A stretch of 51,355 nt of DNA. Source: Ignavibacteriaceae bacterium. Its GTDB lineage: Bacteria > Bacteroidota > Ignavibacteria > Ignavibacteriales > Ignavibacteriaceae. Location of the stretch: the NCBI GenBank assembly GCA_031292455.1, contig JARLHC010000023.1, positions 1-51,355 of the forward strand, given 5' to 3'. The notes under the pieces were generated by a model. It did no database searches. It was not told the DNA's origin and was given only the letters and a program-made list of their open reading frames with translations. This document shows, piece by piece, positions 1 to 51,355 of this stretch. A program made the translations under genes and the position numbers. Numbering within the stretch: the first letter of the stretch is position 1; each line of letters begins with the position of its first letter.

Positions 1-1059
1 ATGAGTAAGACAATGCAAAGTTCCCAGTCCCCATACCAAATCAACTGAATGAATGCCTATAACTTCGCGGTTAGGGAAAAGCTCACTGATAATTCCTAAA
101 GCATTCCTGTCATTGGGATCATTAAAAGTTGGAACCAATACCGCATAATTAGATATATAAAAATTTGCATAGCTGGCAGGGAGTCTTTCCCCTTTAAAGA
201 TAACCGGGGAAGGCATAGGTAGTTTTATTATTTCGGGTTTACTGCCATCTTCGAGCAATGCATCCTGAAGTCTTTCATAGTTTTCTTTAAGCGGAACATA
301 ATTTTCATCGGATGCATTATCCTCAGAAGCGATAAGTAATGTTTTTTCGTTCACAAACCTGCAGAGATCATCCACGTGCCCGTGGGTATCATCTCCCTTA
401 ATTCCATTTCCCAGCCAGATGATATTATTTATTCCGAGATATTTATTAAATATTTGAGAATAATCATTTTTTGTATAATCTTTGTTCCTAACCTGAATTT
501 TTGTAGCCAGAAGGCATTCTTCTGTTGTAATAAGAGTGCCTTTCCCGTTAATATCGATTGCTCCACCTTCCAGAACTACAGGATGTTCATTAAATAAAGC
601 ATGCACATACGGTAAATTCATTTTCCTGGATATATACCGTGGAATATTTTTATCTTTTTTATAATTATCATATTTAGCCCAGGCATTGAATTTAAAATGC
701 ACAAGATTTATATAACCTTCAGTACTTATTACAAACTGAGGTCCCACATCCCGAAGCCAATTTCTATCCGTTTTAATTTTATAGAACTCAACTTTATCAA
801 ATTCAATACCGACGGATTTGAGTACCTTTTTAGCTTTCTTTTCATGGTCATCATTCTCTACAAGAATCCTTACAATCTCACCCCGGGAAATATATTTTAC
901 TATTTCAGCATATACGAACGGGATGGGGGAAAACTTGCCCGGCCAGTCTTGTTTATTATGAGGCCAGCCAATCCAGGTAGCTTCATGTTTTTCCCATTCT
1001 GCGGGGAGCCTGAATTGCACTTCGTCTTTAATATTAGAAATGGAATTCCTTTTAGTCAT
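1..1059 (-). CDS. aguA: Agmatine deiminase, C-terminal end cut by window edge
   Basis: This enzyme hydrolyses agmatine to N-carbamoylputrescine plus ammonia, the first step of the agmatine route to putrescine. The minus-strand frame is open from ATG at 1059 to base 1 (353 codons). Family motifs appear in order: WIGWPHN near the N-terminus, EGGAIDINGKGT mid-protein, DTHGHVDDLCRF (the His/Asp/Arg substrate site) and GLGTLHCLTH at the window edge. The Cys of this last motif, residue 350, is the expected nucleophile. Only a handful of residues and the stop codon should be missing. The ATG lies inside the last codons of aguB (8-base overlap), so the two are translationally coupled and form a complete agmatine-to-putrescine pathway. 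The family assignment is secure. Confidence 0.93.
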   Translation of the reverse strand, partial: MTKRNSISNIKDEVQFRLPAEWEKHEATWIGWPHNKQDWPGKFSPIPFVYAEIVKYISRGEIVRILVENDDHEKKAKKVLKSVGIEFDKVEFYKIKTDRNWLRDVGPQFVISTEGYINLVHFKFNAWAKYDNYKKDKNIPRYISRKMNLPYVHALFNEHPVVLEGGAIDINGKGTLITTEECLLATKIQVRNKDYTKNDYSQIFNKYLGINNIIWLGNGIKGDDTHGHVDDLCRFVNEKTLLIASEDNASDENYVPLKENYERLQDALLEDGSKPEIIKLPMPSPVIFKGERLPASYANFYISNYAVLVPTFNDPNDRNALGIISELFPNREVIGIHSVDLVWGLGTLHCLTH

Positions 1060-1969
1060 TATTCTCTTCCAGGAAGCGTTCGGTTATGCCGGAATAAGAA
1101 TCGATCCTTCTGTCACGCAGAAACGGCCAGTTGCGTCTGATGTATTCGATCCTTCCCGGATCGATATCAGCCAATAGAATTTCCTCTTTGTTTTGGGAGC
1201 CCTGGACAATAACGGTTCCCTGAGGGTCGCATATAAACGATGAGCCCCAGAATTCAATACCAGCAGAGTTTTCATTTTCTTTTTCTATACCTATCCGGTT
1301 AACTGCTGCTACGTAGACACCATTTGCAATAGCATGTCCCCTCTGGACGGTCATCCATGAATCGTACTGGGGTTTACCATGTTCAGCTTTTTCATGAGGA
1401 TGCCATCCGATTGCTGTGGGATAAAAGAGTATGCTTGCTCCCTTAAGGGCGGTCAACCTGGCAGCTTCAGGGTACCACTGATCCCAGCAGATCAGAGTTC
1501 CAATTTTACCATACTCTGTAGAAAAGGTTTTATATCCAAGATCGCCGGGAGTAAAATAATATTTTTCATAATATGAAGGATCATCAGGAATATGCATTTT
1601 TCTGTAGAGTCCTGCAATCTCACCTTCAGTATTTAATACTACGGCGGTGTTATGATAGATTCCCGGAGCTCTTTTTTCAAAAATAGGAGCTATAATTACT
1701 ACTCTTTTTTCTTTAGCAATTTTACCCAGAGTTTGAGTAGACGGACCGGGGATACTTTCGGCAAGATCGAAATAATTTAAATTTTCTTTCTGACAAAAAT
1801 ACCGGGACCTGAATAGCTCCGGCAGACAAATTACCTGAGCACCTTCCCTGGCTGCATTGATTACCCATGAGAATGCTTTATCAAGGTTATGATTTATATC
1901 TTTTTCCAATGAAATCTGTATCAGTCCCGCCGTAAATTTTTGCAATAGATCCGGATTATTATTTTTCAT
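1052..1969 (-). CDS. aguB: N-carbamoylputrescine amidase
   Basis: A nitrilase-superfamily amidase that converts N-carbamoylputrescine to putrescine, CO2 and ammonia, completing the aguA reaction. The Glu-Lys-Cys triad is visible as E51 (CLPELF), K124 (YRKMHIPDD) and C161 (LICWDQWYPE), numbered from ATG 1969. The 305-residue length fits the family. A TTG at 1984 would add five residues and overlap the upstream stop by four bases, but ATG 1969 is the more likely start because this junction copies the one before the upstream MORN_2 gene, where the ATG is fixed by a signal peptide. The gene is last but one in a minus-strand run of MORN_2, MORN_2, aguB, aguA. The protein appears cytoplasmic, with no signal peptide. 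Confidence 0.93.
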   Translation of the reverse strand: MKNNNPDLLQKFTAGLIQISLEKDINHNLDKAFSWVINAAREGAQVICLPELFRSRYFCQKENLNYFDLAESIPGPSTQTLGKIAKEKRVVIIAPIFEKRAPGIYHNTAVVLNTEGEIAGLYRKMHIPDDPSYYEKYYFTPGDLGYKTFSTEYGKIGTLICWDQWYPEAARLTALKGASILFYPTAIGWHPHEKAEHGKPQYDSWMTVQRGHAIANGVYVAAVNRIGIEKENENSAGIEFWGSSFICDPQGTVIVQGSQNKEEILLADIDPGRIEYIRRNWPFLRDRRIDSYSGITERFLEENND

Positions 1970-1980
1970 ATTATTTATAC

Positions 1981-2886
1981 TCAAAATTTCTTTTCAGAAA
2001 CAATATCCCCTTTTTCAGAATATTCCCTGCTTATTTTCAGCTCGCCATCTTTATAGTTCTCAATGAACCAAAGGGATTTGTTCTTTCGATAAACTTTTGT
2101 TTCCCCTTCAAGTTTATCCTCTTCATAATTCTCTACTGTCCACAAAGTTCCATCATCATAATAAGATTTTGCGATGCCTTCTTTCTTTCCTTCTTTATAA
2201 TTTATTTCATTTTTAATATTGCCATTTTCGAAATAAAAAGTATTAAGGCTGTCAAGGTAGTTATTGGCAAGATTCTTCAGAGCCATAATTTTACCTGAAC
2301 TGTAATACTCTTTTGCTGTGCCGGTCATTATTCCATTTATAAAATAATACTCGCTTTTAAGCGTCCTATTTTCGTAATACCATTTAGTAGTTCCATCCTG
2401 GAGATTATTTCGAAATTCAGATTCGCTCATTAAATTGCCATTAGTGTAATATTCCTGAAATAACCCTTCCCGACTCCCTTTGACAAATGGGAATGAAGTT
2501 TTGAGTTCTCCTGTAATATAGAAACTTTTAAGAACTCCATCGATCTGTCCGGAATTATATTGCCCTGTTTCCATCAGAAACCCATCGGGATAATATGTCC
2601 TGCAAGGTCCGTTATATTTGTTATTCTCATAAGTATAGAATTCTTTTATTACTCCATCGGGATAATAAATATAATCTTCGCCCTGTTTAATACCGCTGTT
2701 ATAATTTATCTTTTCTTTCAGAACTCCTGTTTCAAAATAATACCTGCACAGGCCGTTAAGTTTGCCAGTATTATAATTTTCTTCACTTTTTAATTTTCCA
2801 TTATCATAGTAAGAATTCAAAGGACCATTTTGTCCGTATGAAACTGACATAGAAATGAGGACCAACAAGACAAGACAAGTTTTCAT
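1981..2886 (-). CDS. Secreted MORN_2 (YwqK-type) repeat protein B
   Basis: About 300 residues: a signal peptide (MKTCLVLLVLISMSVSYGQ) followed by roughly 12 tandem units of about 23 residues with the pattern YYxNGxLKxExxYxxGxxxG, the MORN_2 repeat (Pfam PF07661). Databases often label such proteins 'YwqK family antitoxin', but nothing here suggests a toxin partner. The role is unknown; the array predicts an elongated beta-hairpin surface or periplasmic protein. The ATG at 2886 is chosen because it opens the signal peptide; a TTG 15 bases upstream is in frame but would precede it. It begins one base after the stop of its longer paralogue and is followed by aguB. The last units are degenerate, ending in EKKF. 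Confidence 0.88.
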   Translation of the reverse strand: MKTCLVLLVLISMSVSYGQNGPLNSYYDNGKLKSEENYNTGKLNGLCRYYFETGVLKEKINYNSGIKQGEDYIYYPDGVIKEFYTYENNKYNGPCRTYYPDGFLMETGQYNSGQIDGVLKSFYITGELKTSFPFVKGSREGLFQEYYTNGNLMSESEFRNNLQDGTTKWYYENRTLKSEYYFINGIMTGTAKEYYSSGKIMALKNLANNYLDSLNTFYFENGNIKNEINYKEGKKEGIAKSYYDDGTLWTVENYEEDKLEGETKVYRKNKSLWFIENYKDGELKISREYSEKGDIVSEKKF

Positions 2887-2887
2887 A

Positions 2888-4225
2888 TTATTTATACCCA
2901 AATGTTAAAATAAGATCTCCAGCAATATTATATTCTTTTTTGGTTTCAAGCTTTCCATCCTTATACATTTCTTCTTTTTTCAATTTGCCGTTCTCAAAAT
3001 ATTCTTTTAACCATCCATTAAGTTTACCGTTGGAATAATTCTCCTCCTGTTTTACTGCACCATATTTAAAATATGTAATCATGTTACCTGTAGTCAAACC
3101 CTTCAGATAATTTACCCTTGATTTAATAAGACCATTTTCATAAAAAGTCTTATATGGGCCGTTCAAAAGATCATTCAGATAGTAAGCCGATGATTTGAGC
3201 CCTCCCGTTGTATCATAATAAGTAATATAGATTCCATTTTTTCTATTGTTATCATACATCGTTTCTGATTCTATAATGCCTGAAGGATAATATAATTTTG
3301 AATCCCCTTTCCTAATTCCCTTATCATAAACTAATTCCTCTTTAACAGAACCATTTTCGTAATAATTATAAGAATAGCCATCCAGAGTATCATGGAGATA
3401 ATGCCATTCCTCTTTAAGGAATCCGCTATCATAATAGTTTTTACTAAAATCTTCTTTTTTACCATCCTTAATAAACACTTCCTGTTTTATTGTTCCATCA
3501 GGATAAAAATCCTTAGTTGTTTTTTCCTGGTTTTCAAGTTTTCCTTTATAGTCATATCTTATTCTATCAATAAGCTCATTTGCAACATAGGAATCTTTAA
3601 CTCTTAACATTCCCCCCATATCAAAGATTTTTACATCTCCCTCAAGCCGGTCATTTTTATAATTTGCATCAAGAGCTACAGCCCCATTCTCGTGAAATAC
3701 TTTAGTTTCTCCCTGCAGAATTCCATTTACAAACCTTCTTTCAACTTCGACCTTGCCGGATTTAAAATAGGTTTTAGAAATCCCCTGGAGGACACCATTC
3801 GTAAAATTCCATTCGCCCTGCAATTCACCTGTTTTATAATAAGTAAAAGTCAGACCTTCCAGCTTTCCATTCCTGTAATTCTGGGCTGCCCATTTTTCAC
3901 CCGTTTCATAATACCATAAAGAGGTACCTTCCCGCTGCCCGTTTCTGTAATTCCATTCAATGCTTATCTTACCATCGGGGAAGAACCAAACCGATTGGCC
4001 ATTTTCTTTCCCATCTTCAAAATTCCATTTTTTCCATAATTTACCATCCGGGTAATATTCAAGATACAGGCCATTCAGGCGGCCATACCAATAATCCCCC
4101 TGAGTTTTGAGAACGCCATTGGGATAAAATGTTTTTTTAACCTCTGTCCCTGATAACTTATCCTGCGCATAAGTACCAGAACAAAACATAAAAACAAACA
4201 ATAAGAAGAAAATATTTTTAATCAT
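2888..4225 (-). CDS. Secreted MORN_2 (YwqK-type) repeat protein A
   Basis: A 445-residue protein with a signal peptide (MIKNIFFLLFVFMFCSGTYAQ) and about 18 MORN_2 units of 23-24 residues (e.g. YYPDGKLWKKWNFEDGKENG), with one irregular unit near the middle around GKLENQEKTTKD. It is the first gene of the minus-strand run leading into paralogue B, aguB and aguA, and lies divergently from the five-gene operon at 4425 across a 199-base intergenic region. No catalytic motif is visible. Such repeats are common in FCB bacteria and have no settled function. Similarity to the next gene and the shared junction sequence suggest the pair arose by tandem duplication. Confidence 0.88.
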   Translation of the reverse strand: MIKNIFFLLFVFMFCSGTYAQDKLSGTEVKKTFYPNGVLKTQGDYWYGRLNGLYLEYYPDGKLWKKWNFEDGKENGQSVWFFPDGKISIEWNYRNGQREGTSLWYYETGEKWAAQNYRNGKLEGLTFTYYKTGELQGEWNFTNGVLQGISKTYFKSGKVEVERRFVNGILQGETKVFHENGAVALDANYKNDRLEGDVKIFDMGGMLRVKDSYVANELIDRIRYDYKGKLENQEKTTKDFYPDGTIKQEVFIKDGKKEDFSKNYYDSGFLKEEWHYLHDTLDGYSYNYYENGSVKEELVYDKGIRKGDSKLYYPSGIIESETMYDNNRKNGIYITYYDTTGGLKSSAYYLNDLLNGPYKTFYENGLIKSRVNYLKGLTTGNMITYFKYGAVKQEENYSNGKLNGWLKEYFENGKLKKEEMYKDGKLETKKEYNIAGDLILTFGYK

Positions 4226-4424
4226 TTATCTAAGTTAAAATTATTTTCCAAGAAGTTAAACCGAAAAAAGGATATCCTGAAATGAATTTAGGGATAATAA
4301 GGAAAATAGTACCGGTTTTTGACTGTTTCTTTTTTTTGCCGAACAATTATTTAGTAGTAATTTTGATTTGCTATTTCTAAAGAATTTTATAGGATATAAA
4401 TAATCTTAATACAACGGAGATATT

Positions 4425-5543
4425 ATGGCTAAATACAGGATCGCCTGGCTGCCAGGTGATGGCATTGGAATAGAAGTACTTGAAGCTGCAAAAATTGTTC
4501 TTGATAAACTAAACCTTAACGCCGAATATATTCACGGTGACATAGGCTGGGAATTCTGGTGTAAAGAGGGGGATGCTTTCCCGTTACGCACCATTAATTT
4601 ATTGAAAAAATCAGATGCCTCGATGTTCGGGGCAATTACATCAAAGCCGGTGAAAGCGGCTGAAGCTGAGCTAGCACCCGGATTAAAGGGGAAGGGACTA
4701 ATATACAGATCACCGATTGTCCGTATGCGTCAATTATTTGATTTATATATCTGTTTAAGACCAATTAAAGCATACGCCGGAAATCCACTTAATTACAAAG
4801 AAAAAATTGATATTGTTGTATTTAGAGAAAATACGGAAGATTTATATTCGGGAGTTGAGTTTAACCCGGTTCCCCGGGAATTAGCCGAGGTGCTTACCAA
4901 TTTATCTAAACCTTTTTCAGCATTCAGCAAATTACCTTTGGATCAGTATGCAATTTCGACTAAAATTAATACAAAGAAAGGTTCAGAGAGAATTATCCGC
5001 GCTGCTTTTGATTTTGCAAAGAAGTTCAACCGTAAAAAAGTTACTGTAGTACATAAAGCAAATGTAGTTCGTGCGACGGACGGGCTTTTTCTTGAAATTG
5101 CCAAAGAAGTTGCAAAGGAATATCCTGAAATTCAGATGGATGATGCCAATATAGACGCGATGACGATGTGGCTATTGAAAAACCCATTTAATTATGATGT
5201 ACTTGTGGCCCCAAATCTCTACGGAGATATAATATCTGATCTCTGTGCTCAGATGGTAGGGGGACTTGGATTTGGCTGTTCGGGAAACATTGGCGAAAAG
5301 TTAGCAGTATTTGAACCGACTCACGGATCCGCTCCAAAGTATTCCGGGCAATACAAAGTAAATCCAATTGCAACAATTCTTGCTGCAAAGATGATGCTTG
5401 ACTGGCTTGGCGAAAAAGAATTAGGCGATAGGCTTGAAAAAGCTACTGCTGAAGTAATTGCAGAAGGTAAAGTAAGGACTTATGATATGGGAGGCAGTAG
5501 TAAAACATTAGAAATGGCCGAAGCGATTGCAAATAAATTATAA
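4425..5543 (+). CDS. Isocitrate/homoisocitrate dehydrogenase-like enzyme (NADP-type signature)
   Basis: A 372-residue member of the isocitrate/isopropylmalate dehydrogenase family (PF00180), which oxidatively decarboxylates 2-hydroxy acids carrying a 3-carboxylate. Visible sites include the N-terminal PGDGIGIEV, substrate arginines R102, R112 and R134, the catalytic pair Y141 (ENTEDLYSG) and K211 (VVHKANVVR), and metal ligands D244, D268 and D272. The segment HGSAPKYSGQ has K305-Y306, the NADP-type pair of E. coli Icd. The substrate loop reads RSPIVRMR where Icd has RSLNVALR, so the Icd Asn is Ile here; SPIV recalls homoisocitrate dehydrogenases. The protein is shorter than Icd. A GGAG Shine-Dalgarno precedes ATG. 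It is the first gene of a five-gene operon. The family is certain, the substrate is not. Confidence 0.85.
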   Translation: MAKYRIAWLPGDGIGIEVLEAAKIVLDKLNLNAEYIHGDIGWEFWCKEGDAFPLRTINLLKKSDASMFGAITSKPVKAAEAELAPGLKGKGLIYRSPIVRMRQLFDLYICLRPIKAYAGNPLNYKEKIDIVVFRENTEDLYSGVEFNPVPRELAEVLTNLSKPFSAFSKLPLDQYAISTKINTKKGSERIIRAAFDFAKKFNRKKVTVVHKANVVRATDGLFLEIAKEVAKEYPEIQMDDANIDAMTMWLLKNPFNYDVLVAPNLYGDIISDLCAQMVGGLGFGCSGNIGEKLAVFEPTHGSAPKYSGQYKVNPIATILAAKMMLDWLGEKELGDRLEKATAEVIAEGKVRTYDMGGSSKTLEMAEAIANKL

Positions 5544-5557
5544 TAAAATTTTTGAAC

Positions 5558-6478
5558 ATGAAAAACTTAATTATACATGAAGTAGGGATCAGGGACGGGC
5601 TTCAGGCAGAAGAGTTAGTTGTTCCTACTGAACAAAAGATACAATGGATAAAAGAATTAGCAGAAACCGGTGTAGATATAATTCAAGCAGGTTCATTTGT
5701 TAATCCCAAGAAAATGCCGCAAATGGCGGACACAGATGTGCTTTTTAATTATTTCGCAAGAGAAGAAAATAAATTAAAGAATATCATTTTGTCAGGCCTG
5801 GTGCTGAATGAAAAGGGACTGGAACGGGGGATGGCATGCGGAGTAGAGATGTTCTGCATGGGAGTTTCGGCGAGCGAAACCCATTCCTTAAAAAATACAG
5901 GTATGCCGATTTCGGAAGCTACTGAACGGATTATTGCAATGGCAAAAAGTGTAATGGGGTCAGGGAAAAAAGTCCAGGTTTCAGTTCAGTCTGCATTCGG
6001 ATGCGGATTTGAAGGAAAGATCCCCGAAGAGAAAGTCTTATCTCTTGTTAATAAGTTTTTAGAAAACGGGATAAGGGATATAAGTCTTGCAGATACGGCC
6101 GGGCATGCAGTACCAGATCAGGTGGAGAGATTATTTGGTGCAATCATTAAATCAGATCCTGCAACAGAGTGTGTCTGCCATCTTCATAATACTTACGGTC
6201 TTGGATTAGCTAATACCTTTGCAGCTTTCAGGGCTGGCGTAAGATCATTTGAATCTTCATTTGCAGGATTAGGTGGATGTCCTTTCACTGCTATAGCTGC
6301 CGGAAATGTTGCAACCGAGGATCTTGTCCATATGTTTCAAAAGATGAATTTAAGAAATGATATTCAGCTGAATAAATTAATAGCTGTTGCTAAAGAGGCA
6401 GCCGAGTATTTTAAGAGGGAACTTCCCGGAGTAATATACAAAACAGGTAAAATTCCGGAAATATCAAAAATAAATTGA
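5558..6478 (+). CDS. HMG-CoA lyase-like enzyme with altered active site
   Basis: A 306-residue TIM-barrel protein of the HMGL-like family (PF00682), closest by motif to hydroxymethylglutaryl-CoA lyase, which cleaves a 3-hydroxy-3-methylglutaryl thioester to acetyl-CoA and a 3-oxoacid. It keeps R12-D13 (GIRDGLQ), D179, H208 and H210 (CHLHNTYG), C241 (GLGGCPF) and N250 (AAGNVATED). Two usual residues differ: the Glu of the family's I-E-V-T-S-F stretch is Q43 (IIQAGSF), and the Asp after the second His is N211. This suggests a different substrate. The start is ATG 5558; an in-frame TTG lies six bases earlier. The gene sits 14 bases after the dehydrogenase and 13 before the CoA-transferase, implying that it acts on a CoA ester made or consumed by that neighbour. 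Confidence 0.82.
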   Translation: MKNLIIHEVGIRDGLQAEELVVPTEQKIQWIKELAETGVDIIQAGSFVNPKKMPQMADTDVLFNYFAREENKLKNIILSGLVLNEKGLERGMACGVEMFCMGVSASETHSLKNTGMPISEATERIIAMAKSVMGSGKKVQVSVQSAFGCGFEGKIPEEKVLSLVNKFLENGIRDISLADTAGHAVPDQVERLFGAIIKSDPATECVCHLHNTYGLGLANTFAAFRAGVRSFESSFAGLGGCPFTAIAAGNVATEDLVHMFQKMNLRNDIQLNKLIAVAKEAAEYFKRELPGVIYKTGKIPEISKIN

Positions 6479-6491
6479 ATCGGTTAAAATT

Positions 6492-7685
6492 ATGAAATTA
6501 TTAGAGGGAATCAGGGTATTAGATTTAACAAATGTTTTAGCGGGTCCATTTGCTACACTTCATTTAGCGCTTTGCGGTGCAGAAGTAATAAAAATTGAGA
6601 ACCCTGTAGATGGCGACCTGGCCCGAAAGCTTGGGATTGTAAACGAATATAATAAGAAGTTAATGGGGACCAGTTTCTTAGCACAGAATGCTAATAAGAA
6701 ATCACTGACACTGAATATGAAATTTGAGGAAGGAAAAGAAATCTTCCGTAAAATTGTAAGCAAAGCTGACGTAATAGTTGAGAATTTCCGTCCGGGTGTA
6801 ATGGCCCGATTAGGGTTTTCATATGAGAGCCTGAGTGAGATTAATCCAAAGATAATTTATTGTGCAATATCGGGATTCGGACAAACCGGGCCTGATGCAT
6901 TTAAACCGGCATATGATCAGATAATTCAGGGATTGAGCGGAGTAATGGCCATTAACGGAGACGAGAGTCTGAATCCTTTAAGGGCAGGATTTCCGGTTTG
7001 TGATACTGTAGGCGGAATAAATGCAGCATTCGCAATAATGGGTGCTTTGTTTTTCAGAGAAAGAACCGGACAGGGACAGTTTATCGATATAGCGATGTTA
7101 GATTCAATAATGCCATATATGGGCTGGGTTGCAGCGAATCTTTTAATAGGAGGCAATCAGCCGGCACTTATGGGCAATGACAATTTCACGGCAGCACCAT
7201 CAGGAACATTCAGCACAAAGGATGGATATATTAATATTGCAGCAAATAAACAGGAGCAATGGCATGAACTCTGTGATATTCTTGAAGTTCCAGAGTTAAA
7301 AGAGGACCCCCGGTTTAAGGAAAGAGATACAAGAAAGAAAAACCGGAAAGAACTTACACCCATTCTTGAGGCAAAACTGAAGGCAAAAAATACTTCCTGC
7401 TGGGTTGACGCTTTGAATCAAAAAGGGATCCCTTCAGGTGAAATTCTTTCACTCGAATCCGCATTAAATCAACCGCAGATAAAGCACAGGAAGACTTTGA
7501 AGACAATCAACACTCCGGGCATTGGTGAAATTCCATTGTTTAATTTAACAGCTAAGTTTGATAAAACCACAGCAGAGGTAGAGACACCGCCACCTGCTTT
7601 GGGCCAGCATACAGAAGAGCTGCTAAAAGAGTTTGGTTATTCTGTTGATGAGATAAAAATTTATAAAGAAAAAGGAATTATATAA
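6492..7685 (+). CDS. Class III (CaiB/BaiF) CoA-transferase
   Basis: A 397-residue family III CoA-transferase (PF02515), which moves CoA between carboxylic acids through a covalent aspartyl intermediate. The N-terminal LLEGIRVLDLTNVLAGPFAT, ENFRPGVMARLG, and the putative nucleophile D171 in GFPVCDTVGG are visible. The product is full length for the family. Substrates cannot be read from the sequence. In this operon the natural guess is a tri- or dicarboxylate handled by the lyase upstream and the hydro-lyase downstream, with succinyl-CoA or acetyl-CoA as partner. It is cytoplasmic. Confidence 0.88.
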   Translation: MKLLEGIRVLDLTNVLAGPFATLHLALCGAEVIKIENPVDGDLARKLGIVNEYNKKLMGTSFLAQNANKKSLTLNMKFEEGKEIFRKIVSKADVIVENFRPGVMARLGFSYESLSEINPKIIYCAISGFGQTGPDAFKPAYDQIIQGLSGVMAINGDESLNPLRAGFPVCDTVGGINAAFAIMGALFFRERTGQGQFIDIAMLDSIMPYMGWVAANLLIGGNQPALMGNDNFTAAPSGTFSTKDGYINIAANKQEQWHELCDILEVPELKEDPRFKERDTRKKNRKELTPILEAKLKAKNTSCWVDALNQKGIPSGEILSLESALNQPQIKHRKTLKTINTPGIGEIPLFNLTAKFDKTTAEVETPPPALGQHTEELLKEFGYSVDEIKIYKEKGII

Positions 7686-7705
7686 TAATCAGGAGAATTA
7701 AATCT

Positions 7706-8998
7706 ATGGGAAAGACTATAGTTGAGAAAATCTTAGCAAAGGCGACGGGTCAGACATCAGTTAAAGTTGGCGATGTAGTTGAACCTTTGGTAGATGTTGC
7801 AATGTCACATGAAAATGGTGCATTAGTTATAAATCAATTTCTTGAAGTATATAAAGGAACCGAACTTGAACCAAAAGTATGGGACCCTTCAAAAATAGCA
7901 ATCATATTTGATCACCGTGTACCGGCGGAAAGTGCGAAGACTGCAACAAACCAGAAAAAGATACGTGAATTTGTTTCGGCACAAGGGATAACAAAATTTC
8001 ATGATATACGCGGAGATCAGGGAGGGATCTGTCATCAAATTCTCCCGGAAAACGGGTATATAAGACCGGGTTATATTGTTGTTGGCACAGACAGTCATAC
8101 TACATCTCATGGTGCGCTTGGCGCGTTCTCATTTGGAATTGGAGCGACAGAGATGGCAAGTGTCTGGACGCTCGGAACTGTACTGAACGTTGAAGTTCCC
8201 GGAACAATTAAAGTTATAGTTACAGGAGAACTTCCAAAATTTGTTTCTCCCAAAGACATAATACTTAATCTTATAGGAAAACTTTCCGCACAAGGTGCCA
8301 ACTTTAAAGTAATTGAATTCCATGGTAATACAATCAGGAAAATGTCGACATCCGGAAGACTTGTTTTATGCAATATGGCTGTTGAAGCCGGAGCGACATC
8401 GGGTATCGTTCCACCGGATGAAGAAACCGTCCGTTACTTAAGAGAAGAAGCAGGTGTAAAGGATAAACTTGATATGATAGTGCCCGATGCAGATGCAATT
8501 TATGAACAGGTTGTTGAGATTGATGCAAGTAAACTTACACCGCAAATTGCATGCCCTCATACAGTAGATAATGTTAAGGCAATTGATAAAGTATCAGGAG
8601 TAAAAGTTAATCAGATTGTAATTGGTTCCTGTACAAACGGAAGAATTGATGATATTGAAATTGCAGCTTCAATATTAAAAGGGAAGAAAGTTGCAGAAGG
8701 TACAAGGATGCTGATATTTCCTGCTTCCTGGAAAATATATAAAGAAGCGATGACCAGAGGGTATCTTATGGATTTAATTAATGCAGGAGCTATGATAATG
8801 AATCCAGGCTGCGGATGCTGTCTGGGAGTTCATCAGGGGGCATTAGGAGATAAAGAAGTTTCACTTTCAACAACAAACAGAAACTTTAAGGGAAGGCAAG
8901 GGAATCCCAACTCTGATGTTTATCTTTGTTCACCCGCAGTAGCAGCGGCAAGTGCAATTACCGGAGAAATTACTGATCCAAGAATAGGAGTAAATTAA
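7706..8998 (+). CDS. Aconitase-superfamily large subunit (isopropylmalate isomerase/homoaconitase type)
   Basis: A 430-residue large subunit of the two-subunit hydro-lyase family (LeuC/HacA-like). These enzymes move a hydroxyl group between adjacent carbons of a tricarboxylate or alkylmalate with a 4Fe-4S cluster. The three cluster cysteines are C309 (GSCTNGR) and C369 and C372 (NPGCGCCLG), and the substrate-site GTDSHTTSHGALG is intact. The length matches the short archaeal and bacterial subfamily used for isopropylmalate, homoaconitate or dimethylmalate. A clear AGGAG lies before ATG. The small subunit follows after one base. No leuA or leuB-like leucine genes are nearby, so leucine synthesis is not supported by context. 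Confidence 0.87.
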   Translation: MGKTIVEKILAKATGQTSVKVGDVVEPLVDVAMSHENGALVINQFLEVYKGTELEPKVWDPSKIAIIFDHRVPAESAKTATNQKKIREFVSAQGITKFHDIRGDQGGICHQILPENGYIRPGYIVVGTDSHTTSHGALGAFSFGIGATEMASVWTLGTVLNVEVPGTIKVIVTGELPKFVSPKDIILNLIGKLSAQGANFKVIEFHGNTIRKMSTSGRLVLCNMAVEAGATSGIVPPDEETVRYLREEAGVKDKLDMIVPDADAIYEQVVEIDASKLTPQIACPHTVDNVKAIDKVSGVKVNQIVIGSCTNGRIDDIEIAASILKGKKVAEGTRMLIFPASWKIYKEAMTRGYLMDLINAGAMIMNPGCGCCLGVHQGALGDKEVSLSTTNRNFKGRQGNPNSDVYLCSPAVAAASAITGEITDPRIGVN

Positions 8999-8999
8999 C

Positions 9000-9503
9000 A
9001 TGAAAACTAAAGTAGTATTAAAACTTGGTGATGATATATCCACAGATGCGATTTATCCGGGCAGGTTTATGGCGACAGTACTTCCGAGTGAAACTCCACA
9101 GTATGCTTTTATTGATTATAAGGAGTTTAATTCAAAGCTGATAAGTAAACAAATAGCCCCCAATAGTGTTATAGTAGCAAATAATAACTTCGGCTGCGGC
9201 TCTTCAAGAGAACAGGCAGCTTCAACTTTAAAAGGATGGGAGTTAATTATAATAGCTAAGAACTTTGCCAGAATCTTTTTACAGAATTCGTGTAACCTGG
9301 GATTAAGAACAATCATCTGTCCTGATATCGAAGCTAATGAAAATGATGAACTTGAGATAACAGAGAAGGAAGTTAAAAATATTACAAGCGGCAAGAAGTT
9401 TGCTATAGAACCATTACCTAAAGCAAGGCAGGCGATTATTGATGCAGGCGGGTTGATTGCTTATACGAGAAAGAAGCTAATGGAAAAAGCCGCTGCGGTC
9501 TGA
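9000..9503 (+). CDS. Aconitase-superfamily small subunit (LeuD/HacB-like)
   Basis: A 167-residue swivelling-domain subunit that pairs with the large subunit encoded immediately upstream (one base between stop and ATG). Family hallmarks are GDDISTDAIYPGRF at the start and NNFGCGSSREQA in the middle, followed by a C-terminal region for subunit contact. The loop after the first motif, which sets substrate choice in this family, reads RFMAT at residues 22-26. This differs from the YLRT form of methanogen homoaconitases and the YLVY-like form of isopropylmalate isomerases. It closes the operon; its stop is two bases from the convergent DUF1684 gene. Confidence 0.87.
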   Translation: MKTKVVLKLGDDISTDAIYPGRFMATVLPSETPQYAFIDYKEFNSKLISKQIAPNSVIVANNNFGCGSSREQAASTLKGWELIIIAKNFARIFLQNSCNLGLRTIICPDIEANENDELEITEKEVKNITSGKKFAIEPLPKARQAIIDAGGLIAYTRKKLMEKAAAV

Positions 9504-9505
9504 GT

Positions 9506-10123
9506 CTAATGAAATTTCTTTTCGCCGGCTTTGATCGAAATGTCGATATGGTCTTCTTTTAACGGAACTGCACAGGAATAATCCGGACTATAGGCGCAAT
9601 ACGGATTATAGGCCAGATTAAAATCTATAGTATAAATAAAGGCAGGGTCGGGGTTATATTCAAAATCCAGATACCTGCCGACGCCGTAGGTTTCATTTCC
9701 AGTTGTTTTATCTGTAAACCAAATGCTATAATATTCCTGACCATTTTTTGCAGTACCTTTGTAAACATTCATCTTATAATCCATATTATCATAATTAAAT
9801 GTTACAAAACCGAACCGGACTGCTTTTCTCTGATCCCCCTTGGTACCGAAAACTTTGATAGTATCTTTAACCCCGTATTCCTGCAGCTTACTTTTAAAAA
9901 CAAATGACGGATCAATATCATAATATTTAAGAGGAGCAAAGTGTATTTTTGATTTATGGTTAAATGGAGAATCATCATCGTTCTTAAAAGAAATATTCTT
10001 TGATTCCCTGAGCTGCTCAATCCGGGAGATATAGTTCCTTTGTTCTGGAGTATAATTTTTATTACAGGAGCATGCCACCATAATTAAAAACATACACGGG
10101 ATAAACTGAATGATCTTATGCAT
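9506..10123 (-). CDS. DUF1684 family lipoprotein
   Basis: A 205-residue protein with a lipoprotein signal (hydrophobic stretch then MVACSC), so it is probably anchored in the periplasm or outer membrane. The C-terminal two thirds carry the DUF1684 (PF07920) signature: FGTKGDQRKAVRFGFV, YYSIWFTDKTTGNETYG, GRYLDFEY and the Cys- and Pro-rich AYNPYCAYSPDYSCAVP with DFNLAYNPYCAY. The biochemical role of this family is unknown. Its ATG is inside the last codons of mutS (8-base overlap), so it is expressed from the mutS transcript, although no functional link to mismatch repair is evident. Confidence 0.86.
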   Translation of the reverse strand: MHKIIQFIPCMFLIMVACSCNKNYTPEQRNYISRIEQLRESKNISFKNDDDSPFNHKSKIHFAPLKYYDIDPSFVFKSKLQEYGVKDTIKVFGTKGDQRKAVRFGFVTFNYDNMDYKMNVYKGTAKNGQEYYSIWFTDKTTGNETYGVGRYLDFEYNPDPAFIYTIDFNLAYNPYCAYSPDYSCAVPLKEDHIDISIKAGEKKFH

Positions 10124-12731
10124 TATCTTTTATCCTTTTCTTAAGTTCGCTAAGTTTATTGAGAGCTTCAATAGGAGTAAGGTTATTTATTTCAATTTCG
10201 TTAATTTCATTCCTTAACTTATCATCCTTAATTTCAAACAAACTAATCTGATTACTAAGATCATTTTTCATTTTACTGAGTTTTTCTTTCTTTAGCTCAT
10301 ATGGCGTAAGTTCTTTACTTTCAAGATTTAACAAAACTTCTTTCGCACGGTTTGTAATAAAAACAGGAAGTCCGGCCATTTGTGCCACCTGTATTCCATA
10401 ACTGTGATCCGCCCTTCCTGAGCTTACTTTATGGAGAAAAATGACCTTATCATCATATTCACGAACCTCAACTTTATAGTTTTTGATTCGAGGAAACAGC
10501 TCAGCCATCTCATTAAGCTCGTGATAATGGGTGGCAAAGAGAGTTTTTGCTGCAATAGCAGGGTTTTCGTGGAGATATTCGGTAATAGACCAGGCAATTG
10601 AGATACCATCGAATGTGCTGGTTCCACGTCCTATTTCATCAAGAAGAATAAGGCTTTTAGAAGTTGCATTGTTAATAATATTAGCTGCTTCCTGCATTTC
10701 TACGAGGAATGTACTTTCGCCTGCAATAATATTATCACTTGCTCCCACTCTTGTAAATATTCTATCAACAATTCCGATACTAGCGGATTGAGCGGGAACG
10801 AAAGAACCGATTTGGGCAAGGAGCACGATTAAACCTATTTGCCTTAAGTAAACTGATTTACCTGCCATATTAGGACCGGTGAGTATAATTATCTGATCTT
10901 TGCTGTTATTCATTTTACAGCTATTGGGTGTGTATTTCTCTCCGGGGGAGAGAATCCTTTCGACAACCGGATGGCGGCCACCGATAATCTCAATATCTTC
11001 GCCCTCATCCAATTCAGGTTTAACATAACTGTACTGAACCGCGCATTCGGCAAGAGAGACAAAGCAATCAAGCATAGCGATGAGACGTGCATTCACCTGA
11101 ATAGATTCTGCTTCATCGGCGACAGTCAATCTTATTTCGTTAAAGAGCTGGGATTCGAGATCGTATATCTTCTCCTCGGCATTAAGAATTTTATCTTCAT
11201 AAGCCTTTAGATCCGGGGTTATATATCTTTCGTGGTTTACGAGAGTTTGTTTCCTTATATAATCAGGGGGAATTTTATCCTTATTTGCATTACTTATCTC
11301 AATATAATAGCCGAATACTTTATTGAAATTTACCTTAAGCGAGGAGATTCCTGTTTTTTCCCTTTCTGATTTCTGAAGATTGGCAATCCAATCCTTGCCA
11401 TGAAGGGAGATATCTCTCAGTTCATCCAATTCAGGGCTGAAACCATTTTTGATTACTCCCCCATCGGCAAGACTAAGAGGAGGAGAATCAATAATTGCTT
11501 TATCTATCTTTTCAATTAAATTATCAAGCAGCAAAAGACTAGTGCTGACCTGGATTAAAGTTTTACCGTTAGATGAGGCAAGGAGGTCTTTTATTGCAGG
11601 AAGTTTTTGGAGTGAAGTTTTAATATTAACAATTTCCCGTGGATTAGCCCTTCCCGTGCAGACCTTGGAAATGAGTCTTTCGAGATCACCTATTTCTTTA
11701 AGTTCATCGATTATTTTTCTTCTTATACCGCTATTTATTACGAGCTCCTCAACTGACTGCTGGCGTTTTAGTATAGGGTCTAGTTTAATAAGGGGAGCGG
11801 AAAGCCATTTCTTAAGAAGCCGGCCGCCCATAGCAGTTTCTGTCTTATCAAGAATCGAAATTAATGATCCTTCTCTTGAACCCTCGTGCATTGAAAAAGT
11901 AATCTCGAGATTTCTTTTTGTAGAATGGTCAAGATTCATATATTCGGATGGATTATAGACAGAGACATTCTGAAGGTGGGAGAGATTTGCTTTCTGAGTT
12001 TCCTGCAAATAATTAAGCACAGCCCCGCATGAAATTATGCCGGCAATTAAAGATTCAATTCCAAAGCCTTTGAGATTAACTGTTTTGAACTGCATGATAA
12101 GTAGTTCTTTAGCATACTCGTAGTTATAGATCCAGTCATCCAGTTTTGTAATTTTTATTGAATGATCCAGTTTTGAAATAAGTGTTGTAAGATAGTCCTT
12201 ATCCTTTTTAGGGATTAGTATTTCAGCAGGATTTATTGTTTCGATCTGCTGGGGTAAATGACTTAAAGGAACTTCGTAAGTATAAAATTCACCAGTAGAA
12301 ATATCGCAAAAGGAAATACCGGTAATGGAATCCCTGATACAAACACCCATAAGGTAATTATTTCTTTTATGATCGAGAAGCTTATCGGAGAATGCAACCC
12401 CCGGCGTAACTACTTCTATTACCTCCCTTTTTACAATTCCTTTAGCAAACTTGGGATTTTCTATTTGTTCACATACAGCAACCCTATAACCCGCGCGTAC
12501 AAGCTTAGGCAGATAAGTATCCAGAGCATGGTGGGGGAAACCTGCAAGAGGAGTATCCTCTGCCATTCCGTTCCCTCTTTTTGTTAAAGTAATGCCAAGT
12601 ACTTTAGAAGCAATTTTGGCATCCTCCTCAAAGGTCTCAAAGAAGTCACCCATTCTGAATAATAGGATGGTATCAGGATAGGCCTGCTTAATCTTATTAT
12701 ATTGTGACATTAAGGGAGTTTGTGTCTGCAT
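10116..12731 (-). CDS. mutS: DNA mismatch repair protein MutS
   Basis: An 871-residue MutS1, the mismatch-recognition ATPase of post-replicative repair. The mismatch-binding Phe-x-Glu is in RMGDFFETFEEDA near residue 30; the Walker A is GPNMAGKSVYLRQ, the Walker B LLDEIGRGTSTFDG, followed by FATHYHELNEMA. The C-terminal helices end in KELTPYELKKEK and IKDNA. The frame is open a further 31 codons upstream, but those encode an atypical basic/hydrophobic leader, and the family start MQTQTPLMSQYNKIK at ATG 12731 matches other MutS proteins. The 3' end overlaps the DUF1684 gene by 8 bases. No mutL is present in the window. Confidence 0.97.
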   Translation of the reverse strand: MQTQTPLMSQYNKIKQAYPDTILLFRMGDFFETFEEDAKIASKVLGITLTKRGNGMAEDTPLAGFPHHALDTYLPKLVRAGYRVAVCEQIENPKFAKGIVKREVIEVVTPGVAFSDKLLDHKRNNYLMGVCIRDSITGISFCDISTGEFYTYEVPLSHLPQQIETINPAEILIPKKDKDYLTTLISKLDHSIKITKLDDWIYNYEYAKELLIMQFKTVNLKGFGIESLIAGIISCGAVLNYLQETQKANLSHLQNVSVYNPSEYMNLDHSTKRNLEITFSMHEGSREGSLISILDKTETAMGGRLLKKWLSAPLIKLDPILKRQQSVEELVINSGIRRKIIDELKEIGDLERLISKVCTGRANPREIVNIKTSLQKLPAIKDLLASSNGKTLIQVSTSLLLLDNLIEKIDKAIIDSPPLSLADGGVIKNGFSPELDELRDISLHGKDWIANLQKSEREKTGISSLKVNFNKVFGYYIEISNANKDKIPPDYIRKQTLVNHERYITPDLKAYEDKILNAEEKIYDLESQLFNEIRLTVADEAESIQVNARLIAMLDCFVSLAECAVQYSYVKPELDEGEDIEIIGGRHPVVERILSPGEKYTPNSCKMNNSKDQIIILTGPNMAGKSVYLRQIGLIVLLAQIGSFVPAQSASIGIVDRIFTRVGASDNIIAGESTFLVEMQEAANIINNATSKSLILLDEIGRGTSTFDGISIAWSITEYLHENPAIAAKTLFATHYHELNEMAELFPRIKNYKVEVREYDDKVIFLHKVSSGRADHSYGIQVAQMAGLPVFITNRAKEVLLNLESKELTPYELKKEKLSKMKNDLSNQISLFEIKDDKLRNEINEIEINNLTPIEALNKLSELKKRIKDNA

Positions 12732-13079
12732 ACGAAATTCAAATAAAAGAAGAAAAATAGAACAATGCAGAGGAAATATCAATAAGAAAGGAAGTCTGCG
12801 GTTATAGAAACATTTCTTAACCAATATCAGGAGTCAGCAGATGATAAAATGGTCAAAAAAGGAGAAACGGAGCTACTATTAATAGGGGGAGCTGGTTGAA
12901 ATGGTTGAAAATAGTTTTCACTTATTGTATCCATTCAGTATGTACATGGCGTAACAGAAGTATTAAGATGATATCAAGACGACAATAAGACCATAATTAA
13001 GCCACAAAAAGAATTTATCCCCGATTCTTCAAAATAACATTCCCGGCACACAGCAGATGTATATATTTTAAATAGCCTG

Positions 13080-14438
13080 TTATGGAGTAGATTTAGAGAC
13101 AGCAAGAGTATTATTATTATCAGCAATCAGAAGGTCACTTAGATCAACCAATCCATCGCCGTTCAGATCAGTAACTACATAGCCGGAAACAGCACTTAAA
13201 TTATCGTTATCTTCCGCAAGCAGGTCAGACAGATCAACAAGTCCATCATGGTTTATATCCCCGCTATAAAGGCACAGCTTAGTTCCTTTCAAGACAAGAT
13301 TGCCACCATAAGCTTTAGCCTGAGAGGTAGTAAAATCATAATTAAGGGTGTTGGAAGTAAAAGATTGTGCTGATGCACTCCATGTCTCTACAGCGTTTCT
13401 ATGTTTGATCACAATAAAATATGGAGTACCATTTACAGCGGTTGAAAAACTAAAAGTGCCAGTGCCTGCCGTATTAAGAATTCCTTTTTTTGAATCCACT
13501 AATGCATAAGGAGAAGCAGAATTATGCAATTCAACCGTTACAGAATCTGATACCATTAAAGTTCCATTATACAGTCCCTGAATTAATGCAGTAAGAGACA
13601 GGGTAACCTGAGCGGCTCCATTCGGGTCAGGGCTGCCTGCATCAACCCAGGCAGTATAGATGAGATCCGCAACAGATTTAGAAGCATTCTTCATTAATAA
13701 GATAGTTTGACTGCCACATAATTCCCAATATTTCTGAAGATAAGTTGTTCCACTATTCCTGCCGGCATAGGCAGTTGCCACCTTATCACCATTAAGCACC
13801 GAATCCACATATTTATGATCGAGATATATAAAATCGAAAACATAATTACTGATATTTGAGACATAGGAAGCTTTGTTATTTGAATAAACTATGCTGCTCT
13901 GATACTGCCCGACAAGAGTAGTTTCATATCTTGAATGGACACCGCTCTGGCCAGTTAACTGGCCATCATAATTTTGAGTAATATGAAGGGGCTGATGACC
14001 GTCGCCAACATAGTGGCCGAGATCTGCAGAGAAAAGCATTGCCTTATGCCAGTTTTTTTGCAGGAACGCGATGCGAAGGGAATCTACAGTCCATTGGATT
14101 GCCCAGGGAAGAGTACCTTCATTAACTACATAAGCAGAGCCATGAATAATAACATTAGTATCATAACTTTGGCTGATATATCCGTTTGAAATAAATTCGG
14201 AGTAATTATCTATATCGATAAAATGTTTAGGAGATTCAGAAGGATCACTGCTTTTTCGAGTATCAGCATCTGAGGCATGAGCAGTTAAAGTATCGCTCCA
14301 ATAAGAAGGAAAATTCATAGATGAGGGGAAACAGACTGTAATGTTTTGATTTATGATTTTATGCCCTGTACTCCCCCATCCTGCAAATAGGAGTATAGAA
14401 ATAACTGACACTGCAATTTTAGCAAAAATATTCTTCAC
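13080..14438 (-). CDS. Secreted S1/P1-type zinc nuclease with C-terminal dockerin-like module
   Basis: A 452-residue secreted protein. The signal peptide should be cut just before WGSTGHKI, exposing the N-terminal Trp that binds zinc in S1/P1 nucleases (PF02265). Other zinc-site motifs follow: HASDADTRK, PKHFIDIDNY, DLGHYVGDGHQPLH and HSRYE. The nuclease part spans about residues 22-275. Residues 280-452 form a second module: a beta-sandwich-like region (LTALIQGLYNG to NYDFTTSQAKAYG), then two Ca-binding dockerin-like loops (GDINHDGLVDLSDL and TDLNGDGLVDLSDL). The same module occurs at the N-terminus of the large secreted protein at 45704. It likely degrades extracellular nucleic acid, although phospholipase C activity is possible in this superfamily. 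No type IX C-terminal signal is seen. Confidence 0.85.
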   Translation of the reverse strand: MKNIFAKIAVSVISILLFAGWGSTGHKIINQNITVCFPSSMNFPSYWSDTLTAHASDADTRKSSDPSESPKHFIDIDNYSEFISNGYISQSYDTNVIIHGSAYVVNEGTLPWAIQWTVDSLRIAFLQKNWHKAMLFSADLGHYVGDGHQPLHITQNYDGQLTGQSGVHSRYETTLVGQYQSSIVYSNNKASYVSNISNYVFDFIYLDHKYVDSVLNGDKVATAYAGRNSGTTYLQKYWELCGSQTILLMKNASKSVADLIYTAWVDAGSPDPNGAAQVTLSLTALIQGLYNGTLMVSDSVTVELHNSASPYALVDSKKGILNTAGTGTFSFSTAVNGTPYFIVIKHRNAVETWSASAQSFTSNTLNYDFTTSQAKAYGGNLVLKGTKLCLYSGDINHDGLVDLSDLLAEDNDNLSAVSGYVVTDLNGDGLVDLSDLLIADNNNTLAVSKSTP

Positions 14439-14520
14439 TTTTTATATTCAGGATATTTCTTTATAAGAGTCAATTTGTTAATAAAAACTAATATTCAAAC
14501 ATAAGAAAGAATCTAAACAT

Positions 14521-14564
14521 CAAAAAAGCCTCAAAAGATGCAGAATAGCAGCGTATTTGAGGCT
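14521..14564 (-). terminator. Rho-independent terminator of tRNA-Ser
   Basis: On the minus strand the arm AGCCTCAAA (14564-14556) pairs with TTTGAGGCT (14535-14527), enclosing a 20-base loop, and is followed by a run of Ts (14526-14522). It begins 13 bases past the 3' end of tRNA-Ser. Confidence 0.7.
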
Positions 14565-14577
14565 CTATTTGTGAATG

Positions 14578-14664
14578 CGGAAAGGGAGGGATTCGAACCC
14601 TCGGTACCCGTGAAGGTACACACGCTTTCCAGGCGTGCCAGTTCAGCCACTCCTGCACCTTTCC
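14578..14664 (-). tRNA. tRNA-Ser (GGA)
   Basis: An 87-base class II tRNA. The acceptor arms GGAAAGG and CCTTTCC pair fully, with discriminator G. The anticodon arm is CACGC-CTGGAAA-GCGTG (anticodon GGA), a long variable arm lies around GTACCTTCACGGGTAC, and the T-loop is TTCGAAT. The bases after the discriminator read CA, so the terminal CCA is not encoded. Confidence 0.96.
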
Positions 14665-14703
14665 GAAATGGCATGCAAATATAGGTAATCAGGTGTTTTT
14701 ATC

Positions 14704-14726
14704 AAAAAAAGTATTAAAATACTTTT
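14704..14726 (-). terminator. Possible AT-rich terminator downstream of the response regulator gene
   Basis: AAAAGTATT and AATACTTTT form a 9-base inverted repeat with a two-base loop, extended on the minus strand by three more Ts. It lies 160 bases past the response regulator stop and 40 bases before the tRNA-Ser gene. The stem is almost all A-T, so the call is tentative. Confidence 0.4.
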
Positions 14727-14886
14727 CATATTTATTTATTAAACACGAATTAACCGACACCTTTTTAGGTAGAAGCAATACATATGAAAGGGAGTCCTTC
14801 ATTTTAGGAGCGATTCCACATAACTGCCAACTATGGTCGGGGGAAGGGTAAATAGAAAAAGAGATATTAAATATTATATATCCAGA

Positions 14887-15567
14887 TCATTTGACAAATT
14901 TATATCCGGCGGAGTGGACGGTTATTAAATGAACCGGATTAGCAGGGTCATCTTCGATTTTTTTTCTTAATGATAGGATATAATTATCCACTGTCCTAGT
15001 TGTCGGGAAAGAATCATAACCCCAGACATCGTCGAGGAAATTATCCCGGGTAATAACGACTCCCTCATGCTGGCTGAAATATTTCATAATTTTAAACTCA
15101 GTAGTTGTTAATTTAACAGGAATTCCGGATTTGCAGGCTTCCATCTGTTTAAAATGAATTTGAACATTACCAAAGGAATAATCCTCAGTTTCCTTGAAAG
15201 TTTTTTCACTTCTACGCATTACAGCACGCATCCGGGCGATGAGTTCCTTGATGCTAAATGGTTTAGTAACATAGTCATCGGCACCGACTTCCAGCCCCAG
15301 AATTTTATCTGTTTCAGTTTTTCTGCTTGTAAGGATAATAATGGGGGTGAGGACATCCTCTTTTCTAAGATCCCGGCAGATATCAATGCCATTTTTATGA
15401 GGAAGCATAAGATCAAGAAGGATAATATCATAAGGGCCTTTTATAGCCTTTTGAAAACCCTCCTCTCCATCGTAAGAAATATCAGTTTCAAAATTCTCAT
15501 CAGTCAGACCCAGCTGGACCCCCTGAGCAATAGGAACAGAATCTTCAACTAACAATACTTTCTTCAT
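14887..15567 (-). CDS. OmpR/PhoB-type response regulator
   Basis: A 226-residue two-domain regulator. The receiver domain (1-120) has the acidic pair E8-D9 (LVEDS), phosphoacceptor D52 (LLDLMLP), the conserved Thr in LTSRK and Lys in DDYVTKPFS. The C-terminal winged-helix DNA-binding domain (about 128-226) contains LTTTEFKIMKYF, TRDNFLDDVWGYDSF and TRTVDNYILSLRKKIE, ending in the wing HSAGYKFVK. It lies 7 bases downstream of the sensor kinase gene, so the two form a cognate pair. The target genes cannot be read from the sequence. Confidence 0.95.
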   Translation of the reverse strand: MKKVLLVEDSVPIAQGVQLGLTDENFETDISYDGEEGFQKAIKGPYDIILLDLMLPHKNGIDICRDLRKEDVLTPIIILTSRKTETDKILGLEVGADDYVTKPFSIKELIARMRAVMRRSEKTFKETEDYSFGNVQIHFKQMEACKSGIPVKLTTTEFKIMKYFSQHEGVVITRDNFLDDVWGYDSFPTTRTVDNYILSLRKKIEDDPANPVHLITVHSAGYKFVK

Positions 15568-15574
15568 GTTTCAC

Positions 15575-17968
15575 CTATAATTTCAATAATGGGAAATATA
15601 GAGAAAAAGTACTTCCCTTTTCACTGCTGCTTATTTTAATTGAACCCTTATGGGCTTCCATTATATGTTTGACAAGGGCCAGACCAATACCCGTACCGAT
15701 AAAATTTCTATTTCTTACCATAGTTGACCGATAATACGGCTGCAATATTTTTTGTATTTCTTCCTCGATAATGCCGATCCCGTTATCAATAACAGAAATA
15801 ACTAAATCTTCACCTTCCCTGCATAATCTGACTATTATTTTTTTAGGAGGAAGAGAATACTTAAGTGCATTGGAGAACAGGTTGATCAAAGCAGAAATAA
15901 CCGAATCAGGGTCAGCGAGGATTTCCATATCATTCTTATCGATGTGGTAATCAACCTGACAATTTTCAATCCTAAACTGATATTCCATTACTTTGAGAGC
16001 ATCATCCAAAACAGAATTGAGGTTACAAGGGGAAAGTTCATATTTTTTCTCCCCTCTTTCAATCCTGGAGATATCGAGAAGATTATCAATCAGGCGTGAA
16101 AGCCTGTCGCATTCACCATCAATGATATTAAGGTATTCTTTTTTTTCCGGATCAATCCCGGCGAGTTCGGAATATATTTTTATGGAAGTGAGAGGGGTTT
16201 TCAATTCATGCGCTGCGCTTGATATAAAGAAAGATTTGAGTTTATCAAGTTCTTCCAGTTTTTGTTTCTGCATCTGTTCGAAAATAAATTTCTGCTGAAG
16301 AAGAATCCGATCTATAGCAACACCGGTTTCAGAGGCAATAGTTTTAAGGAGGTCGATATCTTCAACGCTATATTTTTGTCCTGACTTTTTATTTCCCACA
16401 GCAAGGAATCCGGATATTTTCTGATCTGATCCTGACAAAGGGAATAGTGCTGCAATGCCCATAGAGGAAAATAATTTATTGTCACCGTAGGCAATATTAA
16501 TCCCGGGTTCAAGTTTATTTTTTAAGGCAGAGGGAGATCCGGCAGCAAGGACTAAACCAGTAAATTCTGCAGAATCCCAATATTCGTAACCGCTATAGTT
16601 CAAGAAATTGAGTTCAACATCATTTATCAGACCTATTCCTACTTTCTCTATATGGAATATGGCATTTATATTGTTTACAATCATTTCCCCCAATGAATTT
16701 AAATCGGTGCATTCCTTTATATCTGTGAGGAAATGATTTATTGTATTTCTGAAATCATATTGTACCCTAAAGAATTTCTGATCTACCATTTTCTGAATAA
16801 GGGTTCTAGCAGGCTGGAATAAAATTGCGATGACCATTACAACCAGAGTAGAAGATAATGTTTTATCAAACTGGGAATTAACAATATCTGAAATCAAATA
16901 GACAGCAGATCCATAAATAATAAAGAGTCCAACAAGTACAATAGAATAAACTATACTTCTGTTTATTACAAGATCGATATCAAGAAGATGGTACTTTATT
17001 ATAGAGATTGCAAATGAAAGGGGCACTGCAAGCATTAATACTATAACAAAAAGCTCGGGTACAAATTTAATCTGAAATACTTCGGGGAGTATCCATAGCA
17101 AAATATAGCAGATTGGCCCGATAAAGAATCCAAACAAAAGCCATTTAAGTTTCTTTTTTTCTGATTCGACTTCGGCATGTTTAAAGGACTGAGTAAAAAC
17201 TGTAACCGATACAATAACCCCCAGAATAAAATAAATGCGGTGAACATTAAAGAGGATCAGGTATTGGTTTATTGAAGGAACAGACTGGTAGTAAGCGCCC
17301 AACAGGAATGACAAATTAAGGGCAATTGATAGCATGACAGCAACAGAATAAAAAAAACAGATAATCTTGTTGCCACGTGACTCCCTGTCGGACGGAAAGA
17401 CAAATGCAAAGTGAAGGAACAGGGCAGGGACCAATGTATATGATGCATGGAACAGGAATCTGGTAACATATCCCAGAAACAGCGGAAGGAAATTATAATT
17501 TCCCCAGGTACACAGTATTATTGAACCGGTGCATACAGATGCCCAATGGAATATTTCAGATGGTTTACGCTCACTCCCCTTATTATAAACGAATAGTCCT
17601 AATATAAAAAAGAGTGATCCTATAACCAGTATTACGGAATCATATAAAGTTGAATAAAACGGGATAAGATAAACTGAACTATTAAATGAGAGACCATTTC
17701 TTTGAATTATTAAGGGGACAATATCATTTATCTGCTTACCATCAATAATAGTTTCAATCATTTCAATAGTAGAAACATTTTTCCCATATATTGAGAATAT
17801 CCTATCTCCTTTTTTTAGTCCCTGATAATTTTGAGTTAATTTTACTTCATTGCGGGCAGAACTTATTTCGAATGGAAGGTTTGCCTTATCTACAAGGTTG
17901 ATAAAACCAAGAAGGCAGATCAGGTAAATCAGGATATCAATAGATAATATTTTTAATGAGCCTGACAA
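15575..17968 (-). CDS. Membrane sensor histidine kinase (PDZ-like, 7TM-like, GAF, HisKA, HATPase)
   Basis: A 797-residue sensor. Residues 8-25 form a first membrane helix. About 30-105 resembles a PDZ domain (YQGLKKGDRIFSIYGK) facing the periplasm. About 108-365 holds a series of hydrophobic helices like 7TM receptor modules. About 405-555 looks like GAF, and 565-640 is the dimerisation and phosphoacceptor domain with H587 (SSAAHELKTPLTS). The ATPase domain has the N box near N700 (NLFSNALKYS) and the glycine boxes DNGIGI and GTGIGLAL. No in-frame ATG precedes the first membrane helix, so the start is probably TTG 17968; an in-frame stop lies 18 bases upstream. Co-transcribed with the response regulator. 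The PDZ-7TM layout suggests membrane or lipid sensing, but the ligand is unknown. Confidence 0.9.
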   Translation of the reverse strand: MSGSLKILSIDILIYLICLLGFINLVDKANLPFEISSARNEVKLTQNYQGLKKGDRIFSIYGKNVSTIEMIETIIDGKQINDIVPLIIQRNGLSFNSSVYLIPFYSTLYDSVILVIGSLFFILGLFVYNKGSERKPSEIFHWASVCTGSIILCTWGNYNFLPLFLGYVTRFLFHASYTLVPALFLHFAFVFPSDRESRGNKIICFFYSVAVMLSIALNLSFLLGAYYQSVPSINQYLILFNVHRIYFILGVIVSVTVFTQSFKHAEVESEKKKLKWLLFGFFIGPICYILLWILPEVFQIKFVPELFVIVLMLAVPLSFAISIIKYHLLDIDLVINRSIVYSIVLVGLFIIYGSAVYLISDIVNSQFDKTLSSTLVVMVIAILFQPARTLIQKMVDQKFFRVQYDFRNTINHFLTDIKECTDLNSLGEMIVNNINAIFHIEKVGIGLINDVELNFLNYSGYEYWDSAEFTGLVLAAGSPSALKNKLEPGINIAYGDNKLFSSMGIAALFPLSGSDQKISGFLAVGNKKSGQKYSVEDIDLLKTIASETGVAIDRILLQQKFIFEQMQKQKLEELDKLKSFFISSAAHELKTPLTSIKIYSELAGIDPEKKEYLNIIDGECDRLSRLIDNLLDISRIERGEKKYELSPCNLNSVLDDALKVMEYQFRIENCQVDYHIDKNDMEILADPDSVISALINLFSNALKYSLPPKKIIVRLCREGEDLVISVIDNGIGIIEEEIQKILQPYYRSTMVRNRNFIGTGIGLALVKHIMEAHKGSIKISSSEKGSTFSLYFPLLKL

Positions 17969-18098
17969 TATAAACCCATCTTGTTATTTATAAAATAAAC
18001 AAAGATTTGTTATTCGGCAACGAAGGAGGAGCGGATTCTATTTAACTTAACGGGATTAAAATCTTAAATGGAACCGAAAACCGGGAAATAACTGATTA

Positions 18099-18971
18099 TT
18101 AATCCCCGATAAAGAGCTGAAGGGACTTATAGATCTGATCGAACGGCATTTCCTCATTTGTCCATAGCTCGAAAGATTTAGCCGCCTGGTGAACAAGCAT
18201 TTTTAATCCATTTACCGGAATTGCACCACGTGAGGAAGCCAACTTAAGGAGTTTGGTTTGTGGGGGGTTATAAACCAGGTCAAAAATAATCTGATCTTTA
18301 ACGAATGAATTTTCAAGTGTGGTAATAATATCGTCCTGAGCCGGGAACATCCCAACCGGAGTAGCATTGATGATAAGTTTTGAATTGCTGAAGATTTCTA
18401 CAAGGTCCGGTGGGAATAATTCTTTAGTTTTTATCCCATCATATTTCATTTTATCGCTAAAATATTTTTTCAAGGCTTCGGCACGCTGTTCTGTCCTATT
18501 GACTATATGAATAACAGCAGGTTTGAAATACCGGATAAGAGTATAAATTACAGCACGTGCGGAACCGCCCGCACCTACAACGGTAACCGCTTTACCCGAA
18601 ATATCATCTTTATATGGATTAAGAGATTCAAGGATTCCGTTAACATCTGTGTTATATCCTGTAAGCTTTCCGTCGTCATTAACAACCGTGTTAACAGAAC
18701 CAATTATAGAAGCTTCTTCGGATACATCGTTCATAAACTGAAGAATGCTCTCTTTATGAGGGATAGTTATATTAAAACCTTTGATATCAAGAGCGATCAT
18801 TCCTTTAAGCGCATTTTTAAGGTTAGACGCAGGAACGTCAAAGGGAAGATATATATAATCAAGTTTCTTTAATTCAACAGTAACATTATGAATAAAAGGT
18901 GAGTAAGATTGTTTTATAGGATGTCCTAATAATCCAATTATTTTTGTATTCAAGTGAAAGGAATCTTTCAT
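18099..18971 (-). CDS. aroE: Shikimate dehydrogenase
   Basis: A 290-residue enzyme that reduces 3-dehydroshikimate to shikimate with NADPH in aromatic amino-acid synthesis. Shikimate-binding residues appear in LGHPIKQSYSPFIHN (the Ser pair), the catalytic Lys in NITIPHKESI, and Asp/Asn in GYNTDVNG. The nucleotide fold shows VVGAGGSARAV and, for NADP, VNRTEQRA. INATPVGM and the C-terminal GLKMLVHQAAKSFELW complete the family pattern. The length is slightly above the typical 270-280. It stands alone between the kinase and TPR genes with no other shikimate genes nearby. Confidence 0.95.
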   Translation of the reverse strand: MKDSFHLNTKIIGLLGHPIKQSYSPFIHNVTVELKKLDYIYLPFDVPASNLKNALKGMIALDIKGFNITIPHKESILQFMNDVSEEASIIGSVNTVVNDDGKLTGYNTDVNGILESLNPYKDDISGKAVTVVGAGGSARAVIYTLIRYFKPAVIHIVNRTEQRAEALKKYFSDKMKYDGIKTKELFPPDLVEIFSNSKLIINATPVGMFPAQDDIITTLENSFVKDQIIFDLVYNPPQTKLLKLASSRGAIPVNGLKMLVHQAAKSFELWTNEEMPFDQIYKSLQLFIGD

Positions 18972-19065
18972 TTAACAGATTAATTAATAATAAAAAGAGA
19001 ACAGCTCAAATATACAGCAGTGGAAATACACTACAAAATATTTAATGAAAAATGTGACTTGATTA

Positions 19066-20484
19066 TCAATATTCCCCGAGCAGTTTTTTGAAAAGTTTAG
19101 ATGATCTGATCTCAGGATATTCTTTTGCAAATTCAGATCTTATTGAAGGATCAATAGAGAATGCTGATTTTAAGCAATCGATTGCTTCTTTGGGTCTGCT
19201 AATAATAAAATTAACTTTTGCCTTACCATAATGAGAAGCGGCATCATGAGGATTAAGGGAAATACATTGATTATAAGCATTGATAGCTTCAAGCCAGTCC
19301 CCCATTTCAAAATAAGTTTCAGCCAGATTAAACCATACCTGGAAATTTTCCGGTTCCAACTTAAGTGCGGAAGTATAACTTGTAATGGCTTCCTGAAGCT
19401 GACCTAATGAATATTCGAGATCGGCCTTAGCATACCATGCTTCGGCACAATCCTGGGATAAAGAGATTGCATGATTAAAATCTTTTAATGCCAGATGGAA
19501 TTTACCGAGAGTATCATAGCAAAATCCGCGAGAGAGGAAGGCCTCATAATACTCATTGTTCAGATTTATGGCATCTGTATAATATTTAATAGCACTTGTA
19601 ATATCGCCAAGCTCTTCATAGATGTTGCCTATATTAAAGCAGCAGGCTTCGTCAGTGTTATCAATCAGATAGGCTTCCTTAAATGCCTCAATTGCCTGCT
19701 GATGCTTACCAAGATCGGCAAGGGCATTCCCTTTATTAAAATATGCGCTTGCAAAATTAGGGTTCAGGGATATAGCAAGTTCATAGCTATCGATCGCATT
19801 TTCAAGCATATTCAATTTAACATAGATAATTCCCCGGTTATAATAACCATTGGCGCTATAAGGTTCGATATCGATATAGCGGTTATAAGCAGCCAAGGCA
19901 TCGTCAAACTGTTCAAGATTTTCATAACAAAAGCCAAGTTCATAGAATGCTTCAGAATACTCAGTGTTGATTTTGACAGCTTTTTTAAAATATTGTACAG
20001 CTTCGGTAAATTTTTCCTGATGCTGGAGAAGGAGGCCGATGCTAAAGAGGGCTTCATCATTTTGAGAATCATTTTTCAGAACCGATTCGAGAGATTCTTT
20101 TGCCTGATCTATCAGACCGAGATTCTCTTCAGCTGTAGCTTTATCGATTAAAACTTCAGAATCGCACGGATTCAGGGATAACGATTTATTATAGCATTCT
20201 ATAGCTTCCTCAAACCTGTATAATCCGTTAAGAACGATCCCTTTTCTCAGCCAATATTCAGAGTTATAAGGAAAGACATCGATTAATTTATCACAAAGGA
20301 AGAGTCCATCTTCATAGCGGTCATTTTCAATACAATTCTGGAGGGTTTCTTCGACTGATTCGACAGCAGAAAAGATATTACCCTGATCCAGAACCTTTTT
20401 GACTCTAAGAATTTCTTCATCAATATTATGATTCTCTAAAGGCAGGTTCTCATCGTCATAAAAATAAGAATCCATAAATGACAT
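19066..20484 (-). CDS. Tetratricopeptide-repeat protein
   Basis: A 472-residue cytoplasmic protein built almost entirely of about 11-12 TPR units of 34 residues (for example FTEAVQYFKKAVKINTEYSE and HQQAIEAFKEAYLIDNTDEA). The N-terminus is acidic (DSYFYDDENLPLENHNIDEE). There is no signal peptide or catalytic motif, so it is probably a protein-binding scaffold. Such proteins are common in FCB genomes and carry no specific functional label. A 112-base gap separates it from sucC upstream, so it may have its own promoter. Confidence 0.88.
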   Translation of the reverse strand: MSFMDSYFYDDENLPLENHNIDEEILRVKKVLDQGNIFSAVESVEETLQNCIENDRYEDGLFLCDKLIDVFPYNSEYWLRKGIVLNGLYRFEEAIECYNKSLSLNPCDSEVLIDKATAEENLGLIDQAKESLESVLKNDSQNDEALFSIGLLLQHQEKFTEAVQYFKKAVKINTEYSEAFYELGFCYENLEQFDDALAAYNRYIDIEPYSANGYYNRGIIYVKLNMLENAIDSYELAISLNPNFASAYFNKGNALADLGKHQQAIEAFKEAYLIDNTDEACCFNIGNIYEELGDITSAIKYYTDAINLNNEYYEAFLSRGFCYDTLGKFHLALKDFNHAISLSQDCAEAWYAKADLEYSLGQLQEAITSYTSALKLEPENFQVWFNLAETYFEMGDWLEAINAYNQCISLNPHDAASHYGKAKVNFIISRPKEAIDCLKSAFSIDPSIRSEFAKEYPEIRSSKLFKKLLGEY

Positions 20485-20596
20485 TCACTACTCCAGTGGA
20501 ATAAAACTATACTTAAAAAGTATTGTTAATATAACCAAAAATCAAGTTGAAATATAGTAACTTCTAATAAATATTATGCGAAAATCTCTTAAAAAC

Positions 20597-21811
20597 TCAC
20601 TTTTTAAGAACAGAAGTAACTTTTTCAGCTGCATCCTTAAGACTTCCGGCAACGACAAAATTAAGGCCGGAATTCTGTAAAAGTATGCCAGCTTCCTGTG
20701 CATTAGTCCCTTCAAGCCTAACAACTACAGGAACATTGATCCTTATTTGAGAAGCAGCATCAATAACGCCTTGTGCAACTCTATCACACCGGACAATTCC
20801 GCCAAATATATTAATCAGAATTGCCTTAACGTTATGATCGGACAGAATTATTTTAAACCCATTAGCAACGGTGGTTTTATTTGCACCCCCGCCTACATCA
20901 AGAAAGTTTGCCGGTTCCCCTCCTGCAAGTTTTATTATATCCATTGTAGCCATAGCAAGACCAGCCCCGTTTACCATACAACCGACATTACCTTCAAGTT
21001 TAATATAGTTGAGATTATATTTTGAAGCTTCGATTTCGAGAGGATCTTCTTCATTGAAATCCCGCATTCCTTCAAAATCTTTATGCCTATAAAGCGCATT
21101 GTCATCAATATTTACTTTAGCGTCAAGTGCTACAATTTTATTGTCGTTTGTGATAACAAGAGGATTTATTTCAAGCAAAGAAGCATCTGTTTCAACATAG
21201 GCCTTATAGAGCTGCGGGATAAATTTAATAAAATTTTTGAAAGCTTCACCATCTAAACCAAGCGAAAAAGCTAGTTTTCTTGCCTGAAATGGCTGAAGAC
21301 CAACCACAGGGTCAATCCATTCCTTAATTATTTTTTCAGGAGTCTCCGCTGCTACTTTTTCAATTTCAACGCCCCCTTCAGTGGAAGCCATAATTACATT
21401 TTTAGAAACAGCCCTATCAAGCAGAATTCCCAGATAAAATTCTTTTTTGTAATCCAGTCCTTCAGTAATAAAAAGAGTCCGGACAATTTTACCTTCAGTA
21501 CCGGTCTGATGGGTCACCAAAAGATTACCAAGCATTTTCCTGGCATATTCTTTTGCTTTATCAACAGAGGTAGTAAACTTAACACCTCCTTCGAGGATCA
21601 GTTCATCCCTGTTGCCGGGGTTGTAGATTTTCCCCTTTCCTCTTCCGCCGGCATGGATCTGAGATTTGACAACAAACTGGTTTATTCCTCTTTGCTGGAG
21701 CTGCTGAATCGCATTATCGAATTCAGAAATGTCTTTTATTGCAATTCCATCCTGAACGGGGACATTATATTGCTTAAGAATTTCTTTAGCCTGATATTCA
21801 TGGATCTTCAT
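20597..21811 (-). CDS. sucC: Succinyl-CoA synthetase beta subunit
   Basis: A 404-residue ATP-grasp subunit that, with SucD, interconverts succinyl-CoA and succinate with phosphorylation of ADP or GDP. Recognisable parts: the N-terminal MKIHEYQAKEILKQYNVPV, QIHAGGRGKGK, LEINPLV, the metal and phosphohistidine-loop region, and the C-terminal CoA-ligase part with NGAGLAMATMDIIKL, GGEPANFLDVGGGA and NIFGGIVRCD. The protein is slightly longer than the usual 385-390. No sucD lies next to it; instead it follows the P5C dehydrogenase gene by 10 bases, which would link proline and glutamate oxidation to 2-oxoglutarate and succinyl-CoA turnover. Confidence 0.95.
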   Translation of the reverse strand: MKIHEYQAKEILKQYNVPVQDGIAIKDISEFDNAIQQLQQRGINQFVVKSQIHAGGRGKGKIYNPGNRDELILEGGVKFTTSVDKAKEYARKMLGNLLVTHQTGTEGKIVRTLFITEGLDYKKEFYLGILLDRAVSKNVIMASTEGGVEIEKVAAETPEKIIKEWIDPVVGLQPFQARKLAFSLGLDGEAFKNFIKFIPQLYKAYVETDASLLEINPLVITNDNKIVALDAKVNIDDNALYRHKDFEGMRDFNEEDPLEIEASKYNLNYIKLEGNVGCMVNGAGLAMATMDIIKLAGGEPANFLDVGGGANKTTVANGFKIILSDHNVKAILINIFGGIVRCDRVAQGVIDAASQIRINVPVVVRLEGTNAQEAGILLQNSGLNFVVAGSLKDAAEKVTSVLKK

Positions 21812-21821
21812 TGAGGCTCCT

Positions 21822-23378
21822 TTATTTATTCATAATTTTTTCACTTATAAGCTTACCTTGCATAAACAGAAGCAGGTAATCCCTTCCCCCGGCTTTGGAA
21901 TCAGTACCTGACATATTGAATCCTCCAAAAGGATGACCACCAACCAAAGCTCCGGTACATTTCCTGTTGAAATAAAGATTCCCAATAAATAATTCATTTT
22001 TAGCTTTTTCAAGTTTCTTACTATTGGAAGTATAAACAGCACCTGTTAATCCAAACTTAGTATTATTTGCAATTTTAATACTTTCATCAAAGTTACGGGA
22101 TTTTATAACTGCAAGTACGGGACCGAATATTTCCTCCTGAGAGATCCTTGCATCAGGTTTAACATCACATATAACCGTCGGAGCTATATAATAGCCATTT
22201 CCGCCAATTTTACGACCACCGGTTAAAACTTTCCCATGATTCCTGCCAATATTAATATACTTCAATACATTTTTTTCGGCATTCTGATTGATAACGGGAC
22301 CCATTGGATAGTTCATCTCAGCAGAACCAACGCTTAATTTGTCGACTTCCATCCTTAATTTTCTCAGAAAGTCATTATAGACAGATTGATCAACAATAGC
22401 TCTTGAGCATGCTGAACATTTTTGCCCCTGGAAACCAAAAGCAGAAGCAGCGACACCTTTGGCCGCAACAGAGACATTAGTTTCTTTATCAACTACAATA
22501 CTATCCTTGCCCCCCATTTCCGCCACTACACGTTTCAGCCAAAGTTGACCTGGTTGCACTTTAGCAGCAAGTTCATTTATACGGATTCCAACTTCCATTG
22601 AGCCGGTAAAGGAGATAAATCTAACTTTAGGATGAGTAACGAGTTTATCCCCGACCTCGGAACCTGAACCCGGAAGAAAGTTCAATACGCCATCGGGAAG
22701 GCCGGCTTCCTGCATAATCTCGACAAATAATCTACCCATCATCGGGGTATCGCTAGAAGGTTTAAGAATAATTGTATTGCCTGAAACTATAGATGCGGAA
22801 GACATACCGACAAGTATTGCAAATGGGAAATTCCATGGTGGAATTGTTACACCTACTCCTAAAGGGATATAAACCATTTCATTTTTTTCATTAGGGACAG
22901 GAGTGATAGGTTGTTTTTGAGCGTAACGAAGCATTTCCCTACCATAGAATTCGAGGAAGTCGATAGCTTCTGCAGTATCGGCATCCGCTTCAGCGAAATT
23001 CTTTCCTGCTTCGAGAATCATCCATGCATTTATTTCAAATTTTCTTCTCCGGGCAATGCTGGCAGCTTTAAACAAATAATCTGCTCTTTCAGCCGGAGGA
23101 ACATTTTTCCATTCATTAAATTTTTTGGCTGCAGTTTCAACTGCTCTGTCAACGAGTTCCGTATTGCCTTTATAAAAGTTAGCAACGATCTCTTCTTTAT
23201 TGGAAGGGTTATAAGAAATTATCTTGTTTTTAGTTCTAATTTTCTTTCCGCCTATGATAATCTCATAGGTTTTACCCAATTTTTTTCTAATTTGAGCAAG
23301 GGCTTGCTTCTGATTGACGAGGTTTTCCTTTTTAGAAAAATCTGTAAGCTTTTCGTTTTTGAAAGGCTTTATTTTCAT
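21822..23378 (-). CDS. 1-pyrroline-5-carboxylate dehydrogenase
   Basis: A 518-residue aldehyde dehydrogenase-superfamily enzyme of the RocA/PruA type, which oxidises glutamate semialdehyde (P5C) to glutamate with NAD+. Signatures: PPWNFPFAILVGM, ISFTGSMEVG, the catalytic Glu in VVAEMGGKDSIVVD, the catalytic Cys in FGFQGQKCSACSR, and EEIFGPVLAV. The C-terminus (GGHPFGGFNMSGTDSKAGG) is typical of P5C dehydrogenases. It is monofunctional; the matching proline dehydrogenase lies at 28612 on the same strand, five kilobases away. Ten bases separate it from sucC. Confidence 0.93.
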   Translation of the reverse strand: MKIKPFKNEKLTDFSKKENLVNQKQALAQIRKKLGKTYEIIIGGKKIRTKNKIISYNPSNKEEIVANFYKGNTELVDRAVETAAKKFNEWKNVPPAERADYLFKAASIARRRKFEINAWMILEAGKNFAEADADTAEAIDFLEFYGREMLRYAQKQPITPVPNEKNEMVYIPLGVGVTIPPWNFPFAILVGMSSASIVSGNTIILKPSSDTPMMGRLFVEIMQEAGLPDGVLNFLPGSGSEVGDKLVTHPKVRFISFTGSMEVGIRINELAAKVQPGQLWLKRVVAEMGGKDSIVVDKETNVSVAAKGVAASAFGFQGQKCSACSRAIVDQSVYNDFLRKLRMEVDKLSVGSAEMNYPMGPVINQNAEKNVLKYINIGRNHGKVLTGGRKIGGNGYYIAPTVICDVKPDARISQEEIFGPVLAVIKSRNFDESIKIANNTKFGLTGAVYTSNSKKLEKAKNELFIGNLYFNRKCTGALVGGHPFGGFNMSGTDSKAGGRDYLLLFMQGKLISEKIMNK

Positions 23379-23561
23379 CTTATATACTCCAGTTATACTT
23401 CAAAAAAATAATGTGAAAATTACTGTTTTCGTTTCTGATAAGCAATGTAAACAAACCAAGTGGCCTGAGTGAAAAACCAAATTAAAATACAGAGTATACC
23501 TTATTGAAGATGGGGACAAAATTATTTATCTTGATAAATATTAATTTAATAAATCCTGAAC

Positions 23562-24233
23562 ATGCCTAACAAAAGAAGATCTAAGAGAGGGGGTATTTAT
23601 ATTCTTTCTTTATTGATTATAATCATGTCCATTTTTTTCTATTATTACCTGACCAGTATTGATGAAAGGTATAGTGACATTATATCTAATGAGGAAACAT
23701 TTTATAATAATATAGAGAATATAACTTTTGGTGCAAACAAGGGATATCTCCTTTCATTCAAAATTATGGAAACCAACGACAAAGTAAAAAGAGACAGCAT
23801 GTTAAATCAGAAGCGCATGCTTGTAGCCAAAAACGACTCCTTGATAAATGAAATTTTGTTTAGCGATGATATTTATAAGAATAAATCATACCTAAAGGAA
23901 GTAATTTTAGCAAGAGAAGAGTATATAAAGAATACTGCTTTATTTATAGATTATCTGTATGTCAATAAAGATTCTGCTGCTTATATTCTACTCAACAAAA
24001 TAGAACCCAGTTTTATAAAATATCAGGAAGACATTAAATCCTATCTAGAATCAAATAATGCAAATGTCCTTCAAAATTCAGGAGATATTAGTTCAGATGT
24101 AAAAACAAAATCGCAATGGATATTGTTTCTGGGATTTTCACCTGTTTTATTATTCACAGTTATAATAATTCTTTTAGGAATATTTCTGGTTTTTATGTTA
24201 ATATTCTTAAAAGATGTGGAATATGAGAGATGA
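23562..24233 (+). CDS. Membrane protein resembling a lone four-helix-bundle sensor domain
   Basis: A 223-residue protein with a membrane helix at about 12-32 after a basic start (MPNKRRSKRG), a helical mainly extracytoplasmic stretch of about 150 residues (ERYSDIISNEETFYNNIENI and onward), and a second membrane helix at about 188-215, ending eight residues later. This is the layout of the ligand-binding part of methyl-accepting chemotaxis proteins and some kinases (4HB_MCP or CHASE3-like), but no HAMP, kinase or signalling domain follows. Neighbours give no clue: P5C dehydrogenase lies upstream on the other strand, and tRNA-Ala is three bases past its stop in the opposite direction. The sensor comparison rests on topology, not on a recognised motif. 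Confidence 0.6.
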   Translation: MPNKRRSKRGGIYILSLLIIIMSIFFYYYLTSIDERYSDIISNEETFYNNIENITFGANKGYLLSFKIMETNDKVKRDSMLNQKRMLVAKNDSLINEILFSDDIYKNKSYLKEVILAREEYIKNTALFIDYLYVNKDSAAYILLNKIEPSFIKYQEDIKSYLESNNANVLQNSGDISSDVKTKSQWILFLGFSPVLLFTVIIILLGIFLVFMLIFLKDVEYER

Positions 24234-24236
24234 TAG

Positions 24237-24310
24237 TGGAGCTAAGGAGGTTCGAACTCCTGGCCTCTTGAATGCCATTCAAGCGCTCTACCAAACTGAG
24301 CTATAGCCCC
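24237..24310 (-). tRNA. tRNA-Ala (GGC)
   Basis: A 74-base tRNA: acceptor arms GGGGCTA and TAGCTCC (one G-U pair), discriminator A, anticodon arm CTTGA-ATGGCAT-TCAAG giving anticodon GGC, and T-loop TTCGAAC. The CCA end is not encoded. It converges on the sensor-like gene, whose stop codon is three bases from the tRNA 3' end. Confidence 0.96.
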
Positions 24311-24464
24311 TTATCATTTTTTATGTGTTTTTGACATGAAATAAGGCGTTTCAAAGATAATAAAAATATATTTTATTACAAATTTAACTATCCCATTACC
24401 TGATTTTTGACCGGCAAATTTATTCTATTGTATACAATTAACAGTTAATGTATTTTTATTCCCT

Positions 24465-24872
24465 ATGAAAAAAGCATTAGTTATTTATACCGGCATTATT
24501 ATTTCAATTTTTCTAATAATATACGGTTGTAAGGATTCAATAACAGCAAGTGATATAGACAGTAGGGTAATGCCCCAATCAAACATCAGTTTTTCAGCAG
24601 ATCTTCAACCTGTCTTTAATTTAAAATGTGCAAATTCAGGATGTCATGACGGAACAAGTGCAGGGGGATTAAACTTAACTTCATGTGCAAATGCAAAGGA
24701 TGACCCGGGTGCAATAGCACCTTTCAGTTCAAAGACGAGCAAGATAGTATGGGCGGAAGAAGGACAGGCGGGCATTTCACCGATGCCCCCGGTGGGAGTT
24801 AACAAACCATTTACATCAGAACAGGACAGAGGACTGAAAAAGTGGATTGATGAGGGTGCCAAATGCAATTGA
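24465..24872 (+). CDS. Small cytochrome-c-like lipoprotein with a CX4CH motif
   Basis: A 135-residue protein with a lipoprotein-type signal (hydrophobic helix then IIYGCKDS). It continues with FSADLQPVFNLKCANSGCHDG, a pattern seen in many FCB and planctomycete cytochrome-like proteins, where the candidate haem motif is CANSGCH (four residues between the cysteines instead of two). A possible axial Met is in ISPMPPVG, and the protein ends LKKWIDEGAKCN, like many mono-haem cytochromes. Two further cysteines (LTSCANA and the C-terminal KCN) could form a disulphide. Whether haem is attached is uncertain. The stop abuts the convergent lipoprotein gene. Confidence 0.7.
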   Translation: MKKALVIYTGIIISIFLIIYGCKDSITASDIDSRVMPQSNISFSADLQPVFNLKCANSGCHDGTSAGGLNLTSCANAKDDPGAIAPFSSKTSKIVWAEEGQAGISPMPPVGVNKPFTSEQDRGLKKWIDEGAKCN

Positions 24873-26552
24873 TCATTTAAATTCAAAGAGAAGATCAGAT
24901 TGTACCCAGCGGGCTTTTAATTCCAACGTATCAGGATAAAATGAGAACCTTTCGGCCGGTTTAAATGGTTTAAAGTTACCGTAAGAATATGACCTACTAC
25001 TGTCAGAATTCAGGTAAGCCCATATAATATATTTACCCGGAGTAACTCTGTCAAAATTAAACCTGTCGTCATTTAATAAATATCGAGAGTAGATATTTTT
25101 ATCAGCATCGATTCCCTGTAAAATTATTACAGGTTTTTGGGAGAGGGTAATATTCATAATCCTACCGGAAGCCCCTGTAAAATCCAAACCTGATATGGTT
25201 TTGAATTTGTACTGGAAAACAGAATCCAGTCTGTTTCCCGCAGCATCTGTTAGTCTGGAAATATTAATCTTAATAATATAATCTTTTCTTGATTCCAGCG
25301 CCTTTAGCGGCTCAATCTGAAATGAAGCATCATCAATGAATCTAATCCTGTAACTTACCGGAGTGCCGGAAGTATCTGAAAACGAGATTACATCTTTAAC
25401 CTGATTTGTATCGACACCGTCATTGAAATAGAACAAGAATTTCTGTCCTATAAAATCTGCACGGTCTGTTCTGTTGGGGGGTAAATATTTATAAAAATCA
25501 AGTTTAATTGAATCAGGTTTGGTTGATACAGATAGCTGTGAAAAGTCTTTAAGGTAAAGATTCCCACTAATATCTTTCACAGAATCGGAGAAAAGCCAGA
25601 CTGAATTTCCTTCAGGAATATTCTGGCTGGTAACAAGAACAACCTCTGTGGGTTTAGTATTGCCTTTATACGCATATAGCATAGGAGTTCTTTTTTTTGC
25701 AGTAGAATCATATACAAAGAAGTTGTTTGACCTTATATAACCTGAATCAATAGGCTCAGAATAATTAACAACAATATGATATTTATCAGTCATGACTGAA
25801 GTCAGGATTCGTGGAGCAGTGGTATCGATCTTTGTAAGAAAAAAATTAAGGTTTGAGCAGAGAGTATCCTGTTCGGAAAAAGTCACATCCTGCGGTGGCA
25901 TTCCAATTTTGTCCTGCTCGGGTTGAAATAGCAGATCTCTGTACTGATCGAAAACGGCAAACACTCTGTAAACTCCTGCTGCCAGGCCAACAATTTTATA
26001 TTTTCCATCATTCCCTGCCTGCGAAATAAAATCAGGTTTATTTTTCATAGGGTCAGGATCTGCTTTCCCTTTTTTGTACGCAAAGATAAGAATACCTGAA
26101 GGTTTCTCATCAAACACTCTGCCTGAGATTATCTTTTTGTCCACTTTACTTCCGGTAGAAAAAGAAAAGGTTACAGATTCTGCCATTCTGTTCTTATTAT
26201 TATAATCAACCAGGTCGGTTCCGATTGTTATTACATAAGTAGTGCTATCCTTTAATTTTTCCGGGAAGATAATCCTGACTGAATGCCCGCTCCAATTCAG
26301 TTCAAGATTACCGTTTAAAGCAGGAGAAATAAATATTGCATCCTTAAGTGATCTTTTTTCTACATACTTAGAAAATGTCAATTCAAAGTAATCTTCTTTA
26401 TAATTGGTTGTCCCATCAGCCGGATATATTTCTGTTATCACAGGAGGAACCCTGTCAATATCCCCGCCACCAGGGGGCAACTGGTTTGCACAATGTGAAA
26501 GGAATAACCCGAGAAGGAGAAGCAAAAAGTATTTTGTAATGTTCCTGATCAT
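24873..26552 (-). CDS. Ig-like domain lipoprotein
   Basis: A 559-residue lipoprotein: signal FLLLLLGLFLSHCANQ, then PPGGGDIDRVPPVI, which marks the family with an N-terminal Big_5-type Ig-like domain (PF13205; about residues 30-135, ending TFSFSTG). Further beta-rich Ig-like segments follow (about 140-240 resembling a carboxypeptidase regulatory-like fold with GKYKIVGLAAGVYRVFAVFD, then about 245-450). It is probably on the outer membrane or in the periplasm. No catalytic site is seen. Its ATG overlaps the mltG stop by four bases, so the two are coupled. Confidence 0.85.
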   Translation of the reverse strand: MIRNITKYFLLLLLGLFLSHCANQLPPGGGDIDRVPPVITEIYPADGTTNYKEDYFELTFSKYVEKRSLKDAIFISPALNGNLELNWSGHSVRIIFPEKLKDSTTYVITIGTDLVDYNNKNRMAESVTFSFSTGSKVDKKIISGRVFDEKPSGILIFAYKKGKADPDPMKNKPDFISQAGNDGKYKIVGLAAGVYRVFAVFDQYRDLLFQPEQDKIGMPPQDVTFSEQDTLCSNLNFFLTKIDTTAPRILTSVMTDKYHIVVNYSEPIDSGYIRSNNFFVYDSTAKKRTPMLYAYKGNTKPTEVVLVTSQNIPEGNSVWLFSDSVKDISGNLYLKDFSQLSVSTKPDSIKLDFYKYLPPNRTDRADFIGQKFLFYFNDGVDTNQVKDVISFSDTSGTPVSYRIRFIDDASFQIEPLKALESRKDYIIKINISRLTDAAGNRLDSVFQYKFKTISGLDFTGASGRIMNITLSQKPVIILQGIDADKNIYSRYLLNDDRFNFDRVTPGKYIIWAYLNSDSSRSYSYGNFKPFKPAERFSFYPDTLELKARWVQSDLLFEFK

Positions 26553-27586
26553 TTTGAAGAGGACCTCAGATTATCTTTATATAATTGGACATTTTTAAGA
26601 TGTTCAGTAAAAGTACGGGCAAACTTATGTCCGCCTTTACCATCAGCGACAAAGTAAAGATAATTATGTTTATCCGGATATACAGAAGCAATTATAGCAT
26701 TTTTCCCGGGATTATCAATAGGTCCGGGGGGTAATCCGAAATATTTATAAGTATTATAAGGAGAATTATTTCTCAGATCATCAAAGGATAATCTTTTTGA
26801 GCCATTTGGTTGAAGATACTGGATTGTAGGATCGGCCTGAAGCTTCATTCCTATTTTTAACCGGTTATAATAAACCCCTGCTATCTTTGTCATTTCATCT
26901 TTTTTATTTGTTTCGCCGTTTACAATGGATGCAATAGTCAGAATATCATGAATGCTCCGATGAGTTTGCACTATACTTTTTTTGAGGGAATCACAGATAA
27001 ATTTTTTCCAGCCATTATAGATTGTGATAATTATTTCGCGAGGTGAGCTTCTTTCGTAAAGATCGTATTCCTGGGGTAGGAGGTACCCTTCAAAGGATGT
27101 TTCATCAATACTGAGTGAGTCAAGCAATTTTTTATTTTTCAATTCTTTAATAAATGCAACAGAATCAACATATAATTCAGATCTTAAACGGGAGGCTATA
27201 GATTTAGAAGTGGACCCATCAAACAATTTAACCATTTTGAGGTAATCAGCTTTCCCGTCTATAAAATATTCTATGAGACCAAGGTAGCTTAGTCCATTTG
27301 GGATATAATACCTTGCGGGCTTAATTTTTTTCTGAGTGCCATATAAAATGCCGGCAATTTTAAAATTTAATTTTCCGGAAATAATGTTAGCATCATACAA
27401 TCTGTTGGCAATCTGAGAAAATGATTCCCCCTTTTTCACTTCAAATTTCACAGGCGAACTTAAGTTATAGTAATTGGGAGTAAAGAATGTAAAATAGAAA
27501 AGTGATAGTACAGCTAAAAAGAAAATGGCAATTAAAACGGTTTCTCCCGGTGACAGCAGGGATTTGTATTTTACTTTCTTCGACAT
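26549..27586 (-). CDS. mltG: Endolytic murein transglycosylase MltG
   Basis: A 345-residue inner-membrane enzyme (YceG family, PF02618) that cuts nascent glycan strands and so sets peptidoglycan strand length. A membrane helix lies near residues 13-33, followed by a LysM-like segment (FEVKKGESFSQIANRL) and the catalytic domain. The conserved block reads ASIVNGETNKKDEM, keeping the Glu three residues after ASIV; then RLKIGMKLQADPTIQY, NSPYNTYKYFGLPPGPI and YPDKHNYLYFVADGKGGHKF. It starts 12 bases after tsaD. Confidence 0.95.
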   Translation of the reverse strand: MSKKVKYKSLLSPGETVLIAIFFLAVLSLFYFTFFTPNYYNLSSPVKFEVKKGESFSQIANRLYDANIISGKLNFKIAGILYGTQKKIKPARYYIPNGLSYLGLIEYFIDGKADYLKMVKLFDGSTSKSIASRLRSELYVDSVAFIKELKNKKLLDSLSIDETSFEGYLLPQEYDLYERSSPREIIITIYNGWKKFICDSLKKSIVQTHRSIHDILTIASIVNGETNKKDEMTKIAGVYYNRLKIGMKLQADPTIQYLQPNGSKRLSFDDLRNNSPYNTYKYFGLPPGPIDNPGKNAIIASVYPDKHNYLYFVADGKGGHKFARTFTEHLKNVQLYKDNLRSSSK

Positions 27587-27598
27587 ATACCTTTTGTC

Positions 27599-28612
27599 TT
27601 ATATTGAAAAATGGTTCTCAGGAATTCCGGGAAAGGGATTATATGTAAGTTCAAACCTTTTACCGCTTTCGAATAATTTCATACCGCGGAAGGTAATCAT
27701 GGCGGCATTATCACCGCAGAACTGCATGTCGGGTATTACAATTCTCTTATTATATCTGGCAGCTAAGTTTGTGAGGGCGTCTCTTAAAGGTTGATTAGCT
27801 GCAACACCGCCTACAAGGGAAAGAGATTTGATTTCAAAATTATTTAAAGCTCTTTCGGCGTTCCTGGTTATTGCCCGGATTACAGCATCCTGAAAAGAAG
27901 CAGCAATATTATTCCTTTCATTATCCGGGATGATATTATCTTTAAAACTTTTCTGAACATACCTGAGTACAGAGGTTTTTAAACCGCTGAAAGAGAAATT
28001 AAAAGGATCGGCAAGATCAGCGACGGGGAAAGTAACTTTTTCTTTATTGCCGTGTTCAGCAGCCTTCTGAATTTTAGGTCCTCCTGGATAACCAAGCCCG
28101 AGCATTTTTGCTACCTTATCGAATGCTTCACCGGCAGCATCATCAACAGTAGACCCCAATTTCTGAATTTCAGTAAAGCTATTAACAAGAAGCAAAAGTG
28201 TATGCCCGCCGGAAACTACAACAGCAAGAAAAGGAAATTCGGGTTTATCCTTCATGAGGAAACCCGAATAAACATGACCTTCTATATGATTAACAGGGAC
28301 AAAGGGTATTTGAAGAGAATATGCAAGTCCTTTTGCAAAAGTTAACCCAACCAAAAGGGCTCCAATCAAGCCCGGACCTGCAGTCGCACAAATTACATTA
28401 ATATCCTTTAGTGTAAGTTTTGATTCGGAAAGGGCATCCTTTAAAAGGGGCAAAACAATCTGCAAATGAGCCCGGCTTGAAAGTTCAGGGACGACTCCTC
28501 CATAGTTGACATGAAAATCCTGCGAGGAAATTAAGTTGGCAACAAGTTTCCCATCGGATATGACAGCCACTGATGTTTCATCGCAAGAACTTTCAATTCC
28601 CAGAACATTCAT
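27599..28612 (-). CDS. tsaD: tRNA N6-adenosine threonylcarbamoyltransferase TsaD
   Basis: A 337-residue ASKHA-fold enzyme that transfers the threonylcarbamoyl group to A37 of ANN-decoding tRNAs, acting with TsaB and TsaE. Key motifs: VLGIESSCDETSVAVI, the metal-binding NHIEGH, VVSGGHTLL, DDAAGEAFDKVA, GGVAANQPLRD and the C-terminal DNAAMITFRG. Its ATG shares one base with the proline dehydrogenase stop (TAATG), so translation is coupled. tsaB and tsaE are not in this window. Confidence 0.97.
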   Translation of the reverse strand: MNVLGIESSCDETSVAVISDGKLVANLISSQDFHVNYGGVVPELSSRAHLQIVLPLLKDALSESKLTLKDINVICATAGPGLIGALLVGLTFAKGLAYSLQIPFVPVNHIEGHVYSGFLMKDKPEFPFLAVVVSGGHTLLLLVNSFTEIQKLGSTVDDAAGEAFDKVAKMLGLGYPGGPKIQKAAEHGNKEKVTFPVADLADPFNFSFSGLKTSVLRYVQKSFKDNIIPDNERNNIAASFQDAVIRAITRNAERALNNFEIKSLSLVGGVAANQPLRDALTNLAARYNKRIVIPDMQFCGDNAAMITFRGMKLFESGKRFELTYNPFPGIPENHFSI

Positions 28613-29511
28613 TATTTAAGAGAAAATAGATTTCTGAATATCTGCCCTGCCATCTGAGGATTTTCTTTTAATCTTCTGGTAGAGTATGCATACCAGTCCT
28701 TACCGAAAGGAACATAAATCCTGACTTTATATCCGTCATTATTTATTTTATTCCGCAGGTCCTCTCTAACACCCAAGAGCATCTGGAATTCAAATTTATT
28801 TTTAGGGATATTCAATTCCTTAATCAAACGGTATGCTTCATTTACAAGGTACTCGTCATGAGTAGCTATCCCCACATAATTACCATTTTTCAGTATAAGT
28901 TCAAGGTCTTTAACATAATTTTTTCTTATGACTTCTTTGTCTTTATATGCAATAGAAGCAGGTTCTATATAAATACCCTTACAAAGCCTGTAATTAGTAC
29001 CAATTTTATTCAATACTACAATATCATCGTAGGTTCTGATTAAATATGCCTGAACAACTACGCCTAAATTATCATAATCCTGTTTAAGTCTCCGGAGCAA
29101 ACGAAAAGTAGCATCGGTATATGGAAAATCCTCCATATCAATTCTAATAAAACTATTAATTTCTTTTGCTTTTTGAACAAGCGAGCGAACCTGTTCATAA
29201 GCGAAATCCTCATCAATTGCCAGTCCCATCTGGGTAGGTTTTATTGACAGGTTAGCATTCAATTTAAATTGAACAATAGTATCCAGAACTTCAAGGGCTT
29301 TGTTTTTAGATTCAATGGCCTCTTCCCTGTTTTGAACGGCTTCCCCCAGAACATCAATTGTTGAATAGATCCCCTGCCTGTTTAATTCTCTTGTTACTTT
29401 TACTGCATCTTCTATATCTTCCCCTGCTATATATCTTTTTGAAAAGAAACCGACAACCGATTTTGGCATTAATTGTACGGCAGAAACTATTAAATTATTA
29501 AAGAACGACAC
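28612..29511 (-). CDS. Proline dehydrogenase (monofunctional)
   Basis: A 299-residue FAD-dependent enzyme that oxidises proline to P5C, passing electrons to the quinone pool. The PRODH barrel (PF01619) shows LSIKPTQMGLAID, FIRIDMEDFPYTDAT, VVQAYLIRT, LCKGIYIEP, IATHDEYLV, FEFQMLLGVRED and the family-ending RVYVPFG-type stretch RIYVPFGKDWYAY followed by RRLKENP. It is the short PutB type without DNA-binding or P5CDH parts. With the dehydrogenase at 21822 it gives complete proline catabolism to glutamate. It overlaps tsaD by one base. Confidence 0.95.
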   Translation of the reverse strand: MSFFNNLIVSAVQLMPKSVVGFFSKRYIAGEDIEDAVKVTRELNRQGIYSTIDVLGEAVQNREEAIESKNKALEVLDTIVQFKLNANLSIKPTQMGLAIDEDFAYEQVRSLVQKAKEINSFIRIDMEDFPYTDATFRLLRRLKQDYDNLGVVVQAYLIRTYDDIVVLNKIGTNYRLCKGIYIEPASIAYKDKEVIRKNYVKDLELILKNGNYVGIATHDEYLVNEAYRLIKELNIPKNKFEFQMLLGVREDLRNKINNDGYKVRIYVPFGKDWYAYSTRRLKENPQMAGQIFRNLFSLK

Positions 29512-29709
29512 GAAAAACTCCTTTAAAATGTCGATTCAAATTTAGGTGTACTTGTATTAGAAATCAATTAAATTTCATGGTATTAATATCTATTTCTCAT
29601 CCTCAATATTTAAATCCCGCAGATAAAGAGAGATAAAATTCATTGAAAGTACCACTTTGGGCATTCAATAGTCAAAATAATGTCCAACTGATAAATTAAT
29701 GGAGCTTGA

Positions 29710-30690
29710 TTATTTCTTATTCAGTTTAAACATTTTGTCTAAGTAATTGATTACATACCGAGATGCAAGATCAAACCAGGGATGAAAGAGCCAGAATGTA
29801 TGAGGCGTATTGTGGATCAAATGAACTTCGGAATAAATCCCCAGATTCTTTAATTTAGAAATCAATTCATCACGACCTGCATGAAAACGAGGGATTGAAC
29901 TGTTAATGAAACAAATTGGAGCGCTTTTATTATTTGCATAATTAAGGGCCGAAGCCTCTTTCCATATTTCCGGCTTATCATGGAATGTATATCCTAACCA
30001 ATATTTAGCAGAAGATGGTTTTGAAGGGACTGTATCTTTTCCACTTTCATTGGGATCGGTCATATCGAGAACACCATCGATATCGATTACAGCCTGGACA
30101 AAGGAAGAATGGTTAGTAATTGTAGATGGTGGATTTGGTAATTGAAAATCATTATCCGGATAGTTTTCATTTGAGATACCAAGCAGGGCGGCCAGTTGTC
30201 CACCGGAAGAACATCCATAGAGAGCAATCTTATTTGAATCAATATTGTATAGACCGGAATTCGCCTTCAACCAGCATATTGCAGCCTTAAGATCGATCAA
30301 AGCAGCAGGGTAAAGAGCTTCAATTGATAATCTATACTCGACTGTTGCAGCGATATATCCTTTCGATGCTAAAAACTGGGCCCTAGGTATTTCCATCTCC
30401 TTGTCACCTGAGCGCCATCCGCCCCCATGGATAAGCAGAACAGCAGGGCATAGCTTATTCTTCTTTTCCGGTGAGTATAAATCAAGATGCATATTACGGT
30501 TGCCATAGCAAGTATATACGATATCTTTTTTCTCATGCACTCCTTTTGGAAGTTTAGGCAGCACAAGTTTGGCATATGGATATTGTTTGATAACTTTTAG
30601 AGCAGTGTTATATAAAGTGAAAGAGGTATCGCGGGACTGACAAAATATGACAGAGGAAAAAAATATTATAACTAGGGCTATATTTTTCAT
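29710..30690 (-). CDS. Secreted alpha/beta-hydrolase (esterase, BD-FAE-like)
   Basis: About 326 residues with a signal peptide (MKNIALVIIFFSSVIFCQS) and an esterase/lipase fold: NMHLDLYSPEKK, the oxyanion motif LLIHGGGWRSGDKEM, the nucleophile elbow LYGCSSGGQLAALLG and a terminal His in IHNTPHTFWLFHPWF. The arrangement matches carbohydrate-esterase and feruloyl-esterase-like hydrolases (BD-FAE). The true substrate is unknown. ATG 30690 is chosen over TTG 30696 because it fits the signal peptide. It starts 31 bases after coaE in the same direction, so it may be the distal gene of the rny-coaE transcript. Confidence 0.85.
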   Translation of the reverse strand: MKNIALVIIFFSSVIFCQSRDTSFTLYNTALKVIKQYPYAKLVLPKLPKGVHEKKDIVYTCYGNRNMHLDLYSPEKKNKLCPAVLLIHGGGWRSGDKEMEIPRAQFLASKGYIAATVEYRLSIEALYPAALIDLKAAICWLKANSGLYNIDSNKIALYGCSSGGQLAALLGISNENYPDNDFQLPNPPSTITNHSSFVQAVIDIDGVLDMTDPNESGKDTVPSKPSSAKYWLGYTFHDKPEIWKEASALNYANNKSAPICFINSSIPRFHAGRDELISKLKNLGIYSEVHLIHNTPHTFWLFHPWFDLASRYVINYLDKMFKLNKK

Positions 30691-30721
30691 AAGCAAAAAT
30701 TTATGAATATAGATAGTCAGA

Positions 30722-31330
30722 TCAGGTTATTAATTTGAGAAGGAGTTCAGCTTTTTTATACAGGTCTTTCTTATCGCCATTATTTATAAATATAAAATCG
30801 GCTATCTTAGCCTTCTCTTCATCTTTAATCTGGTGCTGTAGTCTCGTCAAGAAATCAGATTCGCTCATCCCCTGGGCAATTTTTCTTTTCATTTTGATTT
30901 CATCTTCTGCTGTAATCAGAACGATAAGGTCAAACATACCTTCAAGTTCTGATTCGTAGATTAAAGCTGCCTCTACAAAAACTATATTTTGTTTAAGAAG
31001 CTCTGATTTCATGAGTGAATTTATCTTTTGAATTGCAGGGGGATGAATGATCGAATTGATAATTTCCACCTTTACAGGGTCAGGAAATACTTTTTCAGCC
31101 AGGTATTTTCTATCTAATTTATTTCCCGGAAAAGCAAGCTGGCCGAACTCTTTAATAATCATGGCTCTTACTTCGGGATCATTAGCCAGAATCTCTTTTG
31201 CAATATCATCAGCCAGGATTACAGGAAAACCTTTTTCTTTCAGAGCAGCAGAGAAAACAGATTTCCCTGAACCAATTCCTCCTGTTATTCCGATCTTTCT
31301 TTTATTTGAATCTGCCACTTTACTTAGCAT
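30722..31330 (-). CDS. coaE: Dephospho-CoA kinase
   Basis: A 202-residue P-loop kinase that phosphorylates the ribose 3'-OH of dephospho-CoA, the last step of CoA synthesis. Visible: P-loop GITGGIGSGKSVFSAA, the DD motif in ILADDIAKEIL, IIHPPAI, and FVEAALIYESELEGMFD before the lid region (RLQHQIKDEEK). ATG 31330 lies within the last codons of rny (11-base overlap), implying coupled expression. Confidence 0.96.
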   Translation of the reverse strand: MLSKVADSNKRKIGITGGIGSGKSVFSAALKEKGFPVILADDIAKEILANDPEVRAMIIKEFGQLAFPGNKLDRKYLAEKVFPDPVKVEIINSIIHPPAIQKINSLMKSELLKQNIVFVEAALIYESELEGMFDLIVLITAEDEIKMKRKIAQGMSESDFLTRLQHQIKDEEKAKIADFIFINNGDKKDLYKKAELLLKLIT

Positions 31331-32882
31331 ATCCTATTTTTCTGACTTCCCGAATTACAGTAACCTTAACCTGGCCAGGATATTCCATTTCATTTTCAAT
31401 TTTTGCGGCTATATCATGAGCAAGCTTTTCGGCAACTATATCATCAATTTTATCCTGTTCAACGACAACTCTTATCTCCCTGCCTGCCTGAATGGCGTAG
31501 GTTTTGGCGACACCTTCAAAGGATTTAGCAAGAGCTTCAAGAGTTTCAAGTCTTTTAACATATCCTTCCAGTGGTTCTCTTCTTGCACCGGGGCGGGCAC
31601 CACTAATAGAATCTGCAGCCTGTACCAAAGGAGCAATCGGGTGTTCCATTTCAATATCTTCATGATGGGAACCAACAGCATTAACAACAATCGGATGTTC
31701 TTTATATTTTTTTGTAAGTTCATAACCGATAAGGGCATGGGGGCCTTCAACAGTTTTGTCAACCGTTTTACCAATATCGTGAAGAAGTCCTGCACGTTTA
31801 GCAAGGTTGACATCCAAACCAAGTTCAGCAGCCATAATGCCGGTAAGGTAGGCAACTTCAATACTATGCTGCAGCAAGTTCTGTCCATAGCTTGAGCGGT
31901 ATCTCATTTTCCCAATATGTTTGATAAGGTCATTATGCATATTATGGAGTCCCAGCTGAAGGACAGTATTTTCACCATCGCGGAACATTTCCTCTTCAAG
32001 TTCAACCCTAACTTTCTCGACAATTTCTTCAATTCTTGCCGGATGGATTCTGCCATCGGTAATAAGCCTTTCAAGGGACACTCTGGCAACTTCACGCCTG
32101 AACTGATCGAAGGATGAAAGGATAACCGCTTCGGGAGTGTCATCGACAATAACATCAACTCCGGTGGCGGCTTCAAAAGCCCTAATATTTCTTCCCTCTT
32201 TACCGATGATCCTCCCTTTCATATCATCGTTAACGATCTGAACAACAGAGACAGTGGTTTCAATAGAATGGTCCGCCGCAGTTCTTTGAATTGCCTGAAC
32301 GATCACTTTCTGTGCTTCTTTTTTAGCATCAGCTTTTACTTTATCGTGAATATCCTTAATCATGTGATTAGCTTCGGATTTAGCTTTATTGACCATATTT
32401 TCCATGAGCAATTTCTTAGCTTCTTCCGAAGAAAGGCCGGAAATCTTTTCTAATTTAAGATTTTGTTCGGCTTCAATTTTCTGGATATCAATGATTTTGA
32501 CATCATATATCTTTTTTAAATCGTTAAGCTCTTTTTCAAATTGTTTATTTTCCTTTTCTTTTTTAATAACTGCATCGAATTTCTTTTCGATATTCTCTTC
32601 ACGAGTGATCAATTGTTTTTCGAGGCCCGATATTTTTTGTCTTTTTTGGTTTACTTCACTATCAAATTCCAGCTTCTTTTTATACCATTCATCCTTTACT
32701 TCGAGTAATTTTTCTCTTTTCAGGTTACTAGCATCTTTTTGAGAATCAGCAAGAATCTGCCTGGCTCTTTCCTCAGCGATAGCTTTAGAATTTTTACCAC
32801 TTTTCGTATTAAGCATCCAACCAATAAAACCGAACAACAATGCCGTAATGATCACTATTGGAATAATCAGTAATGGATTCAT
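31320..32882 (-). CDS. rny: Ribonuclease Y
   Basis: A 520-residue membrane-tethered endoribonuclease that starts decay of many mRNAs. An N-terminal membrane helix (about 3-24) is followed by a long charged coiled coil (30-190), a KH RNA-binding domain with GRIIGKEGRNIRAFEAATG, and an HD domain with LLHDIGKTVD plus SHHEDIE. A strong GGAGGTG Shine-Dalgarno lies seven bases before ATG. It sits directly downstream of the 6S-like RNA and upstream of coaE, with which it overlaps. Confidence 0.97.
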   Translation of the reverse strand: MNPLLIIPIVIITALLFGFIGWMLNTKSGKNSKAIAEERARQILADSQKDASNLKREKLLEVKDEWYKKKLEFDSEVNQKRQKISGLEKQLITREENIEKKFDAVIKKEKENKQFEKELNDLKKIYDVKIIDIQKIEAEQNLKLEKISGLSSEEAKKLLMENMVNKAKSEANHMIKDIHDKVKADAKKEAQKVIVQAIQRTAADHSIETTVSVVQIVNDDMKGRIIGKEGRNIRAFEAATGVDVIVDDTPEAVILSSFDQFRREVARVSLERLITDGRIHPARIEEIVEKVRVELEEEMFRDGENTVLQLGLHNMHNDLIKHIGKMRYRSSYGQNLLQHSIEVAYLTGIMAAELGLDVNLAKRAGLLHDIGKTVDKTVEGPHALIGYELTKKYKEHPIVVNAVGSHHEDIEMEHPIAPLVQAADSISGARPGARREPLEGYVKRLETLEALAKSFEGVAKTYAIQAGREIRVVVEQDKIDDIVAEKLAHDIAAKIENEMEYPGQVKVTVIREVRKIGYAK

Positions 32883-32908
32883 TTCACCTCCAATGTGGGA
32901 TTAAAAAT

Positions 32909-33115
32909 CCGCACATGTCAGCCGCAGAGAAACACCGGAAAACCTCATATTCGCACACATTGTGGGAATCTGCCCAAACGCTTTTTGCTTCCACTGCCCG
33001 GGTGAACCCGAGTCCAGGACCTAGATCAAGGATGAGGCCTGCAATAGACGCTGAAAGTCAGAAACCCAATTGCAATTAAAGTTAGTTTTCCATTGTTTTC
33101 GGGCTGACAGTGCGG
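32909..33115 (-). ncRNA. ssrS: 6S-like RNA between zapA and rny
   Basis: The minus strand from about 33115 to 32909 folds as a long interrupted rod, as expected for 6S RNA, the sigma70-RNA polymerase decoy. The closing stem pairs CCGCACTGTCAGCC (33115-33102) with GGCTGACATGTGCGG (32923-32909), 14 pairs with one bulged T. GGAAAAC then pairs with GTTTTCC, GGG..TCTG pairs with CAGA..CCC around a central bubble, and a GC-rich apical hairpin CTCGGGTTCACCCGGG is present. The length (about 207 bases) fits. The position directly after zapA matches the well-known zapA-ssrS order. A small GGATT/AATCC hairpin follows. Exact ends are not determined, and the call rests on hand-folding and context. Confidence 0.72.
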
Positions 33116-33124
33116 TGCTAATTT

Positions 33125-33421
33125 TTAAGATGGGTCAGACACAACAGGATCGGAAATCAGAAGCTTAATTTTCTTTACTTTATCTGTAGCCTGGATCAGG
33201 AATTCCCTGTTTTTATTTTTTTCAAGGAACAGGTCAAAGGCTATATTAAGGCATGCGATAATCGCAATAGTCTGAACAGGTTGGTCAGGAAGTTCATCTT
33301 TAGTTTCTTCCATAACTTTGTTAACATAAACCGCGAGTTCCTTGGCTATTTCCTCATTCTCGACAAGTAAAGAATATTCTTTATCAAATATTTTTATTTT
33401 CAGCTTCTTTTTTTCGTTCAT
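33125..33421 (-). CDS. zapA: Cell division protein ZapA
   Basis: A 98-residue ZapA-family protein (PF05164) that cross-links FtsZ filaments at the division ring. The pattern KIKIFDKEYSLLVENEE, ELAVYVNKVMEE and TIAIIACLNIAFDLF, followed by a C-terminal helix for dimerisation, matches the family and its usual length of about 100. It follows a coiled-coil gene after 30 bases and is followed, nine bases past its stop, by the 6S-like RNA. Confidence 0.92.
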   Translation of the reverse strand: MNEKKKLKIKIFDKEYSLLVENEEIAKELAVYVNKVMEETKDELPDQPVQTIAIIACLNIAFDLFLEKNKNREFLIQATDKVKKIKLLISDPVVSDPS

Positions 33422-33451
33422 ATACGTCTATCCATCAAACGATCAATAAAA

Positions 33452-33763
33452 TTAAGAACTTATATGATAATCTATTTTAGAAAGTAAATTTCGAAGTTTT
33501 AATTTTAATTCCTCTTTCTCCTTCATATTTAATGAATGGAATAAGTCTTGATTATGACCTGATTGTAAATTTTCAATTTCTGATTCTAATTTAGCTAATT
33601 TATCTACCAGAAAAGCATTTTCCTTCTGGAGTTTATTGACTGTGTTCTCCAGTTCTTTATTTTTCTGGAGTTCATCTTTATATTTGTCATTAAGAAGTGA
33701 GACCTGAGTCTCGATAAGGTTAAGATCTTTGACTATTATATCATATTTGGAATATTCTGCCAA
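33452..33763 (-). CDS. Small coiled-coil protein between pheT and zapA
   Basis: A 103-residue, highly charged protein predicted to be one long coiled coil at about residues 12-70 (KDELQKNKELENTVNKLQKE, FLVDKLAKLESEIENL), ending RNLLSKIDYHISS. The start is TTG 33763, immediately after the pheT stop, preceded by AGAGGT inside the last pheT codons, so translation is coupled. The size, fold and position before zapA recall ZapB-like or other division-associated coiled-coil proteins, but no family motif is recognised and the function is unproven. Confidence 0.78.
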   Translation of the reverse strand: MAEYSKYDIIVKDLNLIETQVSLLNDKYKDELQKNKELENTVNKLQKENAFLVDKLAKLESEIENLQSGHNQDLFHSLNMKEKEELKLKLRNLLSKIDYHISS

Positions 33764-36172
33764 TTAGTTACCTCTTAATTTTGCATTAAAATTATGAGAC
33801 ACTGAATTAATAAGTTTATTAAATTCTTTGTCAACCTCATCCTCAATCAATGTCTTTTCATTATCATAAAATTCTAACGCAAATGCCATGCTTTTTTTAT
33901 TCTCTCCCAACGAATCATTTTCAAAGAGATCAAATATTTTAACTGATTTCAATAAGCAAGATGAAGATTTCTTAATAAATTCTATAACTTCACTGTAAGT
34001 TACTGAATTATCGAAGATAAAAGCAAAATCCCGAGACACCTTAGGAAATTTAAGCAAGTCACTAAAATGACGTTTTCCTTTAGGTAAAACTGCCTTTAAT
34101 AAAAGCACGTCATACTGAAAACAATATACGTCCTGACTGATATCAAATTTTTTAAGAACTTCCTTAGATATTTTTCCTCCGAAACCTACAACGGTATCTC
34201 CGGATTTCTTCTCAAAATAATAATCAAAGATGTTATTCTGATTGAAATAATATGAATCATTTAAAACATTGTCAAGCAAAAACTTACTATTAAAGCTATT
34301 TATATAACCTTTAAGAGAATAGAAGTCAAAGGAGGCCTGCGGGTTATTCCACTCTTTTTCCTTTTCATTTCCAGTAATAATCAAGAGAAGCTGTGTTTTT
34401 TCCGTAAAATCATCAAAATTATTTATCGCATCTGTGCTAATTTTATTGAATACATTCCCAATTTCAAAGAGCATTAAATTCTTTTCAAAAAACTTAATAT
34501 TACGTGAAACTACTTCAAGGGCACCGGGAAAAAGTGATGTTCTTAAATATGCCATATCCTGACTTTGAGGATTTAGAAGAGCAATCGGGTTGCCTGTTAG
34601 TGAAGCTGAATAAACTGACTGCAGGGGATTGTTAATCATCTCATAGAATCCAAGGGAGGTGGCTGTATTTTTGAGTTCATCCACAAAAGAAGATTCATCA
34701 TACTTCCTGGCTAAAGTTGAATATATCTTTTCAACTGCAGGGATATTATCGTAGCCATATATTCTTGCAATCTCTTCTATAATATCAATTTCCCTTTCAA
34801 TATCCGGACGGAAAGGGGGAACCGACAATTCAAGTTCCGAATGATTACTATTTTGGATCTTTATACCTAATTTCAGGAGAATACGGATAATATCATTTTC
34901 TGGCACATAGTATCCGAGTACTTTTTTAATTCTGCTAATCCTTAGAATAACAATTAAATTTTTTATTTTGACCGGGTATATATCAATTACACCCTTTGCT
35001 ACTTTACCTTCAGCAAGATCGGCTATTAATTGGGCAGCGCGGTTAGCGGCAATCATAGTTCCTTCAGGATCTGTGCCTCTTTCAAATCTATAGGAAGCAT
35101 CCGTACTAAGTCCTAAATACTTTGAAGTTTTCCTGACAGAAGAAGGGTTAAAGTATGCACTTTCAATAAGAATATTTTTAGTTTTATCATTAACTTCAGA
35201 ATTCTCACCGCCCATAACACCGGCAATAGCAACAGGTTTTTCTGCATCGCAGATCATCAGTGTACCCGGAATTAATTTTCTATCCTTAGAGTCAAGTGTT
35301 TTAAAGGTACTTTCTCCGGTGGTGCTTTTAACAATAATTTGATTTCCTGAAAGCATATCCAGATCGAATGCATGAAGAGGTTGACCAATTTCGTGCATTA
35401 CAAAATTTGTAACATCAGCAACATTATTGATAGGCCGGAGGCCTATTTTCAGCAGACTTTCTTTTAACCATTCAGGAGATTCTTTGATTTGAACATCTGT
35501 AATAACCCTAGAGGAATACCTTGGACAATTAACAGAATCCTGGATATCGATCCGTGCCAGTTTGACGATATCCTGATTTGATTCATTCAGCGGGATAGCA
35601 GGAAATTTTAATTCGAGATTATATATTGCAGCAATATCGCGTGCAATACCATAATGTGAAAGAGCATCCGGACGATTAGGTGTGATACCTATTTCAAGGA
35701 TTACATCATTTAAGCCCAAAGCTTCACTAACAGGCATTCCTTCTTTTAGGTTTGCATTTAAAATTTTGAGACCGGAATGGTCTTCGCTCAGTTCAATTTC
35801 CGATTCGGAGCAGAGCATACCGAAAGATTCAATTCCGCGAATCTTTGCTTTAGAAATAGTAAAATTACCGTGAGGAATTACCGCACCAATCTTAGCAAAT
35901 ATTACTTTCTGACCTGCTTCAACATTCGGAGCGCCACAAACGACCTGAAACTCTTCATCTCCGGTAGATATGACACATAATGAAAGTTTATCGGCGTTGG
36001 GATGTTTCTTTTTTTCTTTAACGAATCCTACTACAATATTCTTGAGTTTGGAAGCTTCGTCGTTTAAATCTTCAACTTCAAGGCCTGACAGTGTAAGATT
36101 ATTTAAAAGTTCATTAAGCGGGATATTATCGATACTGACATATTGTTTTAACCAGTTTAATGATATTTTCAT
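33764..36172 (-). CDS. pheT: Phenylalanyl-tRNA synthetase beta subunit
   Basis: An 802-residue beta subunit of the (alpha-beta)2 enzyme that charges tRNA-Phe. Domains in order: B1/B8 core start (MKISLNWLKQYV), EMAP/tRNA-binding OB domain (about 40-150, NIVVGFVKEKKKHPNADKLS, VVCGAPNVEAGQKV), B3/B4 editing domain (VADVTNFVMHEIGQPLHAFD, GVMGGENSEV), B5 (REIDIIEEIARIYGYDNIP), catalytic-like B6/B7, and the C-terminal ferredoxin-like anticodon-binding domain (PKVSRDFAFIFD). AGGAG precedes ATG. It is located 12 bases after pheS. Confidence 0.97.
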   Translation of the reverse strand: MKISLNWLKQYVSIDNIPLNELLNNLTLSGLEVEDLNDEASKLKNIVVGFVKEKKKHPNADKLSLCVISTGDEEFQVVCGAPNVEAGQKVIFAKIGAVIPHGNFTISKAKIRGIESFGMLCSESEIELSEDHSGLKILNANLKEGMPVSEALGLNDVILEIGITPNRPDALSHYGIARDIAAIYNLELKFPAIPLNESNQDIVKLARIDIQDSVNCPRYSSRVITDVQIKESPEWLKESLLKIGLRPINNVADVTNFVMHEIGQPLHAFDLDMLSGNQIIVKSTTGESTFKTLDSKDRKLIPGTLMICDAEKPVAIAGVMGGENSEVNDKTKNILIESAYFNPSSVRKTSKYLGLSTDASYRFERGTDPEGTMIAANRAAQLIADLAEGKVAKGVIDIYPVKIKNLIVILRISRIKKVLGYYVPENDIIRILLKLGIKIQNSNHSELELSVPPFRPDIEREIDIIEEIARIYGYDNIPAVEKIYSTLARKYDESSFVDELKNTATSLGFYEMINNPLQSVYSASLTGNPIALLNPQSQDMAYLRTSLFPGALEVVSRNIKFFEKNLMLFEIGNVFNKISTDAINNFDDFTEKTQLLLIITGNEKEKEWNNPQASFDFYSLKGYINSFNSKFLLDNVLNDSYYFNQNNIFDYYFEKKSGDTVVGFGGKISKEVLKKFDISQDVYCFQYDVLLLKAVLPKGKRHFSDLLKFPKVSRDFAFIFDNSVTYSEVIEFIKKSSSCLLKSVKIFDLFENDSLGENKKSMAFALEFYDNEKTLIEDEVDKEFNKLINSVSHNFNAKLRGN

Positions 36173-36184
36173 TTTTACTCCTGA

Positions 36185-37198
36185 TTAAAACTGTTTTAAG
36201 AATCTAAAATCATTTTCGAAGAATATTCTTATATCCTGAACATTATACTTTAACATAGCGGTTCTTTCAATACCCATTCCGAAAGCATATCCTCTATATT
36301 TTTCCGGATCGATTCCGCAATTTATTAGAACATTGGGATCTACCATTCCGCATCCTAATATTTCAAGCCAGCCGGTGTGCTTGCATATTTTGCATCCTTT
36401 TCCGCCACAGATATAGCAGGTAATATCCATTTCGGCACTAGGTTCCGTAAATGGAAAGAAGCTTGCTCTGAATCTATATTTTAGTTGGCTTCCATAAAAT
36501 TGTTTTGCAAAGAATACGAGTGTACCTTTAAGTTCTGCAAAAGTAATATCGGTATCGATTACCAATCCTTCCACCTGATGAAACATGCAGTAGCTTCTAG
36601 CACTAACCGCCTCGCTACGATAAACTCTTCCCGGCATAATGGCCCTGATAGGAGGTTTATAATTTTTCATTACCCGCACCTGCACAGGAGAGGTATGGGT
36701 TCTTAACAAGTAATCTTTCGCAACGAAATAAGTATCCTGCATATCACGAGCGGGATGATCGGGAGCAAAGTTTAGGGCTTCAAAATTATAATAATCAGAT
36801 TCAAGTTCAGGTCCTTCAAATGTAGAGAACCCCATGCCTTTGAATATGTATTTAATTTCATCAACAGTTTGAGTTAAGATATGTTTGCTTCCAAGTTGTC
36901 TTTGACTTCCTGGTAGTGTAAGGTCGATTTTTTTATTAGCACCAATTCCCTCTTCTTCAAGTTTAATTTTGACCTTATTAAAATTATCGGAGACATAGCT
37001 ACGCAGCGCATTAAGTTTATTACCGATTGCAGGTTTTTCCTCTTTAGGCACATCTTTCAATTTTTCAAAGAGGCCTGAGACAATACCATTCCTGCTAAGA
37101 TACTTAATCCTTAGTTCTTCGAGGTTCTTAAGAGCTTTTACGCCTGCGAGATCATTATCAAATTCGTCTGATACGGTTGTAATCTTATCTAAAAACAT
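36185..37198 (-). CDS. pheS: Phenylalanyl-tRNA synthetase alpha subunit
   Basis: A 337-residue catalytic alpha subunit. It has an N-terminal coiled coil (about 1-90, LRIKYLSRNGIVSGLFEKLK) for tRNA binding and class II motifs: motif 1 near FSTFEGPELESDYYNF, motif 2 in MPGRVYRSEAVSARSY and FHQVEGLVID, and motif 3 in GYAFGMGIERTAMLKY. Cys-rich CYICGGKGCKICKHTGW, seen in many bacterial PheS, is present. It lies 77 bases downstream of rplT in the thrS-infC-rpmI-rplT-pheS-pheT order. Confidence 0.97.
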   Translation of the reverse strand: MFLDKITTVSDEFDNDLAGVKALKNLEELRIKYLSRNGIVSGLFEKLKDVPKEEKPAIGNKLNALRSYVSDNFNKVKIKLEEEGIGANKKIDLTLPGSQRQLGSKHILTQTVDEIKYIFKGMGFSTFEGPELESDYYNFEALNFAPDHPARDMQDTYFVAKDYLLRTHTSPVQVRVMKNYKPPIRAIMPGRVYRSEAVSARSYCMFHQVEGLVIDTDITFAELKGTLVFFAKQFYGSQLKYRFRASFFPFTEPSAEMDITCYICGGKGCKICKHTGWLEILGCGMVDPNVLINCGIDPEKYRGYAFGMGIERTAMLKYNVQDIRIFFENDFRFLKQF

Positions 37199-37275
37199 AA
37201 GCAGAATTTCAATTTATTTAAAATAATACCCTCACAAAGATAAATAATTGAATTTAAACTTTTAGAGGGTAGTTA

Positions 37276-37623
37276 TTAATTAGCGGAAAAAGTAACCAAC
37301 TCGGTAAATGCGGTTGGATTTTCCAATGCCAAGCTAGCGAGAACTTTTCTGTTAATATTAACGCCTTTAATATTAAGAGCGTTAATTAGCCTTGAATATG
37401 TGGTGCCGTTAATTCTTGCGGCAGCATTTATTCTTGCAATCCATAGATGTCTAAATGTTCTCTTTTTTAGCTTCCTGTCTCTATATGCGTGAGTCAAGCC
37501 TTTTTCGACATGATTCTTCGCGACAGTATATACTTTGCTGCGAGCACCCCAATAACCTTTGGCAAGCTTCAGTATTTTTTTTCTATGTTTGTGGGATGCT
37601 ACTTTGTTTTTCGAACGGGGCAT
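37276..37623 (-). CDS. rplT: 50S ribosomal protein L20
   Basis: A 115-residue, very basic protein that binds 23S rRNA early in 50S assembly. The sequence begins [19 protein letters not shown] and includes [40 protein letters not shown] and YSRLINALN, all typical. AGAGGT lies upstream of the ATG. It follows rpmI by 21 bases. L20 commonly represses its own operon, but no pseudoknot operator was identified here. Confidence 0.98.
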
Positions 37624-37644
37624 TTCTTATTACCTCTTATTATA

Positions 37645-37836
37645 TTATTGCATCATTATTCTAACACGTTTATTCTCGGATTCGGAAACCAAGGTATCAC
37701 GTCTTAATTTTCTTTTTCTTTTAGTACTTTTGGAAGTAAGAATATGGCTTTTGTAAGCGCTTTTTCTTTTAAACTTCCCGGAAGCAGTTTTTCTAAAAGT
37801 CTTTGCTGCTCCTCTATTGCTTTTCATTTTTGGCAT
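37645..37836 (-). CDS. rpmI: 50S ribosomal protein L35
   Basis: A 63-residue basic protein starting [17 protein letters not shown] and ending KRVRIMMQ, the standard length and pattern for L35. The frame runs 16 codons further upstream into the end of infC, but ATG 37836 is the family start. It lies 13 bases after the infC stop and 21 before rplT, the usual infC-rpmI-rplT order. Confidence 0.97.
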
Positions 37837-37849
37837 ACATATATCCTGA

Positions 37850-38383
37850 TTATGATTTCTTTTGCTTTTTCGAGGCAGGGACAAGAATAATATTCATGTT
37901 CCTTCCTTCCATTTTGATAGGAGATTCAACCTTAGCGATATCTTCAGTTCTTTCGATAAATTTTTTAAGAAGGATTTCGCCCTGTTCGGTATAGGCCATT
38001 TCTCTTCCTTTAAACATTACACAAACTTTTACTTTATTACCTTCCTGAACGAAATTCTGAGCATGTTTCAACTTAAACTCAAAATCATGTACATCGGTAT
38101 TAGGATGAAGCCTGATTTCTTTAAGCAATGAAACAGTCTGATTTTTTCTTTGAATTTTTTCTCTTTTCTGCTGTTCGTATTTAAATTTACCAAAATCAAT
38201 TATTTTACACACAGGGGGTTTAGCGGTAGGAGCGATCTCAACTAAATCAAGACCTCTTTCCTGCGACATCCGCATTGCATCTCTTATAGTAAATATTCCT
38301 AATTGTGCACCATCAACATCTATTACCCTAATCTTAGGAGATTTAATCTCCTCATTTACACGAACACTATCAGGTTGAGCGAT
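37850..38383 (-). CDS. infC: Translation initiation factor IF-3, probable ATC start
   Basis: A 177-residue IF3, which keeps the 30S subunit free and checks start-codon choice. The N-domain begins [18 protein letters not shown] and continues [20 protein letters not shown]; the C-domain contains [19 protein letters not shown] and [19 protein letters not shown]. No ATG, GTG or TTG lies between the in-frame stop upstream and residue 37, although the conserved N-domain is fully encoded there. ATC at 38383-38381 fits as the start: AGAGG sits seven bases before it and overlaps the thrS stop. Rare AUU/AUC/AUA starts are the known basis of infC autoregulation. The ATG at 38275 would remove about 36 conserved residues. 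Confidence 0.93.
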
Positions 38384-38394
38384 AAAGTACCTCT

Positions 38395-40338
38395 TTAATA
38401 GTTAATTAACTTATTTTTAATTTGATCTTTAATTTTACTCAAAAAATCGGATAAAGACAACGTCCCGAGGTCTCCTTTTTTATGCTGGCGCACAGAGATA
38501 TTGCCGGAAGCTTTCTCTTTTTCACCACAAATTATCATAAATGGAGCTTTTTTTACTTCCCATTCTCTAATTTTGTAGCCCACCTTTTCATTTCTGTCGT
38601 CAAACTCAACCCGGATATTGTTGTTTTTAAACTCTTCGAAGACCTGTTTAGCATAATCAGCAAAAACCTCGCTCAGAGGAATTACAACAGCCTGAACCGG
38701 AGCAAGCCAGAGGGGAAATTCCCCTGCAAAATGTTCAATCAGCACACCGATAAATCTTTCGAGTGAACCAAAAGGAGCTCTATGAATTACTACGGGGCGG
38801 TGTTTTTGTCCATCACTTCCGATATACTCAAGATTAAACCTTTCGGGCATAACATAATCAATTTGCACGGTCCCCAGTTGCCATTTCCTTCCCAGTGCAT
38901 CTTTAACCATAAAATCTATTTTGGGGCCATAAAATGCAGCTTCTCCTTTTTCAATATGGTAACTTAGTTTCATTTCATCGGCCGCTTCCTTAATTTCACG
39001 CTGAGCCCTTTCCCACAATTTTTTGTCGCCGCCATACTTTTCATCATTATCATCTCTGAAGGAAAGCTGGGTAGTAAAATCCTTAAATCCCATAACAGTG
39101 AAGACATATTGGATAAGGTCAATTACATTGCATAATTCATCTTTCAACTGATCATCTCTGACGAACATATGTGAATCATCCACTGCAAAACATCTTACAC
39201 GAGTTAACCCGTTTAGTTCACCCGACTGTTCATACCTATAAACGGTTCCGAATTCAGCAAGTCTTATTGGAAGATCCCTGTAACTTCTTTGTTTATTGGC
39301 ATATATCTGAAAATGATGAGGGCAATTCATCGGTTTAAGGAGATATTCTTCGTCGCTGTCGGGAAATTTTAATGGTGGAAACTGGCTATCGCTATAATAA
39401 GGATAATGACCGCTAGTTTTATAAAGATTAATATTTCCAATATGAGGAGTAATTACCGGTAGATAACCTCTTTTTTTCTGTTCATCACGAAGGAAAGATT
39501 CAAGAGTTTCTCTTAACACAGTTCCTTTGGGAAGCCAAACAGGAAGGCCAGCACCAATTTTTTGAGAGAACATGAAAAGTTCAAGTTCTTTTCCCAGTTT
39601 GCGGTGATCTCTTTTCTTAGCCTCTTCCAGGAAAGCAAGATAATCATCCAGCATTTTCTTTTTCGGAAATGAAATTCCATAGATTCTCTGCAGCTGTTTA
39701 TTTTTCTCGTTTCCACGCCAGTAAGAACCGGAGACGCTTAAAAGTTTTATGTATTTTATTTTTCCAGTTGATGGAAGATGAGGGCCGGTACAAAGATCAG
39801 TAAAATTATCCTCTTTGTATATTGAAATAACCTCGCCATCCGGAATTTCTGAAATAATTTCAGTTTTATATTTATCCTTACGAAGATTGAAAAACTCAAG
39901 AGCTTTTTCTTTAGTAAGTTCTTCGCGTTCAAAGGAATTATTCTCTTTTGCAAGCTGGAGCATTCTGTCTTCTATTTTCCTGAGGTCATCTTCAGAAATA
40001 GAAGAATTTATATCAATATCATAATAGAAGCCGGATTCAATAGCAGGGCCAACGCCAAATTTAGCTTCCGGATAGATTGATAGAACAGCATGTGCCATCA
40101 GGTGAGAAGTTGAGTGCCAGTAAACTTCTTTTCCTTTATCATCGGAGAAAGTCAGGAATTTTACAGTTGCATTATTATTAATAGGGGCAAACAATTCTTT
40201 CACATCAGAATCAACTTCTGCGGCCAGGGCTTCTTCAGCTAAGCGGGGCGAAACGGATTCTGCAATTTTATAGGCTGAAATGCCTTTGTCAAATTCCCTT
40301 GAATTACCATCAGGGAAGGTTACTTTAATTTTATCCAT
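38395..40338 (-). CDS. thrS: Threonyl-tRNA synthetase
   Basis: A 647-residue class II synthetase. Domains: TGS (1-62, KVTFPDGNSREFDKGI), the editing/N2 domain with HSTSHLMAHAVLSIYPEAKFG and the SAD Cys-His sites (DLCTGPHLPSTG), the catalytic core with motif 2 in RLAEFGTVYRYEQSGELNGL and motif 3 in IHRAPFGSLERFIGVLIEH, then the anticodon-binding domain from APVQAVVIPLSE. The zinc ligands appear as C in MNCPHHF, H in VDDSHMF/RVR and H in VIHRAP. It begins only 33 bases after the tRNA-Val 3' end, and its stop carries the infC Shine-Dalgarno. Confidence 0.98.
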   Translation of the reverse strand: MDKIKVTFPDGNSREFDKGISAYKIAESVSPRLAEEALAAEVDSDVKELFAPINNNATVKFLTFSDDKGKEVYWHSTSHLMAHAVLSIYPEAKFGVGPAIESGFYYDIDINSSISEDDLRKIEDRMLQLAKENNSFEREELTKEKALEFFNLRKDKYKTEIISEIPDGEVISIYKEDNFTDLCTGPHLPSTGKIKYIKLLSVSGSYWRGNEKNKQLQRIYGISFPKKKMLDDYLAFLEEAKKRDHRKLGKELELFMFSQKIGAGLPVWLPKGTVLRETLESFLRDEQKKRGYLPVITPHIGNINLYKTSGHYPYYSDSQFPPLKFPDSDEEYLLKPMNCPHHFQIYANKQRSYRDLPIRLAEFGTVYRYEQSGELNGLTRVRCFAVDDSHMFVRDDQLKDELCNVIDLIQYVFTVMGFKDFTTQLSFRDDNDEKYGGDKKLWERAQREIKEAADEMKLSYHIEKGEAAFYGPKIDFMVKDALGRKWQLGTVQIDYVMPERFNLEYIGSDGQKHRPVVIHRAPFGSLERFIGVLIEHFAGEFPLWLAPVQAVVIPLSEVFADYAKQVFEEFKNNNIRVEFDDRNEKVGYKIREWEVKKAPFMIICGEKEKASGNISVRQHKKGDLGTLSLSDFLSKIKDQIKNKLINY

Positions 40339-40371
40339 AATAAGTAATTATACCCGTATATAAGGTATCAG

Positions 40372-40445
40372 TGGGCTCTATAGGATTCGAACCTATGACC
40401 TTCTGCACGTCAAGCAGACGCTCTAACCAACTGAGCTAAGAACCC
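40372..40445 (-). tRNA. tRNA-Val (GAC)
   Basis: A 74-base tRNA: acceptor GGGTTCT with AGAGCCC, discriminator A, D-arm TAGCTCAGTTGGTTAGAGC, anticodon arm TCTGC-TTGACGT-GCAGA (anticodon GAC), and T-loop TTCGAAT. It lies on the same strand as tRNA-Leu upstream and thrS downstream, so processing at its 3' end could create the thrS mRNA 5' end. Confidence 0.95.
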
Positions 40446-40549
40446 GCTAATCAATAAATGTTTGTATTAAAATTTAATTACATTTTGCTGGGAAATAACA
40501 ATGGAAGAATACCAAGGGAGTGCAACTCCGTAAAGATTCTAACATTTAG

Positions 40550-40635
40550 TACCGAGGGCCGGACTCGAACCGGCACGGGAATTAATTCCCACAGGATTTT
40601 AAGTCCTGTGCGTCTACCAGTTCCGCCACCCCGGC
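40550..40635 (-). tRNA. tRNA-Leu (TAA)
   Basis: An 86-base class II tRNA: acceptor GCCGGGG with CCTCGGT (two G-U pairs), discriminator A, anticodon arm CAGGA-CTTAAAA-TCCTG (anticodon TAA), long variable arm TGGGAATTAATTCCCG, and T-arm GCCGG-TTCGAGT-CCGGC. It is 104 bases upstream of tRNA-Val on the same strand. It may be the first gene of the translation cluster transcript. Confidence 0.95.
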
Positions 40636-40884
40636 AAACTGTCTATTAAAATTTAGCGAATAAATATAGAGATTCGTATATATTTATGCAAATATATTAC
40701 TATTCTTTTCCATGATAAAGCGAGTTAGTTTTAAGGTTTACTTAAAATTTATAATTAAAGAAATTATATTAAGTTTAATATATGATCGAGCCAGTTTAAT
40801 TTCCTGATGGAATGGGCAAAAAGGATGTATTTTCTTTGTATCCATATTATTATATTATTGATCAAAAGATAAAATATTTTTACT

Positions 40885-42216
40885 ATGAAATGGATTGACA
40901 CTTATAAATCGAAATTATGTACACCTGAAGAGGCTGCATCTTATATTAAATCGGATCAGAAAGTATATATACACCCCGGATGCGCAATTCCTGAAGTCCT
41001 AGTTGAAGCAATGACCAGAAGGTACAAAGAATTATGGAATGTTGAGATATTCCATATCCTCACATTCGGAATAGCGCCATATATTGAACCCGAAATGGAG
41101 GGACATTTCCGGCATAATGCTTTATTTATAGGTTCAAATGTCCGTAGTGCAGTGAACGCCGGAAGAGCCGATTTTACTCCTATATTTCTTTCAGAGGTTC
41201 CTTCATTATTTCAAAAGAAAATTATCCCGATTGATGTAGCACTTATACATGTATCACCACCAGACAAATACGGCTTCTGCAGCTATGGAATAGGAGTAGA
41301 GTGTACAAAAATTGCTGCAGAAAATGCTAAATTTATAATTGCACAGATTAATCCCAACATGCCAAGAACCCTTGGAAATTCCTTTATTCATATTGATAAA
41401 TTTGATAAATGTATTGAGGCAGATGTACCCCTAAAGGAAATGAATGCAAGAGGAGAGGATGTAACTCCAGAAGAATATGATATTTTTCAAAGTATTGGCT
41501 CACATATAGCGGATCTGATTGAAGATGGTTCAACACTTCAGTTAGGAATTGGAGCTATACCGGATTCAGTGCTAGGTTATCTAGGCCATAAAAAAGACCT
41601 TGGAATACATACCGAGATGTTTTCCGACGGCTTAATTAAGCTTATTGAAGATGGTGTAGTAACAAATGAATTGAAAACACTTCACCAGGGGAAATTAATC
41701 ACATCATTTGTACTTGGCTCAAAAAAATTATATGATTTTCTGGATGATAATTCATTTATGGAGTTTCATCCGACAAATTATGTAAACGATCCCTTTATTA
41801 TTGCACAGAATGATAAGATGATTGCAATTAATTCTGCAGTAGAAGTGGATATAACGGGACAGGTATGCGCCGACTCAATAGGCTCAAAATTATTTTCAGG
41901 ATTTGGCGGCCAGGTAGATTTTGTAAGAGGTGCAACCAGAAGTAAGGGGGGGAAGCCGATTATAGCTCTTCCATCTACAGCCAAGAAAGGTGAAGTTTCA
42001 AGAATAGTTCCTTTCCTTAAAAGAGGGGCAGGAATTACAACATCCAGGGGAGATGTGCATTATGTTATAACGGAATTCGGGGTTGCAGATTTATACGGCA
42101 AATCCATACGGCAAAGAGCGAAGGCTTTGATTAACATAGCGCATCCTAAATTTCGTGAAGAGCTGGATACATATTTGCACGAAACTTATCTAAAAAAGAG
42201 TTTAATTTATACTTAA
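40885..42216 (+). CDS. Class I CoA-transferase (acetyl-CoA hydrolase / 4-hydroxybutyrate CoA-transferase family)
   Basis: A 443-residue enzyme of the Cat1/Cat2/AbfT group (PF02550 and PF13336), which exchanges CoA between acyl-CoA and acetate, succinate or 4-hydroxybutyrate through a glutamyl-CoA intermediate. The expected nucleophile is the Glu in IHTEMFSDGLI. VSPPDKYGFCSYGIGV, GIGAIPDSVLGYLGHKKDLG and VDFVRGATRSKGGKPIIALPST are further family marks. The exact acids are not predictable; 4-hydroxybutyrate or acetate/succinate are the common choices. It stands alone, divergent from tRNA-Leu across 249 bases. Confidence 0.9.
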   Translation: MKWIDTYKSKLCTPEEAASYIKSDQKVYIHPGCAIPEVLVEAMTRRYKELWNVEIFHILTFGIAPYIEPEMEGHFRHNALFIGSNVRSAVNAGRADFTPIFLSEVPSLFQKKIIPIDVALIHVSPPDKYGFCSYGIGVECTKIAAENAKFIIAQINPNMPRTLGNSFIHIDKFDKCIEADVPLKEMNARGEDVTPEEYDIFQSIGSHIADLIEDGSTLQLGIGAIPDSVLGYLGHKKDLGIHTEMFSDGLIKLIEDGVVTNELKTLHQGKLITSFVLGSKKLYDFLDDNSFMEFHPTNYVNDPFIIAQNDKMIAINSAVEVDITGQVCADSIGSKLFSGFGGQVDFVRGATRSKGGKPIIALPSTAKKGEVSRIVPFLKRGAGITTSRGDVHYVITEFGVADLYGKSIRQRAKALINIAHPKFREELDTYLHETYLKKSLIYT

Positions 42217-42262
42217 ACAAACAATTTGGGGATCCGATTTATTAAATAAATCTGAAAAAGAT

Positions 42263-42286
42263 CAATTTTTATCCATCCAAAAATTG
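42263..42286 (+). terminator. Possible terminator after the CoA-transferase gene
   Basis: CAATTTTT and AAAAATTG pair as an 8-base stem around an 8-base loop, followed by TTTCTATTTATT. It begins 47 bases past the CoA-transferase stop. The stem is AT-rich, so this is tentative. Confidence 0.4.
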
Positions 42287-42403
42287 TTTCTATTTATTCA
42301 ATTTCTGGATTATTTCTCAAAACGAGACTGAATAAATATTAAATAAGGCTTCTTTTCTTTTGGCACTTCTATTGAATGTACATGTATAATAATTACATAT
42401 AGC

Positions 42404-42955
42404 ATGAAAAAATCAAAATACATAATTTTAATTTTAATTCTAATATTGATCTCCATAGGAATTTTGTATGGTATAGAAAAATTCAAGAAACCTCCGGATC
42501 CAGTATCGGGTATTTTTGTCCAGAATGGTCTTATTTATAAAAATGGATCAGATAAACCTTTTACAGGTATCGTAATGGATACCGTAGCAAATAACATTAT
42601 GGAATATGATGTTGTGAACGGAATAAAATTTGGAAGATTTCAACTTTATACTGATGGGGATCATCTTTCCATATCAGGGGAATTAGAGAACAATAAGAAT
42701 AATGGAATATGGACATATTACTATACTTCAGGTAAAATTGAATCAAGAGGATGTTTTAAAGATGATATACTATACGGAAAGTGGATATGGTATTATGAGG
42801 ATGGGACGGTAAAGGAAGAAGGTTATTATAATAATGGCGAGCGTGAGGGAAAATGGATCACATACAATGAAAACGGTATTATTCAATCGCAAATAACATT
42901 TGAAAAAGGGAAAGCCATAAGTGAAATTAAAACTGAAAGATTTGTTTCTACTTAA
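42404..42955 (+). CDS. Membrane-anchored MORN_2 repeat protein C
   Basis: A 183-residue protein with one N-terminal membrane helix or uncleaved signal (KYIILILILILISIGILYG), then about 5 MORN_2-like units, clearest in YYYTSGKIESRGCFKDDILYGKW, whose successor starts YYEDGTVKEEGYYNNGEREG. It is related in repeat type to the two proteins at 1981 and 2888, but shorter and anchored rather than secreted. It stands alone with a strong terminator after it. No function is known. Confidence 0.82.
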   Translation: MKKSKYIILILILILISIGILYGIEKFKKPPDPVSGIFVQNGLIYKNGSDKPFTGIVMDTVANNIMEYDVVNGIKFGRFQLYTDGDHLSISGELENNKNNGIWTYYYTSGKIESRGCFKDDILYGKWIWYYEDGTVKEEGYYNNGEREGKWITYNENGIIQSQITFEKGKAISEIKTERFVST

Positions 42956-42992
42956 ATCCTAATTAGAAACTATCCAAGAAAGAATATAAAAG

Positions 42993-43020
42993 AAAAGGCA
43001 GTCAGACCAGGCTGCCTTTT
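42993..43020. terminator. Bidirectional Rho-independent terminator
   Basis: AAAAGGCAG and CTGCCTTTT form a 9-base stem with a 10-base loop. A T-run follows on the plus strand (to 43022), and the run of As at 42993-42996 gives a T-run on the minus strand. It sits between two convergent genes, the MORN_2 gene and the oligoendopeptidase gene, and can serve both. Confidence 0.85.
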
Positions 43021-43036
43021 TTAGTTCTAAGTTGAT

Positions 43037-44917
43037 TTATTTCTTTTTTGAAATTAGTGCATCAATCTGGTCCATAACGTTATTCATCTTTTTCATTGTA
43101 ATTTCGAATGCTTCAGAAGATAACGGATCAATGCCTGCATTCTTTATAAGATTCAATGGATAGTCGGAATAACCTCCTTTAAGGATATTATAGAATTTAT
43201 CTACTGCAGGCTGTCCTTCATTAACAATTTTCTCAGCAAAAGCTGTAGCATATATTAACGAAGTAGCATATTGGTAGACATAATAAGTATAATTAAAGAA
43301 GTGAGGAATATATTCCCATTCATAAGCGATATAGGGATCGACAATACATTTACCCTGGTCATTGCCGTAATATGTTTTCACAATATTATAATAGATTTTA
43401 CTCATCTGTTCACCGGTTAAAGGATCACCCTTTTCGACTATTTTATGTATTTCCCATTCAAATTCAGCAAACATGGTTTGGCGGAAGACGGTATTTCTAA
43501 GCAAATCAAGATAATTCCCAAGCAGGAATAGTTTTTCGTCGTCACTTTTCGAAATCTTAACCATATAGTTATTGAGCAATGTCTCGTTTATTGTTGAGGC
43601 AATTTCTGCAACAAAGATAGGATATTGTGAATTTGCATAAGTCTGGGTTTTATTTGAATAAAAGCTGTGCATCATATGCCCGGATTCATGCGCTAAAGTA
43701 GTAACAGACTCATAGTCATCATTCCAATTAGTAAGGATATAGGGATGCGCATCATAGGAAGCACCAGATTCATAAGCTCCTGATTTCTTCCCTTCTGTCG
43801 GCATTAAATCAACCCACCTATTATCATATGCATATTTCAGATTGGTTATATAATCCTGTCCCATAGGTTTAAGGGCATCAAGAATAACCTTCTCTCCTTC
43901 GTCGACAGAATATTTCATATCAACTTTTTTAGCTATGGAAGTATAAAGGTCGTAATAATGGAGAGTATCAACACCCAAAAGTTTTTTCTTAAGGTCAAGA
44001 ATTCTATGGAGGGTACCAAGATTATTATGAATCTGTTTCACAAGATTTTCATAGACGGATACAGGTACATTAAAATTACTTAAGGAAGCTTCCATAGAGG
44101 AATTATATTTTCTGTCTTTTGCGTACACAAAATCGGTTTTTACTTTTCCAGTAAGATCAGCTCCGAGGGTATTCTGGAATTTACTGTAATTATTAAATAA
44201 AGAGCTGAATATTATTTTCCTATCATCACGATTACCCACAGAGCGGTACTTAGTATAGGCAGAAGAAGAAAGATTTATTTTTTCACCAGTAGATAAAGTA
44301 ATTTGAGGTGTGGGCTGTTCAGCATTATTAAAAATATTATATACATTTACAGGAGTATCGGTTATAAGGCCGAAACTTGCAAGCAATGTTTCTTCGGCTT
44401 CAGTAAGTGTATGGTCTCTAAGTCTCTGGATATCAGCTATAAACATTTTGTATTCTTCAAGTGCAGGTTTTTCTTTGAAGAACATTTCAATTTTGGACGG
44501 ATCAATTTTAATGATTTCCGGATTCAGAAAAGAAGTCTTTTCAGAAAATTCAGTCCCTAAAGCAGAAGCCTGCTGAAGGAGAGCCTGATTATCGGATATC
44601 CTTAAGTCTTCATCGCTAATTCTTGAAGCATAATCAGAAAGTTTATTAAAGTCTTTAGTCGCATCAAAGTAACTTTTCAGGGCATTAAGGAGTATATCGG
44701 GAGATTCGGCCAGGTGTCCCTTATATTTTACAATTTCATCTATTTTATTTGAGATTTTATCTTTATCAGCGAGCCAATCCTGACGAGACTTATAAATGTC
44801 ATCGAGGTTCCATTTATATTTATCAGGGATATCTTTTCTCTGCAGGTTTTGCGGAAATAAGTTTAACGTAGAAAGAAAGAAAGCGAAAAGGAATAAGCAG
44901 ATTTGTTTAAATTTCAT
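43037..44917 (-). CDS. pepF: Secreted oligoendopeptidase F (M3 metallopeptidase)
   Basis: A 626-residue zinc peptidase of family M3B that cleaves short peptides. A signal peptide (CLFLFAFFLSTLNLFPQ) shows export, unlike the cytoplasmic enzymes of Firmicutes. The active site TLAHESGHMMHSFYS is near residue 410, with the third zinc ligand Glu in FVAEIASTINETLL about 25 residues later. C-terminal FAEFEWEIHKIVEKG and YVYQYATSLIYA also match. It probably digests peptides in the periplasm or outside the cell. Confidence 0.93.
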   Translation of the reverse strand: MKFKQICLFLFAFFLSTLNLFPQNLQRKDIPDKYKWNLDDIYKSRQDWLADKDKISNKIDEIVKYKGHLAESPDILLNALKSYFDATKDFNKLSDYASRISDEDLRISDNQALLQQASALGTEFSEKTSFLNPEIIKIDPSKIEMFFKEKPALEEYKMFIADIQRLRDHTLTEAEETLLASFGLITDTPVNVYNIFNNAEQPTPQITLSTGEKINLSSSAYTKYRSVGNRDDRKIIFSSLFNNYSKFQNTLGADLTGKVKTDFVYAKDRKYNSSMEASLSNFNVPVSVYENLVKQIHNNLGTLHRILDLKKKLLGVDTLHYYDLYTSIAKKVDMKYSVDEGEKVILDALKPMGQDYITNLKYAYDNRWVDLMPTEGKKSGAYESGASYDAHPYILTNWNDDYESVTTLAHESGHMMHSFYSNKTQTYANSQYPIFVAEIASTINETLLNNYMVKISKSDDEKLFLLGNYLDLLRNTVFRQTMFAEFEWEIHKIVEKGDPLTGEQMSKIYYNIVKTYYGNDQGKCIVDPYIAYEWEYIPHFFNYTYYVYQYATSLIYATAFAEKIVNEGQPAVDKFYNILKGGYSDYPLNLIKNAGIDPLSSEAFEITMKKMNNVMDQIDALISKKK

Positions 44918-45175
44918 AAGAATACCTTTTAATTATTTTCAATTTATTAAACATAGAAATTATTTATAATAATTCTTAACCATTTATCAAAAAATTAAGA
45001 AAATTATACACAAATTTATTGATCAATGAAATAGGGAGAAAATTTCAGAATAAAAGGATTGCAGGATAATCATGAAATATCAGGATAAATATAAAAATAG
45101 TGAAGCAGGATAAAATAATTCATTTATTATTGCATTCGGAGTATAGAAATATTATTTTAATAACCTAAAATTTTG

Positions 45176-45249
45176 GGGCTCGTAGCTCAGTTGGTTAGAG
45201 CATCTGACTCATAATCAGAGGGTCGGTGGTTCAAGCCCATCCGGGCCCA
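45176..45249 (+). tRNA. tRNA with CAT anticodon (elongator Met or Ile2)
   Basis: A 74-base tRNA: acceptor GGGCTCG with CGGGCCC, discriminator A, anticodon arm TCTGA-CTCATAA-TCAGA, and T-loop TTCAAGC. The anticodon CAT could read AUG, or AUA if the C is modified to lysidine. It is not the initiator: the first acceptor pair is a normal G-C, and the anticodon stem lacks the three G-C pairs of initiator tRNA. Met versus Ile2 cannot be settled by eye. Confidence 0.93.
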
Positions 45250-45254
45250 CAATG

Positions 45255-45289
45255 GGTGCAAGTAGTAGTATTTGCACCTATTTTTATTT
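45255..45289 (+). terminator. Rho-independent terminator of the CAT tRNA
   Basis: GGTGCAA (45255-45261) pairs with TTGCACC (45272-45278) around a 10-base loop, followed by TATTTTTATTT. It begins five bases after the tRNA. Confidence 0.8.
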
Positions 45290-45703
45290 CTATTTGGAAA
45301 AAATGTTATACTTTAACTTCCAGGACTATTGTCTCAAATCGGGAATAACTGACCGAAAATAATATTTATTATTTACTTAAAATAGATATTTTAGTTTTCT
45401 ACCAGTGATTGCGACATAAATTCTTCGGCAAAGATAATTATCCTGATGGAATATAAAATAAAATTTTATTGAATATTTTATAATTTTTGGATAGATTATA
45501 CACGATTTATATGTAATAACCGGGGATTTTCAAAAAGGTTAACAATTTGTCTGCGTTCAAATTTAACAATCAGTATTTGCAATTTTTCCTTCTTTCAAAA
45601 GTACATAAGCAGATTTTATCTCATCCCGATTATTATCATTTTGGCATGAGTATTGAGGTATATTATTAAAAAAGACTATCTTTTTAAATTAAGTGAGATT
45701 ATA
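45290..45703. other. Intergenic region, no gene recognised
   Basis: A 414-base AT-rich stretch between the tRNA terminator and the large secreted protein gene. The only open frame is a short in-frame extension of the next gene from TTG 45653, which lacks a signal-peptide pattern before the real start. It must hold the promoter of that gene, but no convincing -35/-10 pair or structured leader was found by eye. Confidence 0.5.
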
Positions 45704-48700
45704 ATGAGACACAAATTACTACTAACAACAATCTTAATAATTGGATTTTTACTTCCCAATTCTTTTCCCCAGCAGAAACAGATTCCAAATGCTAAGAATC
45801 AGATGAAGTTAACAGGTGAGAAGATTAGCAAAGATTGGAATAATAAACAAAACGTATCATTATCAAGTCAGAGTCCGTTAAGTTTAACGATTACTGCATT
45901 AATACAAGGACTTTACAATGGAAGCATTCAGAGCAGTGTAAATCCAATTACAGTTAAAGTGGAATTACATGATGCTACAACCAAGGATGGAATCGAAGCG
46001 CAAAACGGAATTTTAAGCAGCACAGGAGTCGGAACTTTCAATTTCAATAGTGCAGTAAACGGTACACCATATTATATCGTAATTAAATCGAGCAACACTA
46101 TAGAGACATGGAGTGCTAATACACAAAGTTTTTCATCAGGAACACTTAGCTACGATTTTACAACTTCAGCGTCTAAAGCTTATGGCAATAACCTAGCATT
46201 AGTAGGCTCCAAATATTGTATATACAGCGGCGATATTACTCAGGATGGATTAGTTGATTTATCTGATTTAGCACCTGTAGATAATGATAACAGACTTGCT
46301 GCATCAGGAAATGTTATTACAGATTTAAACGGTGACGGCCTTGTAGACTTAAGCGATCTTCTTATAGTTGATAACAATAATATGCTTGCTGTTGCATCAG
46401 CTACTCCTTCCGGCGTACCTCCAGAAAGTTTTAATTATGCGGGACAAACCTATCATACAGTATTAATTGGAACCCAATATTGGCTAAAGGAAAATCTTAA
46501 TATAGGCACAATGATCAGCGGATCTCAGAGTCAAGCAAATAACAGCATCATAGAGAAGTATTGTTATAATGATCTTTCTTCAAACTGTGCAACATATGGT
46601 GGTTTATACCAGTGGGGTGAGGCGATGCAATATGCAGCTAGTGGAATTGATATACAAGGGATCTGTCCTACCGGATGGCATTTACCGACCAGTAATGAAA
46701 TATCATATTTAGACAGTGCTGTTACAGGTAATTCCGATGCATTAAAGTCAAAAGGATGGGGAGTAGATATTGGAGCGGGCACAAATTCAAGCGGTTTTTC
46801 AGCATTTCTTGCCGGACTCCGTCTTACTGTAAGCGGTGCCTATTCGAGTTTAGGAACAGACGGCGATGGTTATTTCTGGAGTTCCACAGAGAGCAGTACA
46901 AGAAATGCTAACTATATGGATCTTTCCGCATATGATAATACTATTTATCAATATTCTGTAGCAAAGGATTATGGATTTAGCGTACGTTGTGTTAAGAATG
47001 GTTGGATATCGCTGCAATCACCAAATGGAGGTGAGAGTTGGGGAGTAGATTCAACACAAAACATAACTTGGACAAGCAGTAACGTAGCAAACATTAAATT
47101 AGAATTTACAACAGATAATGGAACAACCTGGTCAACAATTTCGGCTTCAACCCCTGCCACACAAGAATTATACAGCTGGGTAATTCCCCATACACCATCA
47201 ACACAGTGCAAGGTAAAATTGAGTGCTGTAAGCGACACTACCATTCAAAGCATTAGTGCAAATGTTTTCACAACATGGGTACCAACAATCTCTATAACTT
47301 CGCCGATTGGGGGAGAGAACTGGAAAGTGAACGATATTGATTCAATCAAGTGGGTGAGCACTCATACAGCAAATGCAAAGATAGAATTTACAACAGATAA
47401 CGGGACTAATTGGACAACTATTATTGCCTCAACACCGGCGTCAACCGGAAATTATAATTGGACGGTACCTTTTACTCCTTCTATTAATTGCAGAGTAAGA
47501 GTTAGTAATGTAAGTAATTTAAATATTAACAGTACAAGTCCTAATGTATTTACAATATCTAATCCTTCCTGCCCCGGGATAGACACTGTTGTTTATGAAG
47601 GACAAACTTATAATACTGTTTTGATAGGAAATCAATGCTGGTTAAAAGAGAATCTTAACGTTGGAACCAGAATAAATGGAATTGTAGCTCAAACAAATAA
47701 TGGAATAGTAGAAAAATACTGTTATAATAATAATCCTGCCAACTGTACTACTTATGGCGGATTATATGAATGGGCAGAAGCAGTTCAATATCAGAATGGT
47801 GCATCAAATTCAACCTCTTTAAATCCACCATTATATGGACATATACAGGGTATCTGTCCGACAGGATGGCACCTTCCGGATACAACCGAGTTATCTACGT
47901 TAACGAATGCAGTAAATAATGACGGGAACTCATTAAAAGCAATCGGCCAAGGATTTGGTTCAGCGGCTGGAACAGATCTTAATGGTTTTTCAGGATTATT
48001 AGCAGGAACCCGCTATTCGGATGGATCTTGGGGTTCATTGGGACTTTACACGTTCTATGTAAATACCACAGAAGCAGATGCAGCCAATGTATACTATATT
48101 GAATTAGGTACCGATTTCAGCAACATCTTATTTGATAAAAATTCTAAAGAATACGGACGCAGTGTTCGCTGCATAAAAGATGGATCGTTATCACTGCAAT
48201 CACCAAATGGAGGTGAAAGCAAGGAAGTTGGTTCCACTCAGAACATAAGCTGGATAAGCAGTTATGTTACTAACACCAAATTAGAGTATTCAACCAATAA
48301 CGGTACATCCTGGACAACAATTATATCGTCTACACCGGCTTCAGCAGGAAATTACAGTTGGACAATCCCGAATACGCCATCAACCCAATGCAAAGTAAAA
48401 ATAAGTGATGCTAATGATACCACATTGAAAAGTATAAGTGCTAATGTATTCACTATTGTACCTCTCCCATCAGTAACAATCACGTCACCTATAGGAAGTG
48501 AGGACTGGAAAGTTGGTGAGACTGACTCAATTAAATGGACAAGCGTTAATGTGACAAATGTCAAATTAGAATACACTACAGATAATGGTACATCATGGGG
48601 GGCAATAGTGGCCTCAACATCTGCATCAGCCGGACTTTATACCTGGACAATTCCCAATACTCCTTCAGTAAATTGTAAAGTACGTATAAGTGATGCAGCG

Positions 48701-49048
48701 GATACAACAATAAACAGTACAAGCGCGAATGTTTTTACAATTGAGACAATACCGGTACCGACTATTTCTATCAATACACCAAATGGCGGCGAAGATTGGA
48801 AGGTAAGCGATGCTGATTCAATCAAGTGGACAAGCAGTAATGTATCTAATGTCAAAATTGAATACAGCACAGATAATGGCGGGACCTGGTCAACAATTAT
48901 TGCATCAACACCAGCATCAGCCGAATTATACATATGGACAATTCCGGATACTCCTTCGGTAAATTGTAAAATACGAATAAGCGATGCTGATAATTCAAGC
49001 ATTAATAGTGAAAGTCTTAATATTTTTACGATATCGAGTCCAATTTAA
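45704..49048 (+). CDS. Large secreted protein: dockerin-like module, two FISUMP domains, five Ig-like repeats
   Basis: A 1114-residue secreted protein. ATG 45704 is chosen because it opens the signal peptide (LLLTTILIIGFLLPNSFPQ). Residues of about 60-235 form the module shared with the nuclease at 13080: ITALIQGLYNGSI through SYDFTTSASKAYG, then GDITQDGLVDLSDL and TDLNGDGLVDLSDLL. Two FISUMP domains follow (about 240-430 and 625-835), each with GQTYxTVLIGxQxWLKENL, TYGGLYxWxEA and GICPTGWHLP. Five Ig-like repeats of about 90 residues (SPNGGESW to ANVFT) lie two between and three after the FISUMP domains. It is likely a surface adhesin or binding protein. No catalytic site or type IX sorting domain is visible. 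Confidence 0.9.
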   Translation: MRHKLLLTTILIIGFLLPNSFPQQKQIPNAKNQMKLTGEKISKDWNNKQNVSLSSQSPLSLTITALIQGLYNGSIQSSVNPITVKVELHDATTKDGIEAQNGILSSTGVGTFNFNSAVNGTPYYIVIKSSNTIETWSANTQSFSSGTLSYDFTTSASKAYGNNLALVGSKYCIYSGDITQDGLVDLSDLAPVDNDNRLAASGNVITDLNGDGLVDLSDLLIVDNNNMLAVASATPSGVPPESFNYAGQTYHTVLIGTQYWLKENLNIGTMISGSQSQANNSIIEKYCYNDLSSNCATYGGLYQWGEAMQYAASGIDIQGICPTGWHLPTSNEISYLDSAVTGNSDALKSKGWGVDIGAGTNSSGFSAFLAGLRLTVSGAYSSLGTDGDGYFWSSTESSTRNANYMDLSAYDNTIYQYSVAKDYGFSVRCVKNGWISLQSPNGGESWGVDSTQNITWTSSNVANIKLEFTTDNGTTWSTISASTPATQELYSWVIPHTPSTQCKVKLSAVSDTTIQSISANVFTTWVPTISITSPIGGENWKVNDIDSIKWVSTHTANAKIEFTTDNGTNWTTIIASTPASTGNYNWTVPFTPSINCRVRVSNVSNLNINSTSPNVFTISNPSCPGIDTVVYEGQTYNTVLIGNQCWLKENLNVGTRINGIVAQTNNGIVEKYCYNNNPANCTTYGGLYEWAEAVQYQNGASNSTSLNPPLYGHIQGICPTGWHLPDTTELSTLTNAVNNDGNSLKAIGQGFGSAAGTDLNGFSGLLAGTRYSDGSWGSLGLYTFYVNTTEADAANVYYIELGTDFSNILFDKNSKEYGRSVRCIKDGSLSLQSPNGGESKEVGSTQNISWISSYVTNTKLEYSTNNGTSWTTIISSTPASAGNYSWTIPNTPSTQCKVKISDANDTTLKSISANVFTIVPLPSVTITSPIGSEDWKVGETDSIKWTSVNVTNVKLEYTTDNGTSWGAIVASTSASAGLYTWTIPNTPSVNCKVRISDAADTTINSTSANVFTIETIPVPTISINTPNGGEDWKVSDADSIKWTSSNVSNVKIEYSTDNGGTWSTIIASTPASAELYIWTIPDTPSVNCKIRISDADNSSINSESLNIFTISSPI

Positions 49049-49341
49049 CGATATTGTCTATAAGGCATCATAAAATGAGATTTATTATCTTATTATGTGA
49101 TACCTCAACTAGTACATTTTTCGCTCATTTGTGTATTATATAGTAAACTGATGGTTTTTAGGTTAGCCGGAAATCCCTTAAATATTTGGCTGAATATTTT
49201 TTAATTCAGTATTGACAATATATAAATATTATTTTAGGTTTTAAGGAATCGATTTAATAATTCATTTCAGGGACAAAATAAATAAAACCAGATTAGAAAG
49301 AGATATGACTTAGATAAAGAAGATAAAATATTGAAGAATTT
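49049..49341. other. Intergenic region, possibly an sRNA or 3' UTR
   Basis: This AT-rich stretch after the large secreted protein gene has no credible coding frame. A TTGACA at 49212-49217 could be a -35 element for a short plus-strand transcript ending at the hairpin at 49342, but no good -10 partner is evident. Otherwise it is simply the 3' UTR. Confidence 0.35.
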
Positions 49342-49415
49342 AGGGTCTCATTTGTATAAAATCCCAAACCATCCCACCTGCCCGCATAAACCAATACAAT
49401 GAGACCCTTTTTTTA
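49342..49415 (+). terminator. Long-stem terminator with C-rich loop
   Basis: AGGGTCTCATT-T-GTAT (49342-49357) pairs with ATACAATGAGACCCT (49394-49408): 15 base pairs with one bulged T, followed by seven more Ts. The 36-base loop (49358-49393) is C-rich (CCCAAACC, CCCACC, CCCGC), which is unusual. On the minus strand the same loop carries GGG and GG runs and lies two bases past the bshB1 stop. It acts most simply as the terminator for plus-strand transcription from the large secreted protein gene. Confidence 0.72.
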
Positions 49416-49417
49416 TG

Positions 49418-50134
49418 TTATTTTATAAAAGAAAGAAGATCAAGTTCTATCTTTTCTTCAGAATAGAAAGGTTCTCCATGAAGCTTGCCAATTTGAAAGC
49501 CGTAATAGAGTGATCGGGCTTCTATATAGTTTAAAAATTCGGGTTTTGAAATGAAAGTTTGCGGTTCTCTGCTTTTAGGATTATAAAACTGAGTTGAATA
49601 AGACTTTACTGCTTTCATTTTAATTTCATGATAGCCAGTAATATCGACAATAAAAGTTGGATCAAAGGTATAGGTCTGCATGTAATAAAAAATCTTCACA
49701 GGCCGGTATGACTTCTGTTTCACCTTATTACAAGTGGTTTTTATTTTATCCAGGCCTGAAGAGAAGACAGCTTCTTTGATAAGCCTGCTGGTATAAATAT
49801 GATCCGGGTGCCTGTCATTAAAATACGGAGCAAAAACTAATTTAGGCGTATACTTCCTAATAACCATAATTATCTTCTTCATGTAATCTTTATTTACGTC
49901 GATGCCGCCATCGGGAAAATGAAGATTATCTCTTACGGCAGTCTTCAATATTGCGGCAGATTCAGCTGCTTCTTTTTTTCTTGTTGCCACAGTTCCTCTT
50001 GTGCCAAGTTCTCCCCTTGTAAGGTCAATAATTCCGACTTTAAGATTATTAGCAGTAAGCTTAGCAATAGTTCCACCCATTGCAAGTTCGGCGTCATCAG
50101 GGTGGGAACCAAAAACAATTATATCAAGATTCAT
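49418..50134 (-). CDS. bshB1: Bacillithiol biosynthesis deacetylase BshB1
   Basis: A 238-residue LmbE/PIG-L-type zinc deacetylase that removes acetyl from GlcNAc-malate in bacillithiol synthesis. The zinc site is VFGSHPDDAELAMGGT, with the downstream His in YFNDRHPDHIYTSRLIKEA. DLTRGELGTRGTVATR and NLHFPDGGID are marks of the BshB1 group, and the YSTQFYN stretch is typical. The full family length is present. bshA and bshC are not in the window. A hairpin abuts its stop. Confidence 0.93.
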   Translation of the reverse strand: MNLDIIVFGSHPDDAELAMGGTIAKLTANNLKVGIIDLTRGELGTRGTVATRKKEAAESAAILKTAVRDNLHFPDGGIDVNKDYMKKIIMVIRKYTPKLVFAPYFNDRHPDHIYTSRLIKEAVFSSGLDKIKTTCNKVKQKSYRPVKIFYYMQTYTFDPTFIVDITGYHEIKMKAVKSYSTQFYNPKSREPQTFISKPEFLNYIEARSLYYGFQIGKLHGEPFYSEEKIELDLLSFIK

Positions 50135-50167
50135 ACGATTTAATAATTAATTTATTGAAATATATCT

Positions 50168-50260
50168 CTCCTTTTCTTGTTTCAAGAAAAGGAGCAAAAG
50201 AAACATGGCTGCAAATACAAGCTAAATAAGTAGAAAAACAAATATGGAAATATTATTAAT
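50168..50260. repeat. REP-like palindromic element, copy A
   Basis: It begins with a perfect palindrome, CTCCTTTTCTTG-ttt-CAAGAAAAGGAG (50168-50194), then GCAAAAGAAACA and a tail with GTAGAAAAACAAAT. It lies between prmA and bshB1 and could form a hairpin in either transcript. A diverged copy lies upstream of prmA. Confidence 0.65.
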
Positions 50261-50261
50261 A

Positions 50262-51104
50262 TCATTTTTGAAATACTAATGCTATCCAGGGCTCCAATAT
50301 TTTAGTCTCAAGAAATGAAAGTCCAAGTCCTTTATAATGATATTTAATTTCTGCCTCATCATCATTCAACAGGCCGGAAAGGATCACTAATCCACCAGGT
50401 TTAAGCCGGGTATAGATTTCCTCAGCGATTTCAATAAGTATATTTTTCTGAATATTAGCGAGGACAAGATCGAATCCTGTTTCATTAATATCTTTAATTT
50501 CACCACGCCGGATATCAACTGAATTATTAACATCATTCAACGCCGAATTTTCGATCGCATTACCATAGCACCATTCATCAATATCGATAGCTACGGCATT
50601 CCGTGCTCCGAGCTTTACCGAAGCGATTGCAAGAATTCCAGTACCAGATCCGACATCCAGCACCCGTGCTCCCTTAAGCATATACTTATCCAGAAGTAAA
50701 AGAACTAACCTGGTAGTTTGATGCTCCCCAGTACCAAAAGACATTTTAGGGTCAATAATCAATACAATTTGTCCCGGTTTAGGATTATATTCCCTGAAAG
50801 TAGGTTTAATTACAATTTTATCGGAAACTTCTATAACATTTATACTTTCCTCCCATTCTTTGTTCCAATTCCTGTTTTCTAAGATATTTTCCTCTATTGT
50901 AAAGTTCCGGAGCAGACTTTCATTTTTTAATTTCTGTAGCCTGGCTTTCAACTCTTCCAAAGATAGGGACAAGTCGTCGCTAAAGACTTTAATACAATTT
51001 ACTTCTTCGTTAATGCCTGAGATGTTAGATTCCCACATTACACCTGAGATTAAGTCAGGATTAAATGGATCTGAGGTAATTAAGAATTCTTTATATTTTT
51101 TCAT
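50262..51104 (-). CDS. prmA: Ribosomal protein L11 methyltransferase
   Basis: A 280-residue SAM-dependent enzyme that trimethylates ribosomal protein L11. The N-terminal substrate domain (1-100, FLITSDPFNPDLISGVMWES) is followed by the Rossmann domain: the family hallmark IDPKMSFGTGEHQTTRL, SAM motif VLDVGSGTGILAIASVKLGA, AIDIDEW and the NPPY-like LVLANIQKNIL. It is full length. Copies of a palindromic repeat lie on both sides. Confidence 0.95.
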   Translation of the reverse strand: MKKYKEFLITSDPFNPDLISGVMWESNISGINEEVNCIKVFSDDLSLSLEELKARLQKLKNESLLRNFTIEENILENRNWNKEWEESINVIEVSDKIVIKPTFREYNPKPGQIVLIIDPKMSFGTGEHQTTRLVLLLLDKYMLKGARVLDVGSGTGILAIASVKLGARNAVAIDIDEWCYGNAIENSALNDVNNSVDIRRGEIKDINETGFDLVLANIQKNILIEIAEEIYTRLKPGGLVILSGLLNDDEAEIKYHYKGLGLSFLETKILEPWIALVFQK

Positions 51105-51166
51105 ATATACTATGTTTTATGTGAAAATTACTCTCCCTACTTTACGAAAGAGAAATAATATCGATT

Positions 51167-51256
51167 CCCCTTTTCTTTGACGCAAGCAAAGGAGCAAAAG
51201 AAACAATTCACTGTACTTTTCTGTTATGTAGAAAAGCAAATGATATTTTTAATATG
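51167..51256. repeat. REP-like palindromic element, copy B
   Basis: It reads CCCCTTTTCTTTG-acg-CAAGCAAAGGAG, an imperfect palindrome, then GGAGCAAAAGAAACA exactly as in copy A, and a matching tail GTAGAAAAGCAAATGATA. It lies 63 bases upstream of the prmA start, in the 251-base region between prmA and the window end, which otherwise shows no gene. Confidence 0.6.
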
Positions 51257-51355
51257 TATTCCTTCTCATAATTGGTTAGTAGCTATTTGTCTCTAAATAA
51301 ATAGAATCAATCTGTTATAAACGGACAACCCTATCGGGCTGCCGCAAGTATTATA

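Follow-up and report, generated by a model that had tools for sequence, protein, structure and literature searches.

A module shared by two proteins of the window

What could be the function of a protein module that closes a nuclease with a putative signal peptide and stands near the beginning of a large FISUMP protein in the same stretch of DNA? The window, i.e., the whole stretch of 51,355 nucleotides analyzed here, encodes both proteins, and a reading of its sequence alone had proposed that they share a mobile sorting or surface-attachment unit. The features concerned, by position in the window, are the following:

13080..14438, minus strand: gene of the S1/P1-type nuclease with the module at its C terminus; GTG start, N terminus resembling a Sec signal peptide
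13617..14438, minus strand: signal peptide and S1/P1 catalytic region
13083..13604, minus strand: shared module, copy 1, whose exact end is the C terminus of the protein (...STP-stop)
13302..13604, minus strand: N-terminal beta-sandwich half of the module, copy 1, predicted to be Ig/transthyretin-like
13083..13280, minus strand: dockerin-like half of the module, copy 1
13224..13259, minus strand: predicted Ca-loop 1 (D-I-N-H-D-G-L-V-D-L-S-D), from its sequence and conservation among copies
13134..13169, minus strand: predicted Ca-loop 2 (D-L-N-G-D-G-L-V-D-L-S-D), from its sequence and conservation among copies
45653..49048, plus strand: large secreted-type protein with signal peptide, module, two FISUMP stretches, and Reelin-like repeats
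45704, plus strand: likely ATG start of the large FISUMP protein
45884..46408, plus strand: shared module, copy 2, in an N-terminal position
46211..46408, plus strand: dockerin-like half of the module, copy 2
46460..46996, plus strand: first FISUMP (Fib_succ_major) domain, downstream of the module

When both ORFs were compared by BLASTP, 116 of 206 positions were identical, with 4 gaps (E = 4e-65), confirming that the module is common to the two proteins along its length. It is C-terminal in the nuclease, where it ends at the stop codon, and lies near the N terminus of the large protein, in which the signal peptide is followed by the module and then by the two FISUMP stretches. All the motifs that the sequence-only reading had quoted, together with the two Ca-loop repeats, were found in the sequence. 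The matching residues are approximately 276 to 452 in the nuclease and approximately 76 to 252 in the large ORF; the range of 60 to 235 given earlier for the latter was counted from the ATG at 45704. The S1/P1 nuclease label of the window ORF also holds, though it is weak in Pfam, with a match to S1-P1_nuclease below the cut-off (E = 2.9e-4; 21.2 bits versus 29.5). At its C terminus, the FISUMP protein carries repeats that match Reelin_subrepeat-B of Pfam (window positions approximately 48180 to 49040), and these C-terminal repeats match parts of five ORFs of the same genome that bear a type IX secretion system (T9SS) tail (L210, L219, L237, L248, and L249).

A predicted beta-sandwich followed by a dockerin-like half

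The module comprises approximately 175 residues, with a predicted beta-sandwich half followed by a half that carries the two 12-residue Ca-loops. It reached no cut-off of Pfam-A or NCBIfam in the two window proteins, nor did ten tested members of a wider family (see below) reach one of Pfam or NCBIfam, so that no known family of these collections covers the whole module at a curated cut-off. Matches of the module profile in the PDB were led by dockerins, with best E values of 1e-4 for a profile of 13 copies and 3.2e-4 for one of 50 copies; they cover the dockerin-like half, and few extend further. In the 50-copy alignment (A5), chosen by hand with 10 copies from the window's own genome and 40 from the family f8, Asp was found at positions 1, 5, and 12 of Ca-loop 1 in 49, 43, and 50 of the 50 rows, respectively, and at the same positions of Ca-loop 2 in 50, 45, and 50. 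The likeness to dockerins that had been noticed in the window is borne out for the C-terminal half and, judged by sequence, the module has dockerin-type paired predicted Ca-loops with conserved Asp residues.

Type I dockerins (PF00404) and the family NF041540 ("GC-type dockerin domain-anchored protein") likewise have two 12-residue Ca-loops with Asp at positions 1, 5, and 12. However, the two window copies score 13.8 and 12.8 bits against the PF00404 cut-off of 22.9, and a D-N-D-N or D-N-N-N stretch after each loop sets the module apart from both families. The best wider-family member reached 22.6 bits with PF00404, and with NF041540, whose cut-off is 29, a wider-family member scored 15 bits.

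In structure predictions, the dockerin-like half had a pLDDT below 50 within the module model and of 43 alone (three sequences, modeled without Ca2+), and residues 1 to 100, which form the sandwich, had block values of 64 to 91, except for residues 11 to 20 at 42. A fold search with the sandwich gave middling Z scores to many folds, CueP being first (Z = 8.3), and broad Ig/transthyretin-like matches. The model also aligns to residues 156 to 250 of 4fl4_I (Z = 5.9) and of 3kcp_A (Z = 5.8), a segment that presumably includes the X-module, but many unrelated folds reach the same scores. The module may be arranged like the X-dockerin of cellulosomal scaffoldins, i.e., as a beta-sandwich plus a dockerin-like pair of Ca-type loops. 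In the X-dockerin of CipA (an X-module plus a type II dockerin; PDB 2b59, 3kcp, and 4fl4), a beta-sandwich precedes paired dockerin loops at the C terminus, whereas the module sits on varied, non-cellulosomal cargo and the likeness between the two is weak.

Copies of the module in the genome, the class, and the phylum

With the nuclease copy as the query, 17 places in the window's own genome match the module at E <= 0.001, and an alignment of 13 copies (A2) again gave 17 matches. The pair in the window is thus not a chance pair, in line with the earlier claim of a mobile unit with further copies. Three of the module ORFs are cut at their C-terminal side by contig ends. Among the 14 with a visible end, 30 residues or fewer follow the module in nine (the window nuclease, L018, L019, L021, L022, L023 on the minus strand, L026, L028, and L029); it is N-terminal in three (the window ORF at 45653 and two in L025), internal in one (L020), and followed by a T9SS tail in one (L027). 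The window's genus holds six N-terminal or internal copies (three FISUMP proteins, L020, and two in L185), and in these six proteins, all of which lack a T9SS tail, the module departs from being an always C-terminal domain. In the three FISUMP proteins (that of the window and the two in L025), the module sits between the signal peptide and the FISUMP domain, and the two L025 genes adjoin each other on contig C62. A single-sequence scan of named relatives yielded one locus (L031; JAEUSI010000012.1, Ignavibacteria bacterium), and no viral relatives of the module were confirmed.

Across the class, A2 matched at E <= 0.001 in 124 of 391 genomes, with at most 8 candidates scored per genome; within the family f8, G116, G209, and G239 gave no match. 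Fuller scoring counted 17 copies in G000, 5 in G382, 6 in G180, 78 in G132, 99 in G155, and, with 150 of 159 candidates scored, 133 in G178; G132, G155, and G178 belong to another family of the class than that of the window. In a sample of the phylum, A5 matched 38 of 395 genomes, including 9 that do not belong to the class. Because A5 represents one branch of the wider family, this count is on the low side for that family as a whole.

The position of the module was recorded in 56 regions (36 of G155 and 20 of G178) that hold 92 of the 232 copies; since the regions were picked from the best-scoring listed matches, this sample leans to strong matches. The protein ended within 15 residues of the module match in 77 of the 92 and after 16 to 130 further residues in 11, so that the module was terminal or short-tailed in 88; a T9SS tail followed it in one (L083), and three were cut. 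Proline was the last residue in 74 of the 76 terminal copies that reach profile position 170. Large proteins of several f8 genomes have in common a charged tail of approximately 60 to 80 residues after the module, which carries an I-Y-x-x-x-[KR]-[NS]-like motif (L034, L038, L040, L041, L076, and L112).

As one branch, the module belongs to a wider family (hhalign 99.9%, E = 8.9e-31), other members of which were found at 15 further loci; these loci represent 13 taxonomic families, including four from outside the class. The wider family, too, is C-terminal in the loci examined. Eleven of the 15 proteins have Val, Leu, or Met followed by Pro at their end, with zero to two residues beyond; the other four have no such ending, or a different one in a less surely read frame. 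None of the 15 has a T9SS tail by our own profile. The wider-family profile matches 2b59_B (E = 0.0076) and 3kcp_A (E = 0.014). One member, a secreted-type ORF of 787 residues in G033 (L266, contig C14, positions 148 to 2511), has two Pfam cohesins followed by the wider-family domain and ends ...TLVP-stop; its genome has SprA. The order of cohesins and then a terminal X-dockerin-like domain resembles that of a CipA-type scaffoldin.

Module and T9SS tail in the same genomes

The sequence-only reading had assigned the module to a lineage without visible T9SS sorting signals on these proteins. This stands for the two window proteins, which neither PF18962 (type A) nor PF13585 (type B) matches at E <= 1, but not for the lineage, since the own genome has 102 matches to PF18962 (Por_Secre_tail) and has SprA. 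T9SS tails number 76 in G382 and at least 150 each in G132, G155, G178, and G180. As a discriminator of module genomes, T9SS presence proved of little use, being near universal in the class (SprA in 379 of 391 genomes).

Tail ORFs were detected with a profile grown from one tail of the own genome, which may miss divergent tails. By this profile, the own genome has 98 tail ORFs, 17 module ORFs, and 1 with both, and 120 loci, some of which repeat a gene, hold 163 module ORFs and 70 tail ORFs with an overlap of 2. The proteins that combine module and T9SS tail are those of L083 and L027. The module looks like an alternative to, or a replacement for, the T9SS tail.

Like the module, the T9SS type A C-terminal domain (CTD; PF18962/TIGR04183) stands at the C terminus of signal-peptide proteins with diverse extracellular-type domains, occurs in many copies per genome, and has a sharply defined end; the two alternate on S1/P1 nucleases. 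In contrast to that CTD, the module is about twice as long, has a dockerin-like half, and occurs in N-terminal and internal positions in one genus. By a simple hydropathy rule, a signal-peptide-like start was assigned to 68 of the 75 complete ORFs with the module and to 18 of 21 with a T9SS tail, compared with 26 of 77 neighbors; the rule needs an ATG and therefore misses the window nuclease with its GTG start. Pfam domains found on 74 cargo parts included propellers, S8, M1, M14, and M23 peptidases, endonuclease I, phosphoesterases, and lectin-like domains. No partner gene emerged beside the module genes, no family being seen in more than 2 of the 77 neighbor ORFs scanned (89 found).

Natural exchanges of tail and module on the same cargo

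The catalytic part of the S1/P1 nuclease has relatives in 148 of the 391 class genomes. We classified 42 nuclease ORFs, taken from 30 loci (one per genome, best first) and from hand-chosen regions: 35 end in a T9SS tail, 4 in the module (one of them a duplicate), and 3 in neither. In this enzyme family, the module substitutes for the tail immediately downstream of the catalytic domain. The own genome has three T9SS-tailed paralogs of the window nuclease, with 68 to 72% identity to it, and in two of these paralogs approximately 90 other residues separate the catalytic part from the tail. The G132 genome encodes a nuclease with the module next to one with a T9SS tail. The nuclease tree (40 rows after two were dropped, with a root set for drawing only) requires the module label to change three times, each time on account of well-supported branches. 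The simplest history would be three independent tail-to-module gains among the S1/P1 nucleases; gene conversion between paralogs of the window's genus could reduce these three events to two.

Further exchanges were found in the own genome on other cargo, with 59% identity over 561 of the 569 cargo residues of one module protein and 39% over 399 of the 417 of a second. Another case, cut by a contig end, has 71% identity over 79 residues.

A candidate address tag

High copy number, terminal position, an exact end, near exclusivity, and replacement of the tail are marks of an address tag, and the dockerin-like half together with the scaffoldin-like relative suggests docking. The sorting or attachment role first proposed for the module seems to be its best reading, and we consider it somewhat likely that the module is an X-dockerin-like address tag interchangeable with the T9SS CTD. 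Such a tag would be used on Sec-signal-peptide proteins in place of the type A CTD; after Sec export, a partner would recognize it and place the protein extracellularly or at the cell surface. We favor a Ca-dependent mechanism in which the dockerin-like half docks to a surface receptor, which in module-rich genomes would not be a recognizable cohesin. The six N-terminal or internal copies of the window's genus speak against a signal that is strictly C-terminal and fit docking better than a T9SS C-terminal signal. It is possible, if doubtful, that Ignavibacteria have a second C-terminal address system beside the type A tail, with relatives elsewhere in the phylum. In such a system, up to 133 proteins per genome would carry an X-dockerin-like tag with either a dedicated receptor other than a cohesin or a dedicated T9SS shuttle, and cargo would switch between the two tags in evolution.

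No earlier description of the module was found in the open-licence literature, a scope that leaves out most subscription journals. Our results suggest that a protein address label not described before is used in addition to a well-studied secretion system; what appears to be new is a putative dockerin-like C-terminal tag where a T9SS tail would be expected. Because T9SS cargo is recognized by its tail, secretome predictions would overlook proteins that are sorted by a different tag. Should the module be an address tag, a destination could be predicted for 78, 99, and 133 proteins in three genomes. Closely related enzymes that differ in their tag, which in one case (G132) lie side by side, are a ready comparison of the effect of each tag.

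Alternatively, the module could itself direct export by the T9SS, as an additional CTD class next to A, B, and C that is read by SprA and a shuttle. This explanation, which we regard as somewhat unlikely, overlaps with that of an address tag, as the latter is compatible with the T9SS or with another outer membrane route. It would account for a mostly C-terminal module that substitutes for type A tails and hardly ever occurs together with them, and several CTD classes with different shuttles are known (PMC10202324 and PMC12618676). Every one of the 35 genomes with a strong module match (E <= 1e-30 with A2, a line drawn after the results had been viewed) has SprA, as do 123 of the 124 genomes with a match of any strength, a co-occurrence that says little given SprA in nearly the whole class. 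The exception is G108, in which the module match is weaker and SprA is unmatched; this genome is 87% complete. Moreover, N-terminal and internal copies could hardly serve as a C-terminal signal, and the counts of the PorV family do not follow the number of modules: they are 7 to 11 in eight module-rich f8 genomes and also 7 to 11 in eight f8 genomes with few or no copies, and 11 to 19 in five f1 genomes with modules versus 13 to 22 in four without a match, so that no PorV-family expansion tied to module number was found in these 25 genomes.

A Ca-stabilized terminal domain for adhesion, carbohydrate binding, or self-binding, with no sorting role, is quite unlikely. The mixed positions in the window's genus, the broad matches of the sandwich to Ig/transthyretin-like folds, and the fusion to FISUMP domains are consistent with it. 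However, an accessory domain would be expected upstream of a T9SS tail, like the repeats of the FISUMP protein in the five T9SS-tailed ORFs, whereas the module mostly takes the place of the tail and ends in a nearly invariant residue.

Search for a cohesin-like receptor

The sequence-only reading had suggested a search for a cohesin-like partner, and none came to light: the PF00963 profile, which could miss a highly divergent cohesin, gave no match in the window's own genome (96.7% complete) or in the nine genomes with the most module candidates (G070, G097, G103, G132, G155, G171, G178, G205, and G243, the last 67% complete), a further difference from the X-dockerin of CipA. Cohesins were found in 247 of the 391 class genomes at E <= 0.01, with 213 over the cut-off; G382 and G180 are among the relatives that bear them. 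They were present in 11 of the 35 strong-module genomes versus 236 of the 356 others (Fisher p = 8e-5, too small a value because of shared descent, since 26 of the 35 belong to the family f8).

Signal-peptide enzymes that end in dockerins, similar to the module proteins, have been inferred for "Candidatus Stygibacter" (Cloacimonadota), which has a cohesin scaffoldin, unlike the module-rich genomes, in which no cohesin was matched; the scaffoldin-like protein is said to bear a C-terminal surface-attachment domain (PMC8542988). For Melioribacter, most CBM-bearing enzymes are reported to have Por sorting domains, whereas cellulase genes are reported to have no dockerins (PMC3534657). Classical docking, in which module proteins would plug into cohesin scaffolds, could draw on the dockerin-like loops, the cohesins of the class, the G033 protein with its two cohesins and C-terminal wider-family member, and the dockerin enzymes and scaffoldin inferred for "Ca. 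Stygibacter", yet the unmatched PF00963 in the window's genome and the nine module-richest ones and the lower frequency of cohesins in strong-module genomes make it very improbable.

Among the 12 cohesin loci L062 to L073, 11 have an ORF with a T9SS tail, which suggests that the T9SS may export scaffold-like surface proteins in the class.
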